Part shown: positions 1 through 39,521 of the stretch, one piece after another
How positions within the stretch are numbered: position 1 is the stretch's first letter
Layout of the letters: each line of letters begins with the position of its first letter
Source: a virus
Length of the DNA stretch: 39,521 nt
Virus record (IMG/VR): IMGVR_UViG_3300048592_001380
Span: 1 to 39,521 of that record
Strand: one strand, 5' to 3'
The notes under the pieces: generated by a model
Databases searched by the model: none
What the model saw: the letters and a program-made list of their open reading frames with translations, nothing else
What the model was told of the DNA's origin: nothing
Made by a program: the position numbers and the translations under genes

Positions 1-234
1 CTATCCGACCTTCCGCCTGCGGGCGGCCTGCACCAGGGGCGTCACGGCGCGACCGACGGCCTCCTCCTCCTCGCTCAGGACCTGGCGCTCGGGGCGTTCG
101 GGGTCCCGAGAGAGGACCTCGCGAATCTCATTGCGCAGGGCCGCGACGTCAAGGTCTGCGGGAAACGAAATCCCCTCACGGGTCCACGCCCCCGTGGCCA
201 TGAGGTGCGCCAGAAGCTCCCTCGGGGTCCTCAT
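1..234 (-). CDS. small hypothetical protein at end of tail operon
   Basis: A 77-residue acidic and arginine-rich protein with no signal peptide, membrane segment or motif that I recognise. The start chosen is the ATG whose last base runs into the TGA of the upstream gene (ATGA overlap at 231-234), a coupling used throughout this operon. An open frame continues further upstream but there it is a shadow of the neighbouring gene. It begins MRTPRELLAHLMATGAW and has the run SEEEEAVGRAVT near the end. It is the last gene of the leftward late operon that can be seen; the stop codon lies on the first three bases of the window. Position suggests a minor tail or late protein, but no function can be assigned. 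Confidence 0.6.
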   Translation of the reverse strand: MRTPRELLAHLMATGAWTREGISFPADLDVAALRNEIREVLSRDPERPERQVLSEEEEAVGRAVTPLVQAARRRKVG

Positions 235-785
235 GCACTCGGTACCAGTCGGACCACCAGAAGAGCTTGAGTGACGTCGTCGTCGACGGTGCCCAAGCCG
301 GCGAACTTCACGTCGACGGGCATAGCCAGGTCTTCCGAGCAGGAGTTCAGCGTCACTTTGAACAGGGCGCCCGTTCCGACCTGCAAGGTCGCCACTACGC
401 GCTGCCCACCCGTTGCGAGCCTGGACACGTACGCCGCGACGCTCCAGTTCAGGCCACTCGGTGAATCGTTCAGGAGCGTGATGGAGGTCGCGCCCCAATA
501 CAGGTACAGGCGCTTGTTGTTGGCGTTGGCTGCGAAGGCCCCGGCGGCGACGATCTCCAGGGTGTCCCCGGTCACCCCTAGGACGCCACCCGGGACCTGG
601 TACGACATCAAAGGGTCTTCGCCAGTTCCGACCGTCCCGACGCCCGGCGACACGTCCACTCGCAACGTCCGGGTGGCGAGATCGCTTTGCTCCTTCAAGT
701 AGCGGATGTCCTCACTCAGGCGATTGAGCTGCGGCACCGTGACGGTGGCAACGGCGAACGTCGGCGGGTCTTCGTAAACGGCCAT
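231..785 (-). CDS. putative minor tail structural protein
   Basis: A 184-residue protein beginning MAVYEDPPTFAVATVTV, with a short N-terminal segment (QLNRLSEDIRYLKEQ) that could form a coiled coil, followed by a glycine/valine-rich, probably all-beta body. The ATG is preceded by AGGAG seven bases upstream. It lies directly after the large tail-tip gene and overlaps the next gene by ATGA. The pattern of a short helical N-terminus and a beta-rich body at the end of a tail operon fits a minor tail or fibre-like component, but no specific family is recognised. No transmembrane segment is seen. Confidence 0.65.
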   Translation of the reverse strand: MAVYEDPPTFAVATVTVPQLNRLSEDIRYLKEQSDLATRTLRVDVSPGVGTVGTGEDPLMSYQVPGGVLGVTGDTLEIVAAGAFAANANNKRLYLYWGATSITLLNDSPSGLNWSVAAYVSRLATGGQRVVATLQVGTGALFKVTLNSCSEDLAMPVDVKFAGLGTVDDDVTQALLVVRLVPSA

Positions 786-794
786 GGAGGTCTC

Positions 795-2498
795 CTAGAA
801 CGGTGCGGGCAGCGTGTCGACGCCGAGGGTGAACTCGCCGGGCGCGGTCGCGTCGAGGACCCAGTAGCGGGTCGTCTCGGCGCGGCCGAGGTGCCAGGTG
901 CACCAGAAGATCCCGTCCGAGTCGAGGTCGAACTCGACGCCGTTGATCCACCAGGCCCGGTCGAGGCCTCGCACCTCGTCGCGCACAACGACGCAGCTCG
1001 AGATGTCGAGCTCGAGCGCCGCGCGGAGCAGGTCGGCGCTGTACCGGCGATCGGCACAGAACCTGACCCGAGCCGCGGTCGCCACCGGCTCCTTCCACGC
1101 CAGCAGGACGGCATCTGCCACGGCCTTGGCCAGCAGCGGATTCGCCTGGTACGGCATGTCGAAGGCGAGTTCCTGCTCGCCGTAGGTGTCGATCGAGTCC
1201 TGGTCGAAGGCTTCCACCACCACAGGCTCGTACGTGTAGAGGCCGAAGCCGCGCACCTGAAAGTGGGTGATCGTGATCGAGCTGGCGTGAGTGTTGGTCA
1301 GGGTGGCCTTCCCTCGGTCGGAGAAGAACTCGACGACCACCTCGAGGTCGGCCGTTCGGTCCGCACCGGTGCCATCGGGCAGGGCGTTCGCGGTGTAGTC
1401 GGTCGTCTCGTCCGGCGGCACCATGCCGGTCCCGCCCACCCGGGCCGCCTTCTGCGCGGGGTCCACGTAGACGCACTCGAGCTGCAGCGACTCACCCGGC
1501 GCCAGCGTCGGCGTCGACTGGAGCGTGAACAGGACGACTGGGCTCGGGTCGTCGATCTGGCGCGGAAAGACGCCCACCTTCACCCGGTTCCGCACGCTCG
1601 CGAGACCTTGATCCGCGTCGAAGTCGACGTAGTCCGACAGCTCGAACTCCGCCACCGCCGTGCGCCGCACTCCCCGGGGCTCGAAGACGAGCACGCCACC
1701 CCCGTCGGTCGACCCGCGCATGAAGAGCATGCCGAACTCGGACTGCGTGAGCCGCTGCCCTTCTCGCAGGGCGCTCTCCCCGCGGGCGGTGTCGAAGGCG
1801 TAGGCATAAACCTCGGAGCCCTGCCCTGCCACCACCTTGCGAGGCCGCTTCGGAGCGGCCGCGATAAGGGCCGCCAAGGCCTGGTCAGCTCGCACGTTCG
1901 TCAGCGTGCCGACGCCCGTGATCCGCCACTTCGCTGCGGTCTCGAACCAGTCGCTCGACACGCAGGCGACGTCGCGCGGCCCGTAAGGGTCGGAGGCCAC
2001 GCGCATGTCGGAGAGCTGGCCCAGGTGCCGGGTGTAGGTCGTGCCGTCCCAGGTAACCGAGTACCGAACGCCGATATGGAAGCCCCAGCCAGGACGGCGC
2101 GACGCCTTCTCCGGCGAGTAGTAGCCTAGGGTCTTGGCGGAGTTCCGCTCCGAGTTGTCGACGTGGAAACGGAGCGTGCCGGTCTCCGCCACGCGATCGA
2201 GCGGGCCGGCGCCCCGAATGCCGTAGCCCGTGCCCAGACCGCTGGCTTCCAGCCTGACGTCGGGAGTTAGGTCCGTCCAGCCCGAGCCCGCCCCGTGCAG
2301 CTCGACCTCGACCTGGTGCCGCACGGTCTCGATGTCCTCGAAGTAGAACCGCTCGAGCAGGCTCTTTGCCGGGAAGGCCTGCTCCTCGCCGTCGCCCGCC
2401 TGGTCCCACTCGCCGAGAGCGGCCAGCGCGGTCCCGTCCATCCAGGCGTCGAGGCCCGCGTCGTTGTACCCCTGCGCAACCTGGCCGACCGTCGGCAT
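795..2498 (-). CDS. putative tail-tip / hub protein
   Basis: A 567-residue protein, large and beta-rich, placed three genes after the tape measure where siphoviruses encode tail-tip components. Visible features are an N-terminal acidic part (MPTVGQVAQGYNDAGLDAW), a central repeat-poor beta domain, and a C-terminal section rich in Trp and Tyr (AWWINGVEF, WCTWHLGRAETTRYW). No peptidase or lysozyme motif is seen. Its ATG overlaps the stop of the preceding gene as TGATG. No lambda M, L, K, I, J set or Dit/Tal pair can be recognised elsewhere in the window, so this protein and the two paralogues before it are the likely tip. The assignment rests on position and size, not on a recognised domain. 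Confidence 0.6.
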   Translation of the reverse strand: MPTVGQVAQGYNDAGLDAWMDGTALAALGEWDQAGDGEEQAFPAKSLLERFYFEDIETVRHQVEVELHGAGSGWTDLTPDVRLEASGLGTGYGIRGAGPLDRVAETGTLRFHVDNSERNSAKTLGYYSPEKASRRPGWGFHIGVRYSVTWDGTTYTRHLGQLSDMRVASDPYGPRDVACVSSDWFETAAKWRITGVGTLTNVRADQALAALIAAAPKRPRKVVAGQGSEVYAYAFDTARGESALREGQRLTQSEFGMLFMRGSTDGGGVLVFEPRGVRRTAVAEFELSDYVDFDADQGLASVRNRVKVGVFPRQIDDPSPVVLFTLQSTPTLAPGESLQLECVYVDPAQKAARVGGTGMVPPDETTDYTANALPDGTGADRTADLEVVVEFFSDRGKATLTNTHASSITITHFQVRGFGLYTYEPVVVEAFDQDSIDTYGEQELAFDMPYQANPLLAKAVADAVLLAWKEPVATAARVRFCADRRYSADLLRAALELDISSCVVVRDEVRGLDRAWWINGVEFDLDSDGIFWCTWHLGRAETTRYWVLDATAPGEFTLGVDTLPAPF

Positions 2499-3307
2499 CA
2501 GGCGTCTCCAACCTCGATCTCGCCGAGCACGATGCCCGAGTTCGTCGCCGTGCAGAGCATCTGCAGCGCGAGACAGGCGCCAGAGGGGAACTCCGCCAGC
2601 TCGAGGTCGAGCGCCCCGAACCCCCCTGGGCTGCTCGCCACGGGGAACGGAATCGCGGCGAGGGGCCGGAGGATCGTGAGACCGAAGTCCCCAGCGGTCC
2701 CCGTACCGGCGTCGAGCGTCAGCGACTCCACGGACCGCAGGCCCCAGTCGAGCCCCTCGAGGTCGAAGCGCACCATCTGGCCAACGCTCAGGGCGTTCGC
2801 CGGGTGCGCGTAGGTGGCGGCGCGCCCCGGCGTGCCGTCCGGAGCGGTGTAGGAGGCAGTGAGAGTCGCGGGGGCGGCGGCGCCGGCGGTGTAGACCTCA
2901 CCCCACAGCTCGGCGCCGGCGCCGAGGGCATCCGGCCGCGTCAGGGCCGGCGCGCCGACGACGGCCTGCGGCGGCGTCACGTTGAGGCTGAACCCGCTGC
3001 ACGCCCAGAGCCGGTCGTAGACGATCAGCACACCCGTCGACGTCTTGTGCCCTCGCCACCGGAGGACTCGCTGCACGCGGCCGCCAGCGGGATTGAGCAG
3101 CGCGAGGGCCCCGGGCGTGGTCCGGATCGGGATCTCCCCGCCCGCACCGAACGCAGCCGGCACGGCCCCGGCCCCGGGTTCACCAGCGACTCGCCACAGG
3201 GAGTGGTAGGTGCCGGCGCCCTCTGCGGAGGCCGAGGGCTTGTGGAGCCGTCGGCGCTGCGGTCGCCGGCTTGCCGCGAGGAGATCGCTCTGAGCAGTCC
3301 AGGCCAT
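2498..3307 (-). CDS. tail protein, second copy of a tandem paralogue pair
   Basis: A 269-residue protein starting MAWTAQSDLLAASRRP. An upstream in-frame start exists but lies inside the preceding gene; the chosen ATG forms a TGATG overlap with that gene's stop. By eye it matches its upstream neighbour along nearly the whole length. Shared blocks are EGAGTYHSLWRVAG, ELWGEVYTAG, PANALSVGQMVRFDL, VESLTL and TGTAGDFGLTILRP, which marks them as products of a gene duplication. Glycine-rich spacing and alternating hydrophobics suggest beta-sandwich folds typical of tail-tip or fibre proteins. The two copies differ most at the N-terminus and in the middle, consistent with separate positions in one structure. 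No enzymatic motif. Confidence 0.7.
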   Translation of the reverse strand: MAWTAQSDLLAASRRPQRRRLHKPSASAEGAGTYHSLWRVAGEPGAGAVPAAFGAGGEIPIRTTPGALALLNPAGGRVQRVLRWRGHKTSTGVLIVYDRLWACSGFSLNVTPPQAVVGAPALTRPDALGAGAELWGEVYTAGAAAPATLTASYTAPDGTPGRAATYAHPANALSVGQMVRFDLEGLDWGLRSVESLTLDAGTGTAGDFGLTILRPLAAIPFPVASSPGGFGALDLELAEFPSGACLALQMLCTATNSGIVLGEIEVGDA

Positions 3308-4113
3308 CAGTTCTCGGCCAGGGCGACCCAGAAGTGCATCAGGCCGGTGTTCGTAGTGGAACAGAGCACCTGCCAGGCGAGGCACGCCTGGTCCTCGACG
3401 TCGGGGAGGTTCAGCGCGAACAGGCCCTCGGCGAACGGGAGGTTCGCCGTCGGCGCCCCGATCGTGATGATCGGACGCAGGATCGTGAGTCCGAAGTCCC
3501 CCGCGGTTCCGGTCGAGACGGAAAGCGTCAGCGACTCGACGGCCCGGACACCGTAGTCGTCTCCCTGTAGGTCGAAGCGCACCATCTGCCCGACACTGAG
3601 CGCGTTCGCGGGCTGCACGTAGGTGGCTACCCGGTCCTCGACGCCGTCCTGGTTCGTGTACTTGACCGAGTAGGTCGCCCCCGTCGCGCCGCCGGCGGTG
3701 TAGACCTCGCCCCAGAGCTCAAGGCCCTTGCCGTCGGCGTGCCGGGTCAGGGCGGGCGGCGCAGTTACCGGCTGTTCGGTGTTCGTGTTGAGGACCAAGC
3801 CCGAGCACTGCCACACGCGGTCGACGAGCGTGAAGGCGCCGACGGTCCCAGCCTGGACGAGCAGCCTCACCAGCTTCAGCTTTCGCCCGCTGGTGGGTGC
3901 GACGAGCGGGATCGCGCCGAGGGTCGCTCGCGAGACGATCTCGCCGCCCGCGCTCGCCAGGGCCGGCAGCGCGCCGGCGTTCGGCTGGCCTGCCACGCGC
4001 CACAGGGAGTGATAGGTGCCGGCGCCCTCAGCCGTGGCCGACAGCTTGTGGCCCCGGAACACCTGCCGTCGGCCGAGCCCCTCGACGACGTGGTTCATGC
4101 TCTGCCAGCCCAC
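3307..4113 (-). CDS. tail protein, first copy of a tandem paralogue pair
   Basis: A 268-residue protein starting with GTG (MGWQSMNHVVEGLG), preceded by AGGAGGGG four bases upstream at 4123-4116, which overlaps the tape-measure stop codon. An ATG six codons in is an alternative without a clear ribosome site. It is the paralogue of the following gene (shared blocks listed there). Directly following the tape measure is where distal tail or tail-tip proteins sit in siphoviruses, so a distal-tail role is the most likely reading. I do not recognise the family by name. Confidence 0.7.
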   Translation of the reverse strand: MGWQSMNHVVEGLGRRQVFRGHKLSATAEGAGTYHSLWRVAGQPNAGALPALASAGGEIVSRATLGAIPLVAPTSGRKLKLVRLLVQAGTVGAFTLVDRVWQCSGLVLNTNTEQPVTAPPALTRHADGKGLELWGEVYTAGGATGATYSVKYTNQDGVEDRVATYVQPANALSVGQMVRFDLQGDDYGVRAVESLTLSVSTGTAGDFGLTILRPIITIGAPTANLPFAEGLFALNLPDVEDQACLAWQVLCSTTNTGLMHFWVALAEN

Positions 4114-4121
4114 TGCCCCTC

Positions 4122-7100
4122 CTAGGCTCCGCCCAACAGAATCGCGTCGCGGATCGCGCGCGGCAGGAGCTGCTGCTGCGCGCGCATGTCGTCACGCAGG
4201 CCTCGGATCTCGCGCCCGAGGCCCGTATCCATAAGGGCGGTGATCTGCGCGGCGACGTCGCGCGCGATGCTGCTCGAGCGGTCGGCCGGGATGACGGCCT
4301 CTCGGCCGTGCAGCAGCGCCACGGATTCGCTGCCGAAGTCGGCGGCGCCGCCCGAGGCGAAGCCGGGGTAGCTCGGCGCGGGCGGCGGCGTCCAGGTCCC
4401 GCCGCCTCCGGGAGTCCACGACGGAGGGCCGCCACCCGGGTTGGGGATGCCGCCGACGGCGTCGCTGAACTCGCCCACGCGCTGGGTGACGATTCCCCAC
4501 TTCTCTGCGAGCTTGTCGAGCGTATCGGCCACGCGCTCCATGGCCGTAGCGGAGCGCTCCTCGGCAGACATGTGGGCCTCGCCGACAAGACCAGCCGCCT
4601 CCGCCTCCGCGAGCAGCTTCGCCGTCGCCTCGTCGACCTGGTAGTTGTTCTTCCGCTTCAGCTCCCAGATGCGCTGGAGGTCGGGCTGCAGCAGGCGCAT
4701 CGCGTCGGCTCCGGCGTGGCCCTCCTCGCGCAGCTTCTCGTACGCCGCGCCGGCCTCGGCCGCGAAGCCCGCGAACGTCTCCTGGTTGAGGAGCCCCATG
4801 TTGTGGAGTTCGGTCATTGCGCCGACGGCCGCCTTGAACTTCTCGATCAGCGGGCCCGCGACCTCGTCGCCGGTGAGAGCGGCCAGGCGGCGGAGCTCTT
4901 CGAACGCCGCGCCGCCAGAGAGACCCATCTCAGCGAGTTGCGCCTCGAAGGCCTCAATCTGCGGCCTCAGGTCCTCGATCGCAGCGTACCCGCCCTCGTG
5001 GAACGCTGCGGCCAGCGACGCGCCAATGGCCGTCGCACCGGCCTGCGTCGAGACCCCGCCTTTCAGCAGCGTGTCGAGGTTCCCCTGCAGAGCGTCGACG
5101 CGGCGACCAACGTAGTCCTTGACCGCCTGGCTCTGAGTCCCGAACTGACCGTCGAGCCTCATCAGCTCGAGGAACTGCTCGGATGCGAGGCCTTTCGTCT
5201 TCTCGAGGTGCTCTGCCAGGTCGCCGAAGACGGCGTTGAAGCTCTCCCCCGCTTCCTTCACGGAGAGCTTGCCCGTCTGGATCATCGAGAACAGGTCCCG
5301 GGCCTTCGACGTCGCCTTGTCGAAGCCGAAGCCGGCGATGCCGCCCGCCTCGTCGATGATCCCTTTCAGGTTCTTGAGGCTCGCCGCGACGCGATCGCCG
5401 AGCCGCTTGCTGTCCTCCCCGATCTTCTCGGCCAGGGCCTTGGAGATCTTCACGCCCATGTCGCGGCCGACGTCGGCGGCAGCTTTCTGGGCTTCGGTCT
5501 TCTTGAACATCGCGACGATCGTCTTGCCGATGTCGAAGGCCGCCATACCTGCGGCGAGAGCGCCGGACATCCCCTGCGCCACGCTGGCCAGCGACTTCTT
5601 CCCATCCGCGCCCTTGAACAGGCCGCCGAGGTCGAAGCCCTTGCCGTCCTTACCGAGTAGGCCGCGCAGCGCGCCACCCTCCTCGAGCATCGAGCCGATC
5701 CCGCCGACGCCACCGAGGATCTTGCCGAGGGTGCTCCCCGCCTGGCCCATCGCCGTCAGTTGGTTAGCGATGTTCTGGAGCGTTCGGGACCAGGTGACGG
5801 ACCCCTTGTTGATCTCGGCCGTCCGCTTGTTGATGTTCGAGTAGGCCGCGTTGATCGTCGATGCCTCGTGGCCCTGGCGTGCGAGCGCGGCGCGGATCTC
5901 TTCCTCGGTGTCACCGCGCTCCTTGCCCTTCCGGATCAGGGTCTCGGCCAGCTTGACTTGAGCCTCGGCGTCGCCGGAGCGGTCGCGGTCCGGGGCCTGA
6001 AGCCCCGCGGCCAGCACTTGGCCGAGGGACTCCTCTGCCAGGGCGACAGCCCCAGCGTCAAACCCAATGCTGGACAGGAAGCCCTCTGAGAACCCTTCCA
6101 GGTTGCTCAAGAAGCTCGTCCGGAACTTCTCTGAGGACGACTGACCGATGCTTTCGTAGAAGCGCTCGAACTCCGTGATGGTGGGCTGCAGGGACGCACG
6201 GAGCGCCTCGAGGGCAGCGGGCAGCGCGCCGTGCGAGACCTGGCTGCGGAACTTCTCGTATGCGTCGGCGATTCGCTTCGTGACCTCGCTGTTCGCCGCC
6301 TGCGCTGGGGTAAGGTTCGCGAGGATCTTCTGCAGGTCGGCGATCCCCTTCAGGGCCTGGGGGTCGCTCCCCAGCATCGAGGCCTGGAGGTTCTTGAACG
6401 CCTCGGCCGCCTTCTTCGCCGACTCCCGCAAGGCCTCGTCGAGCTTCTCCTGGTTCTTCAGCCACTGCTCGGCCGCCGCGTTCGCTTCCGCCTCCTGGAG
6501 GACCTGCGCAGCCCCCTTCGGCGGCTTCTTCCGGTGCGCCGCCAGGAGGTTGGCGTTTCGCCCCTCCATGGCCGCGTCGTCCCGGCCTGGCAGCAGGAAG
6601 CTGTCCTGAGCGTCCACGATCGCGCCCGGAATCTTGCCGATCCCGGGGAGGCCGTACACGGCCGCGAGGGTCGCGAGGAGCTTCTCGAGCTTCTCCGTCG
6701 AGATGCTGCCGATGGCGCCGCCGATCCGCTCGATCAGCGTGACGAGCTTGGGCGACCCGGCGATAACGCCGCCGAAGCGCACGAGCAAGCTATCCCACGC
6801 CTTGTTGAGCCCGGCGAGTGCGTCGTCGAGGCGATCCGCCGCCGCGACCTGGTCAGCGCCGAGCACGATGCCCAGCCGCTTGGCCTCTTCGGCGAGACCA
6901 GCGACTCCGGCCCGGATGAGCGGGAGCAGCTTGGCGCCACTCTCGCCGAAGATCGAGATGGCGGCCTGCGCCTGGAGCGTGGGGTGCTCGATCTGCCGAA
7001 TAGCTTCCGCCACGGCCTCGAACTGCTTGTCCGGCGAGAGCTTCATCAGCTCGTCAACCGACAGTCCGAGCGAGCGGAACTTCTCGGGCGACTTACCGAG

Positions 7101-8021
7101 CTCCGCCTGCAGCTTCTCAACGGCCGTGGTTACGGCACCGAAGTCGATTCCGGCCTGATCGGCCGCGAAGGAGAGCACCTGAATCGCCTCGGCCGGCATG
7201 GCCAGCCGTGCGGACAGGTCGGCGACCTGGCCGCCCGTGGTGGCGAACTTCATGCCGAGCCCGGCGATGGCCGCGCCGACGCCCGCGAGGGGTGCGGCCA
7301 CAGCCGCCAGCGTCGCGCCGATCGGCGCCGCTGACGCGACAAAGGCGGTCAGCTTCGGATGGAACGCACTGAGCTGCTGCGCGGCACCAGCCAGGCCGCG
7401 CTGGCTGAAGGCCTCCAGCGTCAGCATGGCCCTGCTGACGCCGTTCTCCATCCCCTTCAGGGCCGGCGGGACGGTCGCCCCTTCAGCCGCGAGGGCGCGG
7501 ACCTGAGCCTTGAGGCCCGCAACTTGGGCCTCGGCGACCTTGCCCTGCCCACCCATCCGCGTGATCGCGGTGGCCAGGTCGTTCATCTGGCGCTGCGCGT
7601 CGGCGCCAGAGAGGCGGCTGATGATCGGAGCGACGGCCTTGTCCGTGGCTGCGGCGGCGCGGAGATCCTTCAGGCGCTTCGTGACCGCTTCGAGCTCGGC
7701 GGGAACCTTGCCTCCCGCCGCGGCGAGCATCTCGATCTGGCGGCCGAGTTTCTGGACCTGCGGATCGGTGAGTGCCGCCTCGCCGCCCAGCTCCTTGAGC
7801 TTCTTCGAGATGACTTCGAGCTTGGCGCCCACGACGTCCGAGGGCCCCGCCGCCGACGCCATCATCCGACCGATCGAGCGGCTCCACCCCTCCATCGCCT
7901 TGGTGGTGTTGTCCGAGTACTTCTGGATAGCGGCAGTGGCCGCTGCCACCCCCTTCTCGACGAGGGCCGGGTCGATCGCGAGCCGCGCGCTGACGGTGGT
8001 GGCGACGATCTCGTCAGCCAT
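4122..8021 (-). CDS. tail tape measure protein
   Basis: At 1299 residues it is the largest protein of the window. It is alanine-rich with long predicted coiled-coil stretches. There are hydrophobic glycine/alanine segments near residues 235-275 (AAPLAGVGAAIAGLGM) and in the middle (MSGALAAGMAAFDIGKTIV). Near the C-terminus it carries ASGGAADFG and LLHGREAVIP, a signature shared by many lambda-like tape measures. It sets tail length and passes into the cell envelope during DNA ejection; by the usual scaling of about 0.15 nm per residue the tail would be near 195 nm. A TTG two codons upstream is open, but the ATG at 8021 has GAGGGG six bases before it and is preferred. It follows the tail chaperones, as expected. 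Confidence 0.95.
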   Translation of the reverse strand: MADEIVATTVSARLAIDPALVEKGVAAATAAIQKYSDNTTKAMEGWSRSIGRMMASAAGPSDVVGAKLEVISKKLKELGGEAALTDPQVQKLGRQIEMLAAAGGKVPAELEAVTKRLKDLRAAAATDKAVAPIISRLSGADAQRQMNDLATAITRMGGQGKVAEAQVAGLKAQVRALAAEGATVPPALKGMENGVSRAMLTLEAFSQRGLAGAAQQLSAFHPKLTAFVASAAPIGATLAAVAAPLAGVGAAIAGLGMKFATTGGQVADLSARLAMPAEAIQVLSFAADQAGIDFGAVTTAVEKLQAELGKSPEKFRSLGLSVDELMKLSPDKQFEAVAEAIRQIEHPTLQAQAAISIFGESGAKLLPLIRAGVAGLAEEAKRLGIVLGADQVAAADRLDDALAGLNKAWDSLLVRFGGVIAGSPKLVTLIERIGGAIGSISTEKLEKLLATLAAVYGLPGIGKIPGAIVDAQDSFLLPGRDDAAMEGRNANLLAAHRKKPPKGAAQVLQEAEANAAAEQWLKNQEKLDEALRESAKKAAEAFKNLQASMLGSDPQALKGIADLQKILANLTPAQAANSEVTKRIADAYEKFRSQVSHGALPAALEALRASLQPTITEFERFYESIGQSSSEKFRTSFLSNLEGFSEGFLSSIGFDAGAVALAEESLGQVLAAGLQAPDRDRSGDAEAQVKLAETLIRKGKERGDTEEEIRAALARQGHEASTINAAYSNINKRTAEINKGSVTWSRTLQNIANQLTAMGQAGSTLGKILGGVGGIGSMLEEGGALRGLLGKDGKGFDLGGLFKGADGKKSLASVAQGMSGALAAGMAAFDIGKTIVAMFKKTEAQKAAADVGRDMGVKISKALAEKIGEDSKRLGDRVAASLKNLKGIIDEAGGIAGFGFDKATSKARDLFSMIQTGKLSVKEAGESFNAVFGDLAEHLEKTKGLASEQFLELMRLDGQFGTQSQAVKDYVGRRVDALQGNLDTLLKGGVSTQAGATAIGASLAAAFHEGGYAAIEDLRPQIEAFEAQLAEMGLSGGAAFEELRRLAALTGDEVAGPLIEKFKAAVGAMTELHNMGLLNQETFAGFAAEAGAAYEKLREEGHAGADAMRLLQPDLQRIWELKRKNNYQVDEATAKLLAEAEAAGLVGEAHMSAEERSATAMERVADTLDKLAEKWGIVTQRVGEFSDAVGGIPNPGGGPPSWTPGGGGTWTPPPAPSYPGFASGGAADFGSESVALLHGREAVIPADRSSSIARDVAAQITALMDTGLGREIRGLRDDMRAQQQLLPRAIRDAILLGGA

Positions 8022-8049
8022 TGACAACCCCTCGCGAACGGCGCATCGT
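8021..8049 (+). promoter_or_regulatory. possible sigma70-type promoter on the plus strand
   Basis: A perfect -35 hexamer TTGACA lies at 8021-8026, followed by a 17-base spacer and a weak -10 CATCGT at 8044-8049. The ATG of the plus-strand membrane protein comes seven bases later, so the transcript would be leaderless. The spacing is the same as at the cro-like promoter at 33420-33448. The -10 matches consensus at only three positions and the -35 overlaps the tape-measure start region, so this could be chance. Confidence 0.35.
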
Positions 8050-8056
8050 GTGGGTG

Positions 8057-8281
8057 ATGGAGTTGCTCGCCGGACTGGCCGTCTTCGTCGGCGCCATCCT
8101 CGCGATGGGGGGTGTCGTGGGGTATGTCGTCTGGGACTGGCTTCGTCCCCGCCCCATCGGCGAGTTGCCGGAGATTCCCGGCCTGTCCAGAGGGTTCGTC
8201 GACCCCCAGCTCGACGCGATCCTCCGCGAGCCCGTCACGACACCGCGTCCTTCACGGCCGCGGCGAAGACGCGCCCGATAG
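8057..8281 (+). CDS. small membrane protein encoded against the tail operon
   Basis: A 74-residue protein with one strong transmembrane segment (LLAGLAVFVGAILAMGGVV, residues 3-21), then YVVWDWLRPRP and a basic tail (PSRPRRRRAR). The codons of this frame end almost always in G or C, as real genes here do, whereas the opposite frame gives a Ser/Thr/Pro-rich product. It fills the only sizeable gap in the tail operon, between tape measure and gp10-like genes, and overlaps the 3' end of the latter by 47 bases tail to tail. No ribosome site is seen; in-frame GTG and TTG starts lie upstream. A lysogen-expressed moron is the natural reading; alternatives are a spurious frame or an antisense transcript. 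Confidence 0.5.
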   Translation: MELLAGLAVFVGAILAMGGVVGYVVWDWLRPRPIGELPEIPGLSRGFVDPQLDAILREPVTTPRPSRPRRRRAR

Positions 8282-8663
8282 CCGCGAACGCCTCGGCCTG
8301 CCCTTCATCCAGCGCGGGCCGCAGGAACGGCTGGCCGGGACGATCCGACGCCCCGAACTCGACCATGGCCGCGTAGAAGTGCTCGCCCGACTCCGCGGGC
8401 CCGATCGCCACCTTCACCGCGGTGGGGCTGTCGCCGGCCTCCCTGACCCTCACGGGCGCGACGACGATCGAATCTGCGAGGTGCCGGCCGCCTGCGCCGT
8501 GACCGCGACCCGCGCTGCGCGGCGCCTTCGCCGCGGCGGCGGCGCGGATCGGCTCGGCCGCCTCCAGCAGCGCCTCCTCGAGCTTCTGCCTGGCCAGCTT
8601 CTTCGGGATGCGGGCCAGGGCCGCCTTGAGCTGGTCCATGCCCTCCCACTTGAACGCGGTCAT
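8235..8663 (-). CDS. HK97 gp10-like head-tail / tail-completion protein
   Basis: A 142-residue protein with the features of the HK97 gp10 family. It has an N-terminal amphipathic helix region (LKAALARIPKKLARQK), a basic alanine-rich segment (AAAAAKAPRSAGRG), and the family block HFYAAMVEFG followed by QPFLRPALDEGQ. The start is the ATG in an ATGA overlap with the end of the chaperone T frame (8660-8663). In this family the protein completes the tail or head-tail joint. In most relatives it is encoded between the head-closure and DUF3168-type genes; here it sits after the tail chaperones and directly before the tape measure, an unusual position. Confidence 0.85.
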   Translation of the reverse strand: MTAFKWEGMDQLKAALARIPKKLARQKLEEALLEAAEPIRAAAAAKAPRSAGRGHGAGGRHLADSIVVAPVRVREAGDSPTAVKVAIGPAESGEHFYAAMVEFGASDRPGQPFLRPALDEGQAEAFAAIGRVFAAAVKDAVS

Positions 8664-9342
8664 GCGGAAGCTCCCTGCGGGATCTGGCCGGTGCAGAGCA
8701 CGTAGATCGCCCGGAGCTGGTTCCACTGGTCGGTCCAGGACGCCGCCGGCCGCGCGGCGGACCTCTCGGGCGGGTCGAGAGCGCGCTCGAGCGGCGGGGG
8801 CTGCCGAAGGCGGTCGTAGTAGAGGATCATCCAGGCGAGGTAGCGCGCCAGGCGGTACTGATCCGCCTGGCGCGCGGAGGCTGCTGCGAGGAACGTGGCC
8901 AGCTCGCGCGGCGTGGAGTCCCAGAACTCAGCGGCGGGCATCCCGGCGCTGAGCGCCTCCGTCAGGAGGCGGTCCCACTCCCAGCCGCGCCCTGGCCGTT
9001 TGGGTCGCCACCCTCCCCACCGGGCTGCTTGTCGGGGAACGCGGCGTCGAGAACGGCGGGGATCAGCTCGAGGGCGATGATCACGCCGCCCATCTCGTCG
9101 ATCAGCTCGCCGGCGTCGGCCTCGGTTATCTCGGGATGGTGACGTTCGAGGGCCACCTTCAGCAGCGTCCGCACGTCGCGGAAGCTGATCCGGTCCGGCG
9201 AGAGCCGATCGCCGATCTCCAGGATCGTCTTGCAGCCCAGAGATTCGGAGAGCGAGACCAGCGCGTTCGTGCCGTAGCGCAGGGTGTAGGTCTTCTCCCC
9301 GACCTTGAGCGGGTACTCTCCGCGGAACTTGTTCGCCGTCAT
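8660..9342 (-). CDS. tail assembly chaperone G-T, made by -1 frameshift
   Basis: Fusion of the G-like protein with a downstream frame, equivalent to lambda gpG-T. Ribosomes read G from 9342 to the slippery heptamer CCCAAAC at 9004-8998, shift back one base, and continue in the frame ending at 8660. The product would be about 227 residues: 115 of G, 19 residues with no start codon of their own (RPGRGWEWDRLLTEALSAG), then 93 residues (MPAAEFWDSTPRELATFL onward). The T frame is open from the slip site to its stop. The block WEWDRLLTEAL ending in FWDSTPREL looks like a coherent domain only when the shift is used. G and G-T coat the tape measure and recruit tail-tube subunits. Confidence 0.85.
8962..9342 (-). 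CDS. tail assembly chaperone G
   Basis: A 126-residue protein beginning MTANKFRGEYPLKVGEKTYT, with the compact fold pattern of G-type chaperones: an N-terminal beta hairpin, then LRYGTNALVSLSE and helices through ALERHHPEITEADA. It ends in a low-complexity Gly/Ala/Ser tail (GQGAAGSGTAS), as expected when the zero-frame tail after a slip site is under little constraint. Its ATG overlaps the tail-tube stop as TGATG. The terminal stop TGA lies in the four-base loop of a hairpin with 7-bp perfect arms (8971-8965 and 8960-8954). Confidence 0.85.
   Translation of the reverse strand: MTANKFRGEYPLKVGEKTYTLRYGTNALVSLSESLGCKTILEIGDRLSPDRISFRDVRTLLKVALERHHPEITEADAGELIDEMGGVIIALELIPAVLDAAFPDKQPGGEGGDPNGQGAAGSGTAS
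8998..9004 (-). other. -1 ribosomal slippery heptamer CCCAAAC
   Basis: Read on the minus strand in the G frame it is C CCA AAC, an exact X XXY YYZ heptamer. The -1 frame downstream is open to the T stop at 8660. A short stem (CCAG pairing CTGG) begins three bases downstream and a stronger 7-bp hairpin lies 26 bases downstream; the latter is further than the usual 5-9 bases for a stimulator. Confidence 0.85.
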
Positions 9343-9788
9343 CAGACGAACTCGGGCTTGCCGTCGATGTCGATCTCGACCTGGGCGGTGATGATGCCGT
9401 CCTCGGGGTTGCCCATGTTGAAGGTCTTGACGATCCCGTCGACGTAGAAGGCCGGCAGGCCCTCCTTCGGCGGCGCGAGCTGGTAGTGGAACGAGTCCAT
9501 CGAGTTGTAGTCGGCGAGCAGCTTCAGGTGGATCGGGTCGTCGGCCTTGAACCCCAGGGTGAAGCCGATGGCCCCGGCATCGCGCCCGCCCGCCAGCTTG
9601 CGCATCCAGTCCGAGTCGGCGCCCGTTCCGTGGGGGCGGAGCGTGTGGACGTTCTTCGACATCCCGGGGCCGGAGATCTCGGAGGTGATCCAACCCACGG
9701 TCTCGTAGGTGTCGGTGAGCTTGTCGGTGGTCGCGTTGGTGCCCCGCTTCAGGACGACCTTGTGACCGTTGTAGGCGACGTCGGGCAT
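9342..9788 (-). CDS. major tail tube protein
   Basis: A 148-residue protein (MPDVAYNGHKVVLKRG) in the size range of tail-tube subunits. It is beta-rich with a central long loop (HTLRPHGTGADSDWMRKLAG) and an acidic, Ile-rich C-terminal strand (IITAQVEIDIDGKPEFV). GGAGGA stands five bases before the ATG. Being directly upstream of the chaperone G/T pair is the usual position of the tube gene in siphoviruses. The subunit stacks as hexamers around the tape measure. Only one tube gene is present and no sheath gene, supporting a non-contractile tail. Confidence 0.85.
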   Translation of the reverse strand: MPDVAYNGHKVVLKRGTNATTDKLTDTYETVGWITSEISGPGMSKNVHTLRPHGTGADSDWMRKLAGGRDAGAIGFTLGFKADDPIHLKLLADYNSMDSFHYQLAPPKEGLPAFYVDGIVKTFNMGNPEDGIITAQVEIDIDGKPEFV

Positions 9789-9803
9789 GTTCTTCCTCCG
9801 TCC

Positions 9804-10307
9804 TTAGGCCGAGGCCCCGAGGATCTCGACCTCGTAGGTGACGCTGGTGCCGGCGCCGCTGTTCGCGACGTTCAGCAGGTCCGCCGTGCCGGCCGTGACG
9901 GGCCAGCCCGCGACCGGCGCCACGAGCACGACCTCGCCGCCCGGCGGCAGGGTCAGGGTGTGGGCGGCCGCCCCGAACGGACCCAGGAAGCCGTTCGCCG
10001 CGGCGGGCTTCACGACCACGTTGTTGGTGTTCTCGGGCGCCGCCTTGATGCGGATCGCGCGGACCTTCGCGAACGTGATCACGGCGCCGAAGGCGTCGAC
10101 CAGCGACCCGGCCAGGTCGAGGTCCTCGTTCGCGCTGGCGGCCAGCGTCCGCTTGTCGGTGAACTTCCGGTCCACCTGGCCGTTGCCGGTCCCCGCGGCG
10201 AACTCGTTCACGTTCCGCTTCGAGTAGTCGCTGCGGACGGTCTCGAGGTCGAGCACGGAGTCGTGCTGGGCCTCGATGTAGGTGACGACTCGGGCCTTGA
10301 GGGGCAT
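9804..10307 (-). CDS. structural protein of unknown role
   Basis: A 167-residue protein beginning MPLKARVVTYIEAQHDSVLD. Its C-terminal half is beta-rich with LPPGGEVVLVAPVAGWPV and GTADLLNVANSGAGTS, a pattern seen in phage fibre-base and structural proteins. AGGAGA precedes the ATG by six bases. It sits between the DUF3168-like completion gene and the tail tube, so it may be a tail terminator partner or a decoration protein. The beta core near residues 115-165 resembles proteins that bind a lattice, but this is inference from composition. No signal or membrane segment. Confidence 0.65.
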   Translation of the reverse strand: MPLKARVVTYIEAQHDSVLDLETVRSDYSKRNVNEFAAGTGNGQVDRKFTDKRTLAASANEDLDLAGSLVDAFGAVITFAKVRAIRIKAAPENTNNVVVKPAAANGFLGPFGAAAHTLTLPPGGEVVLVAPVAGWPVTAGTADLLNVANSGAGTSVTYEVEILGASA

Positions 10308-10309
10308 GG

Positions 10310-10714
10310 TCAACTCTCCTTGTGGGAAACGAAGAAGTCGGCGCTGACGCGCCGCAGTGAGGTGGCGGGGTCGTACAGGTCGCGCTCTCCGCCAGGCGTG
10401 ATCACCGTGATCTCGACGCCGGCGAACGTGCCGGACAACCCGTCGGGCGGGCACAGGGCTGCCTGCACAGCGGCGGCCAGGTCCTTGACCTGGGTGTACT
10501 CGACCGCCCATGAGTCGATTTGGATGCGGGGCCTCGCGTGACCCAGCGGCAGCGCCCGGCCCGTCCAACGCACTCGCGAGATGAGCTGGTAGGTGATCGC
10601 AGGGAGCGTCGGCTTCTGCGGCAGCGGAGGCGGACCGACACGGTCCCCCACCAGCGCCACGACAGCCGGCGCCGCCAGCAGGGCCGCGCGGATCGCGTGC
10701 TCGACGTGAGCCAT
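10310..10714 (-). CDS. tail completion protein, DUF3168-like
   Basis: A 134-residue protein matching the DUF3168 / gp10-gp17-like tail-terminator pattern. It starts with AIRAALLAAPAVVALVGDRV, followed by PPPLPQKPTLPAITYQLIS, then RPRIQIDSWAVEYTQVKDLA and a C-terminal ERDLYDPATSLRRVSADFFV. These proteins form the ring that closes the head-proximal end of the tail. The ATG makes a TGATG overlap with the preceding gene. Identity is clear from the N-terminal and central blocks and from position. Confidence 0.9.
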   Translation of the reverse strand: MAHVEHAIRAALLAAPAVVALVGDRVGPPPLPQKPTLPAITYQLISRVRWTGRALPLGHARPRIQIDSWAVEYTQVKDLAAAVQAALCPPDGLSGTFAGVEITVITPGGERDLYDPATSLRRVSADFFVSHKES

Positions 10715-11031
10715 CAGCCGCGCTTCCTGCCCTTGCCGGCGCCCTGGACCGCGTCCTTCAGCCGGTCGCCGATCTCGGCCACTTCCAACGCGGCGGCCGG
10801 CATCGCCGCGGCGAGGTCCGCGGCCGTCAAGCTCGGCGAGCCAGAGACGGGGATCACCTGGTCGAGCCCGTGCAGCTCGGTGAGTTGGCCATCGCCGAAC
10901 TCGACGAGGCTGGGAGTGGCCGGTTCCTCCGGCAGTCGGGCCCAGCCTTCGCGCAGCGCCGCGGCGCCCTGGGCGCTGCCGAAGTCCAGCTCCTGACCTG
11001 CGTGCGGTCCCTTCGTGACGAGCAAACGCAT
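10714..11031 (-). CDS. small structural-operon protein, unknown
   Basis: A 105-residue protein: MRLLVTKGPHAGQELDFGSA, an acidic centre, and a basic C-terminus (GKGRKRG). It lies between the head-tail adaptor and the DUF3168-like gene, where some phages carry the gp10-like protein that is displaced in this genome. The first 60 residues look like a small beta domain. The start ATG is two bases after the adaptor stop. It does not resemble a known connector by eye, so no role is given beyond head-tail region protein. Confidence 0.6.
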   Translation of the reverse strand: MRLLVTKGPHAGQELDFGSAQGAAALREGWARLPEEPATPSLVEFGDGQLTELHGLDQVIPVSGSPSLTAADLAAAMPAAALEVAEIGDRLKDAVQGAGKGRKRG

Positions 11032-11033
11032 GG

Positions 11034-11357
11034 CTACTCCGCCCGGGCTTCGGCGAGCAGCTCGAGGCCCTCGCGTCGCCCGATCTCCTGCACGCCGTGG
11101 ATGTCGTACTCGCGGCCCCGGTACCGGAGCCGGTTGAGCGGCGTGACGTCGTCGCGGTACCGGATGCGGAACCGCGTCGCGTTGGTCGCCACACGCTGCT
11201 GGTCCCCGTACCGCTCGCCCCCCGGACCGGGAAGCACCTCGGCCCACACGGTCGCGAGCAGCGCCCAGGCCAGGCGGGCCTCTCCCGACAGCGGGTCGCG
11301 CTGTTCCTCGAGGACGAGAACCTCGAGGCGGCGGTCGAGCTTGCCGGCGGCGATCAC
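11034..11357 (-). CDS. head-tail adaptor / head closure protein
   Basis: A 107-residue protein of the SPP1 gp16 / HK97 gp7-like head closure family. It starts (V)IAAGKLDRRLEVLVLEEQRD, has WALLATVWAEVLPGPGGERY, then RFRIRYRDDVTPLNRLRYRG and a C-terminal GREYDIHGVQEIGRREGLELL. This order (length, WA-V-A motif, RYR, Y-I-G) is typical. The chosen start is GTG at 11357, in a GTGA overlap with the connector stop; a longer reading frame upstream runs inside the neighbour. The protein plugs the portal-connector complex after DNA packaging and links head to tail. Confidence 0.9.
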   Translation of the reverse strand: MIAAGKLDRRLEVLVLEEQRDPLSGEARLAWALLATVWAEVLPGPGGERYGDQQRVATNATRFRIRYRDDVTPLNRLRYRGREYDIHGVQEIGRREGLELLAEARAE

Positions 11358-11959
11358 GAGACCACCCAGCCTAGGGAGCGGATGGGCCAGAGCAGGCGCT
11401 GGGCCGCCTTGGTGTCCGTGTGGATGGTCCCGGTGATGGAGTCCTCGCGATAGGCGTACAGGTCGCCCAGGCGCAGCAGGAGACCGCTCACGACCTCCGC
11501 CGGGATGTGCTCCGGCTCGGCGCCGTAGCCGCAGACGAACTCGATCTCGACGGCCGAGGGGCAATCCTGGGGCGTGGGGTACGACTCGCCGTAGGCCGGG
11601 TAGAGCCGGCCGCGGCCGGCGGTCGGGCCCGCCGGCGCGTTGACCACGTAGCTCGCCGACGGCCAGGTCGTGAGCGTGCCATCGGTCGCCCGGTACTTGA
11701 CGTGCGTCACGCTCTGCAGCGGCGGCAGGGGCAGCTCGATCGGCGAGCCGTCGAACGGGAACGCGTCGAGCGTGAGCCGCCAGGTCTGCGTGATGAGGGC
11801 ACGGCCGAGGAAGTTCTCCGCCCAGCGGCGTGCGGCCGACACCTTGCGCTCGATGTCGGCGTCGTCCGCCATGTGGTCCACGCGCAGGTGGGCCTTGGCC
11901 ACGGCGAGCTCGACGGGCTCGGCGGCGGGCGGCGTCACCAGGCTCAACTGCGCGTGCAC
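11354..11959 (-). CDS. head-tail connector protein (gp6-like)
   Basis: A 201-residue protein of the phage connector family (HK97 gp6 / phiE125 gp8-like). It shows AVAKAHLRVDHMADDADIER, ARRWAENFLGRALITQTWRL, and a C-terminal helical part ending HTDTKAAQRLLWPIRS. It forms the ring under the portal. Two starts are possible. GTG at 11959 has TGGAGG four bases upstream and lies after the 13-bp hairpin at 11978-12011; GTG at 11992 would fall in the loop of that hairpin and has no ribosome site. The 11959 start is preferred. Confidence 0.85.
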   Translation of the reverse strand: MHAQLSLVTPPAAEPVELAVAKAHLRVDHMADDADIERKVSAARRWAENFLGRALITQTWRLTLDAFPFDGSPIELPLPPLQSVTHVKYRATDGTLTTWPSASYVVNAPAGPTAGRGRLYPAYGESYPTPQDCPSAVEIEFVCGYGAEPEHIPAEVVSGLLLRLGDLYAYREDSITGTIHTDTKAAQRLLWPIRSLGWVVS

Positions 11960-11977
11960 GTGGCCTCCAGCGGGTAC

Positions 11978-12011
11978 GGGCCCGCGCGCCACTCGAGCGG
12001 CGCGCGGGCCC
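11978..12011 (-). promoter_or_regulatory. 13-bp perfect GC hairpin between capsid-side and connector genes
   Basis: GGGCCCGCGCGCC at 11978-11990 and its exact reverse complement at 11999-12011 enclose an 8-base loop containing CTCGAG. It sits between the stop of the 12019-12471 gene and the connector start. No T-run follows on either strand, so it is not a classical terminator. An RNA-processing, pausing or 3'-end stabilising structure that keeps capsid-side expression above connector expression is the likeliest role. Confidence 0.6.
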
Positions 12012-12018
12012 TGGGGAG

Positions 12019-12471
12019 CTACGGGGTGACGACCTCATCGACGGCCGCGATGTGGGCCGCCTGGTTGCCGTACCGGGCGTGCAGCCCGAGGACCAGGCCC
12101 GCGACCTCGGAGGTGGCGGTGGCGACGGTGAGGGTCAGGCGGAAGTAGTCGAAGTCGTTCGCGACGTCGAGCTTCGACGGGTCGAGATTGATCAGCGCCA
12201 GCTTGTCCGAGTCGGTGCCCGCCTGGGTGAGCTGGGTGATGGCCGCGCCGGTGACGTCCTTCGCGCCGGTGCCGGACCCGTCGGTCGCCTGCTCGAGCTT
12301 CGCGTCGAGCGTGGCGTTGGTGCCGAGGCCGCCGGCCTGGACGATGGCGAGGAACTGCCAGTAGTCCGAGGCCTTGATCCAGCCGGACGAGGCATCGCCG
12401 GCGCCCTGGGCGTTGGGCGAGACCTGGCCCACGACCACGACCTGGTCGGAGGCCTTGATGGTTTCGAGCAT
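12019..12471 (-). CDS. capsid-associated structural protein (possible decoration)
   Basis: A 150-residue protein beginning MLETIKASDQVVVVGQVSPN. It contains ATLDAKLEQATDGSGTGA, AITQLTQAGTDSDK and LTLTVATATSEVAGLVLG, a family that I associate with phage structural operons next to the capsid, usually without assigned function. Its position directly after the major capsid gene and its small beta-rich form are compatible with head decoration. AAGGAG stands six bases before the ATG. Confidence 0.7.
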   Translation of the reverse strand: MLETIKASDQVVVVGQVSPNAQGAGDASSGWIKASDYWQFLAIVQAGGLGTNATLDAKLEQATDGSGTGAKDVTGAAITQLTQAGTDSDKLALINLDPSKLDVANDFDYFRLTLTVATATSEVAGLVLGLHARYGNQAAHIAAVDEVVTP

Positions 12472-12493
12472 CGTCTTCTCCTTCCCGTGGCCC

Positions 12494-13801
12494 TTACGAC
12501 AGGATCACGGCGTGGCTCAGGGTCTCGGAACCCTTGGCCGGGGACACGGCGGTCTTGAGCAGCGGCATGCCGCCGACGCGGACCATCGTGCGGAACGCGG
12601 TGATGGCGTAGTCGAAGTAGAGGTGGATCGAGGAGTCGTTCCGCGCGGCGCCGCGCTGAACCGCCAGGTAGCCGGCGGGGTTGACGAGCTGCAGGTCGCC
12701 CTCGGTGCCGAGGACGGAGCAGTGGCCGCTGATGTAGAGCGGCCGGCCGATGAGGGTGCCGCCCGGAGCGGACTGCAGGCCGTTCGGCGGCTGCCAGACC
12801 GGCTGCTGGCCGATCACCATCGTCGCGAGCTGCGGGATGGTGGACGGGTGGCCGACGTAGAACGACCGATCGGCGCCGCCCTCCGTCTTCAGCCGCGCCG
12901 CCATCTTCAGCGGGTCCGCCGCGGCGATCGCGGTCGCCCCCGCGCGGGAGACCGTCACCTTGCCGGCGTAGTTGCCGGCCGCCCAACCGAGGGGCTTGCC
13001 GACGCCGTTGCCGGACATGAAGGCCTCGACCATCTTCCAGCGGATGGCCTCGGGCACCTTCCGGTTCAGCCGGTCGGTGAGGCGCGGTGCGTCCTCGAGC
13101 AGCTCCTCCGTCGCCAGGACGAAGGCGTAGAGCTCGTTGACGCGGAGCTGCCGCGGGTCGGTGTCGAGCTTCGAGGGGCTCATCTGCGAGCCCTCCGAGC
13201 GCCAGTTCGCCTGGACGCCCGACGCGCCCCACGGCGTGGTCTCGTCGGCGGTGAGCTGGATGACGGGGCTCGAGGTGGGCTCGATGCTGATGGCCTGGAT
13301 CAGCGGGTCCTCGAAGACCATGCTCCAGACGCCCTGGCGGAACTCGGGCGGGATCTCCGCGCCCTCGGCGCCGGAGCTGGTGTGCTGGTTCGTCGGCGCC
13401 GCCAGCAGCCCGCCGTCGACCAAGCGCTGGTCGATCGCCATGGCGCGGTCGGGCCGGCAGAGGCCGTGTACGGCGCGCGCGAACTCGCCCATCGTGCGGA
13501 ACCCGCGGCGCGGGTCGCTGGCCAGGTTGGACGCGCCCACCTGCACGTTGATCGGGCCGGCGTCCAGCACGGGCGTCGCGGCCGTGGCCGCCGGCGCCTG
13601 GGCCAGCTCGACGCGCCGCTGCTCGGCGCGCACCAGGCCCTCGGCGTTCGCCAGCCGGGCCTCGAAGTCCTTCTGCTTGGCCTCCTCGTCGGAGGTGAGG
13701 CCCCGATTCTCCGTGCGCGCGGTCTCGAGCACCTGGTCGAGCCAGGCCTTGAACTCGGCCTTGACGGCGTCGCGCGCCTGGATGAGCGCGTTCAGTCGCA
13801 T
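12494..13801 (-). CDS. major capsid protein, HK97 fold
   Basis: A 435-residue protein. The N-terminal ~100 residues are a charged coiled-coil scaffolding (delta) domain (ARDAVKAEFKAWLDQVLE, EEAKQKDFEARLANAEGL), expected to be removed by the S49 protease encoded just upstream. The mature part begins near the Gly/Arg segment DPRRGFRTMGEFARAV and has HK97-type blocks: IPPEFRQGVWSMVFED, ELYAFVLATEELLEDA, GRPLYISGHCSV. The start is the ATG at 13801 with AGGAG six bases upstream; the frame opens 30 codons earlier but lacks a ribosome site. It follows terminase, portal and protease in the standard order. Confidence 0.95.
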   Translation of the reverse strand: MRLNALIQARDAVKAEFKAWLDQVLETARTENRGLTSDEEAKQKDFEARLANAEGLVRAEQRRVELAQAPAATAATPVLDAGPINVQVGASNLASDPRRGFRTMGEFARAVHGLCRPDRAMAIDQRLVDGGLLAAPTNQHTSSGAEGAEIPPEFRQGVWSMVFEDPLIQAISIEPTSSPVIQLTADETTPWGASGVQANWRSEGSQMSPSKLDTDPRQLRVNELYAFVLATEELLEDAPRLTDRLNRKVPEAIRWKMVEAFMSGNGVGKPLGWAAGNYAGKVTVSRAGATAIAAADPLKMAARLKTEGGADRSFYVGHPSTIPQLATMVIGQQPVWQPPNGLQSAPGGTLIGRPLYISGHCSVLGTEGDLQLVNPAGYLAVQRGAARNDSSIHLYFDYAITAFRTMVRVGGMPLLKTAVSPAKGSETLSHAVILS

Positions 13802-14009
13802 CGTCGTCTCCTTCGTGGCGGGGGCGCTGAAAGCGCGAAAGCGCGCTGCCCAGGGCTCCCCGAAAAACGTTCGGGATTCCCACCGGGGCAAGCGCGCTCG
13901 AAGGAGGCTAACTGTATGCCGGGGGTCCTCGCCGACGCGTGGCGTCTAAGCGAGGGGTACGGTTCGACGTCATGCTCGACGGAGCGTTTCGCTACGTCAA
14001 GCGGAAAGT
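13802..14009. other. structured gap between protease and capsid genes
   Basis: About 208 bases without a convincing gene, the largest gap in the head module. It has a perfect 6-bp hairpin CCCGAA/TTCGGG at 13859-13875 (loop AAACG on plus) and a GCGC-GAAA-GCGC mini-hairpin at 13833-13844, followed by the capsid ribosome site. A TTGACG hexamer is present on the minus strand near the protease end but no good -10 follows. I see an RNA leader, perhaps boosting or insulating capsid expression, and no firm promoter. Confidence 0.45.
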
Positions 14010-14918
14010 TCAGAGGGCCAGCTTCGCCCGGGCGACCTCCGCCGAGGCGAGCGCCGACATGCCGCGGCGACGCTCACCGGCGAGCGCGGCGGCCCGGCGG
14101 ATGGCGTCATCGAGCGTCCCGACGCGGTCGGCCATGCCCTGCTCGACGGCGGCCTGAGCCGCCACCATGCGACCCTGGCCGAACCCCTCGCGCACGGCCT
14201 CGGGCGCCACGCCACGGCCGCGCGCCACGGCCTTCACGAACAGGCCGTAGTAGTGGTCGACGGTCGCCTGGCGCGCGGCGCGCGCTTCGTCTCCCAGGGG
14301 CTCGTAGGGGTTGCCCTCGGTCTTGTACTTCCCCGCCGAGATCAGCGTCACCCGTCGGCCCTTGGCCTCGATCGCCTTCGACTGGTCCTCGTGGGCCGAA
14401 AACACGCCGATGCCGCCGACCTGGCCCGAGGGCGTGACGAACAGCTCGCTCGCCTGGGACGCGAGCCAGTAGGCCGACGAGCCGGCGTAGCTGTTCGCGA
14501 TCGCGACGATCGGCTTGCTGCGAGCCGCGGCGCGGATGACGTCGCCCGCCTCGATCGTGCCGGCGACCTCGCCCCCGGGGCTGTCGACCTCGAGCACGAT
14601 CGAGGCGACTGCCGGGTCCGCGGCCAGGGCTGACACAGCTTCACCCACGGCCGCGGTCGACGTGGTGCGGGCGGACTCGACCATCCCGCCCCGGTGCGTG
14701 AGCAGGCCCACGATCGGCAGGACGGCCACCTGGCCGGCGCTGCGGCGCAGGCCGTCGCCGGCGGCGGCCACGGCCGTGCCGACCGCGGCGTGGATCTCGG
14801 CGATGCGACGGAGCGCAGCCGTGCCCTCGGCGCCCAGCAGCTCGGCGCCGAGGGCGGCGATCTCCGGCGTCACGGCCCAGGGCCGGCCGGACAGGTACAC
14901 GATGTTCAGGTTCAGCAC
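14010..14918 (-). CDS. S49-family prohead protease (SppA/ClpP-like fold)
   Basis: A 302-residue serine peptidase of the S49 type used as phage prohead protease. Visible motifs are IVLEVDSPGGEVAG (residues 107-120, oxyanion region), NSYAGSSAYWLAS with the probable nucleophile Ser147, SGQVGGIGVF, and ISAGKYKTEGNP with the probable general base Lys199. The family processes scaffold and capsid during maturation. The GTG start at 14918 overlaps the portal stop by seven bases and has GAGGAG five bases upstream; the longer open frame is an out-of-frame shadow of the portal gene. The C-terminal ~60 residues are Ala/Arg-rich and may include a scaffolding part. Confidence 0.93.
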   Translation of the reverse strand: MLNLNIVYLSGRPWAVTPEIAALGAELLGAEGTAALRRIAEIHAAVGTAVAAAGDGLRRSAGQVAVLPIVGLLTHRGGMVESARTTSTAAVGEAVSALAADPAVASIVLEVDSPGGEVAGTIEAGDVIRAAARSKPIVAIANSYAGSSAYWLASQASELFVTPSGQVGGIGVFSAHEDQSKAIEAKGRRVTLISAGKYKTEGNPYEPLGDEARAARQATVDHYYGLFVKAVARGRGVAPEAVREGFGQGRMVAAQAAVEQGMADRVGTLDDAIRRAAALAGERRRGMSALASAEVARAKLAL

Positions 14919-16516
14919 GCGGACTCCTCTCCCAGCGCCAGCCGCTCGAGCAGCGGGACGCGCGTCTCTTCCCAGGCCGTGACCGCGGCGACGCCGCCCT
15001 GCAGCACGGCGGCGAGCTGGGCCTCGCAGTAGCGGGCGGCGGCTGCAGCGTCGACCAGAAGCGCCGAGGCCACACGGGGCGGGTGCTCCTCGCGGTAGAA
15101 CCGCGCGAGCCATGCCTGCCAGCCGGCGGGGTCGGCAGCGAAGCGCTGCGCCGCGCCCTTGCGGCGCGCGTCTCCAGCGATCGCCAGGACCTCCCGGCGG
15201 ACCACGGAGGCCGCAGCGCTGCGCGCCAGGGCCCGCAGGCGAGTCTCGCGCGAGGCGGCGTCTTCGTCGTCGTCCTCGCGCGAGTCATCGGGTGGCGGGG
15301 CTGCCGGCCGCCGCGGCGCGGGCGGCGCCGGCTCGGGCCGGGAGCCCCGGTCCATGTTCAGCGGGGTCAGCGGCTCGTCGAGGCCGGGCAGCGGGTTCCG
15401 GTTCTCCATCGCCCGGACCTCGTTCCGCGTGTAGATGCCCAGCTCGATCATGGTCCGGTAGAACGTGGCCCGTGCCGCGGAGTCGCCCCGGAGCAGGCCC
15501 TCGAGGCTCATCTCGACCGTGACGTCGCCGGCCTCGTCCGGGAACAGGGCCGTTGTCAGCTCCTGCTCGATGTTCTTGGTCAGCGGCGCCACCACGTGGG
15601 TGGCGAAGGCCTGGAAGAACGCCTCGGCGCTTGCATAGGTGGCGGTCTTGTCCGCGTAGCCGACCAGCACGCCCGGCACGCCGCCGCAGAAGCGGAGGAA
15701 CTCCTCCACCAGGAAGTGCTCGCCCTCGATGAACTGGGCATCGCGGGCGGAGAGGCTGAACTCCTCGATGGTCATCCCCTCGTCGAGCACCATCGTTTCG
15801 CCGGCCTTGTCGGGCCCGCCGTAGGCGCGCTTGAAGCCCGCGACCAGGTTGTCGCGACCGCTGTCCCCGAGCTCGCCGGGGTGCTTGATCACGACGGAGG
15901 GGCGGAGGCCGTTGCGGAATGCGGCCGTGCGGGCCCGCTGTGCCATCGTCTTCTGCGCCACGGCGTCGCGCATCAGGTCGAGCACGCCGACGCCGACGAT
16001 GCCGTCGCGCGAGAAGCCGCGGATGTGGAGCAGCTGCTCCTGCTCGAGGGGAACGGCGCGACCCGTCCGCTGGGTGTACTCGTAGCGCAAGCCGCCGTCG
16101 GGCCGCACCTCGAGCACTCGCATGCGGCTGGCGTCGAGCGGCCAGAGCTGGCGCTCGCGCCGGATCTCCGCGTAGTAGTTGCCGGCGAGCAGGACCTGGC
16201 CGACCAGGTGCATCCGCCAGCGGAACGACGTCTGGAGGCGGTTCGGCCGCAGGCGCAGCGGCGCGCGCCAGGGGTTGCTCTTGTCGACCTCGCGGCCCTT
16301 GCCGTCCTCGAGCTGGCGGTAGATGTTGATCGGGAGCATGGCGACGGCGGCCGACAGCACGTTGATGGCACGCCACACGACGGAGACCTTCAGGGCCGCC
16401 TCGGTCGAACCGGAGAGCGCGTCCATGTGGATGACGCTGCCCGGCGTCCAGGCCCGCGGGTCGCTCGAGCTGAGCGACGGGTAGCCGGCCGACAGGTAGC
16501 GCGCGAGCAGTCCCAT
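14912..16516 (-). CDS. portal protein, HK97 family
   Basis: A 534-residue portal of the HK97 type. It has SVVWRAINVLSAAVAMLPIN near the start, RWRMHLVGQVLLAGNYYAEI, the crown/stem pattern RDGIVGVGVLDLMRDAVAQK, and LTKNIEQELTTALFPDEAG. The C-terminal ~130 residues are low-complexity (PAPPAPRRPAAPPPDD, then an acidic stretch) and extend the protein beyond the common 400-450 residues. The ATG makes a TGATG overlap with the small membrane protein before it. The dodecameric portal sits at the capsid vertex and is the docking site for terminase. Confidence 0.95.
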   Translation of the reverse strand: MGLLARYLSAGYPSLSSSDPRAWTPGSVIHMDALSGSTEAALKVSVVWRAINVLSAAVAMLPINIYRQLEDGKGREVDKSNPWRAPLRLRPNRLQTSFRWRMHLVGQVLLAGNYYAEIRRERQLWPLDASRMRVLEVRPDGGLRYEYTQRTGRAVPLEQEQLLHIRGFSRDGIVGVGVLDLMRDAVAQKTMAQRARTAAFRNGLRPSVVIKHPGELGDSGRDNLVAGFKRAYGGPDKAGETMVLDEGMTIEEFSLSARDAQFIEGEHFLVEEFLRFCGGVPGVLVGYADKTATYASAEAFFQAFATHVVAPLTKNIEQELTTALFPDEAGDVTVEMSLEGLLRGDSAARATFYRTMIELGIYTRNEVRAMENRNPLPGLDEPLTPLNMDRGSRPEPAPPAPRRPAAPPPDDSREDDDEDAASRETRLRALARSAAASVVRREVLAIAGDARRKGAAQRFAADPAGWQAWLARFYREEHPPRVASALLVDAAAAARYCEAQLAAVLQGGVAAVTAWEETRVPLLERLALGEESAC

Positions 16517-16749
16517 CAGTCCCTCCTCGGGCGGATCACGGAACGGACCTCGCGCCAGGCGTAGGCAGCGACCAGCGGGCCGCCGGCGGCGATCAGGGCC
16601 CAGCCCTGGCCCCAGTTGTGGTCCACGCCCACGACGCACAGCGCCAGGCCGCACAGCCCGACGACGTCGGGGAGAGCGGCCACCACCAGCGCGGCCAGAC
16701 TGGCGGCGCCGTCGGCGACCGCGGCCTGCGCCCGCCTCAGGAAATCCAC
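16516..16749 (-). CDS. small two-helix membrane protein between terminase and portal
   Basis: A 77-residue protein with two hydrophobic segments: ALVVAALPDVVGLCGLALCVV (residues ~19-41, with a Pro-Asp in the middle) and WALIAAGGPLVAAYAW (residues ~50-66), then a basic end (REVRSVIRPRRD). The GTG start lies inside the terminase 3' end (13-base overlap) and has a perfect AGGAGG five bases upstream. Small membrane proteins in this place are common in related phages but lack assigned function. Tight coupling suggests co-expression at packaging level. Holin activity is possible but the lysis cassette is elsewhere. Confidence 0.8.
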   Translation of the reverse strand: MDFLRRAQAAVADGAASLAALVVAALPDVVGLCGLALCVVGVDHNWGQGWALIAAGGPLVAAYAWREVRSVIRPRRD

Positions 16750-18653
16750 GGGTCCTCCTCTTCGATGACGTCGCGTCGAGAGCGATCGCCGGCGCCGGAC
16801 GAGAGCACCAGCGGCTCCTGGGTCTCGTACTTGCTGCGCCTCCTCTCGGGCTCGCGCAGGAGCTGGTCCAGCGCCATGACCGCGGCGACGATGCCGTCGA
16901 TTCGCTTCGTGCTCTTGCGGGGCTTCACGGGGCGGATGCGGCCCGCGTCGTCCTGGCGCACGGCCACGTTCTCCGCGCACCACCTGAGCGGGTGCGAAGT
17001 GGCTGCGCACCCGTGCCGCACGCGCCGGGCCTTGATCAGCGCGTAGAGCGCCTGGCTCGGCGTGTTGAGGTGCTTGTAGTTCTGTAGGACCTCGACCATC
17101 TGCATGCCGGCGTTCTGCAGGCGCGGGGCAAGGTCGCTGGCGAAGGCTGGGTCGAAGCCCACCCGGCGACCCTTCAGGCCGAAGCGAGGCGCGATCCGCT
17201 GGATGATGTCGTCCTTGATCCGGTCGAAGTCGATGACCGGGCCCTCGGTCACCGTGAGCAGTCCCTGCTCGGCCCAAAGCGAGTACGGCACGCGGTCGGT
17301 CCGCTCGCGCTCGCGCAGCGTGTCCTCGGGCAGCCAGAAGAACGGAAACAGGCTGATGGCGAAGTTGAGAGCCAGGGTGCTGGTCGCGGCCGTGCCGTCC
17401 TCGGCCACCTCGGCCACCTCGGCGGCGACCGCCTCCTCGAGCGGGTGACGGACGGCCACGACGAAGGCGGCTAGGTCGACACGCTGCGCCAGGTCGAGAC
17501 CCGCCGCCACGACCAGGCCGGGGTCGTGGCGCGGCGGCTCCGTGCAGGCGTCCCACCAGTCGAGCGGCAGCCAGGCCACGGCCTGGTTCACCCAGCGGTT
17601 CAGGTGGAAGCGGAGGCAGTCGTTCAGCTTCCGCGGCTCGTGGCGCGCCGCGCGGAACTCCACCTCGAGGGCCTCGGTCTCGATCGTGACGCCGAGCGAG
17701 GGGTTGACCCGACGCCAGACTTCCGGGTCCATCCAGTCGTCTTCGGCCTTGGCCTCGAACAGCGCAGGCAGGCAGGTCTCGTCGTGCGCGCCGTTCGTGG
17801 TCACGACCCGCCGGGCGTAGTCCCATTCCTCCCAGCAGATCGACTCTTCGTCCACGCCAGCGGTCGTAGCGATCATCAGCAGCGGCTGGTCGCGCTTGAT
17901 CAGGCCGCGGGAGAGGGTCTCGAACAGCTCGCGGGTCGGCTGGGCGTGGAACTCGTCGAACGCGATCAGGTGCGGCCGCTGGCCGTGCTTCGTCTTCGCG
18001 TCCGCGGACAGGACCTTGAGGCTCGCGTTGAGCGGCTCCGAGATGATCGCGTTGCGGAACACCTCGAGGCGGGGCCCGTAGTCCATGAACGGGTTGCGGC
18101 CGCGCTCGTCGCGCGAGGCCTCGACCATCGTCTTCGCGTCGCCGAACACGATCCGGGCCTGCTCGCGGTCGGCCGCCGCGGCGTAGCCCTCGGCGCCGGG
18201 CTCGCCGTCGGCGAACGTGACGTAGAGCGAGATGGCGGAGAGGAGCTGCGACTTGCCGTTGCCGCGAGGGATCGCCAGGAAGCACTTGCGGAACCGGCGG
18301 CGGCCGTCGCGGGCCCGCTTGATGCCGAACAGCGGGCGCAGGATCAGGTCGCGCTGCCAGTCGAGCGGCTCGAACAGGGTCCCGGCCGAGCGGCCCTTGT
18401 GGTGCACCAGGAACGTGCGGAAGAAGTCGACCACGCGGTCCGCCGCGGCGGGGTCGTAGTAGAAGACGCCGTCTGCGCTCTCCCACCGGCGCCGCTCCCC
18501 GTGCCACACCAAGTCGAGCTGGACGGACACCCCGGGCCAGCGCTCCCACGTCGGCGGGCCGTCACCCCACCACCCACGTGACGGCGGGCCAGGCGGCGGC
18601 GCGGCGCGGCGCTTCGGCGGCGCCGCCTTACGCTTCGCGGCCGCCAGGGACAC
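16737..18653 (-). CDS. terL: terminase large subunit
   Basis: A 638-residue packaging motor. Near residues 126-136 is the Walker A-like LAIPRGNGKSQ, near 229-236 the Walker B IAFDEFHA, then MIATTAGVD as the coupling motif. The nuclease half shows AAGLDLAQRVDLAAFV, GFDPAFASDLAPRLQ and the final metal-binding Asp in KRIDGIVAAVMALDQ. It translocates and cuts concatemeric DNA. The GTG start at 18653 has GAGGGG seven bases upstream and overlaps the small-subunit gene by 26 bases; an ATG farther up lacks a site. The N-terminal ~30 residues are Lys/Arg/Pro-rich. Confidence 0.95.
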   Translation of the reverse strand: MSLAAAKRKAAPPKRRAAPPPGPPSRGWWGDGPPTWERWPGVSVQLDLVWHGERRRWESADGVFYYDPAAADRVVDFFRTFLVHHKGRSAGTLFEPLDWQRDLILRPLFGIKRARDGRRRFRKCFLAIPRGNGKSQLLSAISLYVTFADGEPGAEGYAAAADREQARIVFGDAKTMVEASRDERGRNPFMDYGPRLEVFRNAIISEPLNASLKVLSADAKTKHGQRPHLIAFDEFHAQPTRELFETLSRGLIKRDQPLLMIATTAGVDEESICWEEWDYARRVVTTNGAHDETCLPALFEAKAEDDWMDPEVWRRVNPSLGVTIETEALEVEFRAARHEPRKLNDCLRFHLNRWVNQAVAWLPLDWWDACTEPPRHDPGLVVAAGLDLAQRVDLAAFVVAVRHPLEEAVAAEVAEVAEDGTAATSTLALNFAISLFPFFWLPEDTLRERERTDRVPYSLWAEQGLLTVTEGPVIDFDRIKDDIIQRIAPRFGLKGRRVGFDPAFASDLAPRLQNAGMQMVEVLQNYKHLNTPSQALYALIKARRVRHGCAATSHPLRWCAENVAVRQDDAGRIRPVKPRKSTKRIDGIVAAVMALDQLLREPERRRSKYETQEPLVLSSGAGDRSRRDVIEEEDPWIS

Positions 18654-19116
18654 CGAAGAACCCCTCGCGCTTCTCTCGCGCGACGTCGTCCGCGTCCGGC
18701 GCCGCGGGTAGCCCCTTGAGCGAGCCGTGCGACTGCGGATCGCCACCGAACCGGGCCATCGCCTGGATGTAGCGCGAGCTCGCGCGGTCAGCCGCGGCGC
18801 GAATCCCCGTCTGCACGGCAGCGACAGCGCCCATCGCTTTGGCCTCGGCCTCGTAGGTGCGCCAGGAGGCGTAGGCCTCGGCGGCCATCTCGAGCGTCTT
18901 CAGCGCGAGCGTCGCCAGCTTCCCCTCGCGGTGCAGCACCGGCACGGTGACGGCCCACCACTGCCGCGCGATCGCACCCAGGTACTTCGGCGCCGCCGGC
19001 GGTGCGTCGGGCCGCTCGGAGAGCGCGCCGGCAGACGGCCGCGCCTTCCGCTTCCCCGGGTTCCCCGCCAGGGCCTTGAGGTGCGCGGGCTTCGGCTTCG
19101 GGCCGCGGAGACCCAT
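18628..19116 (-). CDS. terS: terminase small subunit, P27 family
   Basis: A 162-residue protein with the hallmark N-terminus of P27-family small terminases, MGLRGPKPKPAHLKALAGN, then KYLGAIARQWWAVTVPVL and an alanine-rich helical core. It binds the packaging start site (cos or pac) and hands DNA to the large subunit. The ATG makes a TGATG overlap with the HNH gene upstream. P27 terminases are typical of HK97-like cos phages, which with the adjacent HNH gene suggests cos packaging. The cos site itself is not recognised here. Confidence 0.95.
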   Translation of the reverse strand: MGLRGPKPKPAHLKALAGNPGKRKARPSAGALSERPDAPPAAPKYLGAIARQWWAVTVPVLHREGKLATLALKTLEMAAEAYASWRTYEAEAKAMGAVAAVQTGIRAAADRASSRYIQAMARFGGDPQSHGSLKGLPAAPDADDVAREKREGFFGVPGGREA

Positions 19117-19619
19117 CAGGCGCCCTCCCGGGGGTGGGGGTAGGCCGAAACCTGCGCGCGCGCGCGCGAGGCTCCCCCGCGGTGGTCCCCGGTCCCACTC
19201 CCAGAGGCTGACACCCCCCGGGGGTGTCGGCGGCGCTGCCAGCCGGCGAACGTCGAATCCTCGGTCGCCGTCTTCGAGCCGTGGCACTCGTGGCAGAGCG
19301 GCTGCAGGTTCTCGCGCGCGTTGGTGCCGCCTCGAGCGAGCGGGACGATGTGGTCGACGTCCGTCGCGCCGCGGGTGCGGCCCTGAGCGGCGCAGGCGCG
19401 GCAGAGAGGCTCGGCCGCGAGGATCGTCAGGCGGAGCCGGCGCCACGCCACGCCGTAGCCGCGGGAGCTCGCCGAGCCGCGCTCGTCGCGGGCTGGTCGG
19501 CCGAGGCTGCGCGGCGCAGCGGTCGGGGGCTGGTGGTTCGCGCAGTGGCTGCCCTGGTCGCGGGACACGAGACCGGGGCAGCCCGGGCTCGCGCAGGATC
19601 GGGGGGCAGCGGCGGGCAC
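19116..19619 (-). CDS. HNH endonuclease linked to terminase
   Basis: A 167-residue HNH nuclease. The core is CRAC (Cys73, Cys76), TDVDHIVPLARGGTN (Asp89-His90), ENLQPLCHECHGSKT (Asn104, Cys109, Cys112), i.e. a zinc-supported beta-beta-alpha metal nuclease. In HK97-type phages the HNH gene beside the small terminase is needed for specific cos cleavage, and that is the most likely role. An N-terminal Cys-rich strip (CASPGCPGLV, CANHQ) could bind another zinc. The start is GTG four bases after the upstream stop with no good ribosome site, so an internal start is possible. The C-terminal ~40 residues are low-complexity. Confidence 0.92.
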   Translation of the reverse strand: MPAAAPRSCASPGCPGLVSRDQGSHCANHQPPTAAPRSLGRPARDERGSASSRGYGVAWRRLRLTILAAEPLCRACAAQGRTRGATDVDHIVPLARGGTNARENLQPLCHECHGSKTATEDSTFAGWQRRRHPRGVSASGSGTGDHRGGASRARAQVSAYPHPREGA

Positions 19620-19622
19620 AGG

Positions 19623-19919
19623 CTACTCGGCGACCTCGATGCCTTGGCGCTTCGCGACTTTCACGAGCAGGCGGAAGGTGCGGTCCTGGCTCTCCGAGAG
19701 GCGCTCCAGCTTGGCCCGCAGCTCGGTCTCAGCGACCACTCGGGCCTGGATCAGTTGCTGCTGTTCCTCGAGGCGGATTGCCTGACGGAGGGCGCGGGCC
19801 TCGACGCTGGTCGCCCAGGCGCCGATTCCGGCCATCACCACGGTGAGCAGCACGCCGGCCAGCCAGGCCCAGGTGGGCACGGTCGCGGGCGACAGGCGGT
19901 GGGCGCCTGACGACGACAC
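19623..19919 (-). CDS. membrane-anchored coiled-coil protein of the lysis cassette
   Basis: A 98-residue protein with one N-terminal transmembrane segment (TWAWLAGVLLTVVMAGIGAW, residues 16-35), followed by a long charged coiled coil (ARALRQAIRLEEQQQLIQAR, VAETELRAKLERLSESQDR). This layout is that of an inner-membrane spanin or an XhlA-type lysis protein. GTGGAGG stands five bases before the GTG start. Two lipoproteins in the same cassette could be the outer-membrane partner. It lies between the barrel protein and the HNH gene. The role is inferred from topology and position. Confidence 0.75.
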   Translation of the reverse strand: MSSSGAHRLSPATVPTWAWLAGVLLTVVMAGIGAWATSVEARALRQAIRLEEQQQLIQARVVAETELRAKLERLSESQDRTFRLLVKVAKRQGIEVAE

Positions 19920-19933
19920 GCTAGCCTCCACGG

Positions 19934-20863
19934 CTACCGGATCACCCAGCGGCGGATCGGGATCGCGACGCCGGTCTTGAGCACGCCGGGCCTGGGCAAA
20001 CCGTCCAACGTGGTCAGGGGCAGGTCGTAGTCGACGATCAGCCGCGTGGGGCCGGCCGGGTAGGTGATGGACGCGACGAGGGCGGCTCCGCCCACGGGCC
20101 CGCGGTGGCCGCCTCCCACGTAGGCGTGGCCTCCGCCCGGCAGCGGCACCCGCACGAGCAGCAGTGCGGTCGCCATTCGCGGGTCGAGCGGCCCGTCCTG
20201 CCCTTCGATCGACCAGCTCGTCCCGCCCACGGCCGCCACGGCGACTCCTGCCGCGTGGTAGCGGAGGCCGCCGAAGGTCTCGACGGCCCGGAAGCTCTGG
20301 TACTGGCCGAAGGCCTCGATCGTGCCGAAGTCCTGGGCGCCGGTGATGTCGATTCGCGAGAACACCCGCAGCTTCTCGGAGAGCGCGTAGTCGACCACAA
20401 CGCGGCCGCCGGCGATCTCGCGTTTCTCGCCGCGCGTCACGATCGCCTGAGTCCACCCGGCCAGGTCCACCTCGAGCGCGCCGGCCGACAGGGTGGGGCT
20501 TGCCACGGGCTCGGGGGCCGGAGCCTGGGCCGACACGGAGCCCGGGAGCAGAAGGGCGACGATGACGAGCGGTGCGATCGGCTTGTGCTTCGCCGCGTTG
20601 CCCAGGTAGCGCACCAGGGCCATGACCAGCGGCACGAGCACGAGGGCGACCTGGGGCGGGAAGGCGTCCCCGATGATGGCGGAGATGCGCGCCTCGTCCA
20701 GGGACAGCAGGAGTGCTGCGGCGCAGACGCTGAAGGCGTGCGCACCGAAGGCCTTCAGCGCCTTCATGATCGCGATTCGAGGATCCCAGCCCATCTTGAC
20801 CTCCCGTTCGACCGCCTTCTGGAGGCGGCGGGCCTGCCACAGCAGGCGCAGTTCCTTCAGCAC
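19934..20863 (-). CDS. holin-like N-terminus fused to signal peptide and beta-barrel-like domain
   Basis: A 309-residue protein in two unlike parts. Residues 1-~90 have an amphipathic start (LKELRLLWQARRLQKAVERE) and two hydrophobic segments (AHAFSVCAAALLLSLDEA and VALVLVPLVMALVRYLG), like a holin. Residues ~92-115 (KHKPIAPLVIVALLLPGSVS, then AQAP) look like a cleavable signal peptide. The remaining ~190 residues are alternating aromatic/hydrophobic beta strands typical of an outer-membrane barrel, ending in Trp-Val-Ile-Arg. The GTG start is just beyond the upstream stop. It may be one protein, or two in-frame genes with an internal start; no clear second ribosome site is seen. Confidence 0.65.
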   Translation of the reverse strand: MLKELRLLWQARRLQKAVEREVKMGWDPRIAIMKALKAFGAHAFSVCAAALLLSLDEARISAIIGDAFPPQVALVLVPLVMALVRYLGNAAKHKPIAPLVIVALLLPGSVSAQAPAPEPVASPTLSAGALEVDLAGWTQAIVTRGEKREIAGGRVVVDYALSEKLRVFSRIDITGAQDFGTIEAFGQYQSFRAVETFGGLRYHAAGVAVAAVGGTSWSIEGQDGPLDPRMATALLLVRVPLPGGGHAYVGGGHRGPVGGAALVASITYPAGPTRLIVDYDLPLTTLDGLPRPGVLKTGVAIPIRRWVIR

Positions 20864-20864
20864 G

Positions 20865-21377
20865 TCAGGGGATGACCGTGAGCGTCACGGAGCCGGGCTG
20901 CATCCCCGGGACTGCGGCGCTGATCCCGGCGGCGCCCGCAGACAGCGCCCGGCACGAGACATTGAACGGCTCACCCGCCCACTGCGCGCAGCTCACCAGC
21001 GAGCCCTGACCGACGAACGACCAGGTGACGTTGGGGCCGTGCACGGACGCGGGCAGGTCGCTGCCGTCCGGCGCCTTCGGGGTCGCGGTCAGCTCGGCCG
21101 TGCAGCCCACCTGGAGCGTCGCGGCGCCGTTGTTCGAGCACGCACCTGAGCCGGGGCATGAGCACGAGAACATCCCGACGCGGACATAGCTCCCCGCCGG
21201 GATGGCGCTCGCCGCGGGCGACGGGCTAGCGGTCGGCAGCGGGGTCGGGCTCGGGGTCGGCTGGGAGATCGTCACGACCTGAGTCGGGCCGACCTGGTCA
21301 CCGATGGTGCACCCGGCGACGGCCCCGGCGAGCGCCAGAATGGCCGCCAGGGCGGCGAACGTCGAGCGATGCGTCAC
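20865..21377 (-). CDS. lipoprotein with Ig-like (Big2-type) domain
   Basis: A 170-residue lipoprotein. The signal peptide THRSTFAALAAILALAGAVAG ends in a lipobox Val-Ala-Gly-Cys (Cys23), then a Pro/Ser/Thr linker (PTPSPTPLPTASPSP). The C-terminal ~110 residues form an Ig-like module: LQVGCTAELTATPKAPDG, NVTWSFVGQGSLVSC, AAGISAAVPGMQPGSVTLTV. Extra cysteines (SCSCPGSGAC) suggest disulphides in the periplasm or outside. Ig-like modules on phage proteins usually bind carbohydrate. GTG start in a GTGA overlap with the gene upstream. Superinfection exclusion or cell-surface change are possible roles besides lysis. Confidence 0.8.
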   Translation of the reverse strand: MTHRSTFAALAAILALAGAVAGCTIGDQVGPTQVVTISQPTPSPTPLPTASPSPAASAIPAGSYVRVGMFSCSCPGSGACSNNGAATLQVGCTAELTATPKAPDGSDLPASVHGPNVTWSFVGQGSLVSCAQWAGEPFNVSCRALSAGAAGISAAVPGMQPGSVTLTVIP

Positions 21378-21667
21378 TTGCCCTCCTCCCGGGGCGTCCG
21401 CCCCGCCTGCGCCGCCTGGAGCGCGGCCAGCACCCGCCGGCCTGCCTCTCGCGGCTCCACGCCCAGCGCCACCAGCGCAGCCTCGGCGCGCGCCGTGTCG
21501 CCACCCATCACCTCGAGCAGCCGCTGGTCGAGCGCGAGCTGCGCCGCCTCGTCGCCCGCGGCCTTCTCCGGCGCCTGGAGCAGCCGGCCCGACAGGGTCA
21601 CGCTGGCCGAGCAGCCCAGCGACAACGCCGCGGCCACCAGCAGCGCGAACGGCCTCACCTTGCGCAT
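21374..21667 (-). CDS. small lipoprotein of the lysis cassette (spanin-like candidate)
   Basis: A 97-residue lipoprotein. The signal RKVRPFALLVAAALSLGCSA has a lipobox Leu-Ser-Leu-Gly-Cys near residue 19. The mature part is a short helix-rich domain (AALDQRL-type heptads: AQLALDQRLLEVMGGDTARA) with a basic C-terminus. The ATG forms a TGATG overlap with the membrane-protein gene. Its size, lipidation and place next to an endolysin and a coiled-coil inner-membrane protein fit an outer-membrane spanin subunit, but spanin genes are usually nested or adjacent, so this is inference. Confidence 0.75.
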   Translation of the reverse strand: MRKVRPFALLVAAALSLGCSASVTLSGRLLQAPEKAAGDEAAQLALDQRLLEVMGGDTARAEAALVALGVEPREAGRRVLAALQAAQAGRTPREEGK

Positions 21668-21891
21668 CAGATATCCCTCCGCACCGTCAGCGCCATAAAC
21701 AGCAGCAGGAGCGCGACCAGCGCCCACCGGATGCCCTCGGTCGCATCCGCTACCGACACGGCCTGGAAGCCGCTCGTGATGGCCGCGAGGTGAACCAGCG
21801 ATGACGCCGCCTTGCGGCCCAAGCCGGCGAGCCTGCGGCGCCTTTCCACACGAACGAACTCCTCGGCTTGCTCGCGGTGGGCCTGCTTCAC
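21667..21891 (-). CDS. small membrane protein, possible holin
   Basis: A 74-residue protein with a charged N-terminus (KQAHREQAEEFVRVERRRR), a moderately hydrophobic middle and one clear transmembrane segment near the C-terminus (IRWALVALLLLFMALTV, residues ~53-69) ending RRDI. The GTG start has GGAGGAGGGG upstream, the strongest site of this block. Position directly after endolysin and before two lipoproteins makes a holin, or an antiholin-like anchor, the likely reading. A second weak hydrophobic stretch (LVHLAAITSGFQAVSV) might give two spans. Confidence 0.7.
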   Translation of the reverse strand: MKQAHREQAEEFVRVERRRRLAGLGRKAASSLVHLAAITSGFQAVSVADATEGIRWALVALLLLFMALTVRRDI

Positions 21892-21919
21892 AGCCCCTCC
21901 TCCGCGCGTCGCCGAGGCG

Positions 21920-22486
21920 TCATCGGTCCACCCTCCCCGCCGCGGCGACGCGCCGGGCGTTCTGCACGCGCGCCGCGTGGCGCGCCACCAGCTCGACGTA
22001 CTCGGCCCGGCGCATCCGGCCGGCGGCGTCGAGGCGATCGCCGGTCGGGCCCCCGTTGAAGCGCGCGAGGGCCCGCGCGACGTCGTTGTCCGTCGCTCGC
22101 AGCTCCTGGTAGAGCACCCGAAGCCCGAGGGAGAGGTTCGCGAGGGGCAGGAGCGCGAAGCTGAACTGCATCGGCGTCCCGGGCGGCACGCCGCAGAGGC
22201 GGCGGATGTTCGAGCCCAGGACCTGCATCAGCCCGTAGGAGCGGTCGTCCTCGAGCAGGCCGTCGTCCCGGCCGGGCTGGTCGCCGTCGCTCTCGCGCGC
22301 GGCGCGCTCCGGAGTGTCGTGGTGCGGCTCGTACCGCATCGCGTCCGGGTTGCCGCCGGACTCCGTGAGGATCTGCCCCTCGAGCCACTCGCCCGGGGTG
22401 AAGGTCTGACCCCGGTACGTCCAGGGCGGGAGACCGATCTGGTTGGCGACCGCGTCGATCAGTGCTCGATAGCGCTCCGTCTTCAT
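21920..22486 (-). CDS. endolysin, SLT lytic transglycosylase domain
   Basis: A 188-residue enzyme of the soluble-lytic-transglycosylase type. The signature is ILTESGGNPDAMRYEP with catalytic Glu42, then DDRSYGLMQVLGSNIRRLCG (residues 80-99), and ALARFNGGPTGDR. It cleaves peptidoglycan glycan strands. There is no signal peptide, so export would depend on a holin. It is the first clear gene of the late operon as transcribed. GGGGGGTG lies before the ATG. A small upstream frame may overlap it by four bases. An insertion between the Glu motif and the SYGLMQ motif (residues ~55-80) is acidic and probably a loop. Confidence 0.93.
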   Translation of the reverse strand: MKTERYRALIDAVANQIGLPPWTYRGQTFTPGEWLEGQILTESGGNPDAMRYEPHHDTPERAARESDGDQPGRDDGLLEDDRSYGLMQVLGSNIRRLCGVPPGTPMQFSFALLPLANLSLGLRVLYQELRATDNDVARALARFNGGPTGDRLDAAGRMRRAEYVELVARHAARVQNARRVAAAGRVDR

Positions 22487-22602
22487 CCGCACCCCCCGGA
22501 CATGTAGCGGCGCGCGCGGGCTGGAGCGACGCCGATCGGGAAACCGTCGGCTCCGAACTCGACGCGAACGTCGAGCGGCGCGCTCGCGAGCTCCGGCCGC
22601 AC
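22483..22602 (-). CDS. possible 39-residue leader peptide before endolysin
   Basis: A 39-codon frame starting at GTG (VRPELASAPLDVRVEFGADG) whose TGA overlaps the endolysin ATG as ATGA. Third positions are mostly G or C. The start lies in the right arm of a UUCG-capped hairpin (22599-22616), so initiation would be occluded when folded. It could be a translated leader coupling endolysin synthesis, or chance. Confidence 0.3.
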   Translation of the reverse strand: MRPELASAPLDVRVEFGADGFPIGVAPARARRYMSGGCG

Positions 22603-22616
22603 CGCCGAAGCGGTGC
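22599..22616 (-). promoter_or_regulatory. UUCG-tetraloop hairpin in the late leader
   Basis: On the minus strand GCACCGC-TTCG-GCGGTGC forms a perfect 7-bp stem closed by a C(UUCG)G loop, an exceptionally stable RNA hairpin. No T-run follows. It is about 113 bases before the endolysin start and may protect or pause the late transcript. I see no recognisable promoter in 22487-22781; the remaining sequence there has no other structure that I can support. Confidence 0.55.
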
Positions 22617-22781
22617 CCGATCGGCCGTCGCCTACCGCCGCCCCGGTACCGCTGTGGCGCGAGCGCGCCGAGGACGACGCGGAGGTGTGGGCCTTGCGGC
22701 GTCCACGCCGCTGCGCGTGTGCTGCCCCGCGCTGTCGCCCGCCCCGTGCCGCCCTCGCCACGCTCGCTGCCTCCAGAACGC

Positions 22782-22819
22782 AAAAAAGGCCCGGCAACCC
22801 CTGAGGGGGTCACCGGGCC
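22782..22819 (-). terminator. rho-independent terminator ending the early operon
   Basis: Read on the minus strand, GGCCCGG (22819-22813) and CCGGGCC (22794-22788) form the outer stem, with a nested CCCC/GGGG stem inside, followed directly by six T residues (22787-22782). It is about 60 bases after the last early gene. It separates early replication genes from the late operon; the opposite strand has no T-run, so it is one-directional. Confidence 0.9.
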
Positions 22820-22879
22820 GCTTGCCCGCGCGCACTACGTCTCCGCCAAGCGGAACGCTACGGCGACCGCTCCGCTCGG

Positions 22880-23086
22880 TCAAGGGTTATCTGGACTCGC
22901 CCTCCACTCCCCGCTCTGGCGGCGCACCCCACCGCCCCAGCGTGGACCGTCGGCACCCATCGCCATCCAGGCCTCGATGCGCCACACACGCTCGCCGCGG
23001 GCGATGCGCTCGCGGCCCTCGGTCAGGACCCAGCGCGCGAGCGCCTCGAGCGCCTCCTCGGCGTCGTCCCGCTCCTGGGGAGTCAC
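22880..23086 (-). CDS. small hypothetical protein, last gene of early operon
   Basis: A 68-residue protein, (V)TPQERDDAEEALEALARWV, followed by EGRERIARGERVWRIEAWMA and a Gly/Trp-rich end (GADGPRWGGGVRRQSGEW). The GTG chosen is in a GTGA overlap with the nuclease stop; another GTG six codons upstream would give 74 residues. A single helical domain with an aromatic C-terminus. It may be a partner of the nuclease encoded just before it, but no function is visible. It is followed by the terminator at 22782-22819. Confidence 0.6.
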   Translation of the reverse strand: MTPQERDDAEEALEALARWVLTEGRERIARGERVWRIEAWMAMGADGPRWGGGVRRQSGEWRASPDNP

Positions 23087-23466
23087 GCTGGCTGCCAAGG
23101 ACACTCGACGCCGCGCTCGAGCAGCACGCGGCGGATCTCGCGGGCGGCCTCCCCCGCGCGGATCTCGCGATCGGTATAGCGGAGCAGGGTCCAACCGGCG
23201 AGGGCGGCGGCGTTGTACTTGGCCAGGTCTGCGAGGTAGCCGGCGCCACGGTTGTGGCGGCCACCGGCGCCGGCGCGGCGCGACCACACGCCGCCTTCGA
23301 CCTCGACGGCCAGCCGGGCGGCCTCCCAGGCGAAGTCGAAGCGCCAGCGGCGCGGTGGGGCGAACACCAGTTCGCGGGTCGGCGCCGGCACGCCGATGGC
23401 ATACAGGTGCGCGGCGAGCACGGCCTCCCAGCGGCTTGGCGACGCCGACCTGCGGGTGGACTTCAC
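23083..23466 (-). CDS. PD-(D/E)XK-type endonuclease (DUF559/VSR-like)
   Basis: A 127-residue nuclease. The core has RELVFAPPRRWRFDFAWEAA (metal-binding Asp44), LAVEVEGGVWSR (the ExE of the fold, Glu55 and Glu57), then RHNRGAGYLADLAKYNAAAL and GWTLLRYTDREI. This order is typical of phage-encoded restriction-like, Holliday-junction or nicking nucleases in replication modules. The GTG start makes a GTGA overlap with the initiator gene. It probably processes replication or recombination intermediates. Exact substrate cannot be read from sequence. Confidence 0.85.
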   Translation of the reverse strand: MKSTRRSASPSRWEAVLAAHLYAIGVPAPTRELVFAPPRRWRFDFAWEAARLAVEVEGGVWSRRAGAGGRHNRGAGYLADLAKYNAAALAGWTLLRYTDREIRAGEAAREIRRVLLERGVECPWQPA

Positions 23467-24590
23467 GCGGCGCCGGCAGCGGCTTCGACCAGGTCGGGGG
23501 CGACGATCCAGTCGACGGCCACGACGGGATGCTCCTCGGCGGCGGCGGCCACGAGGATGCGGGCGTCGAAGCTCGGTCCGTGGCTCAGCCAGCCGTCGGA
23601 CGGTGCCGCGACGACGAGGCGGTCGGTCGCGCTCACGCCGACCGTCGGCGCCAGCCAGAGGCGCCACTGGCGGCCTGGCACGTCGGCCCGCAGGCGCTCG
23701 CGGATGCGGTGCCACAGGTCCGCGGCGGCGGGGTCGGGGGCTGGCAGCGGCGGCGAAGGGGCGAACAGAAGGCCTCGCTCGCGGGCGGCGGCCTCGAGCG
23801 GCGTGACGCGGTCGCGCAGCCGGTCCGCTGTGGCCTGGAGCCAGTCCGGCGATCCGCGGTCACGGCGCTGCAGGTCCGCGATGGACAGGGTCCTGCCCAG
23901 GCGGCCGGTCCGGCTGGCGGCGACCAGCTCCGCGGCGGTGTCCCAGGCCGCGCCCAGCTCGCCGGCGGCGCGCTCGCCGCGCTGGAGCAGCTCGAGGCAC
24001 TGGTCCCGCAGCAGGTTCGCGGCGAACGCGGACCTGGCCAGCGTGCCCTCGGCGGGCTCGGGGTCTTCGGCCGTCGGCGCCGGTGCCGGAACGGGGTCGC
24101 GCGGGGCCGGAACGGCGGCCGGCCGGCCGGCCTGTACCGGATCCGAGGGAGCCGAGGAAGCCGCCCGGCTTGCCGTGTAATTTCGCGGCTCGCCGTGGCT
24201 TTCCGCGGCTTGCCGCGGAATTTCACGGCTTGCCGTGGAATGGGCCGGCTCGGGGGGTGGGATGGTGCTCGGCTTCTCCTTGGGGTGCGGGTTCTGGTGG
24301 CGCCAGGCGTTGATCTGGATGTACTTCCTGCCCTCGACCTCGTACCGGGTGATGAACGCTCCGGGCGCGTACTGCCGGGGCCGGGCGAGCATGGCGAGCC
24401 ACTGCTCCACGTCGGCGTCGACGTCGTAGGGGAACAGCTCCGCCCGGATCTTCATCGGGCGGTCCTCGAGGCGGCCGTCGCGGTCCGCCAGGACCCACAG
24501 GCCTTCGAACAGCAGGCGGGCGCCGAAGGGCAGCGCGCCCAGGTCCTCGTCCGTGAAGAACTCCGGCTTGAGCAGTCGGACGCGCGCCAT
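23463..24590 (-). CDS. phage replication initiator / replisome organiser
   Basis: A 375-residue protein. Residues 1-~110 form the winged-helix-type domain of phage replisome organisers (ARVRLLKPEFFTDEDLGALP, RLLFEGLWVLADRDGRLEDR, YIQINAWRHQNPHPKE). Residues ~115-280 are a low-complexity linker that contains the iterons at DNA level. Residues ~289-365 resemble the DnaA N-terminal domain (DLWHRIRERLRADVPGRQW, LWLAPTVGV, VVAAPSDGWLSHG), which in DnaA recruits helicase. The ATG at 24590 makes a TGATG overlap with the Cys-rich gene; a GTG one codon upstream also exists. By analogy with lambda O, the N-terminal part would bind the iterons and the C-terminal part load helicase. Confidence 0.88.
   Translation of the reverse strand: MARVRLLKPEFFTDEDLGALPFGARLLFEGLWVLADRDGRLEDRPMKIRAELFPYDVDADVEQWLAMLARPRQYAPGAFITRYEVEGRKYIQINAWRHQNPHPKEKPSTIPPPEPAHSTASREIPRQAAESHGEPRNYTASRAASSAPSDPVQAGRPAAVPAPRDPVPAPAPTAEDPEPAEGTLARSAFAANLLRDQCLELLQRGERAAGELGAAWDTAAELVAASRTGRLGRTLSIADLQRRDRGSPDWLQATADRLRDRVTPLEAAARERGLLFAPSPPLPAPDPAAADLWHRIRERLRADVPGRQWRLWLAPTVGVSATDRLVVAAPSDGWLSHGPSFDARILVAAAAEEHPVVAVDWIVAPDLVEAAAGAA
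24161..24240. repeat. four 20-bp iterons, probable replication origin
   Basis: Four head-to-tail units of exactly 20 bp (24161-24180, 24181-24200, 24201-24220, 24221-24240), consensus TTTCNCGGCTTGCCGTGGAA; a degraded fifth may follow at 24241-24260. Each unit is a palindrome around a two-base TT or TC centre. The third is perfect: TTCCGCGGCTTGCCGCGGAA. Because 20 is not a multiple of 3 the units are read in three different frames, so the repetition is kept at DNA level and not for the protein. They fall in the linker of the initiator gene, as lambda iterons fall in gene O. Confidence 0.85.
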
Positions 24591-25621
24591 CACTCCCCCT
24601 CTTCGGTGTCGTCGGTGTCGACCAGGCGGCGCAGGCGGGCCACGGCGGCCTGCAGGCGCTCGCTCGCGCTGCGCAAGCGGCGGGCCTCGGCCTCCGCCTC
24701 CTGGCGCCGGCCGTCGAGCTCCTGGGCCAGCTCGCGGAGCCTCTGAAGCTCGGCGGCCTGGGCCGCCACCTCGCGGCGCAGCTCGTCGCGCTCGGTCGCC
24801 ACGTGGATGGCGGCGCCGACCGGGCAGCGACCCGGCACCTTGACCGGGAGCACCTCGCTGATCGCCTCGACGACGTCGTAGGCGTCGCGGTCCTCACATT
24901 CGAAGCAGCCGTCGATCATCCATGGGCCGTCGTTTCCAGCGTGACAGGGGCACAGGCAGGCCATCCATGTGCCAGGCTCACCCTCGATGACACCGTGCGG
25001 GTCGACTTGGTCCCGAAGCGCGGTCGCTTCGCACCTCTGCACGACCCAGCCGGCGACCTCGGATTCCTCTTCTTCGCAGACGTGGTGCCAGCCCTCGGCC
25101 TCGACCCCATCGCCGCGGAAGCGGGCGACGCGCGGGTAGGTGGCCCGGGACCCGTCGCACTCCTCGCACAGCGTGGCGCAGGCGGCGCGGAGCTGCTCCC
25201 GCGTCTTGATCTCGTCGAAGCGGAGGTGACGGTGCTCCCAGCAGCGCGCGACGGCCTCGGTGAGCTGGCCGTCTTCGCCCAGGTGCCACACGACCACGGC
25301 CCGGCGGCCGCAGAACTCGCACTCGTGGCCCTGGCAGTCTGGGCACGGGCGGGCGACGCCCAGCCAGGCGCTGCCGCCGCACGTGCCGCAGGTGGTGGTC
25401 GCGGCGTTCATGATGCCCTCCGGGCGGCCCAGAGGGTTCGGCTCAGGGCGCCGGGCGGCGCGCACCAGGCGGACCTTGACCTGGGCGACGCGGGCGCGGG
25501 CCTGGTGGCGCTCGCGGGCGACGATGGCGGCAGTGGTGCAACCGGAGCAGTACCCGTCGAGCGGCTCACCGTGGCGCCAGGCCTTGCCGTCGAGGTCGAA
25601 GCAGACCCTCGGGCCCACCAC
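24590..25621 (-). CDS. Cys-rich zinc-binding-like protein with C-terminal coiled coil
   Basis: A 343-residue protein of unrecognised family. It has paired cysteines throughout: GYCSGCTTAA, TTCGTCGG, CPDCQGHECEFCG, TLCEECDGS, LCPCHAGN and CFECEDRD, like several small zinc knuckles (DnaJ-type spacing in places). The last ~70 residues are a strong coiled coil (LRREVAAQAAELQRLRELAQ). Start is uncertain. GTG at 25621 is supported by G/C third positions from there on, but an internal ATG at 25411 (MNAATTTCGTCGG) has CGGAGG five bases upstream and an ATGA overlap with the other frame's stop, giving a 273-residue form. It precedes the replication initiator and may work with it. Confidence 0.7.
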   Translation of the reverse strand: MVGPRVCFDLDGKAWRHGEPLDGYCSGCTTAAIVARERHQARARVAQVKVRLVRAARRPEPNPLGRPEGIMNAATTTCGTCGGSAWLGVARPCPDCQGHECEFCGRRAVVVWHLGEDGQLTEAVARCWEHRHLRFDEIKTREQLRAACATLCEECDGSRATYPRVARFRGDGVEAEGWHHVCEEEESEVAGWVVQRCEATALRDQVDPHGVIEGEPGTWMACLCPCHAGNDGPWMIDGCFECEDRDAYDVVEAISEVLPVKVPGRCPVGAAIHVATERDELRREVAAQAAELQRLRELAQELDGRRQEAEAEARRLRSASERLQAAVARLRRLVDTDDTEEGE

Positions 25622-25746
25622 GCGCGTAGGGCCTGGTCCTGCGAACACGCCGGAGCCGCGCGGAACGCCCTGGTGAGGCGCCGCACCTCGAGGACGGCCT
25701 CGTACAGGTCGAGGGCCGCGTCGAGGACGCGGTCGCGCGCGTCCAT
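25408..25746 (-). CDS. hypothetical protein, real N-terminus with probable read-through tail
   Basis: A 112-codon frame starting in a TGATG overlap with the clamp stop. The first ~45 residues (MDARDRVLDAALDLYEAVLE, VRRLTRAFRAAP, DQALRAWWARG) look genuine, with G/C third positions and an amphipathic helix. After about position 25618 the frame turns to Ser/Thr/Pro low-complexity while the other frame (24590-25621) takes over the coding signal. The simplest reading is that this gene used to end near the TGG-TGG pair at 25620-25615, where one base change gives TGA. Function unknown. Confidence 0.5.
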   Translation of the reverse strand: MDARDRVLDAALDLYEAVLEVRRLTRAFRAAPACSQDQALRAWWARGSASTSTARPGATVSRSTGTAPVAPLPPSSPASATRPAPASPRSRSAWCAPPGALSRTLWAARRAS

Positions 25747-26909
25747 CACCGCATCCTCATGGGCATCACCACGTAGGACCAGGTCGCCCCCTCGTCGTCG
25801 GCGGGCTCGAACAGCACGGCGTGCTCGGGGCTGGTGAGGCGGCCACGGACCCACTCCACGCCCTCGCCCTTGGCTGCGGAGAGGAAGTCGAGCACGTAGG
25901 CCGCGTTCAGCCCCGCGCTGATTGGCCCGCCCTCCACGCCCTCGGAGAGCTGGACCTCGTCGCGGGCGCTTCTGAGCTCGGGGCTCTCGGCCCGGAGCTC
26001 GAGCCGGGTCCCGAAGTTGAACTCGACGCCGGACGCCTTGCCCGAGGCCACCGGCCTCACCCGGTTGATGCCCGTGACCAGCCGCCCGAGCGAGGCCTTC
26101 CAGGGCGAGCCCGAGGTCTTCGCCGCGTCGAGCGCGCGCTCGAAGTTCGGGAACACCCCCTCGACCGTCTTCACGCTCAGGAAGTGGTCGAAGCCGTCGG
26201 CCTGCTCGGCCTGCCAGGACAGGTACGTCTCGGTGCGGCGGAGGGTGACGAGCTTGGCGCCCGAGAGCAGCACCGGCAGTTCGTCCAGGGCCGACCGCTG
26301 GACGATGACCTGGAACGGCTCGCGGGACGGCACGCGGAGGTCCGGGTCTGCGATCGCGGCGCGGGTGACGGACATGCGGTGCCCGTCCGTGGCCGACAGC
26401 GTGATCTCGTCCGGCCCGACGCCGAGCAGCGCGCCGGAGAGGTAGTAGCGGCTGTCGGCGCCGGTGATCGCCATCCGCACCCGCGCGATCAGCTTGGCCA
26501 GGGCCGGCGCCTCGAGGGTCGTCGCCTCGCCCTCGGGCGACGGCAGCAGCGGGAAGTCCTCCGCCGGCAGGCCGCACAGCCGGTAGCTCGTCTCCGGCGA
26601 GGTGAGCGTCACCCACCCGTCAGGGCCGGCGCCGAGCTCGAGCGTGACGGCGTCGCCCTGCGGCAGGCGCTGCAGCAGCGTGGCCAGCAGCTTCGCCGGC
26701 AGCGCCACGGCGCCGGCCTTCTGCACGTCGGCGGGGACGCGGAGGCAGAGGCTCAGGTCGAGGTCGGTCCCGCAGACCTCGACGAAGCCGTAGCCCTTTT
26801 TCGCGCGCAGGAGCACGCTGTTGATGATCGGGATCGATTGGCTCTTGGCGATGCGGGCAACGGCCGAAACGGCCGGGAGCAGGTCGGAGGGCAGCAGGGC
26901 GAGGCGCAT
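25746..26909 (-). CDS. dnaN: DNA polymerase III beta sliding clamp, phage-encoded
   Basis: A 387-residue DnaN homologue, close to the ~370 of bacterial clamps. It has a typical beginning (MRLALLPSDLLPAVSAVARI), SIPIINSVLLRA, LPAKLLATLLQRLPQG, PAEDFPLLP, and LSATDGHRMSVTRAAI for the second domain. Near the end come LNAAYVLDFLSAAKGEGVEW and the final VVMPMRMR, the clamp C-terminus next to the hydrophobic peptide-binding cleft. It forms a ring on DNA that holds polymerase. Clamp genes are uncommon in siphoviruses of this size. Its place before the initiator makes a replication module. A short Thr/Ser/Gly insertion around LDAAKTSGSPWKAS is unlike host clamps. Confidence 0.93.
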   Translation of the reverse strand: MRLALLPSDLLPAVSAVARIAKSQSIPIINSVLLRAKKGYGFVEVCGTDLDLSLCLRVPADVQKAGAVALPAKLLATLLQRLPQGDAVTLELGAGPDGWVTLTSPETSYRLCGLPAEDFPLLPSPEGEATTLEAPALAKLIARVRMAITGADSRYYLSGALLGVGPDEITLSATDGHRMSVTRAAIADPDLRVPSREPFQVIVQRSALDELPVLLSGAKLVTLRRTETYLSWQAEQADGFDHFLSVKTVEGVFPNFERALDAAKTSGSPWKASLGRLVTGINRVRPVASGKASGVEFNFGTRLELRAESPELRSARDEVQLSEGVEGGPISAGLNAAYVLDFLSAAKGEGVEWVRGRLTSPEHAVLFEPADDEGATWSYVVMPMRMR

Positions 26910-26912
26910 GGA

Positions 26913-27368
26913 TTAGAGGTCCTCTTCGTCGGGGTGGCACTCGGGATCGAGATAGGTGTGGGCGGGGTACAGGTCGGGGCCGTAGGCGTGCAGGGTCTCG
27001 AACTGGTCGGCGCAGTCGAGGCAGACGATCGCCACGTCCTCGATGGCGACGGAGTCGCGACCGCGGGACCCGAAGCGGCGGGCCCAGCCGGGGATTCCGC
27101 CGAGCGCCGCGGCCAGGGCGTCGAGGCGGGGCTCCGTCGGCGGGAGCAGCGCGATCTCGTCGTAACACGGCAGGCCTTCGTAGCAGACGACGCAGATCGG
27201 CGCGAAGCCCTCGCCCACGGTGCGTTGGTTGGCGAGGGTCGCGCGCTCAAGGTCGGCGCGCAGGCCTGCGGCACGGCGCTGGATCGCCAGCAGCGCTGGA
27301 TCGCCAGCGGGCGCGGCGCGCCGCTGCAGGATCGCGCGGCCGGGGAGCGCCGCAGTCGTGGGGGCCAT
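26913..27368 (-). CDS. hypothetical Cys-containing early protein
   Basis: A 151-residue protein. The N-terminal part is Ala/Arg-rich with a helix (LLAIQRRAAGLRADLERATL). The centre has PICVVCYEGLPCYDEI and later IVCLDCADQF, which could hold one zinc with four cysteines. The C-terminus is acidic (DPECHPDEEDL). The ATG makes a TGATG overlap with the gene before. The family is not recognised. Located directly upstream of the clamp gene with a three-base gap, so it may be part of the replication module or a regulator. Confidence 0.65.
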   Translation of the reverse strand: MAPTTAALPGRAILQRRAAPAGDPALLAIQRRAAGLRADLERATLANQRTVGEGFAPICVVCYEGLPCYDEIALLPPTEPRLDALAAALGGIPGWARRFGSRGRDSVAIEDVAIVCLDCADQFETLHAYGPDLYPAHTYLDPECHPDEEDL

Positions 27369-27898
27369 CACGCGGTCGCTCCGCGCAGGAGGTCGGCCTG
27401 GGGGCTCTGCTCGGTCGCCTCCTGGGCCGCCACCTCCGCCGCCGCCAGCAGCACCGCGCGGCGGTGCCGGTACTGGAGCGCGGTCTCCCCCCTCTTGATC
27501 TCGTTGCGGAGGTCGACGATGTCGACCTTGAGCGTGGGCGTGACCAGATTCCAGTGCGGGGTGCAGAGGTCGAAATCCCGATGCACCCAGCGGCCGCACC
27601 TGGCGACCGGACACGGCTTCATCCGGGCCCGGAAGTCGCGGCGAGCTGCGGCGGGGCACTGGTCCGCGTGGCGGATGTGGCGCGGCGCGCCTGCGGGCGC
27701 CGCGACGCCTGCGGCCAGCGGCACGGCGAACCGGGTCTGCACGCACGTCCCGTCCGCGCCGGGAGCGGACGACGCCGTCTCGATGGCCACGGTCCCCAGC
27801 TCGTTCGGCGTCGGCTCGAGGTCGAGCACCTCGCCGGCGCGCGTCGACAGGCGCAGCACCGGCGCCTTGCACGCCCCACAGCGGCCTCCGCGCTTCAC
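27368..27898 (-). CDS. hypothetical early protein with zinc-ribbon-like N-terminus
   Basis: A 176-residue protein. It opens with (V)KRGGRCGACKAPVLRLS, then the small beta pattern GEVLDLEPTPNELGTVAIE, a type of short zinc-ribbon protein found in many phages. Later CPVARCGRWVHRDFDLCTPH supplies another possible metal site (three Cys, two His). The C-terminal ~50 residues are helical (LRNEIKRGETALQYRHRRAV). GTG start in a GTGA overlap. A role in DNA or RNA binding is reasonable, but not demonstrated by the sequence. Confidence 0.65.
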   Translation of the reverse strand: MKRGGRCGACKAPVLRLSTRAGEVLDLEPTPNELGTVAIETASSAPGADGTCVQTRFAVPLAAGVAAPAGAPRHIRHADQCPAAARRDFRARMKPCPVARCGRWVHRDFDLCTPHWNLVTPTLKVDIVDLRNEIKRGETALQYRHRRAVLLAAAEVAAQEATEQSPQADLLRGATA

Positions 27899-28401
27899 CG
27901 GGACCCCGCGAGGTGCAGCACCTCGACCTGGCGGACCTCGCGGCCCCACTCCCGGGCCTGCTCACAGTCGTCGACGTAGACGTCCAGGACCCGGCCCTTG
28001 ACCGCGCCGCCGACGTCGTGCACCTGCCGCTCCCCGATGCCGGCGATGCGCACGATGGAGCCCAGCGGCAGGACGCGCGGGTCCGCGGCCACCGTGTGGC
28101 CAGCCACGGGGGTAGTGCCCGCCTTGGTGGCCGGGCCCGGCGCGTCGCAGCCCAGCGAGTAGGCCGTGAGCTCGAACGGGACGATAGCGCCGGGGGCGAG
28201 CGGCGTGCGGCAGGCCTCGACCAGCGCCTCGGCACGCAGCACGGCGCCCATCGCCACCTCGAGGTCGTCGTCGCGCTGGTCGAGCGCGGCGCGGTAGGCG
28301 ACGAGGGTCTCGTGCTGGGCCTCGACCAGGCCCGAGCTCAGCCGCTCCGCGACACCCACTCCCACGATGAGGCCCAGGGCGAACCCGGCTAGCGTCCTCA
28401 T
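27895..28401 (-). CDS. membrane-anchored 3D-domain protein
   Basis: A 168-residue protein. Residues 3-19 (TLAGFALGLIVGVGVAE) are an uncleaved signal anchor. A short helical region follows, then the 3D (double-psi beta-barrel) domain: PFELTAYSLGCDAPG, VAGHTVAADPRVLPLGS (Asp107), RQVHDVGGAVKGRVLDVYVD (Asp129, Asp140, Gly-Gly and Lys-Gly conserved). Related domains occur in MltA-type lytic transglycosylases and Rpf/YabG-like wall enzymes. It would act at the peptidoglycan in the periplasm. Finding it in the early operon and away from the lysis genes is odd. ATG start, ATGA-type overlap with the small membrane gene. Confidence 0.85.
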   Translation of the reverse strand: MRTLAGFALGLIVGVGVAERLSSGLVEAQHETLVAYRAALDQRDDDLEVAMGAVLRAEALVEACRTPLAPGAIVPFELTAYSLGCDAPGPATKAGTTPVAGHTVAADPRVLPLGSIVRIAGIGERQVHDVGGAVKGRVLDVYVDDCEQAREWGREVRQVEVLHLAGSR

Positions 28402-28580
28402 CGTGGCAGCCCCAGCACGGCCTTGGCCGCGGCGTAGGCCAGGAGCGCGGAGCCACTCCCGAGGGCCAGGACGGCGGCGACGAACAGGACGCGCAGCCGC
28501 CGCTCCTCCGCGAGCCGTTGCCGCTCGGCCCGGCGCCCGCGCAGGAACGCGGGCGGGCGCTCCCCCGTCCGGGCGCTCAC
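28398..28580 (-). CDS. small single-span membrane protein
   Basis: A 60-residue protein with a basic N-terminus (PAFLRGRRAERQRLAEERRL) and one transmembrane segment (VLFVAAVLALGSGSALLAYA, residues ~32-51). GTG start in a GTGA overlap with the gene before; its stop overlaps the ATG of the 3D-domain gene. Both neighbours being so tightly coupled, it probably helps the 3D protein at the inner membrane. No named family. Confidence 0.65.
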   Translation of the reverse strand: MSARTGERPPAFLRGRRAERQRLAEERRLRVLFVAAVLALGSGSALLAYAAAKAVLGLPR

Positions 28581-28822
28581 GCGGTCTTCCGCCCCGCCGG
28601 CGCGAGCTGGCGCGGCGCCTCGGGGCCCGGGAAGAAGCCCGACGTGGTGGCCCCGGTCGCGTTCACGAAGGCGACCTCTGCCTTGGCCGTGTCGACGATG
28701 ACGCGGGCAACGTCGGCGATGGTGCGCGCCCGGTCGAGCTCCATCGGGCTGTCCTCGTCCCGGAGCGCCTCGATCGTCTCGAACAGGTGGTCGCGCAGGT
28801 CCTCGATCCGGTTCTTCTTCAC
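28577..28822 (-). CDS. conserved small phage protein, unknown
   Basis: An 81-residue protein beginning (V)KKNRIEDLRDHLFETIEAL, then DSPMELDRARTIADVARVIV and AEVAFVNATGA with a C-terminal SGFFPGPEAP. I recognise this pattern as a widespread small phage protein often encoded beside HNH genes, with no established function. The helices up to residue ~55 suggest a two- or three-helix bundle. GTG start in a GTGA overlap with the HNH gene stop. Confidence 0.75.
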   Translation of the reverse strand: MKKNRIEDLRDHLFETIEALRDEDSPMELDRARTIADVARVIVDTAKAEVAFVNATGATTSGFFPGPEAPRQLAPAGRKTA

Positions 28823-29508
28823 GCCGCGTTCTCCTTCCGCTCGCGCCGCCGGATCTGGCGGCGGAGCACGCCGAGCAACTGAACCGCGCCGGCCAGCGGC
28901 GCCGGCAGGTTGTGGACGGTGTTGCGCCGCATCAGCTCGGCGCGGGTGATGCACTCGAGGTTCTCGAGGCGGATGTCGCGCTTGTCGCCGTTGCGGAAGG
29001 CGACGGCGTGGCCCTGGGGCAGCGGCCCGTGGGCCGCCTCCCACACGAGCAGGTGGACGAACCGCCAGCGGCGCTGCAGGGGGAAGTCGTCGTTGACCTT
29101 CCGTTGCAGGTAGCCGTCCTTGCTGACGCGCTCCGTGCCGATCGGCTGGTAGCGCTCCGCCGCACGGCCACCGCGATGCCCGGGCTTGAACTGGGTCTCG
29201 CGCATGCGGCCAGGCGCCCAGCCGGGCCGGCGCAGGCCCTTGTCCGCCGGGACCAGGCCTGGCCGGAACCGAGTTCGCGCTCCGGCGACCACGACGCGGC
29301 GGGCGCTCTCCGCCCAGAAAGCGGCGAGGTACTCGGGGCTCTTGTGCAGGTTGAGCTTCTCGGCGCGCTGGAACACGGCGCCCGTGGTGCGCCCCAGGGT
29401 GGCGGCGATCTCCGGCGTGGGCTCGCTGGCGTAGCGCGCTCTCACCACAGCATCCTCGGCGGCCGTCCACCGGCGTCGCCCGGCGCGGCCATCGCGGCGC
29501 TGGCTCAT
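28819..29508 (-). CDS. HNH endonuclease with SANT/HTH-like N-terminus
   Basis: A 229-residue protein. The N-terminal RRRWTAAEDAVVRARYASEP and EIAATLGRTTGAVFQRAEKL (residues 11-52) form a SANT/Myb-like DNA-binding helix set. The C-terminal part is an HNH_3 nuclease: RFVHLLVWEAAHGPLPQGHA (His152), VAFRNGDKRDIRLENLE (Asn173, Asn183), then LMRRNTVHN. This architecture is that of mobile, self-spreading phage homing endonucleases, so it may be a selfish insertion in the early operon. Both ends overlap neighbours by ATGA or GTGA. Confidence 0.88.
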   Translation of the reverse strand: MSQRRDGRAGRRRWTAAEDAVVRARYASEPTPEIAATLGRTTGAVFQRAEKLNLHKSPEYLAAFWAESARRVVVAGARTRFRPGLVPADKGLRRPGWAPGRMRETQFKPGHRGGRAAERYQPIGTERVSKDGYLQRKVNDDFPLQRRWRFVHLLVWEAAHGPLPQGHAVAFRNGDKRDIRLENLECITRAELMRRNTVHNLPAPLAGAVQLLGVLRRQIRRRERKENAA

Positions 29509-29798
29509 CGCACGCGCTCGAGCGGCGCGGCGGCGGCGCGGAACCGGAGCCCCGCGGCCATCGCCGCCAGCTCGATCGCCTGGACGTCGAGGGCGTACAC
29601 GCCCCCGCGCGACGTCGTCAGGACGACCAGGTCCCCGCGGCGCTCGAGCCGCGACACCCACGATCCCCGGAGGAGGTGGAGGATGTGCGGATCGGCGGGA
29701 CCGGAAGCGACCGCCGTGGAGTCGGCGGCCAGGTGGGGCCGAGCACTGGGCTCGGCGATGGTGGTGGGCACGTCGGGCACGTCGAGGACAGCGTTCAT
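29505..29798 (-). CDS. hypothetical early protein
   Basis: A 97-residue protein. The first ~38 residues are low-complexity (MNAVLDVPDVPTTIAEPSAR), and the rest is a small beta-beta-alpha unit (SWVSRLERRGDLVVLTTSRG, GVYALDVQAIELAAMAAGLR). GGAGG stands eight bases before the ATG, which overlaps the preceding stop as ATGA. The family is not recognised; the second half has the look of a DNA- or nucleotide-binding fold of minimal size. Confidence 0.6.
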   Translation of the reverse strand: MNAVLDVPDVPTTIAEPSARPHLAADSTAVASGPADPHILHLLRGSWVSRLERRGDLVVLTTSRGGVYALDVQAIELAAMAAGLRFRAAAAPLERVR

Positions 29799-30145
29799 CG
29801 GCAGGCCTCCGGGGTCGTGGGATGGGTGGATCGGGCGCGTCGAACGCGCGCGGCTTCCTTCTGGCGTTCCTTGAGCAGCCGGCGCAGCGCCGTGCGTGCG
29901 CCGTGGACGGCGGAGGGGCGAGGGCGCAAGCCCTGAGCGGCCAGCGCGCGAAGGTGCGCATCGAGTACTCGAGCGGCGGCGCCTTCGCCCGGGAGCGCCC
30001 GGCACAACGCGTCCTGCGCCAACTGGCTCGCCGTCATCGACTCTGCGAGGGCCGCTCGCCCCGCCTCGGTCAGCTCGAACCGGATCGCCGCCAGCTCGAT
30101 CCGCTTCCGGGCCTGCGGGTTCAGCGGCGCCGCGCCGGCGATCAC
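29795..30145 (-). CDS. hypothetical helical early protein
   Basis: A 116-residue, strongly basic and alanine-rich protein (NPQARKRIELAAIRFELTEA, MTASQLAQDALCRALPGEGA). The last 40 residues are Arg-rich (GARTALRRLLKERQKEAARV). GTG start in a GTGA overlap. Composition suggests nucleic-acid binding. No recognised domain. Confidence 0.6.
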   Translation of the reverse strand: MIAGAAPLNPQARKRIELAAIRFELTEAGRAALAESMTASQLAQDALCRALPGEGAAARVLDAHLRALAAQGLRPRPSAVHGARTALRRLLKERQKEAARVRRARSTHPTTPEACR

Positions 30146-30441
30146 GACGCTACCTCGGTCAGGTCCGCCCGCACGTCGATGGTCGGCAGGTCCGACCCGT
30201 CGCCCAGGCGGTAGAGGGACTCGTCAGGAGCGCAAACAGGAGACTGAGCGAGCTTCGCCCCGTGATCCACCCCGACCCCGCATTCGGACGGCTGGTGGCG
30301 GGCCTCATAGTTTTTCAGTGGCGGGTCGCTCAGGCTGCTGTCCACGATCCTGCTGTTCGGCCGGTGTGGGCGCCGCACGTGGCGACCCTGGCCGCGGGTC
30401 GAGCGGCGGTTGCGGCGAGCCGGCAGCGCGCGCGCCTTCAT
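30142..30441 (-). CDS. hypothetical early protein, weakly supported
   Basis: A 99-codon frame with a basic start (KARALPARRNRRSTRGQGRH), a lower-GC middle (DPPLKNYEARHQPSECGVGV) and a tail SLYRLGDGSDLPTIDVRADL. Both ends overlap neighbours by ATGA/GTGA, which supports it, but codon third positions in the middle are not strongly G/C. It may be a fast-evolving or decaying gene. Confidence 0.45.
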   Translation of the reverse strand: MKARALPARRNRRSTRGQGRHVRRPHRPNSRIVDSSLSDPPLKNYEARHQPSECGVGVDHGAKLAQSPVCAPDESLYRLGDGSDLPTIDVRADLTEVAS

Positions 30442-30806
30442 CGCCGCACCGCCGGTCCCCGCCCCGACGCCGCGCGGATCAGGTCGCGAGCCCTCACCTC
30501 GACCTCGCGCTCGCGGCCGGACATCTGCAGCCGCACGCGAACTCGGCGCGCGCCCAGGTCCGGCGTCGTCCGGTTCTTCAGGTCGCGCACCACGCGCCGG
30601 CCGTCGCGCACGGGCGGCACCGGGCCCAGCGAGACGACCTCGCCAGGGAACAGAAGCCCGTAGCGCTTCACGCGCACCCGGTCCCCCGCCTGCAGCGCCT
30701 CCAGCTCGCCCAGGCCCAGGTAGCTCAGCTCCCCGATCGCCTCGGGGCCCTTCGTGGTCGACGGGCTTGCGTCGCCCCGGTAGTTGCGCGCCTGGCTGAA
30801 CTTCAT
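30438..30806 (-). CDS. hypothetical early protein, possible beta-barrel nucleic-acid binder
   Basis: A 122-residue protein beginning MKFSQARNYRGDASPSTTKG. The centre (LQAGDRVRVKRYGLLFPGEV, SLGPVPPVRDGRRVVRDLKN) resembles a small KOW/Tudor-like barrel, and the C-terminal part (RRVRVRLQMSGREREVEVRA) is beta-rich and basic. AGGAGG precedes the ATG. The family is not recognised. Confidence 0.65.
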   Translation of the reverse strand: MKFSQARNYRGDASPSTTKGPEAIGELSYLGLGELEALQAGDRVRVKRYGLLFPGEVVSLGPVPPVRDGRRVVRDLKNRTTPDLGARRVRVRLQMSGREREVEVRARDLIRAASGRGPAVRR

Positions 30807-31177
30807 CGGCCCTCCTGGCTCGCCGCGGGAAGCTCTTCGCCAGGTCCGAAGATCCCCAGCACGACCACGTCAGAGGGGAGGGTTGTGGGGTCCTCGAGGA
30901 TCGCTGCGCGGGTGCCTCGCCACATCGCGACCAGCTTCTTCACAGGCTCGTCCTCGGTCTCGCCGCAGGAGAAGCACGTGCGGGGCCCGCCGGGACGCGG
31001 GCGCGTCACACCGTTGTGGAAGACCGGCACGCTGGCGAACACGCCCAACGTGAGGACAGGCTCGCAGTGGATGCGCCCGTCCGCGGCCCGGAGCACGACG
31101 ACGTAGCCCGCTGGGGCCGGGATCGCCTGTCCCGTGAACCTCTCCACGAATTCGTGGCAGATCCTCTGCGTCGTCAC
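30803..31177 (-). CDS. hypothetical early protein
   Basis: A 124-residue protein. It starts (V)TTQRICHEFVERFTGQAI, has beta-rich YVVVLRAADGRIHCEPVLTL, a Cys pair (TCFSCGETEDEP) and a C-terminal ILEDPTTLPSDVVVLGIFGP. The GTG at 31177 has GGAGGT five bases upstream, an excellent site; the longer frame has none. Possibly a small regulator. Family not recognised. Confidence 0.65.
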   Translation of the reverse strand: MTTQRICHEFVERFTGQAIPAPAGYVVVLRAADGRIHCEPVLTLGVFASVPVFHNGVTRPRPGGPRTCFSCGETEDEPVKKLVAMWRGTRAAILEDPTTLPSDVVVLGIFGPGEELPAASQEGR

Positions 31178-31246
31178 GAAACACCTCCAGCGCTCACCCG
31201 CGCGCACGTCTCCCGTCCGTTGTCTCGGTTGCTCCTGCAAGCCCTG

Positions 31247-31417
31247 CTACGGGGTCTCGGGCTGCCCCCTCGCGACAGGTCCGAGGGGGAGCGGACCGCA
31301 CTCCACCCCGGCGACCGAGACCGCCGTCCCGGCCGTACGTCCCGCGGCCCCGACGGCTGGCGCCAGCGCGCGGTCCGCGCTGGCGCCCAGGGCCTCTCTC
31401 TGGGTATTCATGGCCAT
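31247..31417 (-). CDS. possible small protein between hairpin arms
   Basis: A 56-residue frame, MAMNTQREALGASADRALAP, rich in Ala/Gly, whose ATG makes a TGATG overlap with the preceding gene stop. It contains an inverted repeat with 12-bp perfect arms (31359-31370 GGCGCCAGCGCG; 31376-31387) and a 5-base loop. The coupling supports translation, but composition is poor and the gap before the next gene is long. The hairpin could instead be a transcript-processing or attenuation element. Confidence 0.4.
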   Translation of the reverse strand: MAMNTQREALGASADRALAPAVGAAGRTAGTAVSVAGVECGPLPLGPVARGQPETP

Positions 31418-31827
31418 CACGCCGCCGCTCGCAGCGCCCGGGCCCGGCGGCGTTGCTTCGCCGCAGGCAGAGCCGCGATGTGGGCCTCGAGCCCACTCGC
31501 GTTCACCTTGTACCGCCGCGACGAGAGCCGGATCAGCCAGTGCTTGAGACCGCACTCGCGCTTCAGCGCGCGAAGCTGGCCCCTGGGCGTCGCTGCACGG
31601 ATGCCGAGCAACCTGCAGGCGACGTCGAGGTCGAGCATGTTGGCCTGCAGCCGCTCTCCCGCCAGCGGGTGCCTCGCCGTTTCAGCACGGAAGGCCTCCG
31701 CCTCGGCTTCAGCCTTGCGTCGAGCGGCCGCCTGGTCCCTCAGCAACCGCGCCAGGGCCTGGCTCGTCTCCGCCTGCTGGTCGAGCAGCCTCGCCACCAG
31801 CTCGTCCGGAGTCTCCATCGGCCTCAT
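31417..31827 (-). CDS. early protein with winged-helix/excisionase-like C-terminus
   Basis: A 136-residue protein. The N-terminal ~50 residues are a coiled coil (ELVARLLDQQAETSQALARL). Then MLDLDVACRLLGIRAATPRG, ALKRECGLKHWLIRLSSRRY and KVNASGLEAHIAALPAAKQ suggest an HTH and wing like MerR-type excisionases. No other excisionase is visible, so it may be the Xis of this phage or an early regulator. ATG start in an ATGA overlap. Confidence 0.55.
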   Translation of the reverse strand: MRPMETPDELVARLLDQQAETSQALARLLRDQAAARRKAEAEAEAFRAETARHPLAGERLQANMLDLDVACRLLGIRAATPRGQLRALKRECGLKHWLIRLSSRRYKVNASGLEAHIAALPAAKQRRRARALRAAA

Positions 31828-32387
31828 CGCTCCGACTCCGCCTTCGTCATCGCCGCCGCGACGGCCTGGCGCATCTGGACGGCCGCGTGCTCGACGTCCG
31901 CGAGCTCCCGATCCACCGAGGCGAGCTCCTGCAGCGTCGAACGGCCGTCCTCGAGGGCCAGGAACGTTTCGCGCGAGACATCGGCGATCTCGGAGGCCAG
32001 CCTTCCAGCCGACTCCGCCAGCGACGCCCGGACCGGGCGCGCCATCGCCGCCTCGAGCCGCCGGATCAGCCGTCGCACGGCTCGCGGGCCGGCGGGGTTG
32101 GGGGTGATCGCCAGGTGGCAGATGGTGCGGAGCGTGAGCTCCCGCTCGCCCAACAGCACGTCCCGGAAGTGCCGCGGGCTCTGCTCCCCGCTCAGTGCCG
32201 ACGAGTGCCCCGACGTCTCGTCGTGGGCGTCCGCCAGCACGGCCGCTTCCAGGTCCAGCACGTGCGGGTAGCGACGGTCCCAGTTCGGGCTGCGGACCGC
32301 CAGGCGGTCCCGAACCTGGGCCGTGAACGTTTCGTCCGGCCCTGCCGCCTGAGGCTCCGAAGACGCCATCTTGAGCACCGTGGACAT
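31824..32387 (-). CDS. hypothetical early protein
   Basis: A 187-residue protein, MSTVLKMASSEPQAAGPDE, then FTAQVRDRLAVRSPNWDRRY and two helical halves (AVRRLIRRLEAAMARPVRAS, LASVDRELADVEHAAVQMRQ). The ATG at 32387 has AGGAG five bases before it; a GTG five codons upstream is also open. The C-terminal ~70 residues are a probable coiled coil. No named family; possibly a recombination or nucleoid-binding factor. Confidence 0.65.
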   Translation of the reverse strand: MSTVLKMASSEPQAAGPDETFTAQVRDRLAVRSPNWDRRYPHVLDLEAAVLADAHDETSGHSSALSGEQSPRHFRDVLLGERELTLRTICHLAITPNPAGPRAVRRLIRRLEAAMARPVRASLAESAGRLASEIADVSRETFLALEDGRSTLQELASVDRELADVEHAAVQMRQAVAAAMTKAESER

Positions 32388-32394
32388 GACGCTC

Positions 32395-32793
32395 CTACGC
32401 ACCCACCTGGGACAGCTCGTGGGCGTCGCTCACGGGGTCGAGGGCCGCCGCAGCGACGGCCAGGTCGCGAGCCAGCTCCGCCGTGTACCAGTCGATCGGG
32501 GCCCCGACGTTGGGACGCGAGCCGTTCAGTGCGACCGCGAAGCGGCGGATTTCCAGGCGATCGGGCGCGCGGAGACGCCGCCGTGCTGCCGCCGGAAGGG
32601 CGTCGGGGTTGACCACGACATCGCCGTTGCCGTCGAGGCGGATCGTGTCCTTGCCGTAGACGAGGCAGAACGCACGGGCTGCCCGCAGTGCGAACCACGT
32701 AACCGGCTTCTCGTCGAGCGTCCAGTCGCTCGCGGCGGCCCTGAAGACCTCGCGCAGCCGGTTCCGGGTGGGAATGCTCAGCCCGTAGGACAT
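32395..32793 (-). CDS. hypothetical early protein
   Basis: A 132-residue protein starting MSYGLSIPTRNRLREVFRAA and containing EKPVTWFALRAARAFCLVYG and RLEIRRFAVALNGSRPNV. A stretch EIRRFAVALN recurs as EVRRFAVDLG in the next gene, so the two may be distant relatives. The ATG lies three bases after the upstream stop. Unrecognised family. Confidence 0.65.
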   Translation of the reverse strand: MSYGLSIPTRNRLREVFRAAASDWTLDEKPVTWFALRAARAFCLVYGKDTIRLDGNGDVVVNPDALPAAARRRLRAPDRLEIRRFAVALNGSRPNVGAPIDWYTAELARDLAVAAAALDPVSDAHELSQVGA

Positions 32794-32796
32794 GGC

Positions 32797-33147
32797 CTAC
32801 GCGACCGCGACCGGGCGGGGCGCGGCGGGGAGGGGGAAGGCGCGGAGCAGCTCGGCCAGGACGTCGTCCTCCGTGTCCCCCGTGCCGAGGTCCACAGCGA
32901 AGCGGCGCACCTCCGCCTCCGTCAGGTCGCGCAGGGGGACGAGGGCGTACTGCTCCGAGTAGGCCTGGCCGCGGCCGGCGGCCTGGACGAGCTCCACCCG
33001 CACCGTCTCGTCCGGGTTCGCCGCGACGAAGCTGCGGGCGGCGTGCAGTGCCTCGGGCGTGCAGGCGGCGCCGTCGGCGCCCACGTCCTCCACCGCCATC
33101 TCCAGCACCTCCACGATTGCGGCGTTCAGGTCCTTCATCGAACTCAT
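32797..33147 (-). CDS. hypothetical early protein, second gene after cro
   Basis: A 116-residue acidic protein, MSSMKDLNAAIVEVLEMAVE, then PEALHAARSFVAANPDETVR, and LRDLTEAEVRRFAVDLGTGD. GGAGC precedes the ATG. It lies 13 bases after the Cro-like gene in the leftward early operon. The shared EVRRFAV block links it to the following gene. Role unknown; early-operon position after cro suggests a regulator or host-takeover factor. Confidence 0.65.
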   Translation of the reverse strand: MSSMKDLNAAIVEVLEMAVEDVGADGAACTPEALHAARSFVAANPDETVRVELVQAAGRGQAYSEQYALVPLRDLTEAEVRRFAVDLGTGDTEDDVLAELLRAFPLPAAPRPVAVA

Positions 33148-33160
33148 GGCAGAGCTCCGA

Positions 33161-33412
33161 TCAGGCCGCGCTCCCGGGGGCCACCAGGTCCGCGGTGGCC
33201 TCCGGGGCGGGGGAAGTCGAGGGCGTCTCGGGAGGGAACAGGGCGGCCAGGGTGGTGTCGAGGGCCGCGGCGAGGCGGTGCGCCGTGTCGGTCCGGGTCT
33301 TGCTCTTCCCGGTCTCGATGCGCCGGATCATCTCGTACGAGAGGCCCGCCGCGACGGCGAGGGCTTCCCGGCTCATCCCCAGCTCGACCCTTCGGCTCCG
33401 GACGTGGTTCAC
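33161..33412 (-). CDS. Cro-like HTH (XRE) regulator
   Basis: An 83-residue DNA-binding protein. HTH: VRSRRVELGMSREALAVAAG, LSYEMIRRIETGKSKTRTDT (residues 4-43), then a dimer helix LAAALDTTLAALF and a Pro/Ser/Ala tail. The start GTG at 33412 is seven bases after the -10, so the mRNA is predicted leaderless. It faces the CI-like repressor across the operator. It probably acts as Cro to turn off the repressor. No ribosome site is present, consistent with leaderless translation. Confidence 0.88.
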   Translation of the reverse strand: MNHVRSRRVELGMSREALAVAAGLSYEMIRRIETGKSKTRTDTAHRLAAALDTTLAALFPPETPSTSPAPEATADLVAPGSAA

Positions 33413-33419
33413 GAGGTTT

Positions 33420-33448
33420 AATCTAGTTCCCACGTCCGGTTCTGTCAA
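33420..33448 (-). promoter_or_regulatory. leftward early promoter (PR-like)
   Basis: On the minus strand: TTGACA (33448-33443, perfect), 17-base spacer, TAGATT (33425-33420, four of six). Transcription would begin at the start codon of the Cro-like gene. It drives the whole early operon. The -35 is overlapped by the palindromic operator at 33446-33456. Confidence 0.85.
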
Positions 33449-33478
33449 GTCACTTGGGGATCTTTTAGGCACTTGGGG
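33446..33478. promoter_or_regulatory. operator with repeated CACTTGG half-sites
   Basis: CAAGTCACTTG at 33446-33456 is a palindrome with 5-base arms and overlaps the -35 of the early promoter. CACTTGGGG occurs at 33451-33459 and again at 33470-33478, 19 bases apart, about two helical turns. Repressor bound here would block the early promoter and could act on its own. The promoter for the repressor itself is not clear. Confidence 0.65.
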
Positions 33479-33500
33479 CCAGATAAGCCCCCATGCAACC

Positions 33501-34235
33501 ATGCTTGTGGTGCCGAAGGCTGTTGAGGGTGAACTACTTAGGGCTTGGCGTGAGCAGCTTGGGCTCAGCCAGGACGAGCTAGGCTCCCGCCTCAAGAACC
33601 CGATCGACGGCAGCCCGCTCGGCCGCTACGAGCGCGGCATCCAGCGCCCCAGCGTCCGCCAGCTCCTGAACCTGATCTCGGGCCTGGACATCCCCGGCCG
33701 GGACGACGCGGAGCGGCTCGCCCGCTTCTTCCACGGCCCGGAGTGGCGGGAGACGGTGGTTCCGAAGGACTTCGCGGACTACTGCTGGGTGCGGGAGGAC
33801 GCGGAGGTGGGCGCGGGCCCGGGCACGGAGTGGCACGACTCCTGGAACGACGGCGGCGAGCCGCTGCCGTTCCTCGAGCGGGACGTGGTGGGCCTGGGCG
33901 GGCTGGAGCGGGTGCGCCTGGTGCGGATCGCGCGAGGCAACCGCGGCAAGTCGATGCTGCCGACGCTGCGACCGGGGGCCCGCCTGCTGGTCCAGCTCGG
34001 CCCGTTCGAGCGGATCTCCCAGGGCGACCTGTACGTGGTCGTCCGCCCCCACGAGGGCGCGGTGGTGAAGCGCGTGTTCCAGGCAGGCGAAGCCCTGCTG
34101 CTCTGGTCCGACAACCCCGACTACACCCCCCAGCGCGAAGAAGTCACCCCGGAAGAAGGCGACCTGAACGAGGTGATCAAGGCCCGGGTCCGGAGGGTGA
34201 TCCAGGACGAAGGCGAGGACGAGAAGACGCCGTGA
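33501..34235 (+). CDS. CI/LexA-like prophage repressor
   Basis: A 244-residue repressor. N-terminal HTH: ELLRAWREQLGLSQDELGSR, then GRYERGIQRPSVRQLLNLIS. C-terminal S24/LexA-type domain: RGNRGKSMLPTLRPGARLLV with nucleophile Ser151, GDLYVVVRPHEGAVVKRVFQ with Lys190. Ala-Gly at residues 105-106 is a candidate self-cleavage site, so RecA-dependent induction is plausible. It maintains lysogeny by binding the CACTTGG operators. The start ATG at 33501 has no ribosome site; GTGs just inside are alternatives. It is divergent from the Cro-like gene. Confidence 0.92.
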   Translation: MLVVPKAVEGELLRAWREQLGLSQDELGSRLKNPIDGSPLGRYERGIQRPSVRQLLNLISGLDIPGRDDAERLARFFHGPEWRETVVPKDFADYCWVREDAEVGAGPGTEWHDSWNDGGEPLPFLERDVVGLGGLERVRLVRIARGNRGKSMLPTLRPGARLLVQLGPFERISQGDLYVVVRPHEGAVVKRVFQAGEALLLWSDNPDYTPQREEVTPEEGDLNEVIKARVRRVIQDEGEDEKTP

Positions 34236-34251
34236 GGCGAGGAGGGCTCGC

Positions 34252-34752
34252 ATGGCCTTGGTGAAGTGTCCCGACTGCGGTCACGATGTCAGCGAAGCCG
34301 CACCCTCCTGTCCGGGCTGTGGCAGGCCGGCACCGTACTGGTCGAAAGAGCAAGAGCAGTCCATCAAGGACCGAAAGTCTCGCGACCTCTACTACCTCTC
34401 GGTCGGCTGCCTCGGGCTGATCGGCCTGACCGCGCTGCTGTGTCTGATGGGGCCCCTGATGGGCCTTCTGGGAATCAGCATGCCCCCGGCGGCGACGTCG
34501 GCGCCCACCGCAAAGAAGCAGGAAAAGAGCGACTGGCGCCGCGTCTGGAGGGAGAACCATCGCCTCGATGATGGCGCTCGGAAGTTCATGGTCTCCGGCA
34601 TGCTGAGAAAGGCCGGCGAGCGCTGCGACGAGATCGAGAGGATGATCATGGGCGCGCCGGGAACCTGGACGGTGTCGTGTGCTCCGGGCTACCGGTACCT
34701 GTTCGTGTTCGACGAGCACGGCGAGTACCAGAGCGCGATGCGCCTGCCGTGA
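34252..34752 (+). CDS. zinc-ribbon membrane protein, lysogenic accessory
   Basis: A 166-residue protein. The N-terminus has a four-cysteine zinc ribbon (KCPDCGHDVSEAAPSCPGCG), a short charged linker, one hydrophobic segment of about 30 residues (LSVGCLGLIGLTALLCLMGP, possibly a hairpin), and a soluble C-terminal domain (RYLFVFDEHGEYQSAM). AGGAGGG precedes the ATG. It lies 16 bases after the repressor and is probably expressed in the lysogen with it. Similar zinc-ribbon plus membrane proteins are common bacterial proteins of unknown function; a superinfection-exclusion or membrane-sensing role is possible. Confidence 0.75.
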   Translation: MALVKCPDCGHDVSEAAPSCPGCGRPAPYWSKEQEQSIKDRKSRDLYYLSVGCLGLIGLTALLCLMGPLMGLLGISMPPAATSAPTAKKQEKSDWRRVWRENHRLDDGARKFMVSGMLRKAGERCDEIERMIMGAPGTWTVSCAPGYRYLFVFDEHGEYQSAMRLP

Positions 34753-34830
34753 GGAGTCCCGGGCCTGGACCGGGACATCGGGCGCCGGTGACGGAGGGTG
34801 CAGAAGGCGGCCGTCAAGCCCTAAAACACT

Positions 34831-34937
34831 GAAGCCGGCCCTTTCGAGCCGGCTTCGCACCTGGTCTCGAAAGACCAGGGGGGGTTGATGAAGATAACGA
34901 TAGGTCCGGAAGGCGTGCCTGTCAAGGGCGGCACGCC
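34831..34937 (+). other. triple-hairpin leader upstream of the NYN gene
   Basis: Three perfect inverted repeats in 107 bases. GAAGCCGGC/GCCGGCTTC at 34831-34839/34848-34856, CCTGGTCT/AGACCAGG at 34860-34867/34872-34879 (loop CGAA), and GGCGTGCC/GGCACGCC at 34912-34919/34930-34937. On the minus strand the first is followed by AGTGTTTT and might terminate. On plus there is no T-run. The whole 34753-34951 gap has no gene; the last hairpin ends 14 bases before the NYN start. Confidence 0.65.
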
Positions 34938-34951
34938 AGGCAGGGTCTGAC

Positions 34952-35572
34952 ATGGCGCGGGTGCGGGTCTACGTCGACGGGTTCAACCTGTACTACCGGG
35001 CCCTGCGCCGGACACCGTACCGGTGGCTGGACATCGGGGCTCTTTGCGGGGCGCTCCTACCCGGCGACGACATCGAGGCCATCCGATACTTCACGGCGAC
35101 GGTGGCGGGCCGGCGCGATGACCCCGGAAAGCCACAGCGCCAGCAGATCTTCTTCCGCGCGCTCCGCACGATCCCAGGCCTGACGATCCACCTCGGCCAG
35201 TTCCGCACGCGATCCAATCAACTGCCGTTGACCGGCGTCACTCCAGTCCAGTTCGTCTGGGTCGACCGGACGGAGGAGAAGGGCTCCGACGTCAACCTCG
35301 CGGCCTACCTGCTTGCGGATGCGTTCCAGGGCCGCTACGACGTCGGGGTGGTCGTGTCGAACGACTCGGACCTGCTGACCGCCGTGCGGCTGGTGCGCGA
35401 GGAGACCGGCAAGGCCGTCGGAGTCCTGAACCCGTCGGAGAAGGACGGCCACGCGCTGCAGAAGCACGCGACGTTCTGCAAGAGCATCCGGCAGAAGCAC
35501 CTGGTCGCCGCGCAGTTCCCGGCGACGCTCACGGACAGCAAGGGCAAGTTCCACAAGCCGGCGGGATGGTGA
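34952..35572 (+). CDS. NYN-domain (PIN-like) ribonuclease
   Basis: A 206-residue NYN nuclease. Acidic catalytic residues are RVRVYVDGFNLYYRAL (Asp9, Asn12), EKGSDVNLAAYLLADA (Asp113) and VVVSNDSDLLTAVRLV (Asp138, Asp140), in the family order. Such enzymes cut RNA (tRNA, rRNA or mRNA) with a metal ion. The C-terminus is Lys-rich (KSIRQKHLVAAQ). It starts the group of coupled genes that ends with integrase. A defensive or toxin-like function is the main hypothesis; phage NYN proteins occur in anti-phage loci. The ATG has no strong ribosome site but follows a hairpin-rich leader. Confidence 0.9.
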   Translation: MARVRVYVDGFNLYYRALRRTPYRWLDIGALCGALLPGDDIEAIRYFTATVAGRRDDPGKPQRQQIFFRALRTIPGLTIHLGQFRTRSNQLPLTGVTPVQFVWVDRTEEKGSDVNLAAYLLADAFQGRYDVGVVVSNDSDLLTAVRLVREETGKAVGVLNPSEKDGHALQKHATFCKSIRQKHLVAAQFPATLTDSKGKFHKPAGW

Positions 35573-36129
35573 CCATGAAAGGGGCTCGCCGACTAGCGAC
35601 GAAGGCTCGCCCGAAACAGCCGCGGTTGCCGTTTGGCCCCGAAGGCGTGCCCCGAATCGAGGACCAGATCCACGCCTACTTCAAGGCGAAGGAAGAAGAA
35701 CGCTGCCGGGCGCTCGAGGCGGAGAAGCGCGCCGAGGGTAAGACGGGCGAGGCCGCCGAGGTGAAACGTCGGGAGATCGCGAAGCCGTGGACCCGCCGCG
35801 GGGCCGGCCTCTGTCCGTCGGAGCTGCTGGAGCTGGTGACGGCCTTCGACTACGACCTCGAGGCGCCGGGCTTCGTCGAGTACTGCCGAACCCGCGGTGT
35901 GGCTCACGTGATCGGCGAAGGGCGCCGGCAGGCGTTGATGGCGGACCTCCAGCGAACCAAGTCGGCGTTCATGCGGGACGCCTACTTCCGCTCGGCCGAG
36001 CGCATCGGCGGGAAGAAAGCGCACCGGTTCACCGATGCCGAGATGGAGACCCACTGGCGGATCGTGCTGTTGGGCCGAGCTGCGCTTCAGGACTGCTGGG
36101 AGCTGTTCCAGGCGAGGGGGAAGGCATGA
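35566..36129 (+). CDS. unknown protein coupled to NYN nuclease
   Basis: A 187-residue protein of unrecognised family. The N-terminal ~70 residues are charged (KARPKQPRLPFGPEG, then the helix KEEERCRALEAEKRAEGKTG), the rest helical (CPSELLELVTAFDYDLEAPG, MADLQRTKSAFMRDAYFRSA). ATG at 35566 overlaps the NYN stop by seven bases, or ATG at 35575 leaves a two-base gap. The stop overlaps the exonuclease ATG as ATGA. Its tight linkage suggests a partner, inhibitor or specificity subunit of NYN or the exonuclease. No membrane segment. Confidence 0.7.
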   Translation: MVTMKGARRLATKARPKQPRLPFGPEGVPRIEDQIHAYFKAKEEERCRALEAEKRAEGKTGEAAEVKRREIAKPWTRRGAGLCPSELLELVTAFDYDLEAPGFVEYCRTRGVAHVIGEGRRQALMADLQRTKSAFMRDAYFRSAERIGGKKAHRFTDAEMETHWRIVLLGRAALQDCWELFQARGKA

Positions 36130-37412
36130 ACGACCTTCGAATCGGCGGCGCGCCCATGGCGGTGGTCGACCTGGAAACGACTGGCATCTACGCGGGCGGG
36201 CACGAGCGCATCGTCGAGGTGGGCATCGTGCGGCTCAATTCCGCCGGCGAGGTCGAGGACGAGTACACGACCCTCGTGAACGCCCAGCGCGACGTCGGCC
36301 GGACGGACATCCACGGCATCAAGGCGGCCGACATCCAACACGCGCCGGTGTTCGAGGAGATCGCCGGCGACGTGGGCTCGCGGCTGGAGGGCGCGATCCT
36401 GGTCGGCCACAACCTGCGCTTCGACGTCGGGTTCCTTCGCGCCGAATACGGCCGGCTCGGCGTCGAGATGCCTCCTCTCCCGGGCCTGTGCACCCTGCAC
36501 CTGGCGTACAAGCTGCTGCCGGAGGCGCCGTCCCGGAACCTCGGGACGTGCTGCTACCAGCTCGGCGTTCGGCACGAGGACGAGCACGTGGCCATCGCGG
36601 ACGCGCGCGCGACGGCGGCGATCGCCCGGCTCTTCCTCGACATGGCGCGCGAGCAAGGGATGACGCGCCTCGAGGACCTCGGCTGCAAGTGCACGGAACT
36701 GCCCCCTGCGCCTTGGGTGCCGTTTCGACCCAGCGGCCGCGCGCTTCCCCGGGAGGCGGCCGCTCAACGGACCCGCGAGGAGCGGTCGTACCTGGCGCGG
36801 CTGGTCGAGAGCATGCTGGCGGACGATGCGCCGGACGCGCAGTCGGCCGAGTACATGAGCCTGCTGGACCGCGCGCTCGAGGATCGCCGGGTGACGCCGG
36901 CCGAAGCGGAAACGCTGGTCCGGGTGGCTACAGAGCTCGGGCTCAGCAGGTCGGACGTCCAGACGGCGCACCGAACCTACCTCGCAGGCCTGGTCGCCGA
37001 GGCGATGTCGGACTCCGTGATCACCCCGACCGAGCGAGGCGACCTCGAGCTGGTGACCGAGTTGCTGGGGCTCAACACTGCGGCGCTCGAGGCGCTCCTG
37101 GCCGGTCCGCCGCCGACCGTGGCGCCGCGAGTCGCCAGCGCCGCCGCGTCGGAACTGGCCGGGAAGACGGTGTGCTTCACAGGCGAGATCACGGCTCTGC
37201 ATCAAGGCGAGCGGATCACCCGAGCGATGGCTGAGGGCCTCGCTGCGCAGGCTGGACTCGTTGTCCTTCCGAGGGTCACGAAGAAGCTGGACATCCTCGT
37301 CGTCGCGGACCCCGACACGATGTCGCTCAAGGCCCAGGCGGCCCACCGGAACGGAACCCGGATCATGGCCCAGGCGGCGTTCTGGAAGGCGATCGGCGTG
37401 GCGGTGGTGTGA
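36126..37412 (+). CDS. DEDDh exonuclease with TerB-like middle and BRCT domain
   Basis: A 428-residue three-part protein. Residues ~10-175 are a DnaQ-type 3'-5' exonuclease: MAVVDLETTG (Asp15, Glu17), LVGHNLRFDVGFL (Asp100), HVAIADARATAAI (His154, Asp159). Residues ~220-330 are acidic helices (LVESMLADDAPDAQ, TPAEAETLVRVATELGLS, VITPTERGDLELVTELLGL) like TerB domains. Residues ~345-428 are a BRCT module (LAGKTVCFTGEITALHQGE, TKKLDILVVADPDTMSLKA, RIMAQAAFWKAIG). DnaQ-BRCT proteins are known in bacteria, mostly of unclear role. ATG in an ATGA overlap. No polymerase is linked, so proofreading is unlikely; nucleic-acid turnover in defence or repair fits better. Confidence 0.9.
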   Translation: MNDLRIGGAPMAVVDLETTGIYAGGHERIVEVGIVRLNSAGEVEDEYTTLVNAQRDVGRTDIHGIKAADIQHAPVFEEIAGDVGSRLEGAILVGHNLRFDVGFLRAEYGRLGVEMPPLPGLCTLHLAYKLLPEAPSRNLGTCCYQLGVRHEDEHVAIADARATAAIARLFLDMAREQGMTRLEDLGCKCTELPPAPWVPFRPSGRALPREAAAQRTREERSYLARLVESMLADDAPDAQSAEYMSLLDRALEDRRVTPAEAETLVRVATELGLSRSDVQTAHRTYLAGLVAEAMSDSVITPTERGDLELVTELLGLNTAALEALLAGPPPTVAPRVASAAASELAGKTVCFTGEITALHQGERITRAMAEGLAAQAGLVVLPRVTKKLDILVVADPDTMSLKAQAAHRNGTRIMAQAAFWKAIGVAVV

Positions 37413-37678
37413 AGGAGAGGGTTGGCGAGGTCGCCCGCCACGAGGCGCGGGAACTCGTGATTCTGGCGCTGCGCCTGCTCAAGGACGGGCTTTCCTTCGC
37501 GCTGCTGTGGGTCCTGCTGGCTCTCGTACACGGGCTGCAGGAGCTTCTGCCGCTGCCCGGGTTTGCTGCTCGCCTCCTCGATTGGCTGCACCAGTTGTCT
37601 GCGGTGCTCCTATACTTGATGCTGGCGGTTGGGGCGCTGGAGAACGTGCTAAGGGCGCGGAAGCGGAGGCGAGGATGA
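37409..37678 (+). CDS. small two-span membrane protein
   Basis: An 89-residue protein with two hydrophobic segments (LSFALLWVLLALVHGLQELL at ~28-47 and LSAVLLYLMLAVGALENVL at ~63-81), an amphipathic N-terminal helix and a basic end (RARKRRRG). GTG start in a GTGA overlap with the exonuclease stop; its own stop overlaps the next ATG. The pair of membrane genes is coupled to the nucleases. It may be a membrane effector or anchor. Confidence 0.7.
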   Translation: MKERVGEVARHEARELVILALRLLKDGLSFALLWVLLALVHGLQELLPLPGFAARLLDWLHQLSAVLLYLMLAVGALENVLRARKRRRG

Positions 37679-38349
37679 GGGCTTTCTTGCAGGCCGAGAT
37701 CGCCGACTCTCGCGAGAAGCTTCGGTTCTGGCTTCGGGGTGTCGTCGTGCTGGGGGCTCTTGGGGGTCCCCTCGTGCTACTGGGCACGCCGCCGGATCGG
37801 GTTCTCCTGCTGGCCCTGGTGCCGTTCACAGTCGTCCTAGTGGCGTGGACGGCGCACCGGCTCGCTCGTGACCTGGACTGGGTCGATCGAGAGGAACTGC
37901 TGAGGGTGCTCCTCCGGATGGAGGAGGCTGCGATCCTGTTCGATGGCGCCCTCCAGACCTACGTCTTGGCCCTGAAGAGCACCGGACGCGAGCCTGAAGG
38001 CGCCGAAGGGGCGCGGGAGTTCGCGCGCATGGAGCGCGGGCGCGACATCCTGATGGAACTCATGGAACACCTCGGCGGCAGCGCTTCGTGGCGCTTTGGC
38101 GGCCGGGTAGCTCTGCTCGGCGGCTCGCATCTCGTGCGGTTCTCCCAGGCCTACACGGAGCTTCAGCGGCTGGCGAGTGTCATGAGGCAGGCGCTGGCGC
38201 TCGTGAAGCGTGGGGGACCGGGCGGAGAGGGCAGCGCCCGAGAACGCGTCGCTGCCCTTGCGCGCGATTCGGCACCGATCCCCGCGGCGATCAGTGCGCT
38301 GGTTGCAGCGGAGAGAGCCGAGACGATCCGCGCCGAGGCGCGCCTCTAA
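37675..38349 (+). CDS. 2TM membrane protein with cytoplasmic helical domain
   Basis: A 224-residue protein. Two adjacent transmembrane segments near the N-terminus (LRGVVVLGALGGPLVLLG, residues ~20-37; VLLLALVPFTVVLVAWTAH, ~43-61) are followed by ~160 mostly helical residues (EELLRVLLRMEEAAILFD, AYTELQRLASVMRQALALV). The topology recalls SLATT-type 2TM effectors of bacterial conflict systems, which are thought to form pores, but I cannot confirm membership from sequence. ATG in an ATGA overlap. The next gene, integrase, follows after 11 bases, so integrase is probably transcribed from the same unit. Confidence 0.7.
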   Translation: MRAFLQAEIADSREKLRFWLRGVVVLGALGGPLVLLGTPPDRVLLLALVPFTVVLVAWTAHRLARDLDWVDREELLRVLLRMEEAAILFDGALQTYVLALKSTGREPEGAEGAREFARMERGRDILMELMEHLGGSASWRFGGRVALLGGSHLVRFSQAYTELQRLASVMRQALALVKRGGPGGEGSARERVAALARDSAPIPAAISALVAAERAETIRAEARL

Positions 38350-38360
38350 GGCCAGGGCTG

Positions 38361-39521
38361 ATGCGCGGCGCCGGCGGGGTGTACAGACGGGGCAAGACCT
38401 GGTGGGTCCACTACTCCCGCGCCGGCGAGCTGGTGCGGGAGTCCTCGAAGTCGACGAAGCGGGAGGACGCCGTCCGGCTGCTGACCGAGCGTCAGGCCGA
38501 AGCCCCGCTCCACTCCGCACCCGCGGGGACGATCACGTTCGAGGGCGCCTTTGCGATGCTCGAGGCCGACTACGAGCTGCGCGGCCGCCGGAGCGGCAAG
38601 CGGGTTACGCAGGCCCGCACGCGCCTCGGGAAGTGCTTCGCCGGCGAGCGGCTCGACGAAATCACGTCAGAGCGGCTCGACGACTACGCTATGCGACGCC
38701 GCAAGGGCAAGGCCGAGGGCGAGGACGAGGAGCCGAAGGCGGCGCCGGCGACGATCCGGTACGAGCTGGCCGTTCTCCGCCGGGCCATGCGCCTGGCGCA
38801 GCAGAAGGGCCGGCTGCGCTTCATGCCGGCCTTCCCCACGCTCCAGGTCGACAACGCTCGCGCGGGGTTCTTCGAGGCGGCGGACCTCGAGCGGGTGATC
38901 GCGAAGCTGCAGCCCGACGTCCAGCCCGTGGTGCGCTTCCTGGCGTTGACGGGCTGGCGGCTGCAGGAAGCGCTGTCGCTCGAGTGGCGGCAGGTCGACC
39001 CGGCAGCCCGGACGATCACGCTGCCCCCGGAGAAGAGCAAGACCCGAGCGGCCCGGGTGCTCCCCTACGGCGCGCTGAAGGACCTTGCCGAGCTCGTGGA
39101 GGCCCGCCGGAAGGCGACGGCCGCGCTCGAGGGCCGGATCTGCCCCTGGGTCTTTCATCGTGACGGTGAGCCGATCCGGACCTTCCGCCGGCAGTGGGTC
39201 AAGGCCTGCAAGGAAGCTGGGGTGCCTGGCCGCCTGATCCACGACCTGCGGCGAACGGCCGTTCGCCGGCTGATCCGGGCAGGAGCTCCCGAGAAGACGG
39301 TCATGTCGCTGGTCGGCCACAAGACGCGTTCGATGCTGGACCGGTACCACATCGTGGCGACGGCCGACCTCGAGGCCGCCCTCGGCCGGCTCGAGGTCGA
39401 TTGTGAAAGATCTGTGAAAGATCTCTCGGCCGGACGGGTCTTGGAGGGTCCGGGAGCGGGCCGCCGAAATCCCGCTAAGTCGTTGAAAACGGTTCGCAAG
39501 GTGGCCCGTAGGGGGCCGTAG
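38361..39521 (+). CDS. int: tyrosine-family phage integrase
   Basis: A 386-residue site-specific recombinase. Catalytic set: Arg200 (ALTGWRLQEALSLEW), Lys225 (PPEKSKTRAARVLP), His294 and Arg297 (LIHDLRRTAVRRL), His320 (SLVGHKTRSM), Tyr329 (LDRYHIVATADLE). The N-terminal ~55 residues (VYRRGKTWWVHYSRAGELVR) are an arm-binding AP2-like domain and residues ~58-155 the SAM-like core-binding domain. It would recombine attP and attB with an excisionase. The ATG is 11 bases after the previous stop and its ribosome site is weak, so it may depend on upstream translation. The window ends on its stop codon. A 45-residue tail follows the catalytic Tyr and is longer than usual. Confidence 0.95.
   Translation: MRGAGGVYRRGKTWWVHYSRAGELVRESSKSTKREDAVRLLTERQAEAPLHSAPAGTITFEGAFAMLEADYELRGRRSGKRVTQARTRLGKCFAGERLDEITSERLDDYAMRRRKGKAEGEDEEPKAAPATIRYELAVLRRAMRLAQQKGRLRFMPAFPTLQVDNARAGFFEAADLERVIAKLQPDVQPVVRFLALTGWRLQEALSLEWRQVDPAARTITLPPEKSKTRAARVLPYGALKDLAELVEARRKATAALEGRICPWVFHRDGEPIRTFRRQWVKACKEAGVPGRLIHDLRRTAVRRLIRAGAPEKTVMSLVGHKTRSMLDRYHIVATADLEAALGRLEVDCERSVKDLSAGRVLEGPGAGRRNPAKSLKTVRKVARRGP
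39402..39423 (+). repeat. tandem 11-bp repeat near the integrase 3' end
   Basis: TGTGAAAGATC is repeated twice without a gap, within the last 120 bases of the integrase gene, after the catalytic tyrosine. It encodes CysGluArg-SerValLysAsp in different phases. It could be an integrase arm site if attP lies beyond the window, or simply slippage. Confidence 0.5.

Follow-up and report, generated by a model that had tools for sequence, protein, structure and literature searches.

The minus strand of an IMG/VR virus record, whose whole 39,521 bases make up the window analyzed here, carries a single 309-codon frame in which a holin-like membrane region, an internal signal-peptide-like segment and an apparently beta-rich region follow one another. 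This raises the question of what such a frame produces: one protein, a precursor that is cut, two separate products, or nothing beyond a chance open frame. The frame starts one base past the stop of the preceding gene and contains three hydrophobic segments by hydropathy (residues 39 to 55, 72 to 88, and 96 to 112), a plan found in all three members described below. It sits in the lysis and packaging region, where the minus-strand gene order is an endolysin candidate, a 74-amino-acid protein, lipoproteins of 97 and 170 amino acids, the fused frame, a 102-amino-acid protein, an HNH gene, and the small and large terminase subunits. The features of the frame are as follows.

19934 to 20863, minus strand: fused frame, 309 amino acids, from a GTG start at 20863 to a stop at 19934 to 19936.
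20750 to 20863, minus strand: basic N-terminal helix region, predicted to be cytoplasmic, residues 1 to 38 (K+R 10, D+E 4).
20792 to 20794, minus strand: second possible start, ATG24, with a Shine-Dalgarno-like GGGAGGT at 20799 to 20805.
20699 to 20749, minus strand: hydrophobic segment TM1, residues 39 to 55, from hydropathy.
20600 to 20650, minus strand: hydrophobic segment TM2, residues 72 to 88, from hydropathy, preceded by an acidic loop at residues 56 to 71 (K+R 1, D+E 3).
20528 to 20578, minus strand: internal signal-peptide-like segment, residues 96 to 112, preceded by KHK and ending in SVSA, with the predicted cut at 20528/20527.
19937 to 20527, minus strand: Pro/Ala-rich linker and predicted beta-rich exported domain, residues 113 to 309, from composition, alternation, and conservation.

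High-GC DNA is rich in long open frames (the window holds 170 of at least 100 amino acids), and two unrelated frames might have been joined by chance or during assembly. A scan of an 84,980-species genome collection with the fused protein returned two relatives, L002 (Vicinamibacteria MAG ACD1) and L003 (Acidobacteria MAG ACD2), with 68 to 69% identity over residues 2 to 309. Each is one uninterrupted frame in the same cassette as in the window, so the fusion is not an assembly artifact. With the fused frame on three separate contigs and a dN/dS of about 0.1 in the C-terminal half, joining by chance or assembly was rejected as having next to no probability, and the conserved fusion and the selection on the C-terminal half indicate that the 309-amino-acid frame is a real protein rather than a chance frame. 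Because L002 and L003 are close relatives, they amount to scarcely more than a single independent comparison, and the family consists of three members only.

For the sequence-only reading, two halves that always occur fused as a known family would have been a refutation. The fusion was indeed present in all three members found, but the known family was not: no Pfam or PHROG holin, spanin, or outer-membrane protein (OMP) family matched the fused protein, none of the three members had a PHROG match, and the sole Pfam row (DUF3117, one member, E value of 0.15) was at chance level. Viral contigs yielded no further members with the whole protein, the whole alignment, the N-terminal half, the C-terminal half, the C-terminal 112 residues, or the N-terminal half of L003 as the query, and tblastn found no member among phages. 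Profile searches of 396 Acidobacteriota genomes (profiles A3 and A2) returned only G001 as a real member, and profile A1, run against the G001 class (193 genomes), returned only G001 and G002 as such. Weak A3 rows from five genomes (E values of 0.001 to 0.01) were not counted as members. Two other weak rows were rejected, G504 (A1) as a secretin-like protein by eye and G375 (A2) as an RND-TolC fusion that matched through its signal peptide.

The two halves differ strongly in how far they have diverged. Identity between the window and the two relatives was 37 to 39% in the N-terminal half and 87 to 88% in the C-terminal half, and DNA similarity to the relatives resumes at window position 20485, approximately residue 126, which is the domain boundary. 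In a codon comparison, the C-terminal domain had a dN of 0.065 with a dS of 0.697 (L002) or 0.650 (L003), values that place this predicted exported half under strong purifying selection. The N-terminal half had a dN of about 0.84 and a dS of 0.73 to 0.82, close to the limit of alignment. It has diverged nearly past alignment, with its plan, charges, helices, and Ala/Gln (A/Q) site nonetheless kept at matching positions. Thus, the N-terminal half drifts fast and the C-terminal half is almost fixed, which suggests that the tight requirement sits in the exported part.

The topology of the N-terminal half was assigned by the positive-inside rule. In the three members, the region before TM1 is basic (K+R 10 to 11 versus D+E 3 to 4), the TM1-TM2 loop is acidic (K+R 1 versus D+E 2 to 3), and the stretch from TM2 to the third segment is again basic (K+R 2 to 3 versus D+E 0 to 1). 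Together with the rule, these flanks predict a hairpin with both ends in the cytoplasm, followed by a third segment that runs from inside to outside. Two transmembrane helices with N-in and C-in ends, the arrangement of class II holins, were thus predicted from hydropathy and loop charges in all three members, and the N-terminal half reads as a class II-like holin. The description of a holin-like part followed in one frame by a second signal and an exported beta-rich part was borne out; the three hydrophobic segments, their positive-inside flanks, and the A/Q site recur in every member.

The start region also has features of interest. The first GTG has no Shine-Dalgarno-like site, and its translation would depend on coupling to the preceding gene. 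ATG24 of the window has six matched Shine-Dalgarno bases, and the corresponding ATG18 of L002 and ATG17 of L003 have five each, after GGGGAGG; at least five matched bases were found for 11.1% of the 252 ATGs in the coding strand of the window. All three members, two of which are closely related, have a ribosome site ahead of their second ATG, which is a notable hint but not a decisive one. Variation between L002 and L003 in the first 24 codons is mostly silent (pS of 0.316, pN of 0.089), so translation of these codons is probable. A pair of products that differ by 16 to 23 mostly basic residues would resemble the dual start of class II holins, and the second ribosome site hints at such a pair; a dual-start motif in class II holin genes appears in a reference title in PMC9636201.

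The third hydrophobic segment has the properties of a Sec signal peptide. In the window it reads KHK, PIAPLVIVALLLPG, and SVSA/Q, continuing as SVSA/QAPAP, and in L002 and L003 it reads RNWLKHR, FGIALALLVALLMPSP, and AWA/Q, continuing as AWA/QTPPP. The A/Q cleavage site, with Pro or Gly before it, is kept in all three members within a surrounding segment that is only 45% identical. A basic n-region, a hydrophobic h-region, and small residues at −3 and −1 were found, as in Sec signals cut by signal peptidase I, the cleavage site being called from hydropathy, charge, and the −3/−1 rule for signal peptidase. Export of the final ~197 residues is predicted whether or not cleavage occurs.

An exported product might instead arise from an internal start, with the holin made from the first start and a second product that would resemble a normal secreted protein. 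The window has an ATG upstream of the signal segment (ATG81), but it lacks a ribosome site and is not conserved. In L002 and L003, only GTG codons with 0 to 4 matched Shine-Dalgarno bases lie upstream, and the sole nearby ATG is inside the signal peptide. No start with a ribosome site upstream of the signal peptide was conserved across the three members; the two products from an internal start that the sequence-only reading had proposed did not hold up and are very unlikely.

We favor, with a probability of roughly 0.45, a single precursor that is cut by signal peptidase I, which is also the more economical reading, because the second half has no conserved start of its own and because the A/Q motif and the segment plan have been kept despite the low identity of the N-terminal half. 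Residues 1 to about 95 would form the two-helix, N-in/C-in, class II-like holin, and helix 96 to 112, entering from the cytoplasm, would act as an internal Sec signal peptide. The last ~197 residues would then reach the periplasm, with signal peptidase I cutting after Ala112. One translation event would in this way give an inner-membrane holin-like piece and an equal amount of a released, exported beta-rich protein, which may sit in or at the outer membrane and assist lysis at a late step in the envelope. The conserved single frame, the segment plan, the kept cleavage motif, the selection on the C-terminal half, and the place in the lysis cassette were observed; that the protein acts as a holin, is cleaved, reaches the outer membrane, and takes part in lysis is what we infer from them. 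Against the precursor stand the fact that no holin, spanin, or OMP family was matched, the weak barrel call, the separate 74-amino-acid holin candidate, and the family size of three.

The nature of the exported half was examined by composition, strand-type alternation, and structure prediction. It contains 14 to 15% Gly and no Cys, and none of the three members has a hydrophobic helix beyond residue 112. Alternation relative to 400 shuffles gave z values of 1.83, 2.37, and 2.33 for the three members. The range was 1.18 to 3.63 for eight Escherichia coli OMPs, and it was −1.82 to 2.74 for 16 non-OMP proteins or domains of E. coli. Fifteen of these 16 fell below 1.83, and YajI (2.74) was above the query. 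A KTGVAIPI/KTGVAVPV motif lies 13 residues from the C-terminal end and resembles the consensus BAM beta-signal; a motif of this type occurred in the last 20 residues of 9.6% of shuffles. Aromatic residues make up 7 to 8% of the half versus 13.5 to 20.5% in the OMP controls, and the last residue is Arg, with no C-terminal Phe or other aromatic residue as expected of an OMP. The mean AlphaFold pLDDT was 37 for the whole protein and 31 for the C-terminal half. With this half as the query, hhalign gave probabilities below 1% against all eight OMPs and 16 controls, and a PDB sequence search returned nothing below an E value of 0.08. For the barrel character that had been ascribed to the last ~190 residues, the alternation lies in the OMP range but is equaled by one of the 16 controls, the aromatic content and the terminal Arg speak against it, and with the low model confidence the barrel call is weak. 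Overall, these data are suggestive only of an exported beta-rich domain, perhaps an outer-membrane barrel.

The main alternative to the precursor with an outer-membrane product follows from the same data. The N-terminal half could be holin-like or a mere anchor, and the C-terminal half, cleaved or not, could be a soluble periplasmic beta domain serving as an antiholin-like regulator or in exclusion or immunity. The few aromatics, the C-terminal Arg, the lack of OMP similarity by hhalign, and the equally high alternation of the non-OMP YajI agree with this, and a cleavable signal peptide is reported, in PMC9636201, for the T4 antiholin RI, a periplasmic lysis regulator. However, the alternation, the Gly content, and the KTGVAxPx motif, with the shuffle frequency given above, fit an outer-membrane barrel, and we consider a soluble domain doubtful.

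The neighboring genes bear on how the protein might function, and those of the cassette are as follows.

21920 to 22486, minus strand: endolysin candidate with an SLT domain (Pfam SLT, E value of 4.6e-06), 91% identical in DNA to L002 and L003.
21667 to 21891, minus strand: 74-amino-acid protein containing two hydrophobic segments, a rival candidate for the holin.
21374 to 21667, minus strand: short lipoprotein of 97 amino acids, a candidate by its o-spanin-like position.
20865 to 21377, minus strand: lipoprotein of 170 amino acids with a Pro-rich linker, upstream of the fused frame, with relatives on Vicinamibacteria-class chromosomes.
19623 to 19931, minus strand: 102-amino-acid protein with one N-terminal transmembrane segment and a long, charged, helical-looking tail, an i-spanin-like candidate.

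The endolysin and both lipoproteins are also found upstream of the fused frame in L002 and L003. The 74-amino-acid protein, which could be a second holin or an antiholin, was not seen at the matching place in either relative, and between endolysin and HNH the fused frame was the only one seen there with at least two hydrophobic helices. The 102-amino-acid protein matched phrog_5151 (Rz-like spanin) with an E value of only 0.051. At its position in the cassette, L002 (5866 to 6159) and L003 (5944 to 6156) carry a C-terminally anchored, coiled-coil-like protein of phrog_1103 (function not known), the membrane anchoring of which is opposite to that of the N-terminally anchored, helical-looking protein in the window. 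The L002 and L003 lysis cassettes are 96.6% identical over 2.95 kb (L002, 3271 to 6218; L003, 3274 to 6218), and the flanks, including terminase, differ. By this comparison, the whole lysis cassette is exchanged as a unit, here shared by two different phage regions associated with Acidobacteria. A more distant cassette relative, L014, has a 49% identical endolysin; the fused protein was unmatched in its 41-kb record, an empty result that shows little and is not evidence for separate genes.

The arrangement of the cassette also bears on a reading in which the signal is not cleaved and becomes a third membrane helix, so that one chain would bridge both membranes as a holin with a spanin-like bridge in an orientation reversed from that of unimolecular spanins. 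The predicted topology (N-in, C-terminal domain outside) and the Pro-rich linker after the signal would suit such a bridge, as would a C-terminal half that is beta-rich by alternation and Cys-free, like the unimolecular spanin periplasmic domains described in PMC6139136. The A/Q motif, however, is conserved within a poorly conserved segment, the linker of only ~15 residues is short for crossing the periplasm, and the two nearby lipoproteins and the transmembrane protein with the long charged tail are ordinary spanin candidates. We regard the bridge, a link between both membranes of the kind that the sequence-only reading had also considered, as improbable. The corresponding claim, that the protein physically joins an inner-membrane holin to an outer-membrane beta domain and so couples hole formation to outer-membrane disruption in production and perhaps also in triggering, is to our minds a long shot. 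If cleaved, the chain would amount to a lysis polyprotein of the phage that is processed by the signal peptidase of the host; otherwise, it would be a direct two-membrane lysis protein.

The lipoprotein immediately upstream (20865 to 21377) gives an indication of the host. Among 192 genomes of the G001 class, nine carry relatives, G001 and G002 included, and the six loci inspected (L042 to L047) are surrounded by ordinary housekeeping genes rather than phage genes. An alignment of the lipoprotein, used as a scan query, brought up no relative in viruses. Judging from these Vicinamibacteria-class chromosomal relatives, the lysis cassette of the phage has probably acquired an envelope gene from its host, which probably belongs to the diderm class of G001 (Vicinamibacteria/Acidobacteria-like).

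To our knowledge, holins and outer-membrane lysis proteins are encoded by separate genes. We also know of no characterized lysis system for a phage of Acidobacteriota, and none appeared in the titles and abstract openings among the literature matches listed. The matches listed for holin fusions or polyproteins, internal signals, and the outer membrane likewise contained no such protein in titles and abstract openings. With class II holins of the phage 21 S type, the fused protein shares two hydrophobic helices in an N-in/C-in arrangement, basic ends, a short acidic loop, a strong ribosome site ahead of the second of two candidate starts, and an endolysin in the cassette. However, class II holins are small stand-alone proteins, whereas in all three members the frame continues into an internal signal and an exported domain of ~190 residues and lacks sequence similarity to any holin family in Pfam or PHROG. 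With unimolecular spanins of the T1 gp11 type, the shared features are a single chain, a segment in the inner membrane, and an envelope domain that is beta-rich and lacks Cys. Those proteins have an N-terminal lipid anchor and a C-terminal transmembrane helix, as outlined in PMC6139136. In contrast, the fused protein has no lipobox (no Cys at the cleavage site or in the C-terminal half) and no C-terminal membrane helix, its order is reversed, and it is probably cleaved.

Two further comparisons concern the exported part and the processing. Lambda Lom and Ail-type proteins are small, exported, beta-rich outer-membrane proteins borne by phages; the fused protein is likewise phage carried and predicted to be exported and beta-rich, but it matches no Pfam or PHROG family, and its signal is internal, behind a holin-like domain. 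The Bradyrhizobium fbcH cytochrome b-c1 precursor joins polytopic membrane and exported parts in one chain, which signal peptidase separates at an internal signal, but it is a bacterial respiratory enzyme and not a phage lysis protein. A parallel in layout is L013 (positions 1 to 2466) in the Acidobacteriota genome G375, in which an RND pump (ACR_tran, residues 1 to 558), an internal signal (GAASA/QT), and a TolC-type protein (OEP, residues 593 to 778) follow one another in one frame. When its junction was used as the query, some part matched in 67 of 396 genomes, but among the matches shown both sides lay in one long frame only in G375 (the source), G387, and G087; most of the others covered just the pump side or had its partner in a different frame. 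L013 differs from the fused protein as a large bacterial-genome efflux protein, unrelated in sequence except in the signal segment, but it shares an inner-membrane protein, an internal signal peptide, and an outer-membrane protein in one frame. Thus, fusions of this kind do occur in the presumed host phylum.
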